Shown piece after piece: positions 1 through 64,000 of a stretch of 64,000 nt of DNA (the first letter of the stretch is position 1; the number at the start of each line of letters is the position of its first letter). The stretch lies in contig NZ_CP109603.1 of assembly GCF_025905425.1 (NCBI RefSeq), positions 4,108,501 to 4,172,500 of the forward strand. Direction: 5' to 3'. The position numbers and the translations under genes were made by a program. The notes beneath the pieces were generated by a model. That model was not told where the DNA came from and searched no databases. It was given only the letters and a program-made list of their open reading frames with translations. Origin of the DNA: Pseudomonas putida. GTDB lineage: Bacteria > Pseudomonadota > Gammaproteobacteria > Pseudomonadales > Pseudomonadaceae.

Positions 1-390
1 GGCGATGTTCAGGTTTTTCAGGCCCTTGACCGCTGGCACCACCTTGCCTTCCCACACGCGCAGGCTGCCGTAGGCCAGCAGGCTGGTGCGCTCGGTGCGA
101 CGGGAGCACCAGGTCAGGCGGTCGGCGTCGGGTTGGCCGACTTCGATCCAGTGCAGCACACGGTCGTCGAGGCTCTTTTCCCACAACGCCGGCTCATCGA
201 CATCCGACAGACCGCGACCAAACGACAGGTTCTCGTTGTACCAAAGCGCGTAGGCCAACAGACGAACGGCCATGCGCTCTTCGGTTTCCGAAGGATGACG
301 AGCGATGGTCTGCTTGACGCTTTGGTATACGTTGCGATCGAGGTCGGTCAGATTCAGTTCGAATTTGTAGGTAGTGGACGGCTGGGCCAT
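1..390 (-). CDS. yaeQ: YaeQ family protein (partial, N-terminal part)
   Basis: The first 130 codons of a minus-strand gene begin at the ATG at 388-390 and run off the left edge, so the C-terminus is missing. The translation carries the family blocks TYKFELNLTDLDRNVYQ, ARHPSETEERMAVRLLAYAL and GLSDVDEPALWEKSLDDR, as in E. coli YaeQ. The family has a PD-(D/E)XK nuclease-like fold but no settled biochemical role. It diverges from the CoA-transferase gene at 522, so the 130 bases between hold both promoters. Identification is firm; function is not. Confidence 0.9.
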   Translation of the reverse strand, partial: MAQPSTTYKFELNLTDLDRNVYQSVKQTIARHPSETEERMAVRLLAYALWYNENLSFGRGLSDVDEPALWEKSLDDRVLHWIEVGQPDADRLTWCSRRTERTSLLAYGSLRVWEGKVVPAVKGLKNLNIA

Positions 391-521
391 GTCGACGGGC
401 TTCTTGCGCAAAGAAAAGTGACACAGTCTAACCGATCCTGCCCCTCGTTGCGCCGCGGCAGTATCTGCCGCTTCGGAGCTATGATAAAACCACGGCTCTG
501 CCCAGTTGCCACGGATGCCCC

Positions 522-1721
522 ATGTCTACGCCCAGCAAACCCCTCGCCGGCCTGAAAGTCATCGAACTCGGGACCCTGATCGCTGGCCCGTTCGCGTCGC
601 GCATCTGTGCCGAATTCGGCGCCGAGGTGATCAAGGTCGAGTCCCCTGACGGCGGCGACCCGCTGCGTAAATGGCGCAAGATGTACGAAGGCACGTCGCT
701 GTGGTGGTTCGTGCAGGCTCGCAACAAACAGTCTCTCACCCTCAACCTCAAGCACCCGGACGGCCGCGAGATCCTCAAGCGCTTGCTGGCCGAGGCCGAC
801 ATCCTGATCGAGAACTTCCGCCCCGGCGTGCTGGAAAAACTCGGCCTGGGCTGGGATGTGCTGCACGCCCTCAACCCGCGCCTGGTGATGGTGCGCCTGT
901 CGGGCTTCGGCCAGACCGGGCCGATGAAGGACCAGCCAGGCTTTGGCGCCGTGGGTGAGTCCATGGGCGGCCTGCGCTACATCACCGGCTTCGACGACCG
1001 CCCGCCCGTGCGCACGGGCATCTCCATCGGTGACTCGATCGCCGCGTTGTGGGGCGTGATCGGTGCCTTGATGGCCTTGCGTCATCGTGAAGTCAATGGT
1101 GGCCAGGGCCAGGTGGTGGATGTGGCGCTGTACGAGGCCATCTTCGCCATGATGGAAAGCATGGTCCCGGAGTTCGATGTCTTCGGTTTCATCCGCGAGC
1201 GCACTGGCAACATCATGCCGGGCATCACGCCCTCCTCCATCCACACCAGTGCCGATGGCAAACATGTGCAGATCGGCGCCAACGGCGATGCGATTTTCAA
1301 ACGCTTCATGCAGGCCATTGGCCGCGCCGACCTGGCCGATGACCCCACACTGGCCACCAACGATGGCCGCGACCTGCGCCGAGACGAGCTCTACGGGGTA
1401 ATCGACCGCTGGGCCAACAGCCTGCCGCTGGAGCAGCTCATGCAGGTGCTCACCGCCGCCGAAGTGCCGGCCAGCCGCATTTATTCGGCCGAGGACATGT
1501 TCAACGACCCGCAATACCTGGCGCGGGAGATGTTCCTGCAGGCCCGCCTGCCAGACGGCAAACCGTTCAAGATGCCGGGTATCGTGCCCAAGCTTTCTGA
1601 AACACCCGGGTCTGCCGAATGGGTCGGGCCCGCGCTAGGAGAACACACCGACGCACTGCTCACCGCCCTGGGCTACGACGCGGCCGCCATTGCCGGCCTG
1701 CGCGAAGCAGGCGCGGTCTGA
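522..1721 (+). CDS. CaiB/BaiF (family III) CoA-transferase
   Basis: A 399-residue protein of normal length for family III CoA-transferases, which move CoA between acyl-CoA and carboxylic acids through an aspartyl-CoA intermediate. Typical N-terminal blocks are visible: GLKVIELGTLIAGPFASRICAEFGAEVIKVESPDGGDPLRKW, and NLKHPDGREILKRLLAEADILIENFRPGVLEKLGLG near residues 80-120. The likely catalytic Asp lies in the FDDRPPVRTGISIGD segment near residue 160. The start ATG is at 522. The substrate cannot be read from the sequence. It is followed after 15 bases by a periplasmic protein gene on the same strand, which may be cotranscribed. Confidence 0.93.
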   Translation: MSTPSKPLAGLKVIELGTLIAGPFASRICAEFGAEVIKVESPDGGDPLRKWRKMYEGTSLWWFVQARNKQSLTLNLKHPDGREILKRLLAEADILIENFRPGVLEKLGLGWDVLHALNPRLVMVRLSGFGQTGPMKDQPGFGAVGESMGGLRYITGFDDRPPVRTGISIGDSIAALWGVIGALMALRHREVNGGQGQVVDVALYEAIFAMMESMVPEFDVFGFIRERTGNIMPGITPSSIHTSADGKHVQIGANGDAIFKRFMQAIGRADLADDPTLATNDGRDLRRDELYGVIDRWANSLPLEQLMQVLTAAEVPASRIYSAEDMFNDPQYLAREMFLQARLPDGKPFKMPGIVPKLSETPGSAEWVGPALGEHTDALLTALGYDAAAIAGLREAGAV

Positions 1722-1736
1722 CGCCTGCCGCCGCCG

Positions 1737-2612
1737 ATGCGAACTGCCCGCTGGTCACGCACCCTGCTTTTGCTGTGCGGGCTGCTGCCTGCACTGGCCG
1801 TGCCGCACGTCACTGCCAAAGAGCGCATATTGTGGCTGGTTCGAGACCTGCCGCCCTTCACCATTTTCGAAGGCCCGGAAAAAGGCCAGGGGGTCGTTGA
1901 TCGCCTGCTGCCGCTGCTGATCGAACAGATGCCTGAGTACGATCACAGTATCGTGCGGGTGAACCGTGCCCGCGGCATCCAGATGCTTCAGGACCAGAGC
2001 AGCTTCACCTGCGACCCGACCCTGCTATGGACGCCGGAACGGGCCCGATACGTGCACTTTTCCATGCCGTCGTTGGGTGTGGTGAGCGGCGGCCTGGTGG
2101 TGCGCAAAGAAGGTGAGGCACTGGTTGCGCCGTTTCTTACCGACAACGAGGTCGATCTGCACGGCCTGATGAGCCATACCCCGTTGAAGCTCGGTATCGT
2201 CGCCGAGCGCAGCTATGGTACCCAGATTGACGACATCCTGCGCCAGTTGCCAGAGTCGGTGCTCAGCCGCCACTACGGCAACGATGCCACCGCCAACCAG
2301 TTGCAGATGCAGCAACTGGGACGCCTGCCCATGGTGATGGGGTACTGGCCAGAAGTGCGTTACCTGATCCAGCAGCAAGGTGGATCACTGGCTGACTACC
2401 ATTTTCATCCTGTGCAGGGGGTGAAGCGCTATCAGTTTCTGCATGTGGGCTGCTCGGCCTCGGCACTGGGGCGCGAGGCCATTGCCCATATCGACCAACT
2501 GTTGCCCGCGCTGCGACGGGACACCTTGCCGGGGCTGTATGCACGGTGGCTGGACCCTGCGTTGCAGGAAGAGTATCTGGAACAGAGCAAGCAGTTTTTC
2601 AAACAACCGTAG
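1737..2612 (+). CDS. Periplasmic solute-binding-like protein, TIGR02285 family
   Basis: A 291-residue protein with an N-terminal signal peptide (RTARWSRTLLLLCGLLPALA, cleavage near VPHVTA) followed by a periplasmic binding-protein type 2 fold. The opening block ILWLVRDLPPFTIFEGPEKGQGVVDRLLPLL and the segment CDPTLLWTPERARYVHFS resemble the TIGR02285 family of unassigned proteins. No transporter genes lie next to it, so a role as an ABC transport component is unsupported; sensing or orphan binding is equally possible. Start ATG at 1737, 15 bases after the CoA-transferase stop. Confidence 0.8.
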   Translation: MRTARWSRTLLLLCGLLPALAVPHVTAKERILWLVRDLPPFTIFEGPEKGQGVVDRLLPLLIEQMPEYDHSIVRVNRARGIQMLQDQSSFTCDPTLLWTPERARYVHFSMPSLGVVSGGLVVRKEGEALVAPFLTDNEVDLHGLMSHTPLKLGIVAERSYGTQIDDILRQLPESVLSRHYGNDATANQLQMQQLGRLPMVMGYWPEVRYLIQQQGGSLADYHFHPVQGVKRYQFLHVGCSASALGREAIAHIDQLLPALRRDTLPGLYARWLDPALQEEYLEQSKQFFKQP

Positions 2613-2620
2613 CGCTCCAG

Positions 2621-2659
2621 AAAAAAGAAACCCCGGAACGCTGGGGAGGACGCCCGGGG
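2621..2659 (-). terminator. Possible minus-strand terminator hairpin
   Basis: Arms CCCCGG (631-636 of the 2 kb line) and CCGGGG (2654-2659) enclose a 17-base loop. On the minus strand the hairpin is followed by TTTCTTTTTT. It would end transcripts from the DUF3509 gene, whose stop lies about 90 bases upstream on that strand. A second short hairpin (AGCCCT/AGGGCT) sits near 2669-2684. The long loop lowers confidence. Confidence 0.45.
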
Positions 2660-2751
2660 CCAATCGAAAGCCCTGGAGGGCTTCCCGTGACAGCCTGCCA
2701 CCACCGGAGCAAAGTGCTGGCTGGCTGCCCTTACGGTGTCTGATAACTCAC

Positions 2752-3033
2752 TCAGGCAAAGGTTCCCTGGGGTTGCTGTCGCTGCTGCAACGCTGCAATC
2801 ACACAGGGCTGCAAGCGCCCTTCGGCAATCTGCAGATCACGGTGCAAACCGTCCACCACGTCAATGAGCAGGCTTTGTTCCTGTAACTGGCGCAGGCTGA
2901 CCGAGCGCTGCAGGGTGATGCCTGCCAGCTTGTCAAAGACGGTCAATTGGCGATTGCCACTGGCATCGGCAATGCCAAGGTGGGTTTGGTAAGGGGTCAG
3001 GGCTTCGTTCAGCAGTCTGCAGATTCTTTCCAT
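2752..3033 (-). CDS. DUF3509 domain-containing protein
   Basis: A 93-residue cytosolic protein starting MERICRLLNEALTPYQ. The pattern with SLRQLQEQSLLIDVVDGLHRDLQIAEGRLQPCVIAALQ matches the small Pseudomonas-restricted DUF3509 proteins. An alternative GTG start lies three codons upstream at 3042; ATG 3033 agrees better with the family N-terminus. It has no catalytic motif, and no function is known. It lies downstream of the receiver-domain gene in the same direction, 79 bases apart. Confidence 0.8.
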   Translation of the reverse strand: MERICRLLNEALTPYQTHLGIADASGNRQLTVFDKLAGITLQRSVSLRQLQEQSLLIDVVDGLHRDLQIAEGRLQPCVIAALQQRQQPQGTFA

Positions 3034-3112
3034 CCGGATCACTCGCTGCGTGGTGGGCTATGGAGGTACTGACCAACAAGCGCAGCGCAAAGTTCGAGAC
3101 GCCGCAGCTGTT

Positions 3113-3529
3113 TCAGTGAGCATGCGGGGCAGACGTGACAGTTTGAATACGCCCGCCCAGGCGCCCAAGCGCACGCTGCAGTTGCGCCATGGACAACGGC
3201 CAGGGGAGCTCGGCAACTACCCAGAAGCCCCGCTGTTTCGCTTCCTGAGCAAGGTTCTGCTGGCCGGGAGCTGCTTGGCCGACGAACAACAAACCCCGCA
3301 AAGGGCGAGTACCGGTAAGCTTTTTCAGGAGCGCAAGCCCCGCTCTTGTGGGCATGGCGTGGTCGAGGATGAGCAAGTCAGGGCAACGGTCTGCGTTCAG
3401 GCACGCGTGCAGGCCAACAGCCTCTTCGGTGATGCGCACATCGAAAATACCTTGGGCATTGAATGCCTGGTGCAGGAGGATTTGATGGGAAGGGCGTGCC
3501 TGGTGAATCAACACGTAGGGCCTGGACAT
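3113..3529 (-). CDS. Single-domain response regulator-like (CheY-fold) protein
   Basis: A 138-residue protein that looks like a lone receiver domain: SRPYVLIHQARPSHQILLHQAFNAQGIFDVRI, then CPDLLILDHAMPTRAGLALLKKL with the probable phospho-acceptor Asp in LILDHAMP (near residue 56), and a LPWPLSMAQLQRAL segment near the expected Lys/alpha-5 region. The usual acidic pair near the N-terminus is not obvious, since the equivalent stretch reads IHQARPSH. Phosphorylation may therefore be weak or absent. No output domain and no neighbouring kinase are present. Confidence 0.7.
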   Translation of the reverse strand: MSRPYVLIHQARPSHQILLHQAFNAQGIFDVRITEEAVGLHACLNADRCPDLLILDHAMPTRAGLALLKKLTGTRPLRGLLFVGQAAPGQQNLAQEAKQRGFWVVAELPWPLSMAQLQRALGRLGGRIQTVTSAPHAH

Positions 3530-3627
3530 GAGCCACTCCTGAGGGAAGGACTGGCAAATCTAGGCAACATTCCAAAACGCTTAAATAGGAAACATCTGAA
3601 AAATCTGGTGGAAATTTCGATAATCCA

Positions 3628-3644
3628 GGGCCGCCAAGCGGCCC
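3628..3644 (-). terminator. Hairpin after thrC
   Basis: GGGCCGC/GCGGCCC arms with a 3-base loop lie about 15-30 bases beyond the thrC stop. On the minus strand the stem is followed by an A/T-rich but not T-only stretch (TGGATTATCGAAATTT). It probably ends the hom-thrC transcript. Confidence 0.55.
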
Positions 3645-3659
3645 CGGATATCAACGCGC

Positions 3660-5069
3660 TTAAAGCGGCTTACCGCGATTACCGTGTTGGCTGACAAAGT
3701 TCTGCACGGTCTTCAGGTCATTGGCCAGCACTGTGCAGCGCTCTTCGCGGCTGAACAGGTCGGCCAAGTGCGCAGGCAATTCCAGGGCTTTGCCAACGCC
3801 TGCTTTCTCTACCGCTTCCGGGAACTTGACCGGATGCGCGGTACCCAGCACCACCATCGGCGTGTCCAGGCTGCGGCGGCACTCGCGGGCGGCCTTGACG
3901 CCGATTGCGGTGTGCGGGTCGAGCACTTCGCCGGTGCTGGCGAACACTTCGGCGATGGTCTCGCAGGTCTGCTCGTCACTGACTGCCAGCGAGTCGAACA
4001 GCTTGCGTGCTTCGGTCCAACGGTCTTCGTCGACGCTGAAACCGCCACCCTGCTTGAAGTTGGCCATCAATTCGGCGATGGCGGCGCCATTGCGCCCGTG
4101 CAGGTCGAACAGCAGGCGCTCGAAGTTGGACGACACCATGATGTCCATCGACGGCGACAGGGTCGCGTGCAGGGTGTCCTTGACGTACTGGTTGCCGCTC
4201 ATGAAGCGGTGCAGGATGTCGTTACGGTTGGTGGCCACTACCAGCTGGCTGATCGGCAGGCCCATGTTGCGCGCCAGGTAACCGGCAAAAATGTCGCCGA
4301 AGTTGCCGGTTGGCACCGAGAACGCCACCGAACGGGCCGGGCCGCCCAACTGCAGGGCTGCGTGGAAGTAGTAGACGATCTGGGCCATGATCCGCGCCCA
4401 GTTGATCGAGTTGACCGCCACCAGGCGGGTGCCCTTGAGGAACGACTGGTCGGCGAAGCTGGCCTTGACCATCTCCTGGCAGTCGTCGAAGTTGCCTTCG
4501 ATGGCGATATTGTGGATGTTGTCGCCGAAGATGGTGGTCATCTGGCGGCGCTGAACTTCCGACACGCGTTGGTGCGGGTGGAGAATGAAGATGTCGACGT
4601 TGTCACAACGGCGGCAGCCTTCGATGGCGGCCGAGCCGGTGTCACCACTGGTGGCGCCAACGATCACCACGCGCTCGTTACGCTTGGCCAGCACGTGGTC
4701 GAGCAGGCGCCCGAGCAGTTGCAGGGCAAAGTCCTTGAAGGCCAGGGTCGGGCCGTGGAACAGCTCCATGACCCACTCGTTGCTGTTCAGCTGACGCAGC
4801 GGGGCGACTGCGGCATGGGCGAACTCACCGTAGGTTTCTTCGAGGATCTTCTTGAAGTCGGCATCGGCGATGCTGCCAGCCACGAACGGGCGCATCACGC
4901 GGAAGGCCAGTTCGTGATACGGCAGGCCAGCCCAGGAGGCGATCTCTTCCTGGGTGAAGCGTGGCAGGTTTTCAGGGACGTACAGGCCGCCGTCGCTGGC
5001 CAGGCCAGCCAGCAGGACATCTTCGAAATTCAGGGCCGGTGCCTGGCCACGGGTGCTGATATAGCGCAT
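3660..5069 (-). CDS. thrC: Threonine synthase
   Basis: A 469-residue PLP enzyme converting O-phosphohomoserine to threonine. The N-terminus MRYISTRGQAPALNFEDVLLAGLASDGGLYVPE is the standard thr-synthase block. FHGPTLAFKDFALQLLGRLL (near residues 104-123) holds the PLP-binding lysine, and GATSGDTGSAAIEG is the phosphate-binding loop. Length matches proteobacterial ThrC of this class. It follows hom with a 58-base gap on the same strand, giving the usual hom-thrC unit for the aspartate-to-threonine branch. Confidence 0.98.
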   Translation of the reverse strand: MRYISTRGQAPALNFEDVLLAGLASDGGLYVPENLPRFTQEEIASWAGLPYHELAFRVMRPFVAGSIADADFKKILEETYGEFAHAAVAPLRQLNSNEWVMELFHGPTLAFKDFALQLLGRLLDHVLAKRNERVVIVGATSGDTGSAAIEGCRRCDNVDIFILHPHQRVSEVQRRQMTTIFGDNIHNIAIEGNFDDCQEMVKASFADQSFLKGTRLVAVNSINWARIMAQIVYYFHAALQLGGPARSVAFSVPTGNFGDIFAGYLARNMGLPISQLVVATNRNDILHRFMSGNQYVKDTLHATLSPSMDIMVSSNFERLLFDLHGRNGAAIAELMANFKQGGGFSVDEDRWTEARKLFDSLAVSDEQTCETIAEVFASTGEVLDPHTAIGVKAARECRRSLDTPMVVLGTAHPVKFPEAVEKAGVGKALELPAHLADLFSREERCTVLANDLKTVQNFVSQHGNRGKPL

Positions 5070-5127
5070 GGTGCAAACCTTCGATGCTGGGGCCGGAGCC
5101 GCGTGCGCGGCCCGACGGCATTATTCG

Positions 5128-6432
5128 TTAATTGAGCTGTTCAACGCGGATGCGCACGACCTTGCCGATCACATCCTGCAGGGCTTCCAGGGCAACGATG
5201 GCGTCGTTGATGCCTTGCTCGACCACACGATGGGTCAGCAGGATCATCGGCACCAGGCCGTCCTGTTCCTCGGCTTCCTTCTGCATGATCGACTCGATGT
5301 TGATACCACGCTCCGAGAGGATGCTGGCCACCTGGGCCAGAACACCGGGGTGGTCCTTGGCCTGGATGCGCAGGTAGTAGGCGCTTTCGCACGCCTCGAT
5401 CGGCAGGATCGGGTGCGACGACAGCGAGTCCGGCTGGAAGGCCAGGTGCGGCACACGGTTCTCCGGGTCGGAGGTCATCGCACGGACCACATCGACCAGG
5501 TCGGCCACCACCGACGATGCGGTCGGCTCCATGCCGGCACCGGCGCCGTAGTACAAGGTCGAGCCCGCAGCATCGCCGTTGACCATGACCGCGTTCATCA
5601 CGCCGTTGACGTTGGCGATCAGACGGTCGCTCGGGATCAGCGTCGGGTGCACGCGCAGCTCGATACCTTCAGCAGTGCGACGTGCCACGCCCAGGTGCTT
5701 GATGCGGTAGCCCAAGGCCTCGGCGTAGTTCACGTCAGCGGTGGTCAGTTGGGTGATGCCCTCGGTGTAGGCCTTGTCGAACTGCAGCGGGATGCCAAAG
5801 GCGATGGACGCCAGAATGGTCAGCTTGTGTGCAGCGTCGATCCCTTCGACGTCGAAGGTCGGGTCGGCTTCGGCATACCCCAGGGCCTGGGCCTCGGCCA
5901 GGACGTCGGGGAAGGCACGGCCCTTTTCGCGCATTTCGGTAAGGATGAAGTTACCGGTGCCGTTGATGATGCCGGCCAGCCAGTTGATACGGTTGGCCGA
6001 CAAGCCTTCGCGGATGGCCTTGATCACCGGGATACCACCGGCAACCGCGGCTTCGAAGGCGACGATCACGCCCTTCTCGCGGGCCTTGGCAAAGATTTCG
6101 TTGCCGTGCACGGCGATCAGCGCCTTGTTGGCGGTGACGACGTGCTTGCCGTTCTCAATGGCCTTGAGCACCAGGTCGCGGGCGATGGTGTAGCCACCAA
6201 TCAGCTCGATGACGATGTCAATTTCCGGGTTGGTCGCAACGTCGAACACATCAGCGGTAATGGGGGTACCGGTAATCTGGCAGTTCGGGTTCTGCGAGCG
6301 CATGGCGATCTGTGCCACTTCAATACCGCGCCCGGCACGGCGGGCAATCTCCTCGGCGTTGCGCTGAAGTACATTGAAGGTTCCGCCACCGACGGTCCCC
6401 AACCCACAGATGCCTACTTTGACCGGTTTCAC
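5128..6432 (-). CDS. hom: Homoserine dehydrogenase
   Basis: A 434-residue enzyme that reduces aspartate semialdehyde to homoserine. It has an N-terminal Rossmann motif (VKVGICGLGTVGGGTF), a central catalytic domain (GGIPVIKAIREGLSANRINWLAGIINGTGNFILTEM) and a C-terminal ACT domain (LRIQAKDHPGVLAQVASILSERGINIESIMQ), consistent with threonine feedback control. The start chosen is GTG at 6430-6432, because a GGGGAG ribosome site lies 6 bases upstream and the reading frame beyond it lacks family similarity. It is a stand-alone HDH, not fused to aspartokinase. Confidence 0.97.
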   Translation of the reverse strand: MKPVKVGICGLGTVGGGTFNVLQRNAEEIARRAGRGIEVAQIAMRSQNPNCQITGTPITADVFDVATNPEIDIVIELIGGYTIARDLVLKAIENGKHVVTANKALIAVHGNEIFAKAREKGVIVAFEAAVAGGIPVIKAIREGLSANRINWLAGIINGTGNFILTEMREKGRAFPDVLAEAQALGYAEADPTFDVEGIDAAHKLTILASIAFGIPLQFDKAYTEGITQLTTADVNYAEALGYRIKHLGVARRTAEGIELRVHPTLIPSDRLIANVNGVMNAVMVNGDAAGSTLYYGAGAGMEPTASSVVADLVDVVRAMTSDPENRVPHLAFQPDSLSSHPILPIEACESAYYLRIQAKDHPGVLAQVASILSERGINIESIMQKEAEEQDGLVPMILLTHRVVEQGINDAIVALEALQDVIGKVVRIRVEQLN

Positions 6433-6514
6433 TGTGAACTCCCCATTGAACGGCCGGCACCTGCGCCGACCGTGAAACATGCCGTCACCCCATGACGACG
6501 GCGTACTGAATTGA

Positions 6515-7276
6515 TTACTTGGCTGCTTGCTGCTGGCCGGCCAGGGCCAGCTTGGCCACTTGCGGCGCCGGCTGGTAGCCCGGGATCACCTGGCCACTTT
6601 CGAGGACAATCGCCGGCGTGCCGTTGACGCCGATCGACTGGCCCAGCTGGAACTGCTTGCTGACCGGGTTGGCGCACTTGGCGGCCTTGATTTCCTTGCC
6701 CTCGACCATCTTGTCCAGCGCCGCACGGCGGTCGCTGGAGCACCACACGGCCTGCAACTGCTCATCACCCGGCGAGCCGAGGCCCTGACGCGGGAAGGCG
6801 ACGTAGCGCACTTCGATACCGCGGCGGTTCAGCTCCGGCACTTCGGCGTGCAGCTTGTGGCAGTACGGGCAGGTGGTGTCGGTGAACACGGTGATGTGCG
6901 ACTTGGTCTCGCCCTTGGCAGGATAAACCACCATCTCGGCGGCTGGAATGCCATTGATGAGCTTGGCAACACCCTGGCGCTCGGTTTTCTCGGTCAGGTT
7001 GACCGGCTTGCCGTCCTGGATCTGGTACAGGTAACCCTGCATGACGAACTGGCCGTCAGCACTGGCGTACAGCACACGGCCGCCCTGCAGCTTGACCTCA
7101 TAAAGGCCGTTGAGCGGGCTACTGGCAACGCTTTCTACCGGCACTTCCAGTTCGAGGTTCTGCAACGACTTGCGAATGGCCTGCTCGGCACCGGCATTGC
7201 TGTCGGTTGCCGCGGCAACGGCAAAAGTACTGGCCAGCGCCAACGCGGCGGCGGCGAACATCTGGGTCACGCGCAT
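6515..7276 (-). CDS. dsbC: Thiol:disulfide interchange protein DsbC
   Basis: A 253-residue periplasmic disulfide isomerase. It has a Sec signal peptide (MRVTQMFAAAALALASTFAVAAA), an N-terminal dimerisation domain, and a thioredoxin fold with the CPYC active site in FTDTTCPYCHKLHAEVPEL near residue 125, plus a cis-Pro loop (GVNGTPAIVL). A strong AGGAG site precedes the ATG. It lies 82 bases upstream of hom and 153 downstream of xerD, the usual Pseudomonas order. Confidence 0.97.
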   Translation of the reverse strand: MRVTQMFAAAALALASTFAVAAATDSNAGAEQAIRKSLQNLELEVPVESVASSPLNGLYEVKLQGGRVLYASADGQFVMQGYLYQIQDGKPVNLTEKTERQGVAKLINGIPAAEMVVYPAKGETKSHITVFTDTTCPYCHKLHAEVPELNRRGIEVRYVAFPRQGLGSPGDEQLQAVWCSSDRRAALDKMVEGKEIKAAKCANPVSKQFQLGQSIGVNGTPAIVLESGQVIPGYQPAPQVAKLALAGQQQAAK

Positions 7277-7429
7277 GGGAACTCCTGAAGGCGGACAGGG
7301 GCCGGAGGGCGTCGCCTGCGGAAAAAACGCGGCGACCGTGCGGCCCTTGGTGCAAACCGCCCAAGCCTACCACAACACGCTAGCCGTGAAGGGGTCTGCG
7401 AGTACCGGTCGGCGGAACATGAAAATCAT

Positions 7430-8326
7430 TCATCCACGCGGGTGATGCTGGGCGTGCAGCTGTTGCAGACGGGCCTTGGCCACATGGGTGTAGATCTGCG
7501 TGGTCGACAAATCGCTGTGGCCCAGCAGCATTTGCACCACGCGCAGGTCGGCGCCGTGGTTGAGCAGATGAGTCGCGAAGGCGTGGCGCAGGGTGTGCGG
7601 CGACAGTGATTTGTCGATCCCGGCCACCTGTGCCTGATGCTTGATACGGTGCCAGAAGGTCTGGCGGGTCATCTGTTCGCCGCGCAGGCTGGGGAACAGT
7701 ACGTCGCTCGGGCGCCCGTTCAGCAGCTCGGGGCGGCCATCGCGCAGGTAGCGCTCCAGCCACACCACGGCTTCCTCCCCCATCGGCACCAGGCGCTCCT
7801 TGCTGCCCTTGCCCATCACCCGCAGCACGCCCTGGCGCAGGTTGACCTGGTCCAGCGTCAGGCTGACCAGCTCGGTGACGCGCAGACCACAGGCGTACAG
7901 GACTTCGAGCATGGCGCGGTCGCGCTGGCCGATGGCTTCGCCAAGGTCCGGGGCCAGCAGCAGTGCCTCGACGTCGGCTTCCGACAGGGATTTGGGCAAA
8001 GGCCGTCCCAGTTGAGGCATTTCCACCTGCAACGTCGGGTCGACAGCGATCATCTTTTCCCGCAGCAGGTAGCGAAAGAAACCACGCAAACCAGAGAGAA
8101 AGCGCGCAGTGGAACGCGGTTTGTAGGCTTGGTCGAGGCGCCAGGCCAGGTGATCGAGGATCAACTCGCGCCCCGCGTCGGGCAAGGCCACGCCCTGCTC
8201 CTGCAGCCAGCCGTTGAACAGCGCCAGGTCGCTGCGGTAAGAAACACGCGTGTTATCGGACAGGCCTTTTTCCAGCCACAGGGCATCAAGAAATTGGTCG
8301 ATCAAGGGGTGGTCAAGGGCAGGCAT
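7430..8326 (-). CDS. xerD: Site-specific tyrosine recombinase XerD
   Basis: A 298-residue tyrosine recombinase that works with XerC at the dif site to resolve chromosome dimers. An N-terminal SAM-like core-binding domain (LIDQFLDALWLEKGLSDNTRVSYRSDLALF) precedes the catalytic domain, with Arg in LYACGLRVTELVSL, the HTLRHAFATHLL box, and the nucleophile Tyr in LGHSDLSTTQIYTHVA near the C-terminus. Length is normal. It diverges from the antiporter gene at 8395. Confidence 0.97.
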   Translation of the reverse strand: MPALDHPLIDQFLDALWLEKGLSDNTRVSYRSDLALFNGWLQEQGVALPDAGRELILDHLAWRLDQAYKPRSTARFLSGLRGFFRYLLREKMIAVDPTLQVEMPQLGRPLPKSLSEADVEALLLAPDLGEAIGQRDRAMLEVLYACGLRVTELVSLTLDQVNLRQGVLRVMGKGSKERLVPMGEEAVVWLERYLRDGRPELLNGRPSDVLFPSLRGEQMTRQTFWHRIKHQAQVAGIDKSLSPHTLRHAFATHLLNHGADLRVVQMLLGHSDLSTTQIYTHVAKARLQQLHAQHHPRG

Positions 8327-8394
8327 GAAAACTCGGTGGCAAACGACGAAATGATGCTTAGTCTTTCATAACAACGCTGGCATAGGGAGCCCGC

Positions 8395-10221
8395 ATGAAC
8401 GAACAGCAGATCCTTCTCAGCGTTGGCGGCATCGGTGCCGCCGCCCTCGCCTGCCAGTGGCTGGCCTGGCGCCTGAAGCTTCCGGCAATCCTCTTTCTGC
8501 TGCTGACCGGCATCACCGTCGGGCCACTGCTCGGCTGGCTCGACCCGCAAGCCCTGTTCGGCCCGCTGCTCATGCCGCTGGTATCGCTGGCAGTGGCGCT
8601 GATCCTGTTCGAGGGCAGCCTGACCCTGCACCTATCGCAGTGGCGCGAAATCGGCAGCGTGGTGCACCGACTGGTCACCCTCGGTGCGCTGTCGACCTGG
8701 TTGGTGATCGCGCTGGCGACTCACTGGCTGCTGAGTTTTGACTGGCCGCTGGCAATCCTCTTCGGCACCTTGACGCTGGTGACCGGCCCGACGGTGATCG
8801 TGCCCATGCTGCGCGTGGTGCGCCCAAAGGCAACGATCGCCAATATCCTGCGCTGGGAAGGCATTGTCATCGACCCGATTGGCGCCCTGCTGGCCGTGGT
8901 GGTCTACAGCTTCATCATCGCCAGTGCCGATGGCAACGGCCTGAGCCAGAGCCTGAGCACCTTTGCCGGGGTGATCTTCTGCGGCAGTGCCCTGGGCGCC
9001 GCCGGGGGCTGGTTGCTGGGGCAGATCATGCGTGAGCAGTGGCTACCGGAGTACCTGCACAACCTGGCTTCGCTGGCAGCCGTATTGGGCATCTTCATCG
9101 CTGCCAACCAGATCGTCCACGAGTCGGGGTTGCTGGCAGTGACGGTAATGGGCATGTGGCTGGCCAACATGCGCGGGGTCGATGTGCGGCAGATCCTGCA
9201 TTTCAAGGAAAACCTCAGCGTCTTGCTGATCTCTGGCCTGTTCATCCTGCTGGCCGCACGCCTCGACCTGCATGCCTTGCTCGGCCTGGGCCCGGCCGTA
9301 CTGGCACTGCTGCTGGTGATCCAGTTGCTGGCGCGGCCGCTTAATGTGTTTCTGTCAACGCTGGGTTCCTCACTCAACTGGCGCGAACGGGCCCTGCTGG
9401 CCTGGATCGCCCCCCGCGGCATCGTCGCCGCAGCCGTTTCAGCGATCTTCGCCATCCGGCTGCATGAGGCTGGCCACCAGGATGCGTTGCTGCTGGTGCC
9501 GCTGACCTTCGCCGTGATCATTGGCACTGTGGTGCTGCAGAGCGCCACGGCCAGGCCCCTGGCGCGCCTGCTCAAGGTAGCGGAGCCCGCGCCCAGCGGC
9601 TTTCTCATCGTCGGTGCCAATGGGCCTGCTCGCACCCTAGGCAAAGCCCTGCAGCAATTGGGTTGCCGGGTGTTGCTGACCGATTCGAGCTGGGAAAACA
9701 TCCGCGCCGCGCGCATGGACGGGCTGCCGACCTATTTTGGCAACCCGGCGTCGCAGCATGCCGATGCACACCTGGATCTGGTCGGCCTCGGTCATTTGCT
9801 GGGGCTATCCCCAGCCGGCGAGATCAATGCGCTGGCCTGTGCCCGCTTTCGCCATGATTTCGGTCACGGCCGGCTGTACGTGCTGGCCAGCGGCCTGGAG
9901 AAGCAGCGTAGCGACAAGCATCGCGCCAGCGAGGAGCACCGTGGCCAATTGCTGGGAGCAAGCCCGATGACCTATCAGCAACTGGCCGGCCGCCTACACC
10001 ACGGCGCCGAGCTTTACAGCACAAACCTGACTGAGGGCTTTGACTGGGAGAACTACCAGGCGCTGCATGGCGAGCGCGCGCACCTGCTGTTCGCCCGTGA
10101 CAGCCATGGCTGGGTGCATGTATCGAGCCCTGACATCCCGCTCACCCCGCAACCCGGCTGGACCTTGGTGGCGTTGATCGAACCAGCACCGGTCACGGAC
10201 ACGGTCACCTCGCAGGGGTGA
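8395..10221 (+). CDS. Cation:proton antiporter (CPA family) with C-terminal nucleotide-binding-like domain
   Basis: A 608-residue membrane protein. Residues about 1-390 hold roughly 12 hydrophobic segments with the Na+/H+ exchanger features LILFEGSLTLHLSQWREIG, GTLTLVTGPTVIVPMLRVVRP and WIAPRGIVAAAVSAIFAIRL. Residues about 395-510 form a Rossmann-like regulatory domain (GFLIVGANGPARTLGKALQQLGCRVLLTD), as in TrkA-N-linked exchangers, followed by a short C-terminal domain. It probably exchanges Na+ or K+ for protons; the ion is not readable. It converges on the thioesterase gene with only 3 bases between stops. Confidence 0.9.
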   Translation: MNEQQILLSVGGIGAAALACQWLAWRLKLPAILFLLLTGITVGPLLGWLDPQALFGPLLMPLVSLAVALILFEGSLTLHLSQWREIGSVVHRLVTLGALSTWLVIALATHWLLSFDWPLAILFGTLTLVTGPTVIVPMLRVVRPKATIANILRWEGIVIDPIGALLAVVVYSFIIASADGNGLSQSLSTFAGVIFCGSALGAAGGWLLGQIMREQWLPEYLHNLASLAAVLGIFIAANQIVHESGLLAVTVMGMWLANMRGVDVRQILHFKENLSVLLISGLFILLAARLDLHALLGLGPAVLALLLVIQLLARPLNVFLSTLGSSLNWRERALLAWIAPRGIVAAAVSAIFAIRLHEAGHQDALLLVPLTFAVIIGTVVLQSATARPLARLLKVAEPAPSGFLIVGANGPARTLGKALQQLGCRVLLTDSSWENIRAARMDGLPTYFGNPASQHADAHLDLVGLGHLLGLSPAGEINALACARFRHDFGHGRLYVLASGLEKQRSDKHRASEEHRGQLLGASPMTYQQLAGRLHHGAELYSTNLTEGFDWENYQALHGERAHLLFARDSHGWVHVSSPDIPLTPQPGWTLVALIEPAPVTDTVTSQG

Positions 10222-10224
10222 AAC

Positions 10225-10632
10225 TCAGGCTGCAGGCAGCACCGGCACCGGGCGCTTGTCTTCGTCGATGGCGACAAAGCTGAACACGCCATGGATCGCC
10301 CGTTCACGGCCATCCAGGTACATGTTCTCGACGAACACATCCACCTGCACCTGCAAGCTGGTGTTGCCCACCTTGATCACCGTACCCACCAGCTCGACGA
10401 TCGAGCCTGCCGGGATCGGGTGCTTGAAGTCGATTCGGTCGGTAGACACGGTCACCAGTGGCAACCGGCAGAAACGCGTGGCAGCGATGAACGACACTTC
10501 GTCCATCCAGGCCAGCGCGGTGCCGCCAAACAGGGTGTTGTGGTGGTTGGTGGTGTTGGGGAACACCGCCTTGGTCACGCGGGTTACCGACAGTTCGGTG
10601 CGGCGCTGGATTTCCTGGTCTCGGGTTGTCAT
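10225..10632 (-). CDS. Acyl-CoA thioesterase, hotdog fold (YciA-like)
   Basis: A 135-residue single hotdog domain. NTTNHHNTLFGGTALAWMDEVSFIAATRFC is the catalytic helix block of YciA/BFIT-type acyl-CoA hydrolases, with the Asp in AWMDEV. STDRIDFKHPIPAGSIVELVGTVIKVGNTS is the following strand pair. It hydrolyses acyl-CoA to free acid and CoA; chain-length preference is unknown. It lies downstream of rplS but is separated by a strong terminator, so it probably has its own promoter. Confidence 0.92.
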   Translation of the reverse strand: MTTRDQEIQRRTELSVTRVTKAVFPNTTNHHNTLFGGTALAWMDEVSFIAATRFCRLPLVTVSTDRIDFKHPIPAGSIVELVGTVIKVGNTSLQVQVDVFVENMYLDGRERAIHGVFSFVAIDEDKRPVPVLPAA

Positions 10633-10668
10633 GTCTGGTCACATCGCTTTGCTTGGGTTTCAAAACGC

Positions 10669-10697
10669 AAAAAAGCAGCCCGAAGGCTGCTTTTTTT
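10669..10697 (-). terminator. Rho-independent terminator of the rpsP-rplS operon
   Basis: AAAAAAGCAGCC and GGCTGCTTTTTTT flank a CGAA tetraloop. The stem carries A-runs and T-runs on both sides, so it could work in either direction. It sits 37-65 bases beyond the rplS stop and is a textbook terminator. Confidence 0.93.
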
Positions 10698-10733
10698 CTC
10701 GCAAGGCGGCCTGGGCCACCGGTCAAACTGCAC

Positions 10734-11084
10734 TCAGGACAGTTTTTCCTTGATGCGAGCGGCTTTGCCGGACAGGTCGCGCAGGTAGTACAGCTTGGCT
10801 TTACGCACGTCACCACGACGTTTCACGGCCAGGCTGTCGATCTGCGGGCTGTAGGTCTGGAAGGTACGCTCTACGCCAACGCCGCTGGAGATTTTGCGCA
10901 CGGTGAAGGCGCTGTTCAGACCGCGGTTACGCTTGGCGATAACGACGCCTTCGAACGCCTGCAGACGGGAACGCTCACCTTCCTTCACTTTAACCTGGAC
11001 GATAACGGTGTCGCCCGGTGCGAAGGTTGGGATTTCCTTGCTCATCTGCTCGGCTTCGAGCTGCTGGATGATCTTGTTGGTCAT
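10734..11084 (-). CDS. rplS: 50S ribosomal protein L19
   Basis: A 116-residue ribosomal protein beginning [27 protein letters not shown], with the L19 signature block [33 protein letters not shown]. It sits at the 30S-50S interface. It is the last gene of rpsP-rimM-trmD-rplS, as in most gamma-proteobacteria, 42 bases after trmD, with a ribosome site (TAGGAG) before the ATG. A strong terminator follows. Confidence 0.99.
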
Positions 11085-11126
11085 GCTGTGCTCCTAAGAT
11101 GGATACGTGATCCACCATCGATACGT

Positions 11127-11879
11127 TTAACTATCGTCCCGCTCGCGGAGATATTCCTCGAGCAGCTTCTTCTCTTCTCCAGAAAGCGAGCGACTTTCCA
11201 GAAGATCGGCGCGTCGTTCGAAGGTCCTACCAAGGGACTGCTTCATCCTCCAACGCCGGATATGTGCATGGTTGCCACTTAGCAACACGTCGGGAACACG
11301 CTGATCCGCATACACCTCAGGTCGGGTGTAGTGCGGGCAATCGAGCAGACCGTCGGTGAAAGAATCTTCCTCCGCCGAGTCCACATGCCCTAAAGCTCCG
11401 GGCAGCAGCCGCGTAACCGCATCGATCAGTACCATGGCCGGCAGCTCGCCACCGGAAAGCACATAGTCGCCAATCGACCACTCCTCATCGACATGAGCCT
11501 CGATAAAGCGCTCGTCGATGCCTTCATAACGACCGGCGATCAGGATCAACGACTCCTGTTCGGCCAGGCCTTTGACCGCCTGCTGAGTCAGCTTGCGGCC
11601 TTGCGGCGAAAGGTAGATCACCTTTGCCGATGCTCCGGTCGCTTGCCTGGCGCTAACCAGGGCGTCTTCCAGAGGCTTGATTTTCATCACCATGCCCGGA
11701 CCACCGCCAAACGGCCGATCATCCACGGTATGGTGGCGATCTGTGGTGTAGTCCCGCGGATTCCAGCAGGTCACCTGAAGCAACCCCTGTTTCACCGCGC
11801 GGCTGGTAATGCCGTACTCCGTGATGGCCGAGAACATCTCGGGGAACAACGTGATGACGTCTACGCGAAGGTTACCCAT
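11127..11879 (-). CDS. trmD: tRNA (guanine-N1-)-methyltransferase TrmD
   Basis: A 250-residue SPOUT methyltransferase making m1G37 in tRNAs, which prevents +1 frameshifting. Visible motifs are [14 protein letters not shown] at the N-terminus, [18 protein letters not shown], the knot segments YLSPQGRKL and [15 protein letters not shown], and [24 protein letters not shown] for SAM and tRNA binding. It begins 3 bases after rimM ends. Confidence 0.99.
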
Positions 11880-11882
11880 CGT

Positions 11883-12419
11883 TTAGAAGTCCGCGTCCCA
11901 TTCAACCCGCATCACGCCTGCTTCCAGGTCGATTGCCAGCACACATTGCTCCGTATAGGGCAACAGACGCTCGCGATCATCCAGGCTGCCTGCGCACGGC
12001 TTGACCACCATTACATCGTTCGCACCGGTCTCCAACAGGTGATCGACCTTGCCGAACAGTTGTTCGTCCTGGTTGATGACCTTCAAACCCTGCAACTGGT
12101 ACCAGTAGTACTCGTCGACGGGCAGGTTGGGCAAAAGGCTCCGCGGTATGCAGATCTCGTAACCACTCAGAAGACGGGCTTCATCACGATCATCGAGGCC
12201 TTTCAGTTTCACGACCAGGCCCTTTTGGGAGCCACGACCGCTGACCAGCTCTACCTGTTTTACCTTGCCTTCGTGCTTGAGCGTCCAGCGTGGATAATCC
12301 AACAGGTTTTCAATCGGATCGGTAAAGGAATACACCTTCACCTCGCCGCGAACGCCGTGAACCGAAAAAATCTTGCCAACGACGATGAGGTCGTCAGCCT
12401 TTTCTGGCGTCGCGTTCAT
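11883..12419 (-). CDS. rimM: Ribosome maturation factor RimM
   Basis: A 178-residue 16S rRNA processing factor that binds S19 and assists 30S head assembly. The N-terminal RimM domain (LIVVGKIFSVHGVRGEVKVYSFTDPIENLLDY) is followed by a C-terminal PRC-barrel (YYWYQLQGLKVINQDEQLFGKVDHLLETGANDVMVV). It lies 5 bases downstream of rpsP within the ribosomal operon. Confidence 0.98.
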   Translation of the reverse strand: MNATPEKADDLIVVGKIFSVHGVRGEVKVYSFTDPIENLLDYPRWTLKHEGKVKQVELVSGRGSQKGLVVKLKGLDDRDEARLLSGYEICIPRSLLPNLPVDEYYWYQLQGLKVINQDEQLFGKVDHLLETGANDVMVVKPCAGSLDDRERLLPYTEQCVLAIDLEAGVMRVEWDADF

Positions 12420-12424
12420 ATATC

Positions 12425-12676
12425 TTAGGCAGCGGCCTTGGCAGCGTCCTTCAGCAGCTGAGCAACACGCTCAGACGGCTGCGCGCCCTGGCTCAGCCAG
12501 TAGGTGACGCGTTCTTGGTTGACCGACAGCTTGACTTCGGCGCCCGATGCGATCGGGTTGAAGAAGCCAACGCGCTCAACGAAACGGCCGTCACGGGCGT
12601 TACGCGAGTTGGTCACGGTCAGGTGGTAGAAAGGGCGCTTTTTCGAGCCGCCACGGGCCAGACGAATGGTTACCAT
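12425..12676 (-). CDS. rpsP: 30S ribosomal protein S16
   Basis: An 83-residue protein starting [41 protein letters not shown], the complete S16 signature. The open frame extends 26 codons further upstream, but that part encodes an odd Cys-Ser-Thr repeat and no S16 homology, so ATG 12676 is the start. It is the first gene of the rpsP-rimM-trmD-rplS operon. The leader contains three near-identical 12-base repeats. Confidence 0.98.
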
Positions 12677-12694
12677 GTGAACATCGTTCCTATA

Positions 12695-12730
12695 GTCGGT
12701 GCTGCAGTTGGTACTGCAGTCGGTGCTGCA
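12695..12730. repeat. Three tandem 12-bp repeats in the rpsP leader
   Basis: Units GTCGGTGCTGCA, GTTGGTACTGCA and GTCGGTGCTGCA lie head to tail (12695-12706, 12707-12718, 12719-12730), ending 19 bases upstream of the rpsP ATG. Units one and three are identical and the middle one differs at two bases. The position is the mRNA leader, so a role in translation or protein binding is possible. Confidence 0.8.
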
Positions 12731-12852
12731 AATCTGAAAGCCAAATAGGCACATGCGTGCCCAAAAGGCCGCATATTCTCGGGGAATACACGGACATTTG
12801 CAAATGACTTTTTCGGCAAGGCCTCGCCATGCCGTCCAGATCTGCCGGTTAA

Positions 12853-12889
12853 GCCACGGTTTTCGTGGCCGCTCCCCGCCTAGGCGGGG
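12853..12889 (-). terminator. Two hairpins after ffh
   Basis: Two stems lie 46-82 bases downstream of the ffh stop: CCCCGCC/GGCGGGG with a TA centre (12874-12889) and GCCACG/CGTGGC with a 5-base loop (12853-12869). Neither is followed by a T-run on the minus strand, so they may stabilise the ffh 3' end or pause polymerase rather than terminate it strictly. Confidence 0.4.
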
Positions 12890-12934
12890 GTTCTGAGCGC
12901 CTATCCGATAAAAGACAAGCGCTCGGAATAGGGA

Positions 12935-14311
<1,377 letters not shown>

Positions 14312-14543
14312 GGTGATCCTTTCAGGCCCAGTAAAAGCCGAGGTTTGTCAGGCGCCCAAGGGGGAAATGTACACACCCTGGGCACAGCAAGGCGGCGATT
14401 ATAGCGAAGTGCAGCGACGGCGCACACCTTGGTGGATAGTCGGTGACCAAACCCGCCGCTTCGCAGGTACTGTCCCGCAGTCTTCCTAGAGCAGCGCGAT
14501 CTATGCCAAACTCCGTCTCTTTAAGGCTCGCCAACCAGGACTT

Positions 14544-15353
14544 ATGTTCTCCTCACCCAGCCTCATCCCCAACCTGATCGCCGCCGGCCTTTATATAGCC
14601 GCGACCCTCTACCAGGGTTCGCACCTGGCCCAGGGCCGCAAAGCCGACAAACGCTTGCTCGGCCTGCTCGGCGCCCTCGCGGTGATCGTCCAGGGCGGTG
14701 CCCTGTTCTTCCAGCTGATCACCCCGCTGGGCCTGAGCCTGGACTTTTTCAGCGCCGCCAGCCTGATCGCCGTTGCGGTCATTACCCTGACGCTGCTGGC
14801 CTGCCTGCGCATCCCGGTAGAAAACCTGCTGGTGCTGCTGTTCCCGCTGGGCGCGGTCACCGCGTTGCTGGCCCAGTTCGCGCCCCCCGGTACCGTGCCG
14901 CTGGTCAACGAAGAACCCGGCATCCTTGCGCATATCCTGCTGTCGATCCTCGCCTACGGCCTGTTCACCATTGCCGTGTTCCAGTCGCTGCTGCTGTTGC
15001 TGCAGGACCGTCAGCTGAAAAACAAGCACCCGTCCGGCTTGATCCGCAATTTCCCACCGCTGCAAACCATGGAAAGTCTGCTGTTCGGCTTTCTCTGGGC
15101 CGGTTGGTGCCTGCTGTCGCTGTCCCTGATTTCTGGCTGGCTGTTCCTCGACAACCTGTTCGCCCAGCACCTGGTGCACAAGACCTTGCTGGCCTGCGTC
15201 GCCTGGGTGGTGTTCAGTGTTCTGCTGTGGGGCCGCACCCGCCTGGGCTGGCGTGGCCACAAGGCGATCCGCTGGACGCTGGCCGGTTTCTGCCTGCTGA
15301 TGCTGGCCTATTTCGGCAGCAAGCTGGTTCGCGAATTCATCTTGCATATCTGA
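14544..15353 (+). CDS. CcsA/YpjD-like inner-membrane protein (cytochrome c assembly family)
   Basis: A 269-residue protein made almost entirely of about eight hydrophobic segments. It contains the family's region with PGILAHILLSILAYGLFTIAVFQSLLLLLQDRQLKNKH and WAGWCLLSLSLISGWLFLDNLFAQHLVHKTLLACVAWVVFSVLLWGR. Members are classed with CcsA-type haem-handling proteins, but the stand-alone form next to ffh (YpjD in E. coli) has no proven haem role. It is followed after 9 bases by the CorB-like gene, indicating cotranscription. Confidence 0.88.
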   Translation: MFSSPSLIPNLIAAGLYIAATLYQGSHLAQGRKADKRLLGLLGALAVIVQGGALFFQLITPLGLSLDFFSAASLIAVAVITLTLLACLRIPVENLLVLLFPLGAVTALLAQFAPPGTVPLVNEEPGILAHILLSILAYGLFTIAVFQSLLLLLQDRQLKNKHPSGLIRNFPPLQTMESLLFGFLWAGWCLLSLSLISGWLFLDNLFAQHLVHKTLLACVAWVVFSVLLWGRTRLGWRGHKAIRWTLAGFCLLMLAYFGSKLVREFILHI

Positions 15354-15362
15354 CGGCCGCCC

Positions 15363-16568
<1,206 letters not shown>

Positions 16569-16844
16569 CTATACTCGGGTCACGCTTACCCAGCCCCGCC
16601 GTCCCGCCTGCTACCCGCACCCGGCGCCACACGGCCAGTCCGCTCCACTGACACGCCCCGCGGTCCTGCTTCAACACCCCGAACAGTGCCCGCCCCCGCC
16701 CCTATCCCCCTTGGGCTATCGTCAGTCGGGCGAGCAAAAGAACAATACGCTCCGGCGTCCGCGCAACCGTGCCTGCCCTTGGATGGCGCGCGCAGTCGCG
16801 GATCAAGCCCATGGAGCACGACCAGACTGTTAGGGACCTAATTA

Positions 16845-18146
16845 ATGACCACCAGCAGCACCTATGCCCAAGCGCCTGCCGCGCCGGTCAACTCGCCCGC
16901 GCGGGTGGCCACCGCCAGCTTCATCGGCACGGCCATCGAGTTCTACGACTTCTACGTTTACGCCACTGCCGCCGCGCTGGTGATCGGCCCGGTGTTCTTC
17001 CCGTCCGGGTCGGGCACCGCGCAAATGCTTGCGGCCTTTCTGACGTTCGGTATCGCCTTCCTCGCCCGCCCGCTGGGCTCAGCGCTGTTCGGCCATTTTG
17101 GCGACCGCATCGGCCGTAAATCGACCCTGGTGGCGTCGCTGCTACTGATGGGCGTCTCCACCACGGCCATCGGCGTGCTGCCCGGCTATGACAGCATTGG
17201 CGTCTGGGCGCCGATCATTCTCTGCCTGCTGCGCTTCGGCCAAGGCCTGGGCCTGGGTGGCGAATGGGGCGGTGCGGCGCTACTGGCCACCGAGAACGCA
17301 CCGCCGGGCAAGCGCGCCTGGTTTGGCATGTTCCCGCAACTGGGCCCCTCGATCGGCTTCCTGACGGCCAATGGCCTGTTCCTGACCCTGGCCCTGGTGC
17401 TCAGCGACGAGCAGTTCCGTGAGTGGGGCTGGCGCATCCCGTTCCTGCTCAGCGCCGCACTGGTACTGGTCGGCCTGTATGTGCGCCTCAAGCTTGAGGA
17501 AAGCCCGGTATTCGCCAAGGCCATCGCCCGCCATGAGCGCGTGAAGATGCCGGTGGTCGACCTGTTCTCCAAATACTGGATGCCCACCCTGCTGGGCGCC
17601 GCGGCGATGGTGGTGTGCTACGCCCTGTTCTACATCTCGACAGTGTTCTCGCTGAGCTACGGCGTGACCACCCTGGGCTACAGCCGGGAAACGTTCCTCG
17701 GCCTGCTGTGCTTCGCGGTGGTGTTCATGGCCCTGGCCACACCTCTGTCGGCCTGGCTCAGCGACCGATACGGGCGCAAGCCGGTGCTGATCGTCGGCGG
17801 CCTGCTGGCCGTGGCGTCGGGCTTTACCATGGAGCCGCTGCTGACCTCGGGCTCGACCACGGGCGTGGCGCTGTTCCTGGCCATCGAGCTGTTCCTGATG
17901 GGTGTGACCTTCGCCCCGATGGGCGCGTTGCTGCCCGAGTTGTTCCCCACACACGTGCGCTACACCGGTGCGTCGGCGGCGTACAACCTGGGGGGAATCG
18001 TGGGGGCTTCAGCGGCGCCGTTCTTTGCTCAGAAGCTGGTGAGCATGGGCGGCTTGAGCTGGGTGGGCGGGTATGTGTCGGTGGCGGCGGTGATCAGTTT
18101 GATTGCGGTGCTGTGCTTGAAAGAGACCCGCAATACAGAGCTGTGA
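16845..18146 (+). CDS. MFS transporter, metabolite:H+ symporter (MHS) family
   Basis: A 433-residue, 12-helix MFS permease. MHS features include ATASFIGTAIEFYDFYVYATAAALVIGPVFFP at the first helix, FGHFGDRIGRKSTLVASLLLMGVSTTAIGVLP (loop 2-3 motif) and GLGLGGEWGGAALLATENAP. The relatives carry shikimate, alpha-ketoglutarate or aromatic acids, but this substrate is not predictable. An AGGGA site lies upstream of ATG 16845. The 276 bases before it hold no gene that I can recognise. It ends just before a REP. Confidence 0.92.
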   Translation: MTTSSTYAQAPAAPVNSPARVATASFIGTAIEFYDFYVYATAAALVIGPVFFPSGSGTAQMLAAFLTFGIAFLARPLGSALFGHFGDRIGRKSTLVASLLLMGVSTTAIGVLPGYDSIGVWAPIILCLLRFGQGLGLGGEWGGAALLATENAPPGKRAWFGMFPQLGPSIGFLTANGLFLTLALVLSDEQFREWGWRIPFLLSAALVLVGLYVRLKLEESPVFAKAIARHERVKMPVVDLFSKYWMPTLLGAAAMVVCYALFYISTVFSLSYGVTTLGYSRETFLGLLCFAVVFMALATPLSAWLSDRYGRKPVLIVGGLLAVASGFTMEPLLTSGSTTGVALFLAIELFLMGVTFAPMGALLPELFPTHVRYTGASAAYNLGGIVGASAAPFFAQKLVSMGGLSWVGGYVSVAAVISLIAVLCLKETRNTEL

Positions 18147-18150
18147 GACT

Positions 18151-18190
18151 CTGGGGCCGCTTTGCGGCCCATTCGCGGGGCAAGCCCGCT
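18151..18190. repeat. Left half of a REP pair, interrupted by the IS110 element
   Basis: A stem (GGGGCCGC/GCGGCCC) is followed by CCATTCGCGGGGCAAGCCCGCT. The normal continuation CCCACAG is absent here and reappears at 19434, after the insertion. Rejoining 18190 to 19434 gives a standard inverted REP pair with its partner at 19467-19500. Confidence 0.9.
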
Positions 18191-18218
18191 TGTGTCTTGG
18201 AGAGGGAATAGAATCTGA

Positions 18219-18378
18219 AGTGAGAGCGGTGAATGGCAAGCTGATAGCCCGAGGTGCCCAGAGCACGTGTGGGAGCAAAAGCTGCCATTCACCGTTCCAC
18301 TTTGGCGAGAGCCCGAACAGTTGGATGAGGGGCGTAATCTCGAATCACAAGCGTGGGCCAAGCCAAAGCGCTCTCACT
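18219..18378 (+). ncRNA. Predicted IS110 bridge RNA with target and donor loops
   Basis: Outer stem 18219-18228 / 18369-18378 (AGTGAGAGCG/CGCTCTCACT). First stem-loop: 18228-18237 pairs with 18284-18293 and 18239-18242 with 18280-18283, with a GTGC/GCAC apical hairpin. Its loop sides carry AGCCCG (18246-18251), identical to the left target flank, and TGTGGGAGC (18268-18276), the exact complement of GCTCCCACA across the core and right flank. Second stem: CTTTGGC 18300-18306 / GCCAAAG 18362-18368. It carries ACAGTTG (18317-18323), identical to the element's right end at 19425-19431, and CACAAGC (18346-18352), complementary to G-CT-TGTG at the joined ends. This is the organisation established for IS621-type bridge RNAs. 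Confidence 0.9.
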
Positions 18379-18402
18379 CCTTGAGTTTAAGAGGGTTTGG
18401 CC

Positions 18403-19338
18403 ATGTCTTCCTCTGTCGGCATCGATGTTTCCAGTGCCACACTTGCTGTTCACATCCGCCCTGAGGGGGTGAACTTCAGTGTTTCCAATGACTTGAAGGG
18501 ATTCCAACTGCTCGTCGAAAAGCTTGGCGGGTATGCAGTTTCAATGGTCTTGCTCGAAGCTACCGGTGGCTACGAGTGCAATGTCCTCAAAGCGCTGCAG
18601 GATGCCGATTTTCCGGTTTGCCGGATCAATCCCAGTCGTGCCCGGGACTTTGCCAAGTCGATGGGTAAACGCGCCAAGACCGATCCCATTGACGCAGCTG
18701 TTTTGGCTCACCTGGCTGAAGTTATGCCCCCACGGCCTTGCCAGGTGATGACACCCGAGCGGGCCTTGCTGCGCGAACTGCTTATGCAGCGGGATCGCTT
18801 CGTCCAACAGCGCGACGATGACAAGCGGCGCCTGAAGCAGGCGCGGGCTCCCAGTGTTTGTTTGCGGTTGGAACAACACATCGCCTATCTGAAGGGTGAA
18901 ATTCGAGCGCTGGAACAAGAGATCGCACAGCAGGCAGCAGCTTTGCCTGATGACCGGGTTAAACAGCTCACTCAAGTCAAAGGAATTGGTCTGATTACTG
19001 CCGGAAAGCTGATGGCCTTGCTGCCAGAGCTGGGCCAGGTGGATAAGAAGGAAATTGCCGCCTTGGTCGGTGTTGCGCCGTTCAACCAGGACAGCGGCAA
19101 GCAGTCGGGCAAGCGTTCAATCTGGGGGGGGCGCTCACAAGTCAGGCGGGCGCTCTATATGGCCTGCTGGGTGGTGATACGGCACAACAAGGACTTCTGC
19201 GAGCGCTACAAAGCACTGCGAGCCCAGGGGAAGTGCGCGAAAGTATCGGTGGTGGCGTGTATGCGAGTATTGATAGTGAGGCTAAATGCGATGCTCAAGA
19301 CCGGAACGCCCTGGAAGGAGCAAATAGCTCATTCGTAG
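18403..19338 (+). CDS. IS110-family transposase (DEDD recombinase)
   Basis: A 311-residue protein. The N-terminal RuvC-like DEDD domain shows GIDVSSATLAVHI (D), VLLEATGGYECNVLKAL (E) and RDFAKSMGKRAKTDPIDAAVLAHLAEVMPP (D..D). A helical middle (RDRFVQQRDDDKRRLKQ) is followed by the Tnp domain with a helix-hairpin-helix-like QVKGIGLITAGKLMALLPELGQV and FNQDSGKQSGKRSIWGGRSQVRRALYMACW, where the catalytic Ser of the family lies. ATG 18403 is chosen because GAGGG sits 8 bases upstream; a TTG lies two codons earlier. It appears intact. Its stop codon overlaps the start of a REP-like arm. Confidence 0.95.
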   Translation: MSSSVGIDVSSATLAVHIRPEGVNFSVSNDLKGFQLLVEKLGGYAVSMVLLEATGGYECNVLKALQDADFPVCRINPSRARDFAKSMGKRAKTDPIDAAVLAHLAEVMPPRPCQVMTPERALLRELLMQRDRFVQQRDDDKRRLKQARAPSVCLRLEQHIAYLKGEIRALEQEIAQQAAALPDDRVKQLTQVKGIGLITAGKLMALLPELGQVDKKEIAALVGVAPFNQDSGKQSGKRSIWGGRSQVRRALYMACWVVIRHNKDFCERYKALRAQGKCAKVSVVACMRVLIVRLNAMLKTGTPWKEQIAHS

Positions 19339-19420
19339 GAGCAAGCCTTGCTGGCGATGCCCGGCACAGCCGGGCCTGGGGCGCTACGCGCCCCATCGCC
19401 GGCAAGGCCAGCTTCCACAA
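19335..19420. repeat. Second-class REP inverted pair inside the IS right end
   Basis: GAGCAAGCCTTGCTGGCGATG (19339-19359) and CATCGCCGGCAAGGCCAGCTTC are inverted copies around a GC-rich centre with its own CCCGGC/GCCGGG and GGGGCGC/GCGCCCC stems. This class differs from the TTCGCGGGCAAGCCCGC class used as target. By the guide-defined right border it belongs to the IS element, not the flank. Confidence 0.75.
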
Positions 19421-19433
19421 GAAGACAGTTGCT

Positions 19434-19500
19434 CCCACAGCGCTGAACCCGAGGGTACGGTCTTTCCTGTGGGAGCGGGCTTGCCCCGCGAATGGGCTGC
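19434..19500. repeat. Right remainder of the interrupted REP and its inverted partner
   Basis: CCCACAG at 19434 completes the REP begun at 18169. After a 26-base centre, CTGTGGGAGCGGGCTTGCCC (19467 on) plus CGCGAATGGG is the inverted partner. A further GGCTGC/GCAGCC stem follows. The pair separated the MFS transporter from purT before the IS landed. Confidence 0.9.
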
Positions 19501-19524
19501 ACAGCAGCCCCTTACACAATCAGA

Positions 19525-20706
19525 TCAAAACTCGACTTTGACCGCCTGCGAAGCCCGGGTCGCCTTGGCCCGCGCCGCTTCGATCGACTCATCACGCGCC
19601 AGGCATACGCCCATGCGACGGGTACCGTTGATTTCCGGCTTGCCGAACAGACGAATGGCCGTGTCCGGCTCGCTCAGCGCGGCCCCCAGGTTAGCGAAGC
19701 TGGTCTGTTGCGACTGGCCTTCCGGCAGAATCACCGCCGACGCCGACGGCCCAAACTGACGCACCACAGGGATCGGCAGGCCAAGAATAGCGCGGGCATG
19801 CAAGGCGAACTGCGACAGGTCCTGGGAGATCAACGTCACCAGGCCGGTATCGTGCGGGCGCGGCGAAACTTCGCTGAACCACACCTGATCGCCTTTAACG
19901 AACAGCTCCACCCCGAACAGACCGCGACCGCCCAAGGCATCGGTGACCGCCTTGGCCACTCGCTGCGACTCGGCCAAGGCCTTGGGGCTCATGGCCTGAG
20001 GCTGCCATGACTCCTGATAATCACCTTTCTCCTGACGATGGCCGACTGGCTCCAGGAAAGTGGTGCCACCGACGTGACGCACGGTCAGCAGGGTGATTTC
20101 GTAGTCGAAATCGATGAAGCCTTCGATGATCACTCGGCCCTTGCCGGCGCGGCCGCCTTCCTGGGCGTAGTCCCAGGACTTCTGCAGGTCGGCATCGCTG
20201 CGCAGCAGGCTCTGGCCTTTGCCCGACGAGCTCATCACCGGCTTGACCACGCACGGGTAGCCGACGTCGGCCACGGCCTTGGCGTAGTCTTCATAGGTGT
20301 CGGCGAAATGATACGGCGAGGTCGGCAGGTCCAGTTCTTCGGCGGCCAGACGACGGATGCCTTCACGGTTCATGGTCAGCTGGGTGGCACGGGCGGTGGG
20401 CACTACGGTGAAGCCTTCGTTTTCCAGCTCGACCAGGGTCGCGGTGGCAATGGCTTCGATTTCAGGGACGATGTAATGCGGCTTCTCGGCCTCGATCACT
20501 GCGCGCAGGGCGACGCCATCGAGCATGTTGACCACATGGCTGCGGTGCGCCACCTGCATGGCCGGGGCATTGGCGTAGCGGTCCACGGCGATCACTTCGA
20601 CGCCCAGGCGCTGCAGCTCGATCACCACTTCCTTGCCCAACTCACCGCAGCCGCAGAGCAGTACACGGGTGGCGGTGGGCGACAATGGGGTTCCGATACG
20701 GGTCAT
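19525..20706 (-). CDS. purT: Formate-dependent phosphoribosylglycinamide formyltransferase (PurT)
   Basis: A 393-residue ATP-grasp enzyme that makes formyl-GAR from GAR, formate and ATP, the THF-independent third step of purine synthesis. The N-terminal pre-ATP-grasp domain has [49 protein letters not shown]. The ATP-grasp core has [17 protein letters not shown] and [34 protein letters not shown]. Length matches E. coli PurT. Its stop is 25 bases from the REP remnant. Confidence 0.98.
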
Positions 20707-20782
20707 TTCAGGTCCTCGAAGGCGTCCGGGGCTGCGCCAGGCTAAGCGCCGCCCGCTGAAAAAGGACCCGTATTCTACACCA

Positions 20783-21250
20783 TCAACCGACCGCAGCAGC
20801 CCGCCGGGCGCGAAATGCCATGGCCAGCCACACCGCGGTGACGCCGGCGAACTTCGAGGCCATCGCCGTGCCGATCACAGCTGGGGTCAGGGCACCGATC
20901 ATGCCGAAGAAAATGAAGGTATCGACCGGAATGCTCAGCGCCGAGCTCAGCCACAGGCGGTCACGCAGGGGCCGGCGTGTGACACTGAACACCAGCCAGT
21001 CGATCAGTTCGGAGATAAAGAAGGCGGTGGCGCTAGCCAGTGCGATGGCCGGTTCCGAGGTGACGTATGACAGCACCAGGGCCACCAGCATGGCGATCAG
21101 GGCGCCATGCCCGAAGCGGGTCTGGACCATGTCGCGCAGGATGAACACCAGGCCGCCCCAGGCGGACCAGATGATGTCCAGGTGTGGGGCACTGGAAAAG
21201 GCGTAGTTGATCAGCACTACGCTGCTGATATAGGCGATGAGAAAGAACAT
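20783..21250 (-). CDS. VUT family (queuosine-precursor type) transporter
   Basis: A 155-residue protein with about five hydrophobic segments. [17 protein letters not shown] opens the protein, and the family core [55 protein letters not shown] follows. This matches the VUT/DUF165 family that includes YhhQ, a transporter of queuosine precursors such as preQ0. It is shorter than YhhQ (about 220 residues), so substrate assignment is uncertain. It lies 76 bases upstream of purT, in the same direction. Confidence 0.8.
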
Positions 21251-21312
21251 GAGCAGTAACCGTCAGACAAGCCGCACAGGTTACTTGATTTTGGGGTCAG
21301 CGGCAGCCGCTC

Positions 21313-21513
21313 CTACAAAATCATGCCGGCAGCCACTGCCCGTTCATGGCACAGCTTCAACACCGCGCGGCGTTCAGTGTTATCCATCCGCCCCCAGCGG
21401 CCAATCTCGGCCACCGTGCGCTGGCAACCCGTGCAGATATCCTGCTCGTCCAGCGCGCAGATGCTCACACACGGCGACGCCACCGGGCGCTCGACCTTGA
21501 CCGCCTCACTCAT
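21313..21513 (-). CDS. DUF1289 domain protein
   Basis: A 66-residue protein with the DUF1289 cysteine pattern [38 protein letters not shown], four conserved cysteines suggesting a bound metal or Fe-S cluster. Two adjacent ATGs (21516 and 21513) both overlap the stop region of the carbonic-anhydrase gene, so translation is coupled. The family is widespread in proteobacteria and of unknown function. Confidence 0.88.
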
Positions 21514-22030
21514 CATCCACCACCAGGTCACGCGCATAACGCTGGGCATTGTGCACATAGTGCGCGGCGCCGGCCTCGATCATGCGCATCTGCTGCTCGC
21601 TCAACTCGCGCACCACCTTGCCTGGCGAACCCATCACCAACGACCCGTCGGGGATTTCCTTGCCCTCGGGGATAAGCGCGTTGGCGCCGATGATGCAATG
21701 CTTGCCGATGCGTGCCCCGTTCAGGATCACCGCGTTGATGCCGATCAGGCTGTAATCGCCGACCGTACAACCATGCAGCATGGCGTTATGGCCGACCGTC
21801 ACCCCCTTGCCCAAGGTCAACGGCGAACCCATGTCGGTGTGCATCACAGTGCCGTCCTGGACATTGCTGTCCTCGCCGATGTCGATCAGTTCGTTGTCAC
21901 CCCGCAATACAGCACCAAACCATACGCTGGCACGGGCCTGCAGGCGCACATTGCCGATCACAGTGGCGTTGGGTGCGATCCAACTGGTGGGATGGCTGTC
22001 GACCCGCAGGTCGCCCAGGCGATATTTCAT
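21506..22030 (-). CDS. Gamma-class carbonic anhydrase-like protein
   Basis: A 174-residue left-handed beta-helix protein with repeated hexapeptides (for example [24 protein letters not shown]). Candidate zinc ligands are the histidines in [10 protein letters not shown] and [16 protein letters not shown], in the family arrangement. It resembles YrdA/PaaY-type proteins. Many of these bind zinc but lack strong CO2 hydration, so carbonic anhydrase activity is inferred. It overlaps the DUF1289 gene by a few bases. Confidence 0.9.
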
Positions 22031-22087
22031 GCTCGCTCCTCAGGATAAACGGCGGCGGTTTGAAGCAGACGGCAGGGTGGGCCCCGC

Positions 22088-22687
22088 TCAGATTTCGATG
22101 TAACGCTCCGGGGGTTGATGCAGGCTGATGCCGGCGTCGTACAGCAGGTTGACCAGCTCGACGATCATGATCGCCGACAGCCCCCAGATCTTGTATTCGC
22201 CGTAACGGTAACTGGGCACGTACCAGCTACGCCCCTGGTAATCGATACGGTGGGTGTGGTCACGCGGGTCTTGGCGAAAGAATTCCAGCGGCACGGTGAA
22301 TACTGCCGCGATCTCCGCATCGTTGGCGCGGTATTCGACGTAATCGGGAATAAGCCCGACGAATGGCGTCACTTTCAGGCCATGCAGCGAGATCAGCGGG
22401 CTCAGCGGGCCGATCACTTCCACCAGCCCTGGCGGCAGGCCGATTTCTTCTTCGGCCTCGCGCAGGGCGGTAAACACCAGGTCCGGGTCTTCGGGGTCGC
22501 GGCGGCCACCCGGGAAGGCCACTTCGCCACCGTGGGTCGACAGCCCCTTGGCGCGCAGGGTCAAGACCAGTTCGGGCGCTTCGCTGCGGGTAATGGGCAA
22601 GAGTACCGCCGCTTCGGGAAACCTTCGGTCGGTTTCCAGTGATGCGGGTTCATGGTTGCTCATTCGGCGAAGAAGCTCGTCCAGCAT
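22088..22687 (-). CDS. Nudix hydrolase, CoA pyrophosphatase type
   Basis: A 199-residue protein. VAFPGGRRDPEDPDLVFTALREAEEEIGL carries the Nudix box with the extra upstream block (RAKGLSTHGGEVAFPGG) typical of CoA/acyl-CoA diphosphatases such as NudL. ATG 22687 is preferred over an upstream in-frame start because MLDELLRRM is the usual N-terminus and a GAGAG site lies 7 bases before it. It diverges from the next Nudix gene at 22813. Confidence 0.92.
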   Translation of the reverse strand: MLDELLRRMSNHEPASLETDRRFPEAAVLLPITRSEAPELVLTLRAKGLSTHGGEVAFPGGRRDPEDPDLVFTALREAEEEIGLPPGLVEVIGPLSPLISLHGLKVTPFVGLIPDYVEYRANDAEIAAVFTVPLEFFRQDPRDHTHRIDYQGRSWYVPSYRYGEYKIWGLSAIMIVELVNLLYDAGISLHQPPERYIEI

Positions 22688-22812
22688 TGCGCACTCTCGT
22701 ATCCAAGGCCTGTCTTGCATGATGCACCAAAGCCGCGAAGCACCCAAGTCCCGTACGCTTGCGGCCACCGGGCCATCGCGCCAAGATAGCCCTGTCATAA
22801 GGGAAGCTAAGC

Positions 22813-23364
22813 ATGAAATTCTGCAGCGCGTGCGGCCAGCCGGTCATTCAGCAGATCCCCGAGGGCGACAGCCGCCTGCGGTATGTCTGCGCGTATTGCC
22901 AGACCATCCACTACCAGAACCCAAACATCGTCGCCGGGGTGCTGCCGACCTGGGGCAGCCAGGTGCTGCTGTGCCGCCGCGCCATCGAGCCACGCCGTGG
23001 CTACTGGACCCTGCCCGCCGGGTTCATGGAGAACGGCGAGACCCTCGATCAGGCCGCCCGTCGTGAAACTGTCGAGGAAGCCTGTGCCCAGGTCGGGCCA
23101 ATGAGCCTCTACCAATTGTTCGACCTGCCGCACATCAACCAGGTGCATGTGTTCTTCCGCGCCGAACTTGCCGACCTGCGCTTCGATGTGGGCGTCGAAA
23201 GCCTGGAAGTGCGGCTGTTCGAAGAACATGAGATACCGTGGGGCGAGCTGGCTTTCCGCACCGTCACACGCACACTAGAATGCTACTATCGCGACCGCAT
23301 CGGGCAGCACTACCCCATAGGCCATGAGTACCTGCCGCCGATGAACGTCTCGCCCACTACTTAA
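22813..23364 (+). CDS. Nudix hydrolase with N-terminal zinc ribbon
   Basis: A 183-residue protein. Zinc-ribbon cysteines occur as CSAC (residues 4-7) and CAYC (26-29), followed by a Nudix domain with PAGFMENGETLDQAARRETVEEACAQV. This layout resembles NudC-related NADH/ADP-ribose pyrophosphatases but lacks the long N-terminal domain of NudC. The substrate is probably a nucleoside diphosphate derivative. A L,D-transpeptidase gene follows after 18 bases. Confidence 0.9.
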   Translation: MKFCSACGQPVIQQIPEGDSRLRYVCAYCQTIHYQNPNIVAGVLPTWGSQVLLCRRAIEPRRGYWTLPAGFMENGETLDQAARRETVEEACAQVGPMSLYQLFDLPHINQVHVFFRAELADLRFDVGVESLEVRLFEEHEIPWGELAFRTVTRTLECYYRDRIGQHYPIGHEYLPPMNVSPTT

Positions 23365-23382
23365 GCCTGCAGGTGCTGCTTC

Positions 23383-23937
23383 ATGCGCTGGTTGTTTGCC
23401 TTTTTCTGCCTTTGCGTTACCTCGGTGTCCCAGGCTGCCTTCACCGAGACCATCATTCGCAAGCCGCAACCACCGGTGCCTGCGCAATCGCAATCGCAGG
23501 CCGCCATGCAGCCACTCATCGACAAGGTGCTGGTGATCAAGTCCGAGCGCCGCCTGCAACTGATCAGCCGTGGCGAACCGCTGAAGACCTACCGAATTTC
23601 CCTGGGCAAGCAGCCCAAGGGCGCCAAGGAGCGCGAAGGCGACAAGAAAACCCCAGAGGGCCTCTACTGGCTGGACTGGCGCAAGCAGAGCGACCGTTTC
23701 AACCTGGCCATGCACATCGACTACCCGAACATCAGCGACGCCGCCCGCGCCACCCGCGAGGGCGTGAGCGCCGGCAGCATGATCATGATCCATGGAACGC
23801 CGATCAACGACGACTACCCGGAGTGGTACTTCCATACCCTGGACTGGACGGATGGTTGCATCGCCATGCGTAACCGCGACATGCAGGAAGTCTGGGAACT
23901 GGTCAAGGACGGGACGTTGATCGAGATTCGTCCCTGA
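23383..23937 (+). CDS. L,D-transpeptidase (YkuD domain)
   Basis: A 184-residue protein with a signal peptide (RWLFAFFCLCVTSVSQA) and a YkuD domain from about residue 48. It contains KVLVIKSERRLQLISRGEPLKTYRISLG, SMIMIHGTPINDDYPEW and the catalytic HTLDWTDGCIAMRNRDM with the essential Cys. It acts in the periplasm, forming 3-3 peptidoglycan cross-links or attaching proteins. An AGGT site precedes the ATG. The 150 bases after it hold no gene. Confidence 0.93.
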   Translation: MRWLFAFFCLCVTSVSQAAFTETIIRKPQPPVPAQSQSQAAMQPLIDKVLVIKSERRLQLISRGEPLKTYRISLGKQPKGAKEREGDKKTPEGLYWLDWRKQSDRFNLAMHIDYPNISDAARATREGVSAGSMIMIHGTPINDDYPEWYFHTLDWTDGCIAMRNRDMQEVWELVKDGTLIEIRP

Positions 23938-24087
23938 CGTCCTACAAACCCACTCACCGTGTAGGAGCTTTCGCACATTCAAATGCTAACCCGCCTGACA
24001 TCCGCATAGGCGGCGTACTGATGCTGACGCTCGCCAGGTGGGCGCGCGGTTGCAGTCGGCCAAAGGCGGCAAGGCGGACTGACCTGA

Positions 24088-24747
24088 TCACCAACTGACC
24101 CGCCGCTGCCCTGTCGTTGCCTCCGGCCCCAGCCACTGCGCGCCGCGCAGCAGCGGGGTCAGGGCAGCATCGGGTTGCAACGCGATGGCGATTTGCGCCT
24201 GCCGCCCGCGCACATCTGCATCCATATCGAGCTGATGCTGCCCTGGCTGCAGCAACTGCCCCAGCAGGCGCCAGCCCCCTCGGCACTGCACCTCGACCCA
24301 GCCTTGCCCCAACCCCAGCGACCAAGGCTCACTCAATGCCAGGTCCGCCACCGTGAGGCGTCCATCGCTGGCCAGGCATTGCAACCCCGAACCCTGCACC
24401 CGCACCGAACCCTGCCACTGTCCATCCAGACGATACGCTGCAGGCACAGTCGCCTGCGCCGCTGCTGGCCGCACCTCTAGCGCCCAGCGCCAGGGCCAGC
24501 CGTGAACGTGCACGTGCCACGCCTGCCCCTGAAACCCCAGCGCGCCCTGCCCCTGCAAACGCCAAGGCTGCACGGCCCACTGCAAGGGCCCGAACGGCCC
24601 CAACTGGGCAGCCTGCCCTTGCCACAGGCTGCCGCTCACACCCGCCGCCGGTAACCCAAAGCCACGCACCAGCCAACTGGCCGGCAAGTGCACCAGCAAG
24701 GTCAGGCCAAACACCAGTAGCAACCACGCCACGCCGCCCCGGCTCAT
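24088..24747 (-). CDS. gspN: Type II secretion protein GspN
   Basis: A 219-residue protein starting MSRGGVAWLLLVFGLTLLVHLPASWLV, one N-terminal membrane anchor, then a periplasmic beta-rich domain with GSLWQGQAAQLGPFGPLQWAVQPW, the recognisable GspN block. GspN is an accessory T2SS subunit. ATG 24747 overlaps the gspM stop (ATGA), so the larger upstream frame is not used. It is the last gene of the operon. Confidence 0.85.
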   Translation of the reverse strand: MSRGGVAWLLLVFGLTLLVHLPASWLVRGFGLPAAGVSGSLWQGQAAQLGPFGPLQWAVQPWRLQGQGALGFQGQAWHVHVHGWPWRWALEVRPAAAQATVPAAYRLDGQWQGSVRVQGSGLQCLASDGRLTVADLALSEPWSLGLGQGWVEVQCRGGWRLLGQLLQPGQHQLDMDADVRGRQAQIAIALQPDAALTPLLRGAQWLGPEATTGQRRVSW

Positions 24748-25130
24748 GGTCGAAGCACCAGGTCGAAGCGCATCCCCTGAGGGTCTTGCTCCAACCCCCA
24801 CTGCAAGGGCAGCGCGCCTTCGGCCTGCAGCGCGCGTACCCAATCCAGCAGGGCCTGCTCATCGCCTACCTGACCGCGCATTTGCCAGGCCTCGCCCTGC
24901 GTGACCACCTCCAGTAACTCGATCCGCCGGGCCTGTGCCGACGCGCGCAGGCGCTCAAGGTTCAACGTCGCGCCACCCTGCAAACCCACCGCAGCTTCCG
25001 CCAGCGCCCGCCATTGGCTCAGCACGCGCCATTGCGCCACACCTTCGCGCACCACCAGCACGCTCGACAGCAGCGCGATGAGGCACACGGCCAACGGCAA
25101 ACGGTGCCGCGGCATCCAGGCCCTGCTCAT
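24744..25130 (-). CDS. gspM: Type II secretion protein GspM
   Basis: A 128-residue bitopic protein. A short cytoplasmic N-terminus (MSRAWMPRHR) and a transmembrane segment (LPLAVCLIALLSSVLVV) precede a periplasmic ferredoxin-like domain (RRIELLEVVTQGEAWQMRGQVGDEQALLDWVRALQ). GspM partners GspL in the inner-membrane platform. The start overlaps the gspL stop (ATGA), and its own stop overlaps gspN. It is somewhat shorter than classical GspM (about 160). Confidence 0.88.
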   Translation of the reverse strand: MSRAWMPRHRLPLAVCLIALLSSVLVVREGVAQWRVLSQWRALAEAAVGLQGGATLNLERLRASAQARRIELLEVVTQGEAWQMRGQVGDEQALLDWVRALQAEGALPLQWGLEQDPQGMRFDLVLRP

Positions 25131-26212
25131 GCCGCCACCTCCAGGTCGAACACCACGTTTGGCGACGACTCGCCGCCACTGACCTGCAACTGAGCCCCTA
25201 CAGCACTGGCCATCTCGCGCCAAGGTGGTGCGGCGCCCTCCCCCTCCAGCCGCACATGCCAACGCTGGCCATCAAAGCGCACCGCTTGCAGGCGCCAGCC
25301 GGGATGCTCACGCAGCCAGGCGTGCAAGCGTTGCTGTAAGTCGTCGAGCTGACGCAGGCGCACTTGCTGCTGCAGGTCGGCCTCGCGCAGGCGCTTGAGC
25401 GACTGAGCGGCCTGCCTGGGCCCCGCCTGCTCACCTGTCACGGCAATCACCTGGGCCTGCCAAAGCTGGGCCTGGCGCCATTGCTGGGCCAACCACAAGC
25501 CGCCCCAGGTGCACGCTAGCAGCAGGCATGCAGCAATAAGCTGGCACTGCTGCCGTGACGGCCCCGCCAGCGAACGGCGCCGCCTCTGCTCGAACAGGCC
25601 AGGCACGCTGTCCAGCGCTGCCAATGCTGCCGGCCACCTGCCTTCCAGGGGGAGCCTGCGTAGCTGGGGCCAGGGTTCGAGCAACACCTCGCCCATCGAC
25701 TCAGGCCAGGCCAGCCAGTGCTCAGCAGCGTCTTCGCTCAGCCCCTTGAGTAGGCTGACCCCACCTTCTTTCTGCCACCACCAGGCTGCACCCGGCTCGG
25801 GTACAGGCAGCAACTGGAATTCGGCCCAGCACCGCTCGACCACCAGCCCCCACTCGGCACATTGCCCACGCCAGCCGTCCAACTGCTCACGCGCCACGGC
25901 CAGTAACCGGGCTTGCCCGGCCGCATGGCCCAGATACCCACACACCACCTCATCCGCGCCTTGCAGCAAACGGTCTTCAAGCAGCAGCGGCCACTCTTCA
26001 CGCTTGAGCCCTGGCGGCGCGGCCAACTGGAAATGGCTGCAGCGCTCGGCAGGCACGATCAACGCCACCCGCGCTTGTAGATTCGCCGGCGGTTCGCCCT
26101 GCCCCTGGCGTTGCACGCCATCGCCCCCGACCAGTAACCAGTCCCAAGGGCTGCCTGGACGCAACAGCAGCCAAGGTCGTGCCGGTGAGCGTCGACGCCA
26201 GTCAACGTTCAT
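25127..26212 (-). CDS. gspL: Type II secretion protein GspL
   Basis: A 361-residue platform protein. Residues about 1-220 form the cytoplasmic actin-like domain that binds GspE (WDWLLVGGDGVQ..., EWPLLLEDRLLQGADEV), followed by a transmembrane segment CQLIAACLLLACTWGGLWLAQQW and a periplasmic C-terminus that pairs with GspM. The ATG overlaps the gspJ stop (ATGA). The usual gspK gene between J and L is missing here; see 37578. Confidence 0.9.
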   Translation of the reverse strand: MNVDWRRRSPARPWLLLRPGSPWDWLLVGGDGVQRQGQGEPPANLQARVALIVPAERCSHFQLAAPPGLKREEWPLLLEDRLLQGADEVVCGYLGHAAGQARLLAVAREQLDGWRGQCAEWGLVVERCWAEFQLLPVPEPGAAWWWQKEGGVSLLKGLSEDAAEHWLAWPESMGEVLLEPWPQLRRLPLEGRWPAALAALDSVPGLFEQRRRRSLAGPSRQQCQLIAACLLLACTWGGLWLAQQWRQAQLWQAQVIAVTGEQAGPRQAAQSLKRLREADLQQQVRLRQLDDLQQRLHAWLREHPGWRLQAVRFDGQRWHVRLEGEGAAPPWREMASAVGAQLQVSGGESSPNVVFDLEVAA

Positions 26213-26799
26213 GAGCGCCCCCAGGGAAGAACGAAGGTGCAGGCATACGGTGCTCCATCACGTTGCAGTTCCAGGCGCACGCCACGGCCGGGGTGCGCGG
26301 GTTGATCGGAAGGCCAAGGCAGCCAGCGGCCACTCTGGTGGTAAAGAATGTTCATCGCGCTCACCCGCCCAAGCTGTTCACGCAGCACCCAGCGTGGCGC
26401 CGAGGCGGCATACAAGTCCGCCGAGCTTTCCAGCAGCAAGCGTTGCTCCCGCGCCTCGAAGCGCAAGCGCTGGCGCTGCAAACGCGACCCGCCTTCGGCT
26501 TCCGGCAGGCCTGTCGCGGCCACCCACAGCAGTTGCCGGCTCGCCGGTTGCCAGTCCAACCAACGGCTGGCCAAGGGCAGCCGCTGCTCATACACACGGC
26601 GCAGGACCGGGCTGTCGAAGCGCCGCTCCAGCGCCAGGCAAAAGTCCAGCACCGAGGTTTCCTGGCTGCTCACCTGCAACCGCTCACGCACCTTCAGCCA
26701 GCCATTGACCAACGCTGCCAGCATGACGCCGAGCAGCGCGGTGAGGGCCAGAGCCACCATCAGTTCGATCAGGGTCAGGCCTGCCTGCTGCCGCTTCAT
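26209..26799 (-). CDS. gspJ: Type II secretion minor pseudopilin GspJ
   Basis: A 196-residue minor pseudopilin. The prepilin motif is KRQQAG/LTLIELMVALALTALLGVMLAALV, with Glu5 retained, cleaved and N-methylated by prepilin peptidase. The larger C-terminal domain (LDFCLALERRFDSPVLRRVYEQ, RGVRLELQRDGAPYACTF) is typical of GspJ at the pseudopilus tip. It overlaps gspI by 4 bases and gspL by 4 bases. Confidence 0.92.
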   Translation of the reverse strand: MKRQQAGLTLIELMVALALTALLGVMLAALVNGWLKVRERLQVSSQETSVLDFCLALERRFDSPVLRRVYEQRLPLASRWLDWQPASRQLLWVAATGLPEAEGGSRLQRQRLRFEAREQRLLLESSADLYAASAPRWVLREQLGRVSAMNILYHQSGRWLPWPSDQPAHPGRGVRLELQRDGAPYACTFVLPWGRS

Positions 26800-27164
26800 G
26801 GGCGCTCCAGAAACACACTGTATTGGCCAAGCGGCAGCCGCTGGTCGCGGTCGCCGAACAGCAACAGTTCACCCCTGCGCAGGTCGCGCACGCCGGTGCG
26901 GCGCAGTTTCAGTTGCCAATGGCACACCTGGCCGCCCTGGTTCAGTTCGCCGCCCACTTGATTGCTGGCCGGCCAGTACTGCTCGACGGTGAAACGGGCC
27001 TGCAGCTCGCGGGCGCAGAGCAGGCCAAGGCGGTGCTGCTGCAGGTTGTCCTGCACCGCCAGACGCTGGCGCAGGACCTGGCTGGTGATCACCGCCAACA
27101 CTGCGGCAATGGCCAGGGCAACGGTCACTTCCAGCAGGGTGAAACCACGCTGCTGGCGTTTCAT
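26796..27164 (-). CDS. gspI: Type II secretion minor pseudopilin GspI
   Basis: A 122-residue pseudopilin with a short leader MKRQQRG/FTLLEVTVALAIAAVLAVITSQVL, Glu5 present, and the small GspI C-terminal domain (CARELQARFTVEQYWPA). It forms the tip complex with GspJ and GspK. The start overlaps the gspH stop (ATGA). Confidence 0.92.
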   Translation of the reverse strand: MKRQQRGFTLLEVTVALAIAAVLAVITSQVLRQRLAVQDNLQQHRLGLLCARELQARFTVEQYWPASNQVGGELNQGGQVCHWQLKLRRTGVRDLRRGELLLFGDRDQRLPLGQYSVFLERP

Positions 27165-27634
27165 GGCACAGCCGCCGTCTGCAGGCGGCCATCACGGCGC
27201 CAGGCCCAGTGCTGACTGCCCTCAGCCCAGCGCCAGCGCACGGAACCCGGCTGCGCCCAACCCTGCGGCGTGAACACAAGGCGCGGCTGCGGGCTGGCTG
27301 GCCAGTCGGGATGCAAACCCTTGGGCCAATCGCCCAGGCTGACCTGTTCGACAACCCAGCCATCGCGCTCACGCCGCACGAACTCCGGGCGTTGGCCGGT
27401 CCAGCGCAGCCCGCGCAACTGCCCGGCGTGCCGCGCCTCGGCGGCCTGCACGTGCATGTGCGCAGCCAGCCGCTGCAAGGCCTGATCGGCACTGGCCTTG
27501 CCGCTGTCGAGCGACGCCACGGCGAGCCCGGTCATGAGCCCGGCGATGGCCAGCACCACCAGCAGTTCGATCAGGCTGAAGCCTTGCTGATGACCGGGTG
27601 CTATTGGGACCGCTATGCGGTCCTTCGCGGGCAA
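27161..27634 (-). CDS. gspH: Type II secretion minor pseudopilin GspH (start uncertain, REP in 5' end)
   Basis: The mature part begins at the prepilin cleavage site HQQG/FSLIELLVVLAIAGLMTGLAVASLD. No ATG lies near it. The open frame continues upstream through a whole REP pair to ATGs at 27712 and 27730, just after the gspG stop. I annotate TTG 27634, because the REP itself supplies GGGAG five bases upstream and the resulting leader of about 18 residues is positively charged. The alternative is a leader of about 50 residues translated from the REP. Operon order G-H-I-J is normal. Confidence 0.75.
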   Translation of the reverse strand: MPAKDRIAVPIAPGHQQGFSLIELLVVLAIAGLMTGLAVASLDSGKASADQALQRLAAHMHVQAAEARHAGQLRGLRWTGQRPEFVRRERDGWVVEQVSLGDWPKGLHPDWPASPQPRLVFTPQGWAQPGSVRWRWAEGSQHWAWRRDGRLQTAAVP

Positions 27635-27709
27635 GCCCGCTCCCACAGGTTCGGCACAGGTCTTCAAGCCTGTATGTATCCTGTGGGAGCGGGCTTGCCC
27701 GCGAAGGGC
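27622..27709. repeat. Inverted REP pair between gspG and gspH
   Basis: CCTTCGCGGGCAAGCCCGCT plus CCCACAGG on the left and CTGTGGGAGCGGGCTTGCCC plus GCGAAGGG on the right flank a 31-base centre. The pair lies inside the T2SS operon, in the frame of gspH. It contains the 14-mer AGCCCGCTCCCACA (27634-27647) that the IS110 guides recognise. Confidence 0.95.
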
Positions 27710-27733
27710 CATATCAGGCTTATCTAACATGCT

Positions 27734-28168
27734 TTACAGCGCCCAGTTACCCAGGTCGGCATCCTGGCCTTCACCGCCCGGCACACCATCGGCGCCTAAC
27801 GAATAAACATCCACCCGCCCATGCTCACCCGGCATGCGGTACTGATAGGGAGTACCCCACGGATCTTCCGGCAAGCGGCGTACATAACCATCGCTGCGCC
27901 ACGAACGCGGCAATGGCTCCTGGGTCGGCTTTTTCACCAGCGCGGCCAAGCCCTGCTCGCTGCTCGGAAACCGCAGGTTATCCAGCCGGTACATGTCCAG
28001 CGCCTGTTCGAGGGTGGCAAGGTCGGCCATGACCTTCTGCCGCATGGCCTTGTCCTGGTTGCCCAGCACGCTGGGGGCGACCACGGCGATCAGCAGGCCG
28101 ATGATGAAGATCACCACCATGATCTCCATGAGGGTGAAGCCACGCTGACGGTTACGTCGATGCTGCAT
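27734..28168 (-). CDS. gspG: Type II secretion major pseudopilin GspG
   Basis: A 144-residue major pseudopilin: MQHRRNRQRG/FTLMEIMVVIFIIGLLIAVVAPSVLGNQDKAMRQ, then DLATLEQALDMYRLDNLRFPSSEQGLAALV and the C-terminal Ca-binding-type region PEDPWGTPYQYRMPGEHGRVDVYSLGADGVPGGEGQDADLG. ATG 28168 is chosen because AGGAG sits 7 bases upstream; another start seven codons earlier overlaps gspF. Confidence 0.97.
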   Translation of the reverse strand: MQHRRNRQRGFTLMEIMVVIFIIGLLIAVVAPSVLGNQDKAMRQKVMADLATLEQALDMYRLDNLRFPSSEQGLAALVKKPTQEPLPRSWRSDGYVRRLPEDPWGTPYQYRMPGEHGRVDVYSLGADGVPGGEGQDADLGNWAL

Positions 28169-28185
28169 GGAAGTACTCCTTGTGT

Positions 28186-29388
28186 TCACAGTTGCAGGCC
28201 CTGATTGAGTTGCATGATCGGTAGCAGCACCGCCAGTACGATGAACAGCACCACGGCGCCCATCACCAGGATCATCAGCGGTTCGAAAAGCGCCATGGCG
28301 GTGTCCACCTGGCGGGCGAAACCGCGCTCCTGGTCGTCGGCCACGCGTTCGAGCATGTCGGCCAAGGTGCCGCTGGCCTCGCCGCTGCCAACCATGTTCA
28401 CCAGCAACGGCGGAAACTGCTGGCAGGCATCCAGCGCACGGTGCAGGCTGGTGCCGCCCTGCACCTGCTGGCGCACGTGCTCCATGGCCAGGCGGATGCG
28501 CCGGTTGGCGACCGTCTCGGTGGCCACTTGCAGGGCTTCGAGCAGGGCCACGCCGCTGCCGCTAAGAATCGCCAGGCTGCGCGCCAAGCGCGCGCTTTCC
28601 AGCACCTGCAACAGGCCGCCGATACGGGGCAGGCGCAACAGCCACGCGTCACGTCGCAGGCACCACTGCGGCTTGCGTAGCAGCCAGCTGGCAAGCAGCG
28701 CACTTGCCAGCGCCAACCCCAGCAGCCAGGGCCCAGCGTGTACCAGCCCTTGGCTCACGCCGATCAGCAATGCGGTAATCAGCGGCAGGCTCTGCCCGGC
28801 GTGGGCGAACTGTTCGGTGAGCTTGGGCACCACGAAGGTCATCAGGCCGATCACCACGGCAAGCGACACGCCCATCAGCACACAGGGGTAGATCAACGCG
28901 GTACGCGCCTTGTGCTGTTGCCGTTGCACCTGCTCCAGGTGATCGGCCAGCCGCGTGAGCACCTGGGCCAGGCGCCCGGACCGCTCGCCTGCTTCGACCA
29001 GCGCACAGTAAAGGCCGCTGAACGGCGCCCCCTGGCGCGCCAAGCTACGTGCCAGCCCCAGGCCTTCGGCGAGCGAGCCGCGCAAGGCCACCAGCACGCT
29101 GTGCAAGGCCGGCTGGCGCAGTTGCCGTTCGAGGGTGGCCAAGGCATCGACCAACGGAATGCCCGCACCGGTCAGGGTCGCCAACTGGCGGGTCAGTTCG
29201 CACAGCTGTGCGCGGTTCAAGCGCTGGCGGCGGGGTTGCCGGGTACCTGCCTCTTGGCGCTGCAACTGGCGGGCGAACAGGCCCTGCTCACGTAACAGCT
29301 GGCGCGCATGGCGCTCGCTGTCGGCCTGCAAGCTGGCCTTGTGGGCCTTGCCGGCCAGGTCGATGGCTTGATAACGATAGGTCGGCAT
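28186..29388 (-). CDS. gspF: Type II secretion inner-membrane protein GspF
   Basis: A 400-residue polytopic protein with two homologous GspF/PilC domains. It starts MPTYRYQAIDLAGKAHKASLQADSERHARQLLREQGLFARQL. Domain 1 contains LTRQLATLTGAGIPLVDALATLERQ and domain 2 ARLARSLAILSGSGVALLEALQVATETVAN. Membrane segments occur near 170-190, 215-240 and 370-395. It couples GspE motion to pseudopilus assembly. Three bases separate it from gspE. Confidence 0.97.
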   Translation of the reverse strand: MPTYRYQAIDLAGKAHKASLQADSERHARQLLREQGLFARQLQRQEAGTRQPRRQRLNRAQLCELTRQLATLTGAGIPLVDALATLERQLRQPALHSVLVALRGSLAEGLGLARSLARQGAPFSGLYCALVEAGERSGRLAQVLTRLADHLEQVQRQQHKARTALIYPCVLMGVSLAVVIGLMTFVVPKLTEQFAHAGQSLPLITALLIGVSQGLVHAGPWLLGLALASALLASWLLRKPQWCLRRDAWLLRLPRIGGLLQVLESARLARSLAILSGSGVALLEALQVATETVANRRIRLAMEHVRQQVQGGTSLHRALDACQQFPPLLVNMVGSGEASGTLADMLERVADDQERGFARQVDTAMALFEPLMILVMGAVVLFIVLAVLLPIMQLNQGLQL

Positions 29389-29391
29389 GGC

Positions 29392-30843
29392 TCAGCCCTG
29401 CACCACGCGCAGCACTTCGGCCAGGCTGGTCTCGCCACGCGCCAGGCAATCGCTGGCCATGGCGACCAGGCTGCGCCGACGATCAGCCAGGTAATCCTGC
29501 ATGGCTTGTTCACTGGCGCCGTCGTACAGCAGCGCGATCAGGCCCGCGTCCAGCTCGACGAATTCGTACAGGCCCAGGCGCCCGACATAGCCGCTGCCTT
29601 GGCACTGCTCGCAACCCACGGCGTGATAGCTGCTGCCCAGCGCGCACAGTTCAGGCCACAGGTCACGCTCGGCCGCTTGTAGCGGCTGCGCCACCGCGCA
29701 CTGGCACAGCCGCCGCACCAGGCGCTGCGCAAGCACACCGCGCAGGCACGATGCGATCAGGAAGGGTTCGATGCCCATGTCGCGCAAGCGGGTCACCGCG
29801 CCCACGGCACTGTTGGTGTGCAGGGTCGACAGCACCAGGTGGCCGGTAAGGCTGGCCTGCACGGCAATCTGGGCGGTCTCCTGGTCGCGGATTTCACCCA
29901 GCATGATCACATCCGGGTCCTGGCGCAGGATGGCGCGCAGGCCAGTGGCAAACGTCAGCCCTGCGCGGGGGTTGATCGCGGTCTGGCCGATACCGGCGAT
30001 GGCGTACTCCACCGGGTCTTCGACGGTAAGGATGTTGCGGCTGCCATCATTGAGGCTGTTGAGGCTGGCGTACAGCGTGGTGGTCTTACCCGAGCCGGTC
30101 GGGCCGGTGGACAGCACGATGCCATTGGGCCGCGCCAGGCAATTGCGCAGGCCATTGAGCACCGCTGCCGGCATACCCAGGTTGTCCAGCGCCAGCAGGC
30201 TGGCCTGCTTGTCGAGCACACGCATCACCACCCGCTCGCCGTGGATGCCAGGCAGGGTCGAGACGCGCACGTCCACCTCACGTCCGGCTGCCCGCAAGGT
30301 GATGCGACCGTCCTGGGGCTGGCGTTTTTCGGCGATGTCCAGCCGGGCCATGACCTTGATCCGCGACACCAGCATCGCCGACAGCGCCCGTGGCGGGCGC
30401 AGCACCTCGCGCAGGTGGCCGTCGACGCGCAGGCGCACCACCAGGCTCTGCTCGAAGGTCTCGATATGAATGTCCGAGGCACGCAGGCGCAGGGCCTGGC
30501 CGAACAGGCCGTTGATCAGGCGGATCACCGGCGCCTCGTCATCGCTTTCGAGCAAGTCCTCGATGCGCGGCATTTCGCTCATCAGGCTGTCCAGGTCAAC
30601 CTGGTCGCCAATCCCTTCGATCAGCGCTTCGGTGGCCGCATCGCCTGCCTGATAGAGCTGGCCCAGTTGCTCGTCGAAGGCCGCAGGCTCCAGGTAGGTC
30701 AGCGCACTGGGCTGGCCATGCACCCGCAGCAGCTCCTGCAACTGGTCGCTGTCGGCGTCGCGGCGCAGCCACAATTGCCAGCCGCCCTGCATCGGGGTCA
30801 TGGCCAGGCCCGCCTGGCGTGCCAGCCGGTAGGGCAGCATCAC
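29392..30843 (-). CDS. gspE: Type II secretion ATPase GspE
   Basis: A 483-residue secretion ATPase. The N1E domain binds GspL. The catalytic core has Walker [16 protein letters not shown], Asp box [13 protein letters not shown], Walker [36 protein letters not shown], and a C-terminal cysteine-rich metal motif (LCQC...[13 protein letters not shown]). It supplies energy for pseudopilus extension. The start ATG overlaps the gspD stop by 4 bases. Confidence 0.98.
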
Positions 30844-32615
30844 CAGGTGCCTCCTTCCAGGCGCGCCCTGCTTGCGGGGAACACCTGCAGCAGCGGCGTG
30901 CCGCCTTCAGCGCCAGCAAGGTCCGGCAGTTGCAGCGGGGTGGTCTGTTGCAGGGTGCGGTACTTGTCTTCGCTGAGCCCGGCCAGGCTCGGCCCGTCGC
31001 GCAGGATGCGCGGGCGGATGAAGACCATCAGGTTCTGCTTGGTGTTCTTGCTGGCATCGGAGCGGAACAGGCGGCCCAGATACGGGATGTCACCGAGCAG
31101 TGGTACCCGCTGGTTGCTGGTGCTCAGCTCGTCGCTGATCAGCCCGCCCAGAATCACCAGGCCGTTGTCTTCGACCATGACCTTGGTCTTGATCTCGCGC
31201 TTGTTGGTGATCACATCGCTGGCAGCGCTGGATTCGGCAATCGACGAGACCTCCTGAACAATGTCCAGGCGCACGCTGTTGTCGATGTTGATCTGCGGTT
31301 TGATCCGCAGCTTTACCCCCACCTCCTTGCGCTCGATGGTCTGGTAGGGGTTGGCGTTGTTCTGCGTTACGGAGCCTGTGACGAAGGGCACTTCCTGGCC
31401 GACCAGGATTGACGCCTCGGCGTTGTCCAGGGTCAGCAAGGTCGGAGTGGACAGCAGGTTGAAACCGCTCTTGCCCTTGAGCGCATTGACCAGCATGGCG
31501 AAGTTGAAACCGCCACCAAAGTGGCCAATGCCGGCGGTGGCACCGGTGGTGGCAGACAGCAGCTTGCCCAGTGCCTCATTGTCGTCGCTGGCAGCCGCCC
31601 CCGCGATATTGGCGATGTTCACCCCATTGCTGCCGAAGTTGACGATACCGGCCCCGAACTTCTCATCGGCGAACAGCCACTGCACACCCAGCTCCTGGGC
31701 ACTGCTGTCGGACACCTCGGCGATGATCGCCTCGACCACCACCTGGGCACGGCGGATGTCCAGTTGCTCGACGATGGCACGGTAGGCAGCCAGCTCGCTG
31801 TCGGGGCCGACCATGACCACGGCGTTGGTACCCTCTTCGTACTCCAGGCGAATACCCGAGCCACCGGCGCTGGCCATCACCGGCCTGTCCTTCACCTCCC
31901 CTTCGCCCGCGCTTTCTGCCGGCGCCACGCCTTCCTGGCTGAGCCCGCGCAGCACCTTGACCACTTCACTGGCAGTGGCGTGCCGCAGGTAGATGACCTG
32001 GGTGCTGACGCTGCCCACTGCTTCGCTGGGGCGGTCGAGCTGGCGCAGCAGGCTGGCGATGCGTTCGAGGTTGCTGCGCCAGTCGGTAACCACCAACTGG
32101 TGAGCGGCCGGGTACGGGGTGATCACCCCTACCCGTGGGTCGATCAGGGGCTTGAGGATGCCCAGCACCTGCTCGGTGGCGGCGTTGCGTAAATCGAATA
32201 CCCGCGTGGCTACGCTGTCGCTGCCCGCGCCCTGCTGCCCGGTAGGCTCCACCGGCACCGGTTCCAGGCGCGCAGCCTGGTCGGGAACGATCTTCACGCT
32301 GCCGTTGGGCAGATCGACCGTGGCGTAGCCCTGGGCACGCAGCTGCGCGAGGAAGATGTCATAGATGGCATCGGCGTCGTGCAGATCGACCGTGCGCACG
32401 GTGACCTTGCCCTTGACCCGCGGGTCGACGATGAACGTGGTGCCGGTGATGCGCGACACACTGTCGATGAACTCGCCCAGTTCGGTGTCGACGAAGTTCA
32501 CCTCATACATCGGCGTGCCGTTGTCATCGAACACCGGCTCTTCAGCGCAAGCGCTGGGCAGGCCCACGGCCAGGGCCAGGCTCAGTGCAGCCGCCATGCA
32601 GTATCTAACAGGCAT
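30840..32615 (-). CDS. gspD: Type II secretion outer-membrane secretin GspD
   Basis: A 591-residue secretin: signal peptide ([24 protein letters not shown]), N0 domain ([37 protein letters not shown]), three N1-N3 repeats, and the C-terminal barrel with [29 protein letters not shown] and [37 protein letters not shown]. An AAGGA ribosome site lies 6 bases before the ATG. There is no obvious pilotin gene nearby. Confidence 0.97.
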
Positions 32616-32618
32616 CGT

Positions 32619-33044
32619 TCATCCTTGCCGCTTGAAGCCGGTCACGGCGGGGCGTGGCGGCCAGGGCAGGCGTTCACGCCGCCCCTGGTTGTTGAAAATC
32701 AGGCCATCGCTGTCGATGTCCTGCAGCACGATCCCTGGCGCCAGGCGCTGGCCGCGAGCCAGGGTGCGCACCTGCTGGCCGTAGCGCAGTACCACCACGC
32801 TGGCCGACAACGGCTGGGCCTTGAGGCCGCCGAGGTAATGCAGCGGCAAACGGGTCATGGCGATCGCGCCGTCGTCGGCGGGCGCCTGCCAGAGGCCAAC
32901 CATCAACCCAGGCAGTTGAACTTCAACCGCCTTGGAGGGGCTGGCCGGTTGTGGCTGGCGGCCCAGTTGCAGCACGCACTGTGCAGCGAGCCAGCCGGCC
33001 AGGGTCAGGCAAGCGCCGGTGAGCAGCCGTGAAGCGAAGTTCAC
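32619..33044 (-). CDS. gspC: Type II secretion protein GspC (short form)
   Basis: A 141-residue protein starting at GTG 33044, which overlaps the stop of the preceding gene (GTGA). One membrane segment (LLTGACLTLAGWLAAQCVLQL) is followed by a homology-region domain: LPGLMVGLWQAPADDGAIAMTRLPLHYLGGLKAQPLSASVVVLRYG, then QRLAPGIVLQDIDSDGLIFNNQGRRERLPW. It ends there, without the C-terminal PDZ or coiled coil that many GspC/XcpP proteins use for substrate recognition. Confidence 0.87.
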   Translation of the reverse strand: MNFASRLLTGACLTLAGWLAAQCVLQLGRQPQPASPSKAVEVQLPGLMVGLWQAPADDGAIAMTRLPLHYLGGLKAQPLSASVVVLRYGQQVRTLARGQRLAPGIVLQDIDSDGLIFNNQGRRERLPWPPRPAVTGFKRQG

Positions 33045-34693
33045 GAAGCCATCTGCCGGGGATGCCAACCGGGGTGGCCCTGTACATAGCGCACCTGGGG
33101 CAATTGCAGCGGTGCCAGTTGCCAGTCCGGCTGCTGACGCGCCAGCCAGGCTTCTACCCGTTGCCACAGCGGTGCGCCAGCCTGCGACTCGAACTGCAGG
33201 CCGAACGTGCGGCACAGCCCCTGGACCGGCTCCAGGCCGGTGATGCGCTTGCCTTGCGGGCTGTAGCTGACGCCCCAGGCTTGGGTTTGCCAGCGCGGCA
33301 GGTCCTGGCTGTTATCCAGCAGCAGCGGGTCGCCGAACAGCTGTTCAGCGGCATTTTCCAGCACTTGCTCGACCTGCCGGGCCGGGGCCTCGACCACCGG
33401 GGCCGGGTAACTCCCAGTCAGGCTGATCAAGTGCTCGCGGGTAATCGCTGCACCTGCGGCCAACGGGCAGTCGTAACGCAGGCCCGGCAATAGCACGGGC
33501 ATGCTGCCGTCATCGGCCAGAGCCTGATGCAGCAGGCGGTCCCAGCTGCCGCCACGGGTGTCACGCCGCCACAAGTTCTGGGGCGCCCGGGCCAGCGGTT
33601 GATCGAGCCACGCCGCATGGCCAGCGCGCTGTTGGCGCAACTGCGCCTGCAACTGCCCGGCACGCACCTGCGCAGCCGGTGCCAGCTGGTGTTCGAACGC
33701 CGGGAAGAACCGACCCTCGAACTGCCATTGACCAGCCACCTGCTGACAGCGCAAGCGAAACGCCCCGCTGCCCCGGCACCCGGCGAACAACACCGGCACG
33801 CGGCGGCCGCTGGCCTGGGTGGCCAGCACTGGCGCCGGCCACAGGTCTTGGCCGCGCGCGCACAGCAACACGTCAATTGCCGGCAGCCGTTCAGCCAGCC
33901 ACAGACCCGGCCCGGTACCGACATCGGCCATGGCCACGACCAGGTCCGCCTCGCGCCGGGCCTGTTCGAACACCGGCAGCAAAGATTGATACCACTGTTT
34001 AAGGGAGGCTTTCTGGTCCTGGGCGTAAGGGTCGGTCACACCGACCACGGCAATGCGCGCACCGCCCCGCTCGAACAAGTGCAGGGGTTCAAGGCCGAGG
34101 CCTTGGCGGTGTTCATCGGCGAGCCCTGCGCCAAGCGTAATGGCAGGAGACTGAGCGTAGAGTGCCGTGCTGCGCTGCGGCCAGAGCACCCGCTCGTCGC
34201 TGCTGACGCGCACTTCGCTGCCCAGCAGTTGGCTGCCCTGCACGCCACTTTCACCTTGGGTCAGGTAGGCCAGGCCACTGCCGTTCCAGCCTTGGCCGTT
34301 CTCCAGGGTCAGGCTGTTGCCCGCCCCGGCCTCGCCACGCAACTGTTCCAGCAGCGCTGCCAATACCGCATAGCCGCCCAGGTTGGCCTCATCGGCCCGG
34401 CCGGCATCGAGCAGCGGCGCCAGTTGCGGGAAAGCGGTGCTGGCGCTGGTGCCGGTCATCCACGGCGCACGCCCGAGGTGGCTGACCGGCCCCAGGCGCG
34501 TCGCCGGGACTACGGCCAGGCCGAGCTGGCGGGCATCGAGGGTGTCAGCGACATAAAGCAAATCCAGGCTGGCGTTGCCACCGCGCTGCCCTGGCAAGGC
34601 GGAACAGGCGCCGAGCAACGGTGCCAAGGCACCGACACCCATCCAGCTGATCACTTCGCGCCTGTTCACACTGCTTGCCATCGAGCCCGCCAT
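33041..34693 (-). CDS. SoxB/5'-nucleotidase-like protein with Tat signal and lipobox; metal ligands missing
   Basis: A 550-residue exported protein. The N-terminus shows a twin arginine (VNRREVISWMGVGALAPLLGAC) and a lipobox LGAC. The body aligns by eye with SoxB: WNGSGLAYLTQGE, VVGVTDPYAQDQ, IDVLLCARGQDLWPAPVL and the C-terminal domain DRLLHQALADDGSMPVLLPGLRYDCPLAAGAAITREHLISLTGSYPA. Family metal ligands look replaced: DxH reads DTL, the NHE/GHWE box reads SSDER, and GHTH reads ARGQ. It may be a non-catalytic binding protein. It is the first gene of the gsp operon, overlapping gspC; ATG 34681 is an alternative start. Confidence 0.75.
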   Translation of the reverse strand: MAGSMASSVNRREVISWMGVGALAPLLGACSALPGQRGGNASLDLLYVADTLDARQLGLAVVPATRLGPVSHLGRAPWMTGTSASTAFPQLAPLLDAGRADEANLGGYAVLAALLEQLRGEAGAGNSLTLENGQGWNGSGLAYLTQGESGVQGSQLLGSEVRVSSDERVLWPQRSTALYAQSPAITLGAGLADEHRQGLGLEPLHLFERGGARIAVVGVTDPYAQDQKASLKQWYQSLLPVFEQARREADLVVAMADVGTGPGLWLAERLPAIDVLLCARGQDLWPAPVLATQASGRRVPVLFAGCRGSGAFRLRCQQVAGQWQFEGRFFPAFEHQLAPAAQVRAGQLQAQLRQQRAGHAAWLDQPLARAPQNLWRRDTRGGSWDRLLHQALADDGSMPVLLPGLRYDCPLAAGAAITREHLISLTGSYPAPVVEAPARQVEQVLENAAEQLFGDPLLLDNSQDLPRWQTQAWGVSYSPQGKRITGLEPVQGLCRTFGLQFESQAGAPLWQRVEAWLARQQPDWQLAPLQLPQVRYVQGHPGWHPRQMAS

Positions 34694-34737
34694 CCTTATC
34701 CAAGTTCACGTTGGGCCCCGGATGTTGCGGCGTTCGC

Positions 34738-34755
34738 ATGACAGTTTGATGGCAG
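34738..34755 (-). promoter_or_regulatory. Pho box-like site before the SoxB-like/gsp operon
   Basis: On the minus strand CTGCCATCAAACTGTCAT matches the Pho box (two CTGTCAT repeats 11 bases apart) at 15 of 18 positions. Ten bases downstream is CAACAT, a possible weak -10. The site lies 45 bases upstream of the gene start at 34693. Confidence 0.7.
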
Positions 34756-34821
34756 AAATCCGACAACGATTCCAAATCGATCTGTCGGGCACGAACGTAA
34801 GAACGTGCAGTTTTAAGCGCG

Positions 34822-34839
34822 CTTTCACATTTCTGCCAA
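34822..34839 (+). promoter_or_regulatory. Weak Pho box-like site and -10 before phoX
   Basis: CTTTCACATTTCTGCCAA keeps the 11-base repeat spacing of a Pho box with 12 of 18 strict matches. CATACT at 34848-34853 is a -10 candidate 8 bases further on, the usual place for a PhoB-activated promoter. phoX starts 52 bases later. Confidence 0.5.
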
Positions 34840-34905
34840 GGAATCATCATACTTGCGCTCTACAGTCGCGGTTTCTTTCAACTCAGCCAACATAAGGACA
34901 CCCTG

Positions 34906-36984
34906 ATGAGTCGAGATACCGGCGACAACCTGGACCGGAACCACAGCGGCAATCTGCCGATGGCCAGCGTCATGGACGCTTACCTGAGCCGCCGCAGCGT
35001 GATGCGCGGCAGCCTGGGCGCCGCCATCGCCATGATCGCCGGTACCGGCCTGACAGGCTGCTTCGACGGTGGTGGCGGTTCCGATCACGATGATCCTGTC
35101 ACCGAACCGCCGGTGACCGAGCCACCTGTAACCGAACCGGAAGTCCCGAAACTGGCACTGGGTTTCCAGTCCATCCCAGGCTCGCGTACCGATGCCTGTG
35201 TCGTCGCGGCAGGCTACAGCGCCTACGTGCTGGCGCCATGGGGCACGCCGCTGAACAGCAATGCCAACCCGTGGAAGTCCGATGGCAGCAACACCTCGAC
35301 CGACCAGGCCAATGCCATGGGCATGCACCACGACGGCATGCACTTCTTCCCTATCAATGGCAGCTCCGAAGACGGTTTGCTGGCCATCAACTTCGAGTAC
35401 ATCGACGCGGCCGCCCTGCACCCGGCTGGCCCGACCACTGACGTCAACGGCAAGCGCCCGGCCGAAGAGATCCGCAAAGAGATCAACGCCCACGGCGCCG
35501 GCGTAGTACGCCTGCAAAAAGTCAGTGGGCGCTGGCAGGTGGTCGACAACGACCCACTGAACCGCCGCTTCACCACCGCCTCGCGCATGGAGATCACCGG
35601 CCCGCTGCGCGGTACCGACCACGTCAAGACCAAGTACTCCACTGGCGGCACTCACTGCCGCGGCACCAACAACAACTGCGGCAACGGCTACACCCCCTGG
35701 GGCACTTACCTGACCTGCGAAGAGAACTGGCCGGGCATTTTCGTCAACAAAGGCACCCGCCCTGAAGACCAGCGCCGTATTGGTGTCGGCACTTCCAACG
35801 GCCAGTACAAATGGGAAAGCGCCGCCGGTGACAGCACCGAGGTGAATGACGAATTCGCCCGTTTCGATGTGACCGTCAAAGGCGCCAGCGCCGCCGACGA
35901 CTACCGCAACGAAGCCAGCACCTATGGTTACATCGTCGAGATCGACCCCTACAACAGCGCCACCCTGGCCACCAAGCGCACGGCGCTAGGCCGCTTCCGC
36001 CACGAAGGCTGCTGCCCAGGCCTGCCGGTGGCCGGCAAGCCGCTGGTCTGGTACATGGGCGACGACTCGAACAACGAGTACCTGTACAAGTTCGTCTCCA
36101 CCGCCGTGTGGGACGCCGCCGATGCAAGCCCAGCCGACCGCCTGGCCACCGGTGCCAAATACATGGACCAGGGCAAGCTCTACGTGGCCCGCTTCAATGC
36201 CGACGGCACGGGTGTATGGCTGTTGCTCGACGTGGCCACCGCCACCAGCGCCGGCAGCACCCTTGGCGCGCTGTACGGTGACCTGCCGGGCATCATCCTC
36301 AACACCCGTGGTGCTGGTGATGCCGTGGGCGCGACCCCAATGGACCGCCCGGAATGGACCACAGTCAATCCGCTCAATGGCGATGTCTACCTGACCCTGA
36401 CCAACAACAGTGCGCGTACCCCGGAAAAAGTCGACGCCGCCAACCCGCGTGGCCCGAACCGTCACGGCCACATTATCCGCTGGCACGAAAGCGACGATCA
36501 GCTGAGTTTCACCTGGGACATTTTCGTGTTTGGCGCCAATGCCGCCGGTACTGCTGACATCAACCGTTCCGGCCTGACCGAGCTGAACCAGTTCGCCAGC
36601 CCCGACGGCATGAGTTTCGATAGCCGTGGGGTGTTGTGGTTCGAGACCGACAACGGCGAAACCACCCTGACCGATTACACCAATGACCAGTTGCTGGCGG
36701 TGATCCCTACCGATCTGGTGGATGCCACGGGCAAGCAAGTGCCGGTCAACGCGCAAAACCAGGTGGATTTGCGGCGCTTCTTTGTCGGGCCGAACGGCTG
36801 CGAGGTGACCGGGATTGCCTTCAGCCCGGACAACAAGTCGATGTTCGTGAACATCCAGCATCCGGAGAACTGGCCATATACCGACAAGGCTACCGATGCT
36901 ACCCCGGCAGGGGGCACGGTAAGGCCGCGGGCTTCGACAGTGGTGATTCAGCGTGATGATGGCGGGGAGATCGGGACGGTCTGA
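34906..36984 (+). CDS. phoX: PhoX family alkaline phosphatase (Tat signal, lipobox)
   Basis: A 692-residue PhoX (DUF839) phosphatase, a Ca/Fe-dependent phosphomonoesterase. The N-terminal twin arginine SRRSVMRGSLGAAIAMIAGTGLTGC ends in a lipobox LTGC. A flexible linker of TEPPV repeats follows, then the catalytic domain with HCRGTNNNCGNGYTPWGTYLTCEENWPG, GRFRHEGC and the late block GLTELNQFASPDGMSFDSRGVLWFETDNGE. It is divergent from the SoxB-like/gsp operon. Context suggests Tat export and then T2SS-dependent release or surface display under phosphate limitation. Start ATG 34906 follows AAGGA. Confidence 0.93.
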   Translation: MSRDTGDNLDRNHSGNLPMASVMDAYLSRRSVMRGSLGAAIAMIAGTGLTGCFDGGGGSDHDDPVTEPPVTEPPVTEPEVPKLALGFQSIPGSRTDACVVAAGYSAYVLAPWGTPLNSNANPWKSDGSNTSTDQANAMGMHHDGMHFFPINGSSEDGLLAINFEYIDAAALHPAGPTTDVNGKRPAEEIRKEINAHGAGVVRLQKVSGRWQVVDNDPLNRRFTTASRMEITGPLRGTDHVKTKYSTGGTHCRGTNNNCGNGYTPWGTYLTCEENWPGIFVNKGTRPEDQRRIGVGTSNGQYKWESAAGDSTEVNDEFARFDVTVKGASAADDYRNEASTYGYIVEIDPYNSATLATKRTALGRFRHEGCCPGLPVAGKPLVWYMGDDSNNEYLYKFVSTAVWDAADASPADRLATGAKYMDQGKLYVARFNADGTGVWLLLDVATATSAGSTLGALYGDLPGIILNTRGAGDAVGATPMDRPEWTTVNPLNGDVYLTLTNNSARTPEKVDAANPRGPNRHGHIIRWHESDDQLSFTWDIFVFGANAAGTADINRSGLTELNQFASPDGMSFDSRGVLWFETDNGETTLTDYTNDQLLAVIPTDLVDATGKQVPVNAQNQVDLRRFFVGPNGCEVTGIAFSPDNKSMFVNIQHPENWPYTDKATDATPAGGTVRPRASTVVIQRDDGGEIGTV

Positions 36985-37019
36985 CCGGGCGCTGGTCAGC
37001 CAGCCTTGCGCTGGCTGTA

Positions 37020-37052
37020 CCGGCCTCTTCGCGGGGCAAGCCCGCTCCCACA
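37020..37052. repeat. REP element, left arm flanking the 41-bp array
   Basis: CCGGCCTCTTCGCGGGGCAA and GCCCGCTCCCACA form one arm of a REP pair whose partner lies at 37537-37571. The expected short centre has been replaced by a 12-copy tandem array. Confidence 0.9.
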
Positions 37053-37545
37053 GGCACCCCGCTAGTCTCAAGGGCAGTGGGGGGACCTGTGGGAGGTACC
37101 CCGCTAGTCTCAAGGGCAGTGGGGGACCTGTGGGAGGCACCCCGCTAGTCTCAAGGGCAGTGGGGGACCTGTGGGAGGTACCCCACTAGTCTCAAGGGCA
37201 GTGGGGGACCTGTGGGAGGCACCCCGCTAGTCTCAAGGGCAGTGGGGGACCTGTGGGAGGCACCCCGCTAGTCTCAAGGGCAGTGGGGGACCTGTGGGAG
37301 GCACCCCGCTAGTCTCAAGGGCAGTGGGGGACCTGTGGGAGGCACCCCGCTAGTCTCAAGGGCAGTGGGGGACCTGTGGGAGGCACCCCGCTAGTCTCAA
37401 GGGCAGTGGGGGACCTGTGGGAGGCACCCCGCTAGTCTCAAGGGCAGTGGGGGACCTGTGGGAGGCACCCCGCTAGTCTCAAGGGCAGTGGGGGACCTGT
37501 GGGAGGTACCCCGCTAGTCTCAAGGGCAGTGGGGTACCTGTGGGA
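37053..37545. repeat. 41-bp tandem repeat array, 12 copies, inside a REP pair
   Basis: The marker CTAGTCT recurs at 37062, 37104, 37145, 37186, 37227, 37268, 37309, 37350, 37391, 37432, 37473 and 37514: period 41, with the first interval 42. Each unit reads ACCTGTGGGAGGCACCCCGC then TAGTCTCAAGGGCAGTGGGGG, with few changes (GGCACC or GGTACC). The CCTGTGGGAG part is the inner edge of the right REP arm, so the unit is REP edge plus loop. The array fills the space between phoX and gspK. No coding potential is supported. Confidence 0.95.
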
Positions 37546-37571
37546 GCGGGCTTGCCCCGCGAAGAGGCCGG
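37537..37571. repeat. REP element, right arm flanking the 41-bp array
   Basis: CCTGTGGGAGCGGGCTTGCC followed by CCGCGAAGAGGCCGG is the inverted partner of the arm at 37020-37052. It ends 6 bases from the gspK stop. Confidence 0.9.
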
Positions 37572-37577
37572 CGAGGT

Positions 37578-38543
37578 TTACCAGAGTATCGGCTCACGAC
37601 TCTTCACCCGCACCTGCTGCGCCGGCACCCGCGCATGCCACTGCACCACCCCCAGCGCCTCGACCTGAAACGCGCTGCGCATCACCCGCCCCTCTTCCTC
37701 GAACGACAGCTGCAACAGAAAATGCCCACTGTTGAGCAGCAATCCTTCGCTCAACCGTTCGAACGTCTCATCATCCACCGCCCCCAACGCCTGGCGCAGC
37801 GCTGCGGCATCCACATACCCCGACGCCGGCCGGCCACTGACGATGCGGCTGAGCAGCGCACGTGGGTAGCGCCCCTCGTACAACGCCTCGAGCATGGGCA
37901 GATGCTCCAGCCCCAAGGCATTGGCGTTCAAGCGCCAGCCGGTTGTTTGCGGCAGGGCGCACAGCATCGGGTAGCGGGCCTGACGCGTGGCATCCGGCTC
38001 CAGCAGCAGGTTCAGCTCGCTGGTGTCGAGCATCGGTTGGTTAGCCGCCAGGCGCGCTGGTTGCTGGCGCAGGTACTGGGCACTTTCGGCCCCTTGCAGG
38101 CGGGTATCGCTGTCAGTGTCGAGCCAATCGGCCAGGGCATCGACCAGGCGCTCTGCCGCCATGTCGTCGCCCAACAGGCGGCGCAGCTGGCGCTCGGCGC
38201 GCTCGCCATCAGCCCCGAGCAAGGCGTTGACGTTGAAGCACGTGTGCTGGTCGCGCACCCGCAGTTGCGCCTGGCCTGCGCCAAAATCGTAGTCCAACGG
38301 TTGCCCGCGCAAGGCCTGCCAGAACAACGGGCTAAGCCGCCAGGCCGGGTCGCGCAGCGCCTGTTCGGCATAAGCCAAGCCGGCCTGCTCCATGGCCCTG
38401 ACCTGCACCCGCTGCTGCAACAGGCGCACTTCATCGACCTGACGCCGGCCATCCTCCACCAGCCAGGCCATGCCTGCCGCGAGCATCGCCAACACCACCA
38501 TCACCATCAGCAAGGCCGCACCCTGCTGTCGTTTACCGCCCAT
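37578..38543 (-). CDS. gspK: Type II secretion minor pseudopilin GspK (displaced)
   Basis: A 321-residue protein starting MGGKRQQG/AALLMVMVVLAMLAAGMAWLVEDGRRQVDEVRLLQQ. The hydrophobic prepilin segment lacks Glu5, as is usual for GspK, which caps the pseudopilus tip. The C-terminal domain has CFNVNALLGADGERAERQLRRLLGDDMAAERLVDALADWLDTDSD and FLLQLSFEEEGRVMRSAFQVEA. It is separated from gspC-N by phoX and the repeat array, and diverges from tatABC. ATG 38543 is preferred over the frame's earlier start because GAGAGG lies upstream. Confidence 0.9.
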   Translation of the reverse strand: MGGKRQQGAALLMVMVVLAMLAAGMAWLVEDGRRQVDEVRLLQQRVQVRAMEQAGLAYAEQALRDPAWRLSPLFWQALRGQPLDYDFGAGQAQLRVRDQHTCFNVNALLGADGERAERQLRRLLGDDMAAERLVDALADWLDTDSDTRLQGAESAQYLRQQPARLAANQPMLDTSELNLLLEPDATRQARYPMLCALPQTTGWRLNANALGLEHLPMLEALYEGRYPRALLSRIVSGRPASGYVDAAALRQALGAVDDETFERLSEGLLLNSGHFLLQLSFEEEGRVMRSAFQVEALGVVQWHARVPAQQVRVKSREPILW

Positions 38544-38619
38544 CTGCAGGCGCCTCTCATGGCCCGTAAAAGCGCCAGTCAACACGCCGGGTGTTGCAGG
38601 CAGATGGCAATGGCACGTT

Positions 38620-38637
38620 CCGTCATGTTCACGTCAT
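38620..38637 (+). promoter_or_regulatory. Pho box-like site before tatABC
   Basis: CCGTCATGTTCACGTCAT contains two CGTCAT cores exactly 11 bases apart, the Pho box spacing. CAGGAT at 38648-38653, ten bases further on, is a possible -10. tatA begins 53 bases downstream. The match is fair rather than strong. Confidence 0.5.
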
Positions 38638-38690
38638 CTGCACGAGGCAGGATTGCCCTTCCTTTTCATGGCCTTACAGGAGTGGTCGCA

Positions 38691-38915
38691 ATGGGTGGCA
38701 TTGGAATCTGGCAACTGGTGATCGTATTGATGATCGTATTCCTGCTGTTTGGTACCAAGCGCCTCAAGGGCCTGGGCAGCGATGTGGGCGAGGCGATCCA
38801 GGGGTTTCGCAAGTCCATGGGCGGTGACAACGACGCCAGCTCGCCCGGCCCGGCTCACGTACAACAGCAGGCACCGCTGGCCGGCCAGGCTACGCCACCG
38901 GACCGTCAGGCCTGA
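38691..38915 (+). CDS. tatA: Sec-independent translocase protein TatA
   Basis: A 74-residue protein: [43 protein letters not shown]. It has a short N-terminal membrane helix, an FGTKRL hinge with the conserved Phe-Gly, and an amphipathic helix, then a polar tail. TatA forms the pore-like assembly for folded proteins. AGGAG lies 8 bases before the ATG. The stop overlaps the tatB start (TGATG). Its place beside phoX and gspK suggests a second, dedicated Tat system. Confidence 0.96.
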
Positions 38916-39205
38916 TGTTCGAGGTAGGCTTCAGCGAGTTGCTGCTGGTCGGCATCGTCGCACTGCTGGTGCTGGGCCCCGAGCGGCTGCCGGTAGCGGC
39001 ACGTACGCTTGGGCGCGGCCTGGGCCAGGCGCGCAGGGCCATGCATGGCCTGCGCACGCAGATGGAGCGGGAGATCGAATTGCCCAACCTCGACAGCGCG
39101 CCCTTGCAGCGCCTGGAACAGGAGATTCGTCAGGGCATCAGCCTTGCCGCCCCCTCGGCCAATGACGCGGCAACCGTCGCAGTACCCAGGGAGAGTGTTT
39201 CATGA
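38915..39205 (+). CDS. tatB: Sec-independent translocase protein TatB
   Basis: A 96-residue protein: [46 protein letters not shown]. The Glu in the membrane helix and the LGPERLP hinge are TatB hallmarks; a basic/acidic amphipathic tail follows. It receives twin-arginine signal peptides with TatC. It is shorter than E. coli TatB (171). It overlaps both tatA and tatC. Confidence 0.95.
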
Positions 39206-39963
39206 GCCTTGCCATGGACCCTGCGGCGGGCATGCCGCTGACCGAGCACCTGCGTGAGCTGCGCAAGCGCCTGGTGCGTTGCCTGGGGTTGATCGCACTG
39301 GTTTTCGCCGGCCTGTTCCCCTTCGCCCAGACCCTCTACACACTGATCTCCGAACCCCTGCGCCGCTTCCTGCCGGAAGGCGCCAGCATGATCGCGACCA
39401 GTGTCACCTCACCCTTTCTGACACCCTTCAAGCTGACCGCGATGTGCGCGCTGTTTGTCGCCATGCCGCTGTTGTTGCACCAGGCCTGGGGGTTTCTGGC
39501 GCCAGGCCTGTATCGCCGCGAACGGCGGATTGCCCTGCCGCTGCTGGTGTCGAGCATCCTGCTGTTTTATGCCGGCATGGCGTTCGCGTTCTTTCTGGTA
39601 TTCCCGATGATGTTCGGCTTCTTCGCCAGCGTGACGCCCGATGGCGTGGCGATGATGACCGACATCAGCCAGTACCTGGACTTCATCATGGCGCTGTTCC
39701 TGGCGTTCGGGCTGGCGTTCGAGATCCCGGTGGCGACGTTCATCGTGGTCTGGGTGGGGTTGGCGGATGTGGCGACACTGCGCCGTAGCCGGCCCTACGT
39801 GATCGTCGGGTGCTTTGTGGTGGGGATGATTCTGACGCCACCGGACGTGTTTTCGCAGACGATGCTGGCGGTGCCGATGTGGGTGCTGTTCGAGGTGGGG
39901 TTGTTGGCGTGTGGCGGGTTGAAGCGGCCCGAGCCTGGCAAAGAAATGGTGACTGGAGTGTAG
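39202..39963 (+). CDS. tatC: Sec-independent translocase protein TatC
   Basis: A 253-residue six-helix membrane protein. Signatures are [67 protein letters not shown] and [72 protein letters not shown]. It is the twin-arginine signal receptor. ATGA overlap with tatB. A REP pair follows immediately. Confidence 0.97.
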
Positions 39964-39969
39964 GGCCAC

Positions 39970-40051
39970 TTCGCGGGCAAGCCCGCTCCCACAGGGATAT
40001 CACAAGCTTCAAGCCCTGTGATATCCCTGTGGGAGCGGGCTTGCCCGCGAA
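39970..40051. repeat. Inverted REP pair after tatC
   Basis: TTCGCGGGCAAGCCCGCTCC with CACAGGGATATCACAAGCTT is mirrored by AAGCCCTGTGATATCCCTGT and GGGAGCGGGCTTGCCCGCGA. The whole 82 bases form one nearly perfect long hairpin between the convergent tatC and NIF3-like genes, and probably act as a 3'-end barrier for both. Confidence 0.95.
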
Positions 40052-40066
40052 GAGCCTGGATGCGGT

Positions 40067-40378
40067 CTAGAAGTCAGCCAGTGGCCAGACTTCATAGGCT
40101 GGCGTTTCATACGGGTGGCTCTGCTTGAGCGCGGCAACGACCTGAGCAATCAGGTCGTCAGCCACCACCAGCTCCACCTTCCATTCCTCGACCACCTCGA
40201 CCTGGCCGGTTTGCCCGAGAAACGGCTGGCTGCCGTCCAACGGGCGAAACTGGCCTTGGCCCAGGGTTTGCCAGGCGCAGTGGTCGTAGTCGCCGATACG
40301 CCCGCCACCGGCGGCGAACACGGCGGCCTTGACCACATCGACGTGGCTGGCCGGGACGAAGAAGGCGAGCTTGTACAC
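40067..40378 (-). CDS. NIF3/YqfO-like small protein (CutA/PII-like domain)
   Basis: A 103-residue protein: MYKLAFFVPASHVDVVKAAVFAAGGGRIGDYDHCAWQTLGQGQFRPL, then VEVVEEWKVELVVADDLIAQVVAALKQSHPYETPAYEVWPL. It corresponds to the middle domain of YqfO/NIF3-family proteins, which resembles CutA and PII. It is present here alone, without the dinuclear-metal domains. Function is unknown. It lies 3 bases downstream of purL and is probably cotranscribed. Confidence 0.88.
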   Translation of the reverse strand: MYKLAFFVPASHVDVVKAAVFAAGGGRIGDYDHCAWQTLGQGQFRPLDGSQPFLGQTGQVEVVEEWKVELVVADDLIAQVVAALKQSHPYETPAYEVWPLADF

Positions 40379-40381
40379 GCC

Positions 40382-43300
40382 TTAGTTCACCCAAACCCGC
40401 GCGTTGCGGAACATACGCATCAGCGCGGCATCTTCCTGCCACTCATCCGGGCGCCAGGAGTTCTGCACAGCGCGGAACATACGCTCCGGGTGCGGCATCA
40501 TGATGGTCACGCGGCCGTCGCGGCTGGTGAGGCCGGTGATACCACGCGGCGAGCCGTTCGGGTTGGCCGGGTAGGTTTCGGTGACCTTGCCGTGGTTGTC
40601 GACGTAGCGCAGGGCCACGCAACCGGACACGTCGGCTTCCAGCAGTGCCGCTTCGTTGGCGAACTCGGCATGGCCTTCGCCGTGGGCGATGGCGATCGGC
40701 ATGCGCGAACCGGCCATGCCCTGCAGGAAGATCGAGTTGGACTTCTGCACCTCGACCATGGCCACACGGGCTTCGAACTGCTCGGAACGGTTACGCACGA
40801 AGTGCGGCCAGAACTCGGTGCCCGGGATCAGCTCGTGCAGGTTGGACATCATCTGGCAACCGTTGCACACGCCCAGGGCGAAGCTGTCGGTACGCTCGAA
40901 GAAGGCCTGGAAGGCATCGCGGGCACGGGCGTTGAACAGCGCCGACTTGGCCCAGCCCTCACCAGCACCCAGCACGTCACCGTAGGAGAACCCACCGCAG
41001 GCAACCAGGCCCTTGAAGGCTTCGAAATCGACACGGCCAGCGAGGATGTCGCTCATGTGCACGTCGATGGCGGCGAAGCCTGCGCGGTCGAAGGCGGCAG
41101 CCATCTCGACCTGGCCATTGACGCCCTGCTCACGCAGGATCGCCACTTGCGGGCGCACGCCTTTCTTGATGTACGGCGCGGCGATGTCGTCGTTGACGTC
41201 AAAGCCCAGCTTGACCGACAGGCCAGGGTTGTCTTCTTCGAGCAGCGCGTCGAATTCCTGGTCGGCGCATTCGGCGTTGTCACGCAGGCGCTGAACCTGG
41301 TAGCTGGTCTCGGCCCACTGGCGTTGCAGCAGGCGACGGTCGCCCTTGAACAGTTCTTCACCGTTCAGGCGCACGACCACTTCGCTGTTGTTGATCGGCT
41401 GGCCGATCACCGCGACGCAGTCTTCACCCAGGCCAGCGGCGCTGAACTGAGCCAGTACGTCCGGGGTGGCATCTTGGCGAACCTGGATCACCGCACCCAG
41501 CTCTTCGTTGAAGAGGATGGCGGCGACTTTTTCTGGCTTGCTGGTCAGGGTGTCCAGTTCAAGGTCGAAGCCGCAATGGCCGGCGAAGGCCATTTCCAGC
41601 ACGGTGGTCATCAGGCCACCATCGGAACGGTCGTGGTAAGCCAGCAGGTGGCCGTCGGCGTTGAGGCCCTGGATCACGGCGAAGAAGGCCTTGAGGTCTT
41701 CGGCATCGTCGACGTCCGGTGCAGCATTGGCCAGCTTGCCGTGGGTCTGTGCCAGGATCGAGGCGCCCATGCGGTTCTTGCCGCGGCCCAGGTCGATCAG
41801 GATCAGGTCGGTTTCGCCCTTGTCCATGCGCAGTTCAGGGGTGAGCGTCTTGCGGATGTCGGTGACCGGGGCAAAGCCGGTGATGATCAGCGACATTGGC
41901 GAGGTCACGCTCTTCTCGACGCCCTCTTCACTCCACTTGGTCTTCATCGACATCGAGTCTTTGCCGACCGGGATGGTGATACCCAGCTCAGGGCACAGTT
42001 CCATGCCCACGGCCTTGACCGTGTCGTACAGGCGGGCATCTTCACCTGGGTGGCCGGCAGCGGACATCCAGTTGGCCGACAGTTTGATGTCGGACAGCTT
42101 TTCGATCCGCGAAGCCGCCAGGTTAGTCAGGGTTTCGCCGATGGCCATGCGGCCAGACGCCGGGGCGTCGAGCAGGGCCAACGGGGTGCGCTCACCCATG
42201 GCCATGGCTTCACCGGTGTAGACGTCGAAGCTGGTGGCGGTGACGGCGCAGTCGGCCACCGGCACCTGCCATGGGCCGACCATTTGGTCACGGGCCACCA
42301 GGCCAGTGATGGTGCGGTCGCCGATGGTGATCAGGAAGCTCTTGCTGGCCACCGCAGGGTGGTGCAGCACGCGCTTGACCGAATCGGCCAGCGACAGGGT
42401 GCTTGGGTCGAACTCATCGCCAAGCTCGGCTTCACGGGTGACCGAACGGTGCATGCGCGGCGGCTTGCCCAGCAGCACGTCCAGCGGCATGTCCACCGGC
42501 GTATTGCCGAAGTGACTGTCGGTGACGGTCAGGTGCGGCTCTTCAGTCGCCTCGCCGACCACGGCGAACGGGCAGCGCTCACGCTCACAGATGGCCTGGA
42601 AGCGGTCGAAATCGACGGCGCTGACGGCCAGCACGTAACGTTCCTGCGACTCGTTGCTCCAAATTTCGTGCGGGGCCATGCCCGGCTCGTCGTTGGGCAC
42701 GTTGCGCAGTTCGAAGCGGCCACCGCGGCCACCGTCGTTGACCAGCTCAGGGAAGGCGTTGGAGATACCACCGGCGCCGACGTCGTGGATGAAGGCGATC
42801 GGGTTCTTGTCACCCAGCTGCCAGCAGCGGTCGATGACCTCTTGGCAACGGCGCTCCATTTCCGGGTTTTCGCGCTGTACCGACGCGAAGTCCAGGTCGG
42901 CGGAGCTGGCGCCGGTGGCGACCGACGAAGCCGCACCGCCACCCAGGCCGATGAGCATGGCCGGGCCGCCGAGCACGATCAGCTTGGCGCCGACGGTGAT
43001 TTCGGCCTTCTGCACATGCTCTTCACGGATGTTGCCCATGCCGCCTGCGAGCATGATCGGCTTGTGGTAGCCGCGCACTTCTTCGCCGTGCGGGGTGTTG
43101 ATCGCCTGCTCGAAGGTACGGAAGTAGCCGGTCAGTGCCGGGCGACCGAATTCGTTGTTGAACGCAGCACCACCCAGTGGGCCCTCGACCATGATGTCGA
43201 GTGCGTCGACGATGCGCTCAGGCTTGCCGTATGCCTGCTCCCACGGCTGTTCGAAGCCTGGGATGCGCAGGTTGGACACGGTGAAGCCGGTCAGGCCAGC

Positions 43301-44281
43301 CTTGGGCTTGGCGCCGCGACCGGTGGCGCCTTCGTCACGGATTTCGCCGCCGGAGCCGGTAGATGCACCGGAGAACGGCGCGATGGCGGTCGGGTGGTTG
43401 TGCGTCTCGACCTTCATCAGGATGTGCACCGGCTCCTGCACCGCGCCGTACTGGCGGGTCTCAGGGTTCGGGAAGAAGCGGCCGGCAACGTTACCGACGA
43501 TCACCGAGGCGTTGTCTTTGTAAGCCGACAATACGCCTTCGCTGTGCATCTGGTAGGTGTTCTTGATCATGCCGAACAGGCTCTTTTCCTGAGCCTGGCC
43601 GTCGATGTCCCAACTGGCGTTGAAGATCTTGTGGCGGCAGTGCTCGGAGTTGGCCTGGGCGAACATCATCAGTTCGATGTCGTTCGGGTTGCGCGCAAGG
43701 TTCTGGAAAGCGGCGACCAGGTAGTCAATCTCGTCTTCGGCCAGGGCCAAGCCCAGGTCGACGTTGGCCTTGGCCAGCGCATCGCGGCCACCGCCCAGGA
43801 TGTCGACCGAGGTCATCGGCTTGGGCTGGGCGTGGCTGAACAGGTCGGATGCCTGTTCCAGCTGGGCCAGCACGCGCTGGGTCATGCGGTCGTGCAACTC
43901 GGCGGCGACGGCCAGGGCATCGGCTTCGCTCAGGTTACCGGCAACGTAGTAGGCGATGCCGCGCTCCAGGCGCTGGATCGACTGCAGGCCGCAGTTGTGG
44001 GCGATGTCGCTGGCCTTGCTGGCCCAGGGCGAAATGGTGCCCAGGCGCGGTACGACCAGGAACAGGCGGCCGGTCGGCTCCTGTACCGGGACGCTCGGGC
44101 CGTACTTGAGCAGACGGCCCAGCACCTGCTGCTGGTCGGCGGTCAGCTCGCCGTCGACATCGGCGAAGTGGGCGAATTCGGCATACAAACCAGTAACAGC
44201 GGGGACTTTCTGGCTCAGTTGCTCGAGTAATTTACCGTGGCGAAAGGCAGAAAGGGCAGGAGCGCCGCGCAGGATCAACAT
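40382..44281 (-). CDS. purL: Phosphoribosylformylglycinamidine synthase
   Basis: A 1299-residue large-type PurL (FGAR amidotransferase), the fourth purine step. N-terminal PurS-like domain ([27 protein letters not shown]), two AIRS-like synthetase halves ([49 protein letters not shown]), and a C-terminal class I glutaminase with the catalytic Cys in [15 protein letters not shown] and a His in AHGEGHAEF. Full length, no disruption. It works with PurT, encoded 20 kb away in this window. Confidence 0.99.
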
Positions 44282-44450
44282 CGTCGGGACAGCCTCAGGA
44301 AGGGGTGTGCTTAGAGGCCGTGCATTCTAGCCTAATTCCGCGGCTTTCGGCACCCGCCAGAGGGCAATGCTGCCGGGCGGCGGAACCGGACTTCGGGGTC
44401 AGAAAAATTGCCGGTTTTTCAGCCTGTCCATGGCGCCCTGACGCGCCTAG

Positions 44451-45983
<1,533 letters not shown>

Positions 45984-45988
45984 GCCTG

Positions 45989-46094
45989 TACTGGCCTCTT
46001 CGCGGGGCAAGCCCGCTCCCACAGGATCCCGACTTCCTGGAGGTTATAGGGTATCTGTGGGAGCGGGCTTGCCCGCGAAGGGGCCGGTACAGGC
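45989..46094. repeat. Inverted REP pair downstream of mltF
   Basis: GTACTGGCCTCTTCGCGGGG ... CCCACAGGATCCC and GGGTATCTGTGGGAGCGGGC ... GGCCGGTAC are mirror arms. The right arm plus loop (from CCCACAGG) is the part copied in the following 203-bp tandem units. It contains the IS110 target 14-mer at 46010-46023. Confidence 0.93.
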
Positions 46095-46220
46095 TAACCC
46101 TTGGCCCGCCGAACCTTGAAAAAGTCACTGAGGATCTGCCCGCACTCCTCGGCCAGCACCCCGCCCTCCACCATCACCCGATGATTCAAAAAAGCCTGGC
46201 CAAAGAACTGCCCCTGGCTC
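46094..46220 (-). pseudogene. Truncated tadA tail, copy 1
   Basis: The last 42 codons of tadA including its stop (QFFGQAFLNHRVMVEGGVLA then EECGQILSDFFKVRRAKG, with A changed to V near the end). There is no start codon or catalytic part, so it cannot be a working deaminase. Confidence 0.9.
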
Positions 46221-46296
46221 CCACAGGATCCCGACTTCCTGGAGGTTATAGGGTATCTGTGGGAGCGGGCTTGCCCCGCGAAGGGGCCGGTACAGG

Positions 46297-46423
46297 CTAA
46301 CCCTTGGCCCGCCGAGCCTTGAAAAAGTCACTGAGGATCTGCCCGCACTCCTCGGCCAGCACCCCGCCCTCCACCATCACCCGATGATTCAAAAAAGCCT
46401 GACCAAAGAACTGCCCCTGGCTC
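46297..46423 (-). pseudogene. Truncated tadA tail, copy 2
   Basis: A second copy of the same 127-base 3' end, with one base different in the FGQAF region (GACCAAAG for GGCCAAAG on the plus strand). It is non-functional by length. Confidence 0.9.
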
Positions 46424-46499
46424 CCACAGGATCCCGACTTCCTGGAGGTTATAGGGTATCTGTGGGAGCGGGCTTGCCCCGCGAAGGGGCCGGTACAGG

Positions 46500-46627
46500 C
46501 TAACCCTTGGCCCGCCGAGCCTTGAAAAAGTCACTGAGGATCTGCCCGCACTCCTCGGCCAGCACCCCCGCCCTCCACCATCACCCGATGATTCAAAAAA
46601 GCCTGGCCAAAGAACTGCCCCTGGCTC
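46500..46627 (-). pseudogene. Truncated tadA tail, copy 3 (frameshifted)
   Basis: A third copy with an extra C in the CACCCCCGCC run, which shifts the frame within the GGVLAEE region. It is adjacent to the intact tadA end and non-functional. Confidence 0.9.
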
Positions 46628-46703
46628 CCACAGGATCCCGACTTCCTGGAGGTTATAGGGTATCTGTGGGAGCGGGCTTGCCCCGCGAAGGGGCCGGTAC
46701 AGG

Positions 46704-47183
46704 CTAACCCTTGGCCCGCCGAGCCTTGAAAAAGTCACTGAGGATCTGCCCGCACTCCTCGGCCAGCACCCCGCCCTCCACCATCACCCGATGATTCAAA
46801 AAAGCCTGGCCAAAGAACTGCCCCTGGCTCTGCACAATCCCCGCCTTGGGCTCCAGCGCCCCATACACCACCCGCGCCACCCGCGAATGTACGATCAACC
46901 CCGCGCACATGCTGCACGGTTCCAGGGTCACGTACAGGGTGCTGCCCGGCAGCCGATAATTGCTCGCTGCCTTGGCCGCAGCCCGGATGGCGACCATTTC
47001 GGCATGGGCACTGGGGTCGCTGTCGAAAATCGGCCGGTTGAACCCCTGCCCGATCACCTGGCCATGCTGCACCAGCACCGCCCCCACCGGCACCTCGCCC
47101 ATGGCCGCACCCTCGGCGGCCAGTGCCAGGGCCAGGCGCATGAATTCCTGATCGCGGCTGCGATCGATGATCTGCGGGCGCAT
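46704..47183 (-). CDS. tadA: tRNA-specific adenosine deaminase TadA
   Basis: A 159-residue zinc deaminase converting A34 to inosine in tRNA-Arg(ACG). The active site shows HAEMVAIRAAAKAASNYRL (His ligand and proton-shuttle Glu) and TLEPCSMCAGLIVHSRV (PCxxC). Length is normal. The start overlaps the stop of the multicopper oxidase gene (TGATG). In P. putida GB-1 the gene downstream of cumA was called cumB and appears to be this gene. Its 3' end has been tandemly copied downstream. Confidence 0.97.
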   Translation of the reverse strand: MRPQIIDRSRDQEFMRLALALAAEGAAMGEVPVGAVLVQHGQVIGQGFNRPIFDSDPSAHAEMVAIRAAAKAASNYRLPGSTLYVTLEPCSMCAGLIVHSRVARVVYGALEPKAGIVQSQGQFFGQAFLNHRVMVEGGVLAEECGQILSDFFKARRAKG

Positions 47184-48565
47184 CAGACCACCGTAATCGC
47201 GGCCATCAGGCCGGTTTCCATGTGGTCGATAACGTGGCAGTGGAACATCCAGGTGCCTGGGTTATCGGCGACCAACGCCACCTGGGCGCGTTCGTTCTTG
47301 CCCAGCAGGTAAGTGTCGGTAAACCACGGCTCGACGATCTCCCGGCGGTTGGAGGCGATCACCTTGAAGCTCATCCCGTGCAAATGGATCGGGTGCTGGT
47401 ATTGGGTCATATTCTTCAGCTCGAAGATGTAGCTCTTGCCCTTCTGCAGTGTGGCGATGGGCCGGTCGGCGCAGGTCTTGTCGGTAATGTCCCAGGCCTG
47501 GCCATTGATTTGCCACAAGCTTGGTGGCTTGCCGTTCTCGGTGTTGACCGAAACCTTGCCCACCCATTCGAAATTGAAGTTGAGCTTCTCGGCGTTCTCC
47601 AGGTCCGGCTCGGCCACTGGGTTTGGCGGCAATGCGGGCGGCCAGTCGCTGGGGGCGTCACTGCTGGCGACCGAACGCAAAGTGCCCAGGCGCACGAAAC
47701 CGTCGCGCAGAGAGATTTCCTGCCCCGCCTCGGGGATGCGGATAGCCAGGCAGATGCGCATGCCAGGCCCCAGCCAATAATCGTCGTCCAGCGGGCGCGG
47801 GGTGACTGGGTTGCCGTCGAGCGCGTAGATCCGGGCCTCGCAGTTGCCCTTAAGGTTCAGGCGATAGGTCCAGGTGTTGTCCAGGTTGAGCAGGCGCAAG
47901 CGCACCACCTGGCCAGCTGGCAACTCGGTCACCGAATCGGCCTGGCCGTTGATGGTAATCAGCCGCCCGGCCGTGCCATTACGTGCGGCCTCGCGGGGGA
48001 TGCTGAACGGCAGCCAAGCGCCCTGCTCATCCACGTGCCAGTTTTTCAGGCTCATCGTGCGCTCATGCAAGAACCCAGTAGGCTCGCGCTCCTCGACGAT
48101 CAACGGCCCGACCAGCCCGCGGCCGAGCTCTTCGGAACTGCTGACATGCGGGTGGTACCAGTAGCTGCCGGCATCCGGCACACGGAACTTGTAGTCGAAG
48201 TACTCGCCCGGCTTGACCGGCAGTTGCGACACATACGGCACGCCGTCCATTTCCAGCGGCAGGCGGATGCCGTGCCAGTGGATGGTGGTTTCGACCGGCA
48301 GGTGGTTGATGAAACGCACCCGCAGCCAGGTGCCTTGGCGTACCCGCAGCTCGGTGCCCGGCGCCGACGAGCCGAACGCCCAAGCTTCGGTCTTGAAGCC
48401 CGGCACCAGCTCGACCTCCAGCGGTGCGGCGATCAGCTCGTAGTCATGCCCGGCATTCTCGTCCTCGACCTTGCCCAGCCAGTACCGCGCCGCGCCTCCG
48501 GCGCCCAGGCCTACCACAACCAGGCCGGTGAGGCCTTTGAGCATTTGTCGACGGGTGAAGGACAT
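47183..48565 (-). CDS. cumA: Multicopper oxidase CumA-like, Tat-exported
   Basis: A 460-residue three-domain multicopper oxidase. Tat signal SFTRRQMLKGLTGLVVVGLGAGG. Copper motifs are TIHWHGIR (near 95), YWYHPHVSS (near 138), HPIHLHGMSF and the C-terminal HCHVIDHMETGLM. The cumA-tadA order matches the P. putida cumAB locus, first linked to Mn(II) oxidation; later work in GB-1 assigned that activity mainly to other oxidases, so the natural substrate is open. ATG 48565 is used; a TTG nine codons upstream is the alternative. Confidence 0.9.
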   Translation of the reverse strand: MSFTRRQMLKGLTGLVVVGLGAGGAARYWLGKVEDENAGHDYELIAAPLEVELVPGFKTEAWAFGSSAPGTELRVRQGTWLRVRFINHLPVETTIHWHGIRLPLEMDGVPYVSQLPVKPGEYFDYKFRVPDAGSYWYHPHVSSSEELGRGLVGPLIVEEREPTGFLHERTMSLKNWHVDEQGAWLPFSIPREAARNGTAGRLITINGQADSVTELPAGQVVRLRLLNLDNTWTYRLNLKGNCEARIYALDGNPVTPRPLDDDYWLGPGMRICLAIRIPEAGQEISLRDGFVRLGTLRSVASSDAPSDWPPALPPNPVAEPDLENAEKLNFNFEWVGKVSVNTENGKPPSLWQINGQAWDITDKTCADRPIATLQKGKSYIFELKNMTQYQHPIHLHGMSFKVIASNRREIVEPWFTDTYLLGKNERAQVALVADNPGTWMFHCHVIDHMETGLMAAITVV

Positions 48566-48705
48566 CGGTGCGGGTACCTCGTTTCGGCGCAATCAAGCTG
48601 CCAGCAGGGCTGGCGATGAAGGGCGAATACGATACACCTGCAAATGGGAAAGATTAAGTGAAGTCTTGTCGCAGGGAGGTCTGGGCCTGATACCTGCGCG
48701 CAGCG

Positions 48706-49479
48706 TCAAAAGAATTCGTCCAGCAATCGATAAAAGCGGATCCGGGCAGGATCCGCTTCAACCCCATAACTTGCCAGAAAGGGCGCCACCCACTCATCCC
48801 CCAGGTCAGCGGCGATATCCCGGGTTGCCAACGCCAAGTCCTGCCAACGGTCGGCCACACCCAGGCGGCCACAGTCGATGAAACCGCTGAAGCGTGCGCC
48901 CTCAGCCATCAGGTTCGGTAGACAGGCATCGCCATGGGTCACCACCCGGTCCTCCTTCGCCGGGCGCGCCGCCAACAGGTCGGCGAACACGTCACTGGCC
49001 GTGCGCCCAAGTTGCTCTTCATCGAAGTCTGCCTCATCGACCAGGCCAGCCGTCATGCGCGCTTGCGCCAACCTCACCCGCGCCGCCAGCGCATGATCGA
49101 ACGGGCACTCCCCGGCCGGTCGCTGGTGCAGCTGGCGCAGTGCCTCGGCCATCAGGGCAACCGTGGCCGCTGGCGTACGCTTAGCCGACTCGGCCAAGCT
49201 CTGGCCTGGCACTGCTGTCATCAACAACCAGTGCCGTCCCTGTTCAGTAACGGCATCGACGACCCGAGGCGCCGGCATGCCCTGCCCCGCCATCCAGCGC
49301 AGGCGGCTGACCTCCCCTGGGAGCTCCGCCAGCGCCGCAACGGGCTCGGACTTGAGGAACAGATCGTCGGCGCATTGCCGGCGCAGGCGCAAGACACTGG
49401 CCCCAGACTCGCCAAGCGCCTGAACCTCCATCGCCACAACGCCATGGGCCTCTCGCCAGCCTGCTGGCAGGGTCGTCAT
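48706..49479 (-). CDS. APH(3')-II-like aminoglycoside 3'-phosphotransferase
   Basis: A 257-residue kinase-fold protein with the APH(3') catalytic blocks RVVTHGDACLPNLM and FSGFIDCGRLGVADRWQDLALATRDIA, ending RIRFYRLLDEFF, the same C-terminal signature as NptII-type enzymes. A nucleotide-binding region with LRLRRQCADDLFLKSE and SRLRWMAGQGMPAPRVVDAV precedes. It would phosphorylate the 3'-OH of kanamycin or neomycin if active. It overlaps the oxidoreductase gene by 4 bases (ATGA) and has no mobile element beside it, so it looks like an intrinsic chromosomal gene rather than an acquired one. Confidence 0.88.
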   Translation of the reverse strand: MTTLPAGWREAHGVVAMEVQALGESGASVLRLRRQCADDLFLKSEPVAALAELPGEVSRLRWMAGQGMPAPRVVDAVTEQGRHWLLMTAVPGQSLAESAKRTPAATVALMAEALRQLHQRPAGECPFDHALAARVRLAQARMTAGLVDEADFDEEQLGRTASDVFADLLAARPAKEDRVVTHGDACLPNLMAEGARFSGFIDCGRLGVADRWQDLALATRDIAADLGDEWVAPFLASYGVEADPARIRFYRLLDEFF

Positions 49480-50588
49480 GGCATCTGCCCTTTGAGGATG
49501 TCTTCGCAGGCCTCGCTGCCCATGAGCGGCGCCAGAATAACGCCTGGGTGAGCGACCGTGACGTACAGCCCTTCGAACCCCTCAAGGAACGTACGCAGTG
49601 GCAGGCCACTGTCGGTTTTTGGCCGGTACACTGCCTGGATTGATCGCAGCGACAGTTCGCAACTGGGGTGAAACAAACTGGCAACCGCTTGCAGGCTGCT
49701 ACGACCGAGCTCGGCCATCCCCGCTTCACCCGGGAAGTCAGCTGCCGACAGCAGCCCACCACCCCGACCGGGCCGCACTTCCAGCGACTGCCCGTACAGC
49801 AGATGGCGCAGCGGCACCTGTGCGGCATCGAACCGCAGCAGCACCGCAGGCGCTTCGTGGATGGGCAGAGCCTGCCCCAGTTGCCGGGCCAGGCTCTGGG
49901 CGCCCATGGCATTGGCCAGTACGACGACATCCGCCGGCACGATGCCCGCGTGGGTACGCACACCGGTAATGCGCGCCCCCTGCACCTCCAGCGCCAGTAC
50001 CTCGCACGCCTCAAGCACCTTGGCGCCTTCGCCCTGGGCTGCCGCCAACAAACGCTCAGCCAGTGCATCAGGCTCGACCGCAAAATCGTCCGGTGACCAA
50101 ATTGCCATGTCCGGAGGCTGCACCAAGCCGGGCTCCAGCTCGCGGATGCGCTCGCGCCCCACCGCCATCATCGACACCCCGGCCGCCTGCTGCTCGGCAA
50201 GCATGGCCAAGGTCTCCTGCTCGCTGTCGAGCCAGATCAAACCACCTTGCGCTGCCACCGGCAGCGGCCCGAGCGCTTGCGTCAGCTGCGCAAATTGAGC
50301 CAGGGCACGCTGCTCCAGGGCAAAGCCTGCCGGGTGCTCGGAAGGGAGGCGGCTGCCGGTGCCCACCCAACCATACGAGTGCCCGGTGACACCCCGGGCA
50401 ATGGCCCGCTCGCGTTCAAGCACGGTGACCGGGGCACCCCGCCGGGCCAGGTGCCAGGCGATGGAGGCGCCGATGATACCGCCGCCCACCACCACTACAT
50501 GAGGAACGTTGCGTGCTATTGCGTTTGTCCTTGCGCAAATCCGAGGAAGCGTAGTGTGCGCAATGGCAGCCTTAACGTCTGTGAACAA
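49476..50588 (-). CDS. FAD-dependent oxidoreductase (DAO/DadA-like); start uncertain
   Basis: An FAD-binding Rossmann motif HVVVVGGGIIGASIAWHLARRGAPVTVLERE opens the conserved part. SYGWVGTGSRLPSEHPAGF and a C-terminal FLEGFEGLYVTVAHPGVILAPLMGSEACEDIL complete a D-amino-acid-oxidase-like fold, probably oxidising an amine or amino acid. No ATG exists in frame near the N-terminus. The annotated limit is the TTG at 50588, but 29 residues before the Rossmann strand look non-homologous. An AAGGA site lies 8 bases before an ATA at 50519, and GTG codons begin at 50495. It is translationally coupled to the APH-like gene. Confidence 0.85.
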   Translation of the reverse strand: MFTDVKAAIAHTTLPRICARTNAIARNVPHVVVVGGGIIGASIAWHLARRGAPVTVLERERAIARGVTGHSYGWVGTGSRLPSEHPAGFALEQRALAQFAQLTQALGPLPVAAQGGLIWLDSEQETLAMLAEQQAAGVSMMAVGRERIRELEPGLVQPPDMAIWSPDDFAVEPDALAERLLAAAQGEGAKVLEACEVLALEVQGARITGVRTHAGIVPADVVVLANAMGAQSLARQLGQALPIHEAPAVLLRFDAAQVPLRHLLYGQSLEVRPGRGGGLLSAADFPGEAGMAELGRSSLQAVASLFHPSCELSLRSIQAVYRPKTDSGLPLRTFLEGFEGLYVTVAHPGVILAPLMGSEACEDILKGQMP

Positions 50589-50637
50589 TCGTATTCACAC
50601 TCAATGGCGGCCGGCGGCTTACGTTTGCTCACAGACG
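50575..50637. promoter_or_regulatory. Inverted repeats between the divergent oxidoreductase and GNAT genes
   Basis: CGTCTGTGAACAATCGT (from 50576) and ACGTTTGCTCACAGACG (50621-50637) are inverted copies, 15 of 17 matching. The first also forms the dyad TGTGAACAATCGTATTCACA (50580-50599). Three CAATGGC words occur at 50561, 50602 and 50658. This looks like an operator region controlling one or both divergent genes. Confidence 0.5.
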
Positions 50638-50687
50638 CGCAGGCAGTCGTCTACGCACAATGGCGTTTTCAACGTGAGGCCAGACGT

Positions 50688-51155
50688 ATGACCGCCATAA
50701 CCTTTCGCCCCGCAGCACCTGAAGATGCCGCAACCTGTATGACCCTCCGGGCATTGACCCGAGAAAACGCGTTCACCGAAGAAGACCTGCGCGCCCTGGG
50801 CATCACCGTCGATTCCTGGAGCAGCAGCATTCGCGATGGCAGCGGCCCAGGCTTCGTGGCTTGCAAGGACGACCAGATGGTGGGCTACTGCTTCGCTGAC
50901 AAGGACAGCGGCGAGGTCACCGTGCTCGCACTGTTGCCGGCATATGAGGACCAAGGGATCGGCAAACGCTTGCTCCAGATGGTCGTCGATCACCTGGGGG
51001 AACTGGGGTTCGAGCGATTGTTCCTGGCGTGCTCCAGCGACCCGAACGCGCGCTCTTATGGGTTCTATCGCCACCTGGGGTGGACGTCGACAGGCGAGCA
51101 CGATGAAGCGGGCGATGAGATCTTGCAGCTCGGGATCGATAGCAGCGCTCGGTAA
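50688..51155 (+). CDS. GNAT family N-acetyltransferase
   Basis: A 155-residue GNAT: MTAITFRPAAPEDAATCMTLRALTRENAFTEEDLRALG, then VTVLALLPAYEDQGIGKRLLQMVVDHLGELGFERLFLACS, with the acetyl-CoA loop Q/RxxGxG/A as DQGIGKRL, and RSYGFYRHLGWTSTGE. The acceptor is unknown. GAGG lies 8 bases before ATG 50688. It is divergent from the oxidoreductase and ends at a shared terminator with guaA. Confidence 0.92.
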   Translation: MTAITFRPAAPEDAATCMTLRALTRENAFTEEDLRALGITVDSWSSSIRDGSGPGFVACKDDQMVGYCFADKDSGEVTVLALLPAYEDQGIGKRLLQMVVDHLGELGFERLFLACSSDPNARSYGFYRHLGWTSTGEHDEAGDEILQLGIDSSAR

Positions 51156-51158
51156 AAC

Positions 51159-51188
51159 GCAAAAGCCCGCAATCAAGCGGGCTTTTGC
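51159..51188. terminator. Bidirectional terminator between GNAT gene and guaA
   Basis: GCAAAAGCCCGC and GCGGGCTTTTGC flank an AATCAA loop. It has A/T runs on both sides and lies 4 bases after the GNAT stop and 43 after the guaA stop, so it can serve both converging genes. Confidence 0.92.
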
Positions 51189-51230
51189 TAGCTTCCTGCT
51201 ATCGGACGCCGGCCGTGGCCGGGCGCGAAA

Positions 51231-52808
51231 TCATTCCCACTCGATCGTGGCCGGCGGCTTGCTCGATACGTCGTAAGTGACGCGCGAGATGCCTTCGATT
51301 TCGTTGATGATGCGGCCGCTGACGGTCTCCAGCAGCTCGTACGGCAGGTGTGCCCAACGCGCGGTCATGAAGTCCACGGTCTCGACGGCACGCAGGGCCA
51401 CGACCCAGGCGTAACGACGGCCGTCGCCAACGACGCCAACCGATTTGACCGGCTGGAACACCACGAAGGCCTGGCTGGTCTTGTGGTACCAGTCGGCTTT
51501 GCGCAATTCTTCGATGAAGATGTGGTCAGCGCGACGCAGGATGTCGGCGTATTCCTTCTTCACTTCACCGAGAATCCGCACGCCCAGGCCTGGGCCTGGG
51601 AACGGGTGGCGGTAGACCATGTCGTACGGCAGGCCCAGTTCCAAGCCGATCTTGCGGACTTCGTCCTTGAACAGCTCGCGCAGCGGCTCGACCAGCTTGA
51701 GGTTCATTTCCTCTGGCAGGCCACCGACGTTGTGGTGCGACTTGATCACGTGGGCCTTGCCGCTCTTGGCGCCGGCCGACTCGATCACGTCAGGGTAGAT
51801 GGTGCCCTGGGCGAGGAACTGGATGTTGTCCAGCTTGCTGGCTTCGGCATCGAAGATGTCGATGAAGGTGCGGCCGATGATCTTGCGCTTCTTCTCCGGG
51901 TCCGCTTCGCCTTCCAGGTTACCCAGGAACTGCTCCTCGGCATCGGCACGGATCACCTTGACGCCCATGTTCTCTTTGAACATGGCCATCACCTGGTCGC
52001 CTTCGTGCAGGCGCAGCAGGCCGTTGTCGACGAATACGCAGGTCAACTGGTCGCCGATGGCGCGGTGCAGCAGCGCGGCAACCACGGAGGAGTCAACGCC
52101 GCCGGACAGGCCCAGCAGGACGTTGGCCGAACCGACTTGCTCACGCACCTGGGCGATGGCGTCTTCGACGATGTTGGACGGGGTCCACAAGGCTTCGCAG
52201 CCGCAGATGTCCTGGACGAAGCGCGAGAGGATACGGCCGCCCTGCTTGGTGTGGGTCACTTCTGGGTGGAACTGCACGCCGTAGTAGCCGCGCGCGTCAT
52301 CGAACATGCCGGCAATTGGGCAGCTCGGGGTGCTGGCCAGCACGTGGAAGTCGCCAGGCATCTGGGTGACCTTGTCACCGTGGCTCATCCAGACGTCCAG
52401 GCCCAGTACGCCATCGGCGTCCACATGGTCTTCGATGCCGTCGAGCAGGCGGCTCTTGCCGACCACGTCAACGCGGGCATAACCGAATTCGCGCAGGTCG
52501 GACCCGGTAACCTTGCCGCCCAGCTGTTCGGCCATGGTCTGCATGCCGTAGCAGATGCCCAGCAGCGGTACGTTCAGGTCGAACACCGCCTGCGGTGCGC
52601 GCGGGCTGTTGGCTTCGTGGACCGACTCGGGGCCGCCAGCGAGGATAATGCCGCGCGGGTTGAATTCGCGGATCGCTTCATCGTCCATGTCGAACGGATG
52701 CAGTTCGCAGTAGACACCGATCTCGCGCACGCGGCGGGCGATCAGTTGGGTGTACTGGGAACCGAAATCGAGGATCAGGATGCGGTGAGCGTGAATGTCG
52801 AGGGCCAT
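51231..52808 (-). CDS. guaA: GMP synthase (glutamine-hydrolysing)
   Basis: A 525-residue enzyme making GMP from XMP, ATP and glutamine. The class I glutaminase domain has [17 protein letters not shown] (Cys) and [14 protein letters not shown] (His, Glu). The PP-loop ATPase has [20 protein letters not shown]. The C-terminal dimerisation domain ends [17 protein letters not shown]. Length is standard. It follows guaB by 78 bases with a strong palindrome between. Confidence 0.99.
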
Positions 52809-52839
52809 GACTCAATCTCGTCAGTGGAAATCGGAAACG

Positions 52840-52867
52840 ACGCGGGGCTGTCGTGACAGCCCCGCGT
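52840..52867. other. Perfect 13-bp palindrome between guaB and guaA
   Basis: ACGCGGGGCTGTC and GACAGCCCCGCGT are separated by only GT. With a 2-base centre the RNA hairpin would open its top pairs. No T-run follows, so it is more likely an mRNA-stability or attenuating element within the guaBA transcript than a full terminator. Confidence 0.75.
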
Positions 52868-52886
52868 GCAACTGTTGCTGGAAGCC

Positions 52887-55000
<2,114 letters not shown>

Positions 55001-55046
55001 TAAGGAAGCAAGCCTGCGAACTGCGGTAATGAAACAATTCTACCGC

Positions 55047-55802
55047 TCACAGGCTCAGGTAGCGACCGATCATGGCCAAGCCGCTGGCCAGCACCAGCCA
55101 GGTGACCAGGCGCACAAAGGCCTCGCGGGACAGTTTCAGGGTCAGCCGGCGCCCCACCCACAGCCCGATGAACATTACCGGTAACAGGCAGGCCGCGAGC
55201 AGCAGCAGGCTGCTGTCGGCGTAAACCCCGGCGAGCAGGAACAGCGACAGGCGTACGACCGTGCTGCAACTGATCAGCGCGCTCTGGGTAGCCCGCACCT
55301 GCTCTTTCGCCTCCAGGCGGGCGCTCAGATACAGCGCATAAAGAAAACCACCACTGCCGAACAACGCGCCGAACAAGCCCCCTACCGTACCCATGGGCAC
55401 CGCCCAGACGCCGGACAGGTTCGCCGGGCGCACCTTCACCGCCAGGTTATAGAACGCATAGGCGCTGACGAACAAACCCATCAGCAACAGCAGCAGGTCG
55501 GACTTGAGCCGCAGCAAAAACACCACCCCCAGGGTGCACCCTATCGCCATGAAGGGCAGCAGGCGCATCAACTCACCGCGCACCACATCCCGGCGCGACG
55601 GCAGCAGGTTGCCGAATGCCGCAACGAAGTCCAGCAGCACCAACAGCGGGATGATCCGGGACAGCGGCATGAAGTGGATCAGCACCGGGGCTGCGACCAG
55701 TGCAGTGCCGAAACCGGCAATACCGAAGACGATGTAGGCCAGGCCAACACCGAGCAGGATGGGCAGCCAGTCGAGGCCGGAAAAGGACAATTGGGTGAGC
55801 AT
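55047..55802 (-). CDS. TSUP (TauE/SafE) family membrane permease
   Basis: A 251-residue protein with about eight hydrophobic segments. Family signs are LGVGLAYIVFGIAGFGTALVAAPVLIHFMPL and GTVGGLFGALFGSGGFLYALYLSARLEAKEQVRATQSALI. TSUP permeases move sulfonates, sulfite or organic acids. ATG 55802 is chosen over an upstream TTG. It diverges from a LysR gene 98 bases away, which probably regulates it. Confidence 0.9.
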   Translation of the reverse strand: MLTQLSFSGLDWLPILLGVGLAYIVFGIAGFGTALVAAPVLIHFMPLSRIIPLLVLLDFVAAFGNLLPSRRDVVRGELMRLLPFMAIGCTLGVVFLLRLKSDLLLLLMGLFVSAYAFYNLAVKVRPANLSGVWAVPMGTVGGLFGALFGSGGFLYALYLSARLEAKEQVRATQSALISCSTVVRLSLFLLAGVYADSSLLLLAACLLPVMFIGLWVGRRLTLKLSREAFVRLVTWLVLASGLAMIGRYLSL

Positions 55803-55899
55803 GGCGTGTGTTCCTGAAAAGTCATGCAAAGGTTAGCCAGCCATGAGCCATGCCGACTAATATGCGTTTGCGCCATCACCCATCTCGAAAAGGCATGAC

Positions 55900-56781
55900 A
55901 TGACGTCGATCCGCCAGTTGCGTTACTTCGTGGAAATCGCCGAGAGCGGCAGTTTCAGCGCCGCCGCCGAGCGGCTTTACATCGCCCAGTCGGCGCTGAG
56001 CCGGCAGATCAAGGAGCTGGAGCAGCACCTGGGCACGCCGCTGTTCGAGCGGACCGCACGCCTGCCACGTCTGACGCTCGCGGGGGACGCCTTTTTGCAG
56101 CGTGCCCGCCGCTTGCTGGCCGACCTGGCACAGGCCGAGCGCATCACCCGCGACATGGGCGACGGCCTGCAAGGCAGCCTGCGCCTGAACCACTCCAGCA
56201 CCGTGCCGCTGACCGGGCCACTGCTGGCTCGCCTGGGCAGCTACCTGCAAGGCAACCCAGGGATTGCACTGGAGATCGCGCAGCAATCCTCGGAGGCGCA
56301 GTTGGAGGATATCGCAGCTGGGCGGCTGGATATCGGCCTGCTGCGCCTGCCGGTGCTGCGCCAGCATGAGGGCGTGGTGCTGCATGAATTGTTCAGCGAG
56401 CCTTTATTGTTGGCCGTCGCCGCCGGGCACCCCTTGGCTGAAGCGCCGGTCGTGCAACTGGAGCAACTGCGTGGGGAACGGTTCATTTCCATTCCTCACC
56501 GCGATCGCGGCGGGTTGAGCTACTTGTCGGCCTCGCTGTGCATGAATGCAGGGTTCTTTCCGCAGGCGGCCCAGGTGGTTTCACGCAAGACTACGCAGTT
56601 GCAGTTGATTCAGGCGGGGTTCGGGGTGGCGCTGTTGCCGGCATGCATGCGCGAGATTGCGCCGGCATCGGTCAGGTTCGTGGCGCTGGGGGAGGTTTGT
56701 GAGAGTACTGTGGCACTGGCGTGCAGGCGGGATGCAGGGGTGATGGTGCAGCAGTTTTTGGCGGCGATGCAGGGGGCGTGA
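55900..56781 (+). CDS. LysR family transcriptional regulator
   Basis: A 293-residue LTTR. The N-terminal winged helix-turn-helix is MTSIRQLRYFVEIAESGSFSAAAERLYIAQSALSRQIKELEQHLGTPLFERTARLPRLTLAGDAFL. The effector domain includes IALEIAQQSSEAQLEDIAAGRLDIGLLRLPV and GFGVALLPACMREIAP. Divergent placement next to the TSUP permease suggests it controls that gene in response to its substrate. Confidence 0.95.
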   Translation: MTSIRQLRYFVEIAESGSFSAAAERLYIAQSALSRQIKELEQHLGTPLFERTARLPRLTLAGDAFLQRARRLLADLAQAERITRDMGDGLQGSLRLNHSSTVPLTGPLLARLGSYLQGNPGIALEIAQQSSEAQLEDIAAGRLDIGLLRLPVLRQHEGVVLHELFSEPLLLAVAAGHPLAEAPVVQLEQLRGERFISIPHRDRGGLSYLSASLCMNAGFFPQAAQVVSRKTTQLQLIQAGFGVALLPACMREIAPASVRFVALGEVCESTVALACRRDAGVMVQQFLAAMQGA

Positions 56782-56820
56782 TGGGAGGCAGTGGTGCATG
56801 ACGGTAGATCTTCTGCGCTC

Positions 56821-57050
56821 TTGAGATCGAGCGCCGCCCGCGCGGCGCATCGCGACGCAAGGCCGCTCCCACATTTGTTTCGGGCCAGTCAGGCCTGTGG
56901 CATGGGCGCGCGACCGCCTTGTTTGTCCAACTCGATATTGAGGTGGGCGCCAAGGGGCCGCGCGCGAATTTGTCAGGAATAATTGGCCCGAAACAAATGT
57001 GGGAGCGGCCTTGCGTCGCGATGCGCCGCGCGGGCGGCGCTCGATCTCAA
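56821..57050. repeat. Perfect 67-bp inverted repeat with 96-bp centre (REP-like)
   Basis: Bases 56821-56887 and 56984-57050 are exact reverse complements over 67 bases, running from TTGAGATCGAGCGCCGCCCG to GTTTCGGGCCA. Each arm contains GTGGGAGCGGCCTTGCGTCG, a REP class different from the TTCGCGGGCAAGC type, and a GCGCCGC/GCGGCGC inner stem. It fills the gap between the LysR gene and xseA; no gene is seen in the centre. Confidence 0.97.
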
Positions 57051-57132
57051 AGGCGCTAAAAATCCACCGCCCTACACCTGCCAGCCCCAACCCAATTCCC
57101 GCCACCACCCGATGTCCTTTATGATGCCCGCC

Positions 57133-58512
57133 ATGATCAAAGACCCCTTCGAACGACTCGGCCTGGACCGCGAGGTCCTTACCGTCAGCCAGCTCAACGG
57201 CCGCGCTCGTGTGCTGCTGGAAGACGTGTTCCGCAGTGTCTGGGTGGAAGGCGAGATATCCAACCTCGCCCGCCCGGCCTCCGGCCACATGTACTTCACC
57301 CTCAAGGACAGCGGCGCCCAGGTGCGCTGCGCGCTGTTCCGCCAGAACGCCACCCGCGTCCGCCAGGCCCTGCGCGACGGCCTGGCGGTGCGCGTACGCG
57401 GCAAGGTCTCGCTGTTCGAAGGCCGTGGCGACTATCAGCTGATTCTCGACAGTGTCGAACCTGCCGGGGATGGCGCCCTGCGCCTGGCGTTCGAGGCACT
57501 GAAAGAAAAACTTGGCGCCGAGGGCCTATTCAGCGCCGAGCGCAAGAAGCCGCTGCCGGCCCACCCGCAGCGCATCGGCATCATCACCTCGCCCACCGGT
57601 GCGGTGATCCGCGACATCATCAGCGTATTCGGCCGCCGTGCCCCGCAGGTTGAACTGAACCTGATCCCCACAGCGGTACAGGGCCGCGAGTCCATCGCGC
57701 AGATCGTACGCGCCGTCCAACTGGCCGACAGCCTTGGTTTCGATGCGCTGATCCTGGCCCGTGGCGGCGGCTCGCTGGAAGACCTGTGGAGCTTCAACGA
57801 GGAAGCCGTGGCACGTGCCGTGGCCGCTTGCGTCACGCCCATCGCCAGTGCCGTCGGCCATGAGACCGATGTGTCGATCTGCGATTTTGTCGCCGACGTA
57901 CGCGCCCCCACGCCATCGGCCGCCGCCGAACTGCTGGCCCCTGACAACAGTGGCCTGCAGCAGCGCCTCGACGGCCTGCAACGGCGCCTGCTGCTGCGCA
58001 TGCAAAACCGCCTGAGCCACGACCGCCTGCGCGTGGAATCGCTGGCCCGACGCCTGCGCCATCCGGGTGAGCGGCTACGCCAGCAAGCCCAGCGCCTGGA
58101 CGACCTGGACATGCGCTTGCGCCGTGCCTTCATGCTCAACCTCAACCAGCGCCGCGAGCGCTTGGGGCGCCTCGACACCCGCCTGGCCGCGCAACACCCG
58201 GGCCGTACCCTGAAGCTCCTGAACCAGCGCCTGGACAGCCTCGCCGAACGCCTGCCGCGGGCCATGCGCGACGTGCTCAAGGACCGCCGCCAGCGCTTCC
58301 AGGCACAACTGCAGACGCTGCAAGTGGTCAGCCCGCTGGCCACCCTTGCCCGCGGCTACAGCATCCTGCTCGATGAGCGTGGCCAGGCCATCCGCAGCGC
58401 CGAGCAAACCCACAACGGCCAGCGCCTGACCGCCCGCCTCAATGAGGGCGAACTGCAGGTGCGCGTCGAAGACAACCACCTGACGCCCGTCACCCTCTCA
58501 CTACTGGACTGA
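57133..58512 (+). CDS. xseA: Exodeoxyribonuclease VII large subunit
   Basis: A 459-residue nuclease subunit. The N-terminal OB fold is VWVEGEISNLARPASGHMYFTLKDSGAQVRCALFR. The catalytic domain has RIGIITSPTGAVIRDIISVFGRRAPQVELNLIPTAVQG and LILARGGGSLEDLWSFNEEAVARA, and a coiled-coil C-terminal part rich in Arg and Gln (RLQQRLDGLQRRLLLRMQNRL) precedes the ending LARGYSILLDERG. ATG 57133 (MIKDPFERLGLDREV) fits the family; upstream ATGs at 57112 and 57121 are not favoured. Confidence 0.97.
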   Translation: MIKDPFERLGLDREVLTVSQLNGRARVLLEDVFRSVWVEGEISNLARPASGHMYFTLKDSGAQVRCALFRQNATRVRQALRDGLAVRVRGKVSLFEGRGDYQLILDSVEPAGDGALRLAFEALKEKLGAEGLFSAERKKPLPAHPQRIGIITSPTGAVIRDIISVFGRRAPQVELNLIPTAVQGRESIAQIVRAVQLADSLGFDALILARGGGSLEDLWSFNEEAVARAVAACVTPIASAVGHETDVSICDFVADVRAPTPSAAAELLAPDNSGLQQRLDGLQRRLLLRMQNRLSHDRLRVESLARRLRHPGERLRQQAQRLDDLDMRLRRAFMLNLNQRRERLGRLDTRLAAQHPGRTLKLLNQRLDSLAERLPRAMRDVLKDRRQRFQAQLQTLQVVSPLATLARGYSILLDERGQAIRSAEQTHNGQRLTARLNEGELQVRVEDNHLTPVTLSLLD

Positions 58513-58515
58513 CTC

Positions 58516-59343
58516 ATGCCCCGCCTGTTCGCGCCCCTGCTCGCCCTTTCCCTGCTGTTGCTGGCCAGCGGCGCCCAGGCCAGCTATATCACCCGCGCCT
58601 TGAACAAACCGGTGCCCGGCGGCGTGGCAGTGGTCGACCTGGGGCCCGGCAGCACAGCGCCAAACGCGCGCTTTGACGGCAAGCCGGTGCTGGTGGTCAA
58701 GGAACAGGATAACTGGCTGGCGATCGTCGGCATCCCGCTGACCCAAAAACCCGGCACCGCGGTGCTGAGCCAAGGTGGCCGCAGCCTGCCCTTCACAGTC
58801 GGCAGCAAGCAGTACCCCGAGCAGCGCATCACCCTGAAGAACACGCGCCAGGTCAACCCGAACCCGGCCGACCTCAAGCGCATCGACCGCGAACTGGCCG
58901 AGCAGATCAAGGCCTACCGCAGCTTCAGCCCGGCCCTGCCAAGCAACCTGATCCTCGACAAGCCGGTCACGGGCCCGCTGTCGAGCAAGTTCGGCGTGCG
59001 CCGCTTCTTCAACGGCGAAGAGCGCAACCCGCATGCCGGGCTGGACTTCGCCGTGCCCGCCGGCACGCCGATCAAGACCCCGGCCAATGGCAAGGTGATC
59101 CTGGTGGGTGATTACTTCTTCAATGGCCGTACCGTGTTTGTCGACCATGGCCAGGGTTTTATCAGCATGTTCTGCCACATGTCGAAGATCGATGCGAAGG
59201 TGGGGCAGGCGCTGCGTCGCGGGGATGTGGTGGGCCGGGTTGGCTCGACCGGGCGGGCGACCGGGCCGCACATGCATTGGAATGTCAGCTTGAATGATGC
59301 GCGGGTAGATCCAGCCATCTTCATTGGCGCGTTTCAACCCTGA
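58516..59343 (+). CDS. M23 family metallopeptidase
   Basis: A 275-residue secreted peptidase: signal peptide PRLFAPLLALSLLLLASGAQA, an N-terminal beta domain, and a LytM domain with zinc ligands HAGLDFAVPAGTPIKTPANGKV and HMHWNVSLNDARVDP; FVDHGQGFISMFCHMSKI holds the catalytic His. It probably cleaves peptidoglycan peptides. It lies 3 bases after xseA and is cotranscribed with it. Confidence 0.94.
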   Translation: MPRLFAPLLALSLLLLASGAQASYITRALNKPVPGGVAVVDLGPGSTAPNARFDGKPVLVVKEQDNWLAIVGIPLTQKPGTAVLSQGGRSLPFTVGSKQYPEQRITLKNTRQVNPNPADLKRIDRELAEQIKAYRSFSPALPSNLILDKPVTGPLSSKFGVRRFFNGEERNPHAGLDFAVPAGTPIKTPANGKVILVGDYFFNGRTVFVDHGQGFISMFCHMSKIDAKVGQALRRGDVVGRVGSTGRATGPHMHWNVSLNDARVDPAIFIGAFQP

Positions 59344-59350
59344 GATCGGC

Positions 59351-59439
59351 GCCAGCCTCTTCGCGGGCAAGCCCGCTCTCACAGGGCTAGCGACGCCGCA
59401 GATCCCTGTGGGAGCGGGCTTGCCCGCGAAGAGGCTGGC
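59351..59439. repeat. Inverted REP pair after the M23 gene
   Basis: GCCAGCCTCTTCGCGGGCAA plus GCCCGCTCTCACAGG and CCTGTGGGAGCGGGCTTGCC plus CGCGAAGAGGCTGGC mirror each other. The left arm has CTCTCAC instead of CTCCCAC. Confidence 0.93.
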
Positions 59440-59610
59440 ACAAACACCCTGACTTCCCTCGTCTTGCGCCATCAAAAAGTACCGCGCAAAAACCTCAAAG
59501 CCTTGCAGTAAAAAGCGCTACAAAATCTCGCCATCCCACTTTTTTTAAGCATTCCTCTCAATTTTCTACGAACACTTGCCATCCCTCACCCCACTGGTTA
59601 GGGTTGAGGC

Positions 59611-59688
59611 ATGAAAACCTCCAGCACCCTCATTCTGCTCCGACAACATCGCAGCCTCTGCCTGGTCAGTGCCCGACTACCAGGGTGA
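59611..59688 (+). CDS. Putative leucine-rich leader peptide upstream of leuA
   Basis: A 25-codon open frame, ATG at 59611 to TGA at 59686-59688, with AGGG 7 bases upstream of the ATG. Leucine makes up six of 25 residues, including TLILL near the middle and SLCLV later. It ends 76 bases before the leuA ATG. A CCTGGT/ACCAGG stem (59661-59666 with 59679-59684) lies over its end. This fits a leucine-sensing leader controlling leuA, though I see no classic T-run terminator after it. The 160 bases between the REP and the ATG probably hold the promoter. Confidence 0.6.
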
Positions 59689-59764
59689 ATCGCGTCGCCT
59701 CGCCTTTTCATCTCGTTACTGCTCGGCAGGCCCGATCTCGGCCGCATACAAAAGGATTGCTTCC

Positions 59765-61438
59765 ATGACCATGCTCAAAGACCCTTCGAAGAAATACCGC
59801 GCCTTCCCGACCATCGACCTGCCTGACCGCACCTGGCCGTCGAAAAGCATCACTGCAGCGCCGATCTGGTGCAGCTCGGACCTGCGTGATGGCAACCAGT
59901 CGCTGATCGAGCCGATGGATGCGGAGAAGAAGCTGCGTTTCTGGAAGACTCTGGTGCAGGTCGGCGTAAAAGAAATCGAAGCCTCGTTCCCCTCCGCTTC
60001 GCAGACCGATTTCGACTTCGTGCGTACCTTGATCGAAGACGGCCACATCCCGGACGACACCACCATTCAGGTGCTGACCCAGGCCCGTGAAGACCTCATC
60101 GCCCGCACCTTCGAATCGCTGCGCGGTGCCAAAAAAGCCATCGTCCACCTGTACAACGCCACCAGCCCGTCGTTCCGCCGCATCGTCTTCAACCAGGACA
60201 AGCAAGGCGTGAAGGACATCGCGGTGAACGCGGCCAAGCTGTTCGTCAAGTACGCCGCCCAGCAGCCAGAAACTCACTGGACCTTCCAGTACTCGCCAGA
60301 GACCTTCAGCGCCACTGAGCTTGAGTTCGCCAAAGAAGTCTGCGACGCCGTCATTGAGGTGTGGAACCCAACCCCTGAGCACAAGCTCATCCTCAACCTG
60401 CCGGCCACCGTGGAAGTCGCCACACCGAACATCTACGCCGACCAGATCGAGTGGTTCTGCCGCAACATCAGCCGCCGTGACAGCGTGATCATAAGCCTGC
60501 ACTGCCACAACGACCGCGGCACCGGCATCGCCGCCACCGAGCTGGGCCTGATGGCCGGCGCCGACCGCGCCGAAGGCTGCCTGTTCGGCAATGGCGAGCG
60601 CACCGGCAACGTCGACCTGGTGACCTTGGCGCTGAACCTCTACACCCAGGGCATCGACCCGCAGCTGGACTTCTCCGATATCGATGGCGTGCGCAAGGTC
60701 GTCGAAGAGTGCAACCAACTGCCGGTGCACCCACGTCACCCGTACGTGGGCGACCTGGTCCACACCGCGTTCTCCGGCTCGCACCAGGACGCCATCCGCA
60801 AAGGTTTCGCCAAGCAGCAGGAAGGCGAGCTGTGGGAAGTGCCGTACCTGCCGATCGACCCGGCCGACATCGGCCGCAGCTACGAGGCGGTGATCCGCGT
60901 CAACAGCCAGTCGGGCAAAGGCGGCATCACCTACCTGCTCGAACAGGAGTACGGCATCAGCCTGCCACGCCGCATGCAGATCGAGTTCAGCCAGGTGGTA
61001 CAGGGTGAAACCGACCGCCTGGGCCTGGAAATGACCGCCAAGCAGATCTACAGCTTGCTGCAGAAGGAATACCTGCAGGCCAACGCCCCGTATGCGCTGG
61101 TCAGCCACCGCCTGCAGGAAGAAAACGGCCACAGCGCCGTGGAAGTGGAAGTCGCCGGTGAAGGCGAGACCACCCTGCACTGGCGCGGCAAGGGCAACGG
61201 TGCCCTGGAAGCCCTGGTGGCCGGCCTGCCGATTGCCGTGGAAATCATGGACTACAACGAACACGCCATTGGTGCAGGCACCAATGCCAAGGCGGCTGCG
61301 TACATCGAGCTGCGTGTGGCCGGGGGACGTCCGGTACATGGCGTGGGTATCGATGAAAACATCACCACCGCCAGCTTCAAGGCACTGTTCAGCGCGCTGA
61401 ACCGGTCGCTGAGCCAGCAAGAGGCTAAAGCGGCGTAA
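59765..61438 (+). CDS. leuA: 2-isopropylmalate synthase
   Basis: A 557-residue enzyme condensing acetyl-CoA with 2-ketoisovalerate, the first step to leucine. The catalytic barrel has [33 protein letters not shown] and the metal-binding [29 protein letters not shown]. The C-terminal LeuA dimer domain (about 440-557) binds leucine for feedback inhibition. ATG 59765 follows an AAAAGGA site; an upstream in-frame start would overlap the leader region. Confidence 0.98.
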
Positions 61439-61458
61439 GCTGTAGTTTGATGGTCACA

Positions 61459-61487
61459 AGCCCGCATCCTTGATGCGGGCTTTTTTA
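61459..61487 (+). terminator. Rho-independent terminator of leuA
   Basis: AAGCCCGCATC and GATGCGGGCTT with a 2-3 base loop are followed by TTTTTT, 20 bases after the leuA stop. Confidence 0.95.
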
Positions 61488-61492
61488 TGCCT

Positions 61493-61589
61493 GTACTGGC
61501 CTCTTCGCGGGCAAGCCCGCTCCCACAGGAATGGTGGATCTACGGAGGTTTACTGTGGGAGCGGGCTTGCCCCGCGAAGAGGCCAGTAC
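61493..61589. repeat. Inverted REP pair between leuA and eda
   Basis: GTACTGGCCTCTTCGCGGGC ... CCCACAG and CTGTGGGAGCGGGCTTGCCC ... GGCCAGTAC form mirror arms around a 24-base centre, between two terminators of converging genes. The IS110 target 14-mer occurs at 61514-61527. Confidence 0.95.
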
Positions 61590-61611
61590 CATCAACACAA
61601 AACCTGCAGGC

Positions 61612-61640
61612 AAAAAAAAGGGGCGCCGACCAAGCGCCCC
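61612..61640 (-). terminator. Rho-independent terminator of the zwf-pgl-eda operon
   Basis: On the minus strand GGGGCGC/GCGCCCC with a 7-base loop is followed by eight T residues, 26 bases after the eda stop. Confidence 0.93.
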
Positions 61641-61665
61641 ATAAGCCGTAAAGCACACAACAAAT

Positions 61666-62346
61666 TCAGTTGGCGTCCAGCAACGCCATTGCCTCGGCAC
61701 TGCACGCCTCGATCCGCGCCCAGTCGCCGTTCTTGATCCAACTGCTGTCGAGCATCCAGGTCCCGCCCACGCACATCACATTGGACAACGCCATGTAGTT
61801 GCGCACATTGGCCGGGTTGACCCCACCAGTCGGGCAAAAGCGGATGTCGCCAAACGGGCCGCCAAACGCCTTGATCGCCGCCACGCCACCGCTGATTTCC
61901 GCCGGGAACAGCTTGAACCGGCGATACCCCAAGGCGTAGCCCATCATGATCTCGGACGGTGTGCTGATACCCGGTAGCAGCGGAATGTTGCTGTCCACAC
62001 CGGCTTCGAGGATGTCCTGGGTGATGCCTGGGGTGACCACGAACTGCGCACCAGCCGCTTCGACCGCCGCGAACATGCTGCGATCGAGCACGGTACCGGC
62101 ACCGATGCACAGCTCTGGGCGCTGCTCGCGCAGCACCTGAATGGCCTTCAGGCCGTGCTGTGAACGCAGGGTCACCTCAAGGGTACGAATACCGCCTGCA
62201 GCCAAAGCATCGGCCAGGGGCAGGATGTCTTCCTCACGGGCGATGGTGATCACCGGCAGGATGCGCGCCTTGTTGCAGATCGCGTCGATCCGGGCGGCTT
62301 TGTCGGCCATCGAGAGCAGAGTCTGTGGGCATTCAAGGGTGGTCAT
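61666..62346 (-). CDS. eda: KDPG aldolase (2-dehydro-3-deoxy-phosphogluconate aldolase)
   Basis: A 226-residue class I aldolase splitting KDPG to pyruvate and glyceraldehyde 3-phosphate, the last Entner-Doudoroff step. ARILPVITIAREEDILPLADALAAGGIRTLEVTLRS includes the catalytic Glu, and ALGYRRFKLFPAEISGG the Schiff-base Lys. ATG 62346 is preceded by AAGGA; it is 17 bases from the pgl stop, in the same operon. Confidence 0.98.
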   Translation of the reverse strand: MTTLECPQTLLSMADKAARIDAICNKARILPVITIAREEDILPLADALAAGGIRTLEVTLRSQHGLKAIQVLREQRPELCIGAGTVLDRSMFAAVEAAGAQFVVTPGITQDILEAGVDSNIPLLPGISTPSEIMMGYALGYRRFKLFPAEISGGVAAIKAFGGPFGDIRFCPTGGVNPANVRNYMALSNVMCVGGTWMLDSSWIKNGDWARIEACSAEAMALLDAN

Positions 62347-62363
62347 GACAGTGGATCCTTGGC

Positions 62364-63077
62364 TCATGGGCACCAGTAGATGTCCAGGGGGTCGTGAAGA
62401 AAGGCGCGTATCGGCATTTCGGTAAGGTCGTTGCCCGCCAGCGCGGCGCGCAGGGTAGCGAGTTTGCCCTGGCCTTGCACGGCCAGCGCGGTAAACGCGG
62501 CACTGGCCAGCAACGCGCGGGTCAGCGACAGGCGCTGGTGCGGCACACTGGGCGCCAGCATTGGCAGGCAGCGGCGCGGGGTGTTCGGGTCCAGGCCTTC
62601 GTCCAGATTGGGGCTGTTAGGGAACAGCGAGGCGGTATGGCCATCGTCGCCCATGCCCAGCACCAACACGTCGATGGCCGGAAGATCTGCCAGTGCCTGG
62701 TCGGCGCTGGCCGCAGCGCGCTCAAGGTTCTCGGCCTGCTGATACAAGCCAATGAAGCGCGCCTTGGCCGCCGCGCCCTTGAGCAGGTGACGGGCCAGCA
62801 AGCCGGCATTGCTGTCGGCATGCTCCACCGGCACCCAGCGCTCATCGGCCAGGCTCACGGTGACCTTCGACCAGTCCAGCGCCTCGGCGGCCAACCGCTC
62901 AAGAAACGGCACCGGGCTGCGCCCACCGGACAACACCACACAGGCCTGGCCTTTGGCGGCAATCGCCGCCCGCAGCCGCTCGGCCACGTCACGGGCCAAG
63001 GTCGCCGCCAGGGTCCTGGCATCTGCCAGTTCATGCGCTTTCACCGCCGCTGGCAGTTGCAGTTTAGATATCGCCAT
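62364..63077 (-). CDS. pgl: 6-phosphogluconolactonase
   Basis: A 237-residue lactonase hydrolysing 6-phosphogluconolactone. [42 protein letters not shown] and [23 protein letters not shown] are the family blocks. ATG 63077 lies within the end of zwf (14-base overlap) and has GGGAGG 7 bases upstream. It is the middle gene of zwf-pgl-eda, which carries glucose 6-phosphate into the Entner-Doudoroff route. Confidence 0.97.
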
Positions 63078-64000
63078 ACCACGCCCTCCCATCTCGTGTA
63101 ATCAGTGCGATTGAGCTCATCGGCCCCCAGGACCCTGCCGCGTAAGGCTTGGGCGCATCACCTGCGCTCTGCCAACCGGCGATCAACTGGTCGCACCATT
63201 TCCAGGCATATTCGATTTCATCCTTGCGCACGAACAGGTTCTGGTTGCCGCGCATCACCTCAAGCAACAGGCGTTCGTAAGCATCCGGAATCCGCGCACT
63301 GCGCCAGGCATCGGAAAAATTCAGTTGTAGCGGGCCGCTGCGCAGTTGCATGCCCTTGTCCAGGCCTTGCTCCTTGGTCATCACCCTTAAAGAAATGCCT
63401 TCGTCCGGTTGCAGGCGGATGATCAACTTGTTACCGACCTGCAAACGTTGTTCCGGGGCGAAGATATAGTGCGGCGTTTCCTTGAAGTGGATGACGATCT
63501 GCGAGAGCTTCTGCGGCATGCGCTTGCCGGTGCGCAGGTAGAACGGCACGCCAGACCAGCGCCAGTTGCGGATATCGGCGCGCAGGGCGACGAAGGTCTC
63601 GGTGTCGCTCTGGGCGTTGGCATTGTCTTCTTCGAGGTAGCCGGGTACGGGCTTACCGTCGCTGTAGCCTGCGATGTACTGACCGCGCACCACACGGGTG
63701 CTCAGCCCTTCGCCGGTGATCGGCGCGAGGGCCTTGAGTACCTTGACCTTCTCGTCGCGAATGCTGTCGGCCGAGAGCTCGCTGGGCGGGTCCATGGCAA
63801 TCAGGCACAACAGCTGCAACAGGTGGTTCTGAATCATGTCGCGCAGCTGGCCGGCCTTGTCGAAATAGCCCCAGCGGCCCTCGATGCCGACTTTTTCGGC
63901 CACGGTGATCTCCACATGGGAGATCGAATTCTGGTTCCACTGGGTTTCGAACAGGCTGTTGGCAAAGCGCAGCGCGATCAGGTTCTGCACGGTCTCCTTG
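63064..64000 (-). CDS. zwf: Glucose-6-phosphate 1-dehydrogenase (partial, C-terminal part)
   Basis: The C-terminal 311 codons or so; the N-terminus with the NADP-binding motif lies beyond the right edge. The sequence [56 protein letters not shown] and [32 protein letters not shown] are diagnostic G6PDH blocks. It oxidises glucose 6-phosphate to the lactone used by Pgl. The stop at 63064 overlaps pgl. Confidence 0.98.

Follow-up and report, generated by a model that had tools for sequence, protein, structure and literature searches.

The bridge RNA and its logic were published in 2024 (PMC11208160), and handshake guides have been described in the bridge RNA of IS621 (PMC11208158). Bridge-RNA structures are diverse (PMC11208160), and a promoter across the joined ends of the element has been described for IS110 elements including IS621. 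With regard to Pseudomonas putida, the insertion sequences ISPpu9 and ISPpu10 were reported in 2006 to lie in REPs, in seven of the seven copies of each (PMC1525189), and a figure legend of 2024 lists ISPpu10, together with ISPa11, among six elements with predicted guides (PMC11208160). Among the matches listed for open-licence papers since 2024, as represented by their titles and the starts of their abstracts, none reports experiments on a bridge RNA from P. putida.

In this section, we focus on an element of P. putida assembly GCF_025905425.1, whose genome comprises 6138339 bases in one contig. The window, namely the whole stretch of DNA analysed, spans 64,000 nt of the forward strand of NZ_CP109603.1 (positions 4,108,501-4,172,500). 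The element consists of a left end of 214 nt, a gene, and a right end of 93 nt finishing in ACAGTTG, and its features are as follows, in window coordinates:

18172..18188, forward strand: left part of the interrupted REP, TTCGCGGGGCAAGCCCG, whose last six letters, AGCCCG (18183-18188), are the left target
18189..19431, forward strand: insertion sequence of the IS110 group, 1243 bp long when a single CT core is counted, with 27 copies in the genome
18189..18190, forward strand: left copy of the CT core, from the junctions read in copies and relative loci
18209..18214, forward strand: TAGAAT, a hexamer resembling a -10 box, spaced 17 nt downstream of the TTGCTT that the right end would form on joining the left end
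18219..18378, forward strand: predicted bridge RNA, with an outer stem closing target-binding and donor-binding stem-loops
18246..18251, forward strand: left target guide AGCCCG, a top-strand copy, followed by AG and not by CT
18268..18275, forward strand: right target guide TGTGGGAG, complement of CTCCCACA, core AG included
18276-18277, forward strand: CA, letters at the handshake position of loop 1 (rule from PMC11208158)
18317..18323, forward strand: left donor guide ACAGTTG, identical to the right end at 19425-19431
18346..18351, forward strand: right donor guide CACAAG, complement of CTTGTG
18352-18353, forward strand: CG, letters at the handshake position of loop 2, directly after CACAAG
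18403..19338, forward strand: gene of the 311-aa DEDD recombinase (D8, E52, D94, D97; S231), stop included in the coordinates
19338..19424, forward strand: right end with a REP-like inverted pair, absent from the relatives of 1152-1154 bp (G010, G156, G262)
19425..19431, forward strand: left donor ACAGTTG, whose TTG would provide the circle with its -35-like box
19432..19439, forward strand: right CT core (19432-19433) and right target CCCACA, from the junction reading

As in the IS110 group, a long noncoding left end precedes the gene, and insertion is precise. The REP-like inverted pair of the element's own right end (19338-19424) reads GGAGCAAGCCTTGCTGGCGATG ... CATCGCCGGCAAGGCCAGCTTCCACAAG, and a similar pair is present in G289. 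Immediately to the right of the insertion (19469-19483 and beyond) there is a second, inverted REP, so that the element occupies one half of a REP pair. A search of plasmids with the element sequence returned no match, and the search by protein returned 2348 records, each below 60% identity.

The recombinase harbours the DEDD_Tnp_IS110 and Transposase_20 domains (76 and 62.8 bits, for Pfam cut-offs of 29 and 21.3), and scores 216.8 bits, against a cut-off of 140, with the NCBIfam model of IS110 RNA-guided transposases. Its matches in the PDB include ISCro4 (E 7e-31) and IS621 (E 1e-28, phmmer). Residues D8, E52, D94, D97 and S231 are kept in the catalytic columns shared with IS621; apart from the two residues cited below, the residue numbers of the IS621 catalytic site, and their shift of 2 relative to the chain, are presumed values. 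Judged by its domains and catalytic residues, the protein is a member of the IS110 group of the IS110 family. For IS621, the catalytic residues include D102 and S241 (PMC11208158).

An initial annotation of the locus had proposed four guide segments in the left end, and all of them are found in the predicted RNA of 160 nt, namely, AGCCCG at 18246, TGTGGGAGC at 18268, ACAGTTG at 18317 and CACAAGC at 18346. Loop 1 houses AGCCCG and TGTGGGAG, and loop 2 ACAGTTG and CACAAG. As it had proposed, RNA and flanks read with the left guides copying the top strand and the right guides complementing it, the latter carrying AG against the CT core. The extent of both right guides is revised here: TGTGGGAG complements CTCCCACA and CACAAG complements CTTGTG, but the C following AG, which had been counted in each guide, is placed at the handshake position. 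AGCCCG is present twice in the RNA, again at 18310 inside the donor-loop helix, and the other three segments once each. Following 20000 dinucleotide shuffles of the RNA, AGCCCG appeared in 2015, TGTGGGAG in 121, ACAGTTG in 259 and CACAAG in 1445 of them, and all four guides in order in none. The logic of IS621, as initially claimed, holds in order, polarity and the pairing of AG against CT, but not in its treatment of the core by the left target guide, which is followed by AG, CG, GA or AA and never by CT (0 of the 21 distinct left ends of the clade). The left donor guide, as read from the alignment, is likewise not followed by CT, and the core is thus not contained within all four guide pairings as it is in the IS621 model. 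In the window, the handshake reading pairs CA of loop 1 with donor TG and CG of loop 2 with target CG, i.e. four of four letters. Across the clade, the first letter of loop 1 fits in 21 of 21 cases but the second only in 7 of 21. Loop 2 misfits where targets end in C (L040, L041, L044, L045), so a handshake role of the letters that follow AG is suggestive only.

The RNA at 18219-18378 (160 nt) folds at -76.1 kcal/mol compared with a shuffle mean of -51.7 (z -6.2). Its complement folds nearly as well (z -5.9), and the fold alone therefore leaves the strand unfixed. The outer stem and two guide loops first read in the single sequence are borne out when 21 left ends are aligned (20 of them distinct within the RNA stretch): outer stem, target stem-loop and donor stem-loop are supported with 38 pairs and 99.1% of cells paired, predicted guide-guide pairs being excluded from the counted structure. 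Pairs changed on both sides number 10, versus a shuffle mean of 3.2, and pairing drops to 29-46% when one side is slid. Among five fold measures, four lie above all 500 shuffles; the fifth, further pair types, does not (17 versus 18.1, with 494 of the 500 as high). The compensatory changes sit in the target and donor stems, and the outer stem, with no pair changed on both sides, draws its support from conservation. A covariance model of the left end across relatives, a check put forward with the initial annotation, matches 18220-18377 at E 3.4e-33, the window being one of its 21 rows, and a scan of the window against Rfam at gathering scores gave no match. The two-loop fold expected of a bridge RNA is supported by co-change.

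The survey of the host genome revealed 27 matches to the left end, each with an identical right end at an identical distance; no orphan copy of the RNA occurs among them, as all have a right end. CT is found at both junctions of all 27 copies. The comparison of guides and flanks at each copy, suggested in advance, came out in favour of the guides, AGCCCG preceding CT in 26 copies out of 27 (L027 carries AACCCG), CTCCCACA following the element in 26 out of 27 (L025 carries CTCCCACC), and both expected flanks occurring together in 25. A standard REP arm, GCGGG, stands in front of 24 of the 27; the arm of L012 is a variant, and L025 and L026 have none. L025 lies outside a REP, with no REP on its left, yet its flanks, AGCCCG-CT-CCCACC, fit 13 of 14 guide letters, which argues that specificity follows the guides. 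L026 has no REP arm, but its right flank comes from a repeat family containing the target. The initial annotation had named identical guides at unrelated, non-REP sites as the observation that would speak against it; with 24 standard arms, the variant of L012, the repeat flank of L026 and the 13 of 14 letters of L025, none of the 27 copies sits at a site unrelated to the guides.

Exact AGCCCGCTCCCAC sites number 732 in the host genome (reversed control, none), and sites within one mismatch 990, versus 22 for the control. Of the 732 exact sites, 693 carry a REP arm, which would explain why REPs are hit. The element had been presented as a REP-directed recombinase, a description that agrees with the REP arm of 24 of the 27 copies but is better worded as guide-directed, REPs holding most guide matches. 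Among the 19 relative loci compared, an uninterrupted REP-like sequence is present at the orthologous place in five (L141, L151, L153, L154 and L155), which are those whose alignment runs through the insertion point. L012 and L026 have 22 letters of right flank in common, for which recombination between copies was considered and rejected; the flank instead represents a repeat family present at 13 places, whose unoccupied members, among those read, contain the target. This explains the right flanks of L012 and L026, but not the left flank of L026, which is unlike the longer repeat on its right. That longer repeat (L160-L169; 13 places in the host genome with at most two mismatches), found to the right of both L012 and L026, includes the target and CCCACAAAACTTTTCGTACAGAGCCT.

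Relatives were collected with a motif filter that kept 105 loci, among which several sites are represented twice. More divergent relatives did not pass the filter (e.g. L031, L035, L046-L057), and some of these were regained via the RNA model. The search with this model scored at most 10 candidates per genome, so that copy numbers from it are lower bounds (10 of 27 in the host); outside the alignment, ten of its loci were read, further copies in G095, G088, G265 and G269 being left aside. In these relatives, guides and targets change together. G018 has guide CATTCG at target AATTCG (five copies read), and a TGCCCC guide faces an AGCCCC target in G158 (two of three distinct readable flanks) and L135. 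G161 combines left guide CGTCCC and target CGCCCC with right guide TTAGGAAG against CTTCCTAC, fitting at 7 of 8 letters. The ten loci found by the RNA model and absent from its alignment form a held-out set, of which five (L191, L192, L193, L194, L195) are in register at 5 or 6 of 6 letters, L195 with left guide CAGCCG at target AAGCCG. Right guide AGTAGGAG of L185 fits flank CTCCTACA at 7 of 8, and its four readable left letters need a one-letter shift; L189 (AGCGCG at AGCGCG) fits 6 of 6 with such a shift, and L196, read by eye, fits only with a two-letter shift and CT included. L188 (3 of 6) and L190 (4 of 6) are misfits, and both have broken recombinase genes.

Other misfits concern G165, with guide TGCCCG at AGCCCC in three of three sites, as well as G188 and one G158 site, where AAGCCC faces TGCCCC (3 of 6 in register). 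In G289, guide AGCCCG lies at AACCCG in four of five readable left flanks and needs a G-T wobble; a non-canonical G-T pair has been described in the left guide of IS621 (PMC11208158), and the G289 and L027 sequences would fit such a wobble. When left guides and targets of 19 elements of this clade were re-paired, with G289, G165 and G188 taken as they are, the true pairing matched 94 of 114 letters (misfits included), compared with a mean of 80.6 and none as good in 200000, relatedness being kept in here as in all the tests below. Leaving out the weak G265 element (L030, from a draft scaffold that contains N and is duplicated internally) gave 88 of 108, with 11 of 200000 as good, relatedness again kept in. 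Guide classes with their commonest targets only match at 37 of 42 letters, as in 6 of 5040 orders, which is the number of orders giving the same pairing; adding five classes of a second clade gave 66 of 72 and 0 of 200000. Being confined to commonest targets, this class test covers neither G165 nor the AACCCG sites of G289 nor any AAGCCC site, and it omits one target each of G217 (out of two) and G188b (out of four). On the donor side, left guide and donor are identical across five donor classes, at 35 of 35 letters and in 1 of 120 orders, with misfits in L033 and L068, whose ACAGTTA lacks the last donor letter, and in G018, whose extra donor G is unmatched by the guide. In these sequences, the guides match target and donor and co-vary with them, exceptions being G165, G188, L188, L190 and the donor guide of L033 and L068.

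The second clade, IS621-like and from the same genus, comprises five elements (L098-L101 and L108-L117) read by given motifs, with left targets ending in GTACGCC, CCCACC, CGGCTC, CGCTC or TGCTC, and TGTGCC; in five of five, the left target guide is followed by CT, as in IS621. Bridge-RNA-like sequences with no intact recombinase gene adjoining were noticed at L189, L193 and L195, and at contig ends at L191, L192 and L194, where the sequence stops. L189 and L193 resemble remnants, and L195 gave no tblastn match at E 1e-3.

Across the joined ends, TTG of the right end is followed, after 17 nt, by TA(N)3T in each of the 21 distinct left ends. Agreement with TTGACA amounts to 3 of 6 positions (4 for G018), and that with TATAAT to between 3 and 5 of 6. 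The spacing is still 17 in G018, whose right end has one letter more and whose left end has one letter fewer. The first box of the integrated window copy reads CCGCTT. A promoter scan of both strands of the integrated element found none, at a threshold of 4 of 6 per hexamer that misses weak sites; as TTGCTT itself scores only 3, this result provides no contrast to the joined form.

The copies, the relatives, the fold and the recombinase support the bridge-RNA interpretation, and we consider it highly probable that the locus is an IS110-group element whose left end encodes the predicted bridge RNA. Its anatomy, guide matches, copies, co-change and fold can be read in the sequence itself, and our confidence is maintained because the re-pairing test stays clear with the misfits included. 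Fortuitous matches, or matches due to guides and targets both being REP-like, come to mind given that TGTGGGAG occurs 33 times and AGCCCG 77 times on the two strands of the window. Such an origin is hardly credible, as none of the 20000 shuffles holds the four guides in order, the donor guides match non-REP sequence, and relatives show co-change; the shuffle, donor-class and re-pairing tests all argue strongly against it. Another proposal is that the recombinase itself reads the REP DNA or its hairpin, left-end matches being relics of REP capture or serving the regulation of translation. The standard REP arm of 24 of the 27 copies, the REP-like pair in the element's right end and the control of transposase translation by two small RNAs from ISPpu9 (PMC8450116) would agree with this proposal, which we nevertheless regard as very improbable, since L025 fits the guides outside a REP, guide and target letters change together in relatives, and all four segments follow the order and polarity of the IS621 RNA.

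The left end might also act chiefly in regulation, as a 5' leader accompanied by an antisense RNA in the manner of Asr9 of ISPpu9, guiding being secondary. The leader of ISPpu9 measures 244 nt and its stable antisense RNA ~180 nt (PMC8450116), and the reverse strand of our element folds well too; this is unlikely as the main role, as it leaves the guide-target co-change unexplained, and the simple scan (4 of 6 per hexamer, weak sites missed) found no promoter-like site on either strand. A regulatory leader is compatible with guiding, to which it could add a layer.

For the preferred reading, a left end that encodes a bridge RNA, circle formation, transcription, chemistry and handshake are modelled on IS621. 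Upon excision, the ends would be joined at CT to form a circle and a putative promoter, TTGCTT-17-TAGAAT, from which an RNA of ~160 nt, and possibly also the recombinase gene behind it, would be transcribed. Loop 2 would hold the circle junction ACAGTTG-CT-TGTG for the recombinase, and loop 1 the genomic AGCCCG-CT-CCCACA site. S231 would then cut both top strands after CT, and strand exchange, aided by the handshake letters, would be followed by junction resolution. If insertion is guide-directed, wild-type guides should lead to insertion at AGCCCGCTCCCACA, and a left guide CATTCG, according to the G018 rule, to insertion at AATTCGCTCCCACA.

Compared with IS621, the element shares a left-end RNA, here a predicted one, with two loops, left guides copying the top strand and right guides complementing it with AG against CT, a DEDD and Ser recombinase, and a promoter, here a putative one, formed across the joined ends. 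It differs in that IS621 has a 5' stem-loop, whereas here a predicted outer stem closes both loops, the RNA probably starting near 18219; the 5' stem-loop of the IS621-type consensus is not seen in the predicted fold. The predicted left target guide has about six letters and excludes CT, versus nine in IS621 (A50-U58), and the predicted right target guide eight letters, versus four in IS621 (G77-G80) (PMC11208160, PMC11208158). As the published structures are diverse, we file the predicted RNA in the wider bridge-RNA family rather than as IS621-type. More tentatively, these features may represent the distinct layout of a clade, i.e. a closed two-loop RNA without the 5' stem-loop, whose left guides end short of the core and whose right target guide is long; the right guides alone would then choose the core, and left-guide wobble would let one RNA follow REP variants.

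Closer to home, ISPpu10 of P. putida KT2440 is likewise an IS110-family element found in a REP in seven of seven copies, with a 2-bp repeat and a published bridge-RNA guide prediction. The annotation gave no IS name for our element, which may be ISPpu10 or a relative; the two are compared by description. ISPpu9, also likened by description, shares the family, the insertion in REPs, a long leader and small RNAs from the element, but these RNAs were interpreted as translation regulators (PMC8450116). In front of its ssr9 RNA gene stand copies of the element's last 14 nt and first 41 nt (PMC8450116); this arrangement resembles a joined-ends junction, and ssr9 may be more than a regulator, namely, a copy of a bridge RNA. 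In the seekRNA of ISEc21 (IS110) and ISPa11 (IS1111), an RNA from the noncoding end selects the target; ISPa11 is the REP-targeting case in P. aeruginosa, but it belongs to the IS1111 group, in which the noncoding region usually lies downstream of the gene (PMC11187229).

The 27 insertions by one RNA, the 732 exact sites and the naturally changed guides form a data set for the specificity rules of a bridge recombinase with a long right guide, and for a mobile element that exploits an abundant repeat as a landing pad. In kind, the element adds another member to what was published as REP insertion in 2006, and as the bridge RNA and the ISPpu10 prediction in 2024; the principle being already known from these systems, its value resides in natural specificity data and in the guide layout of its clade.
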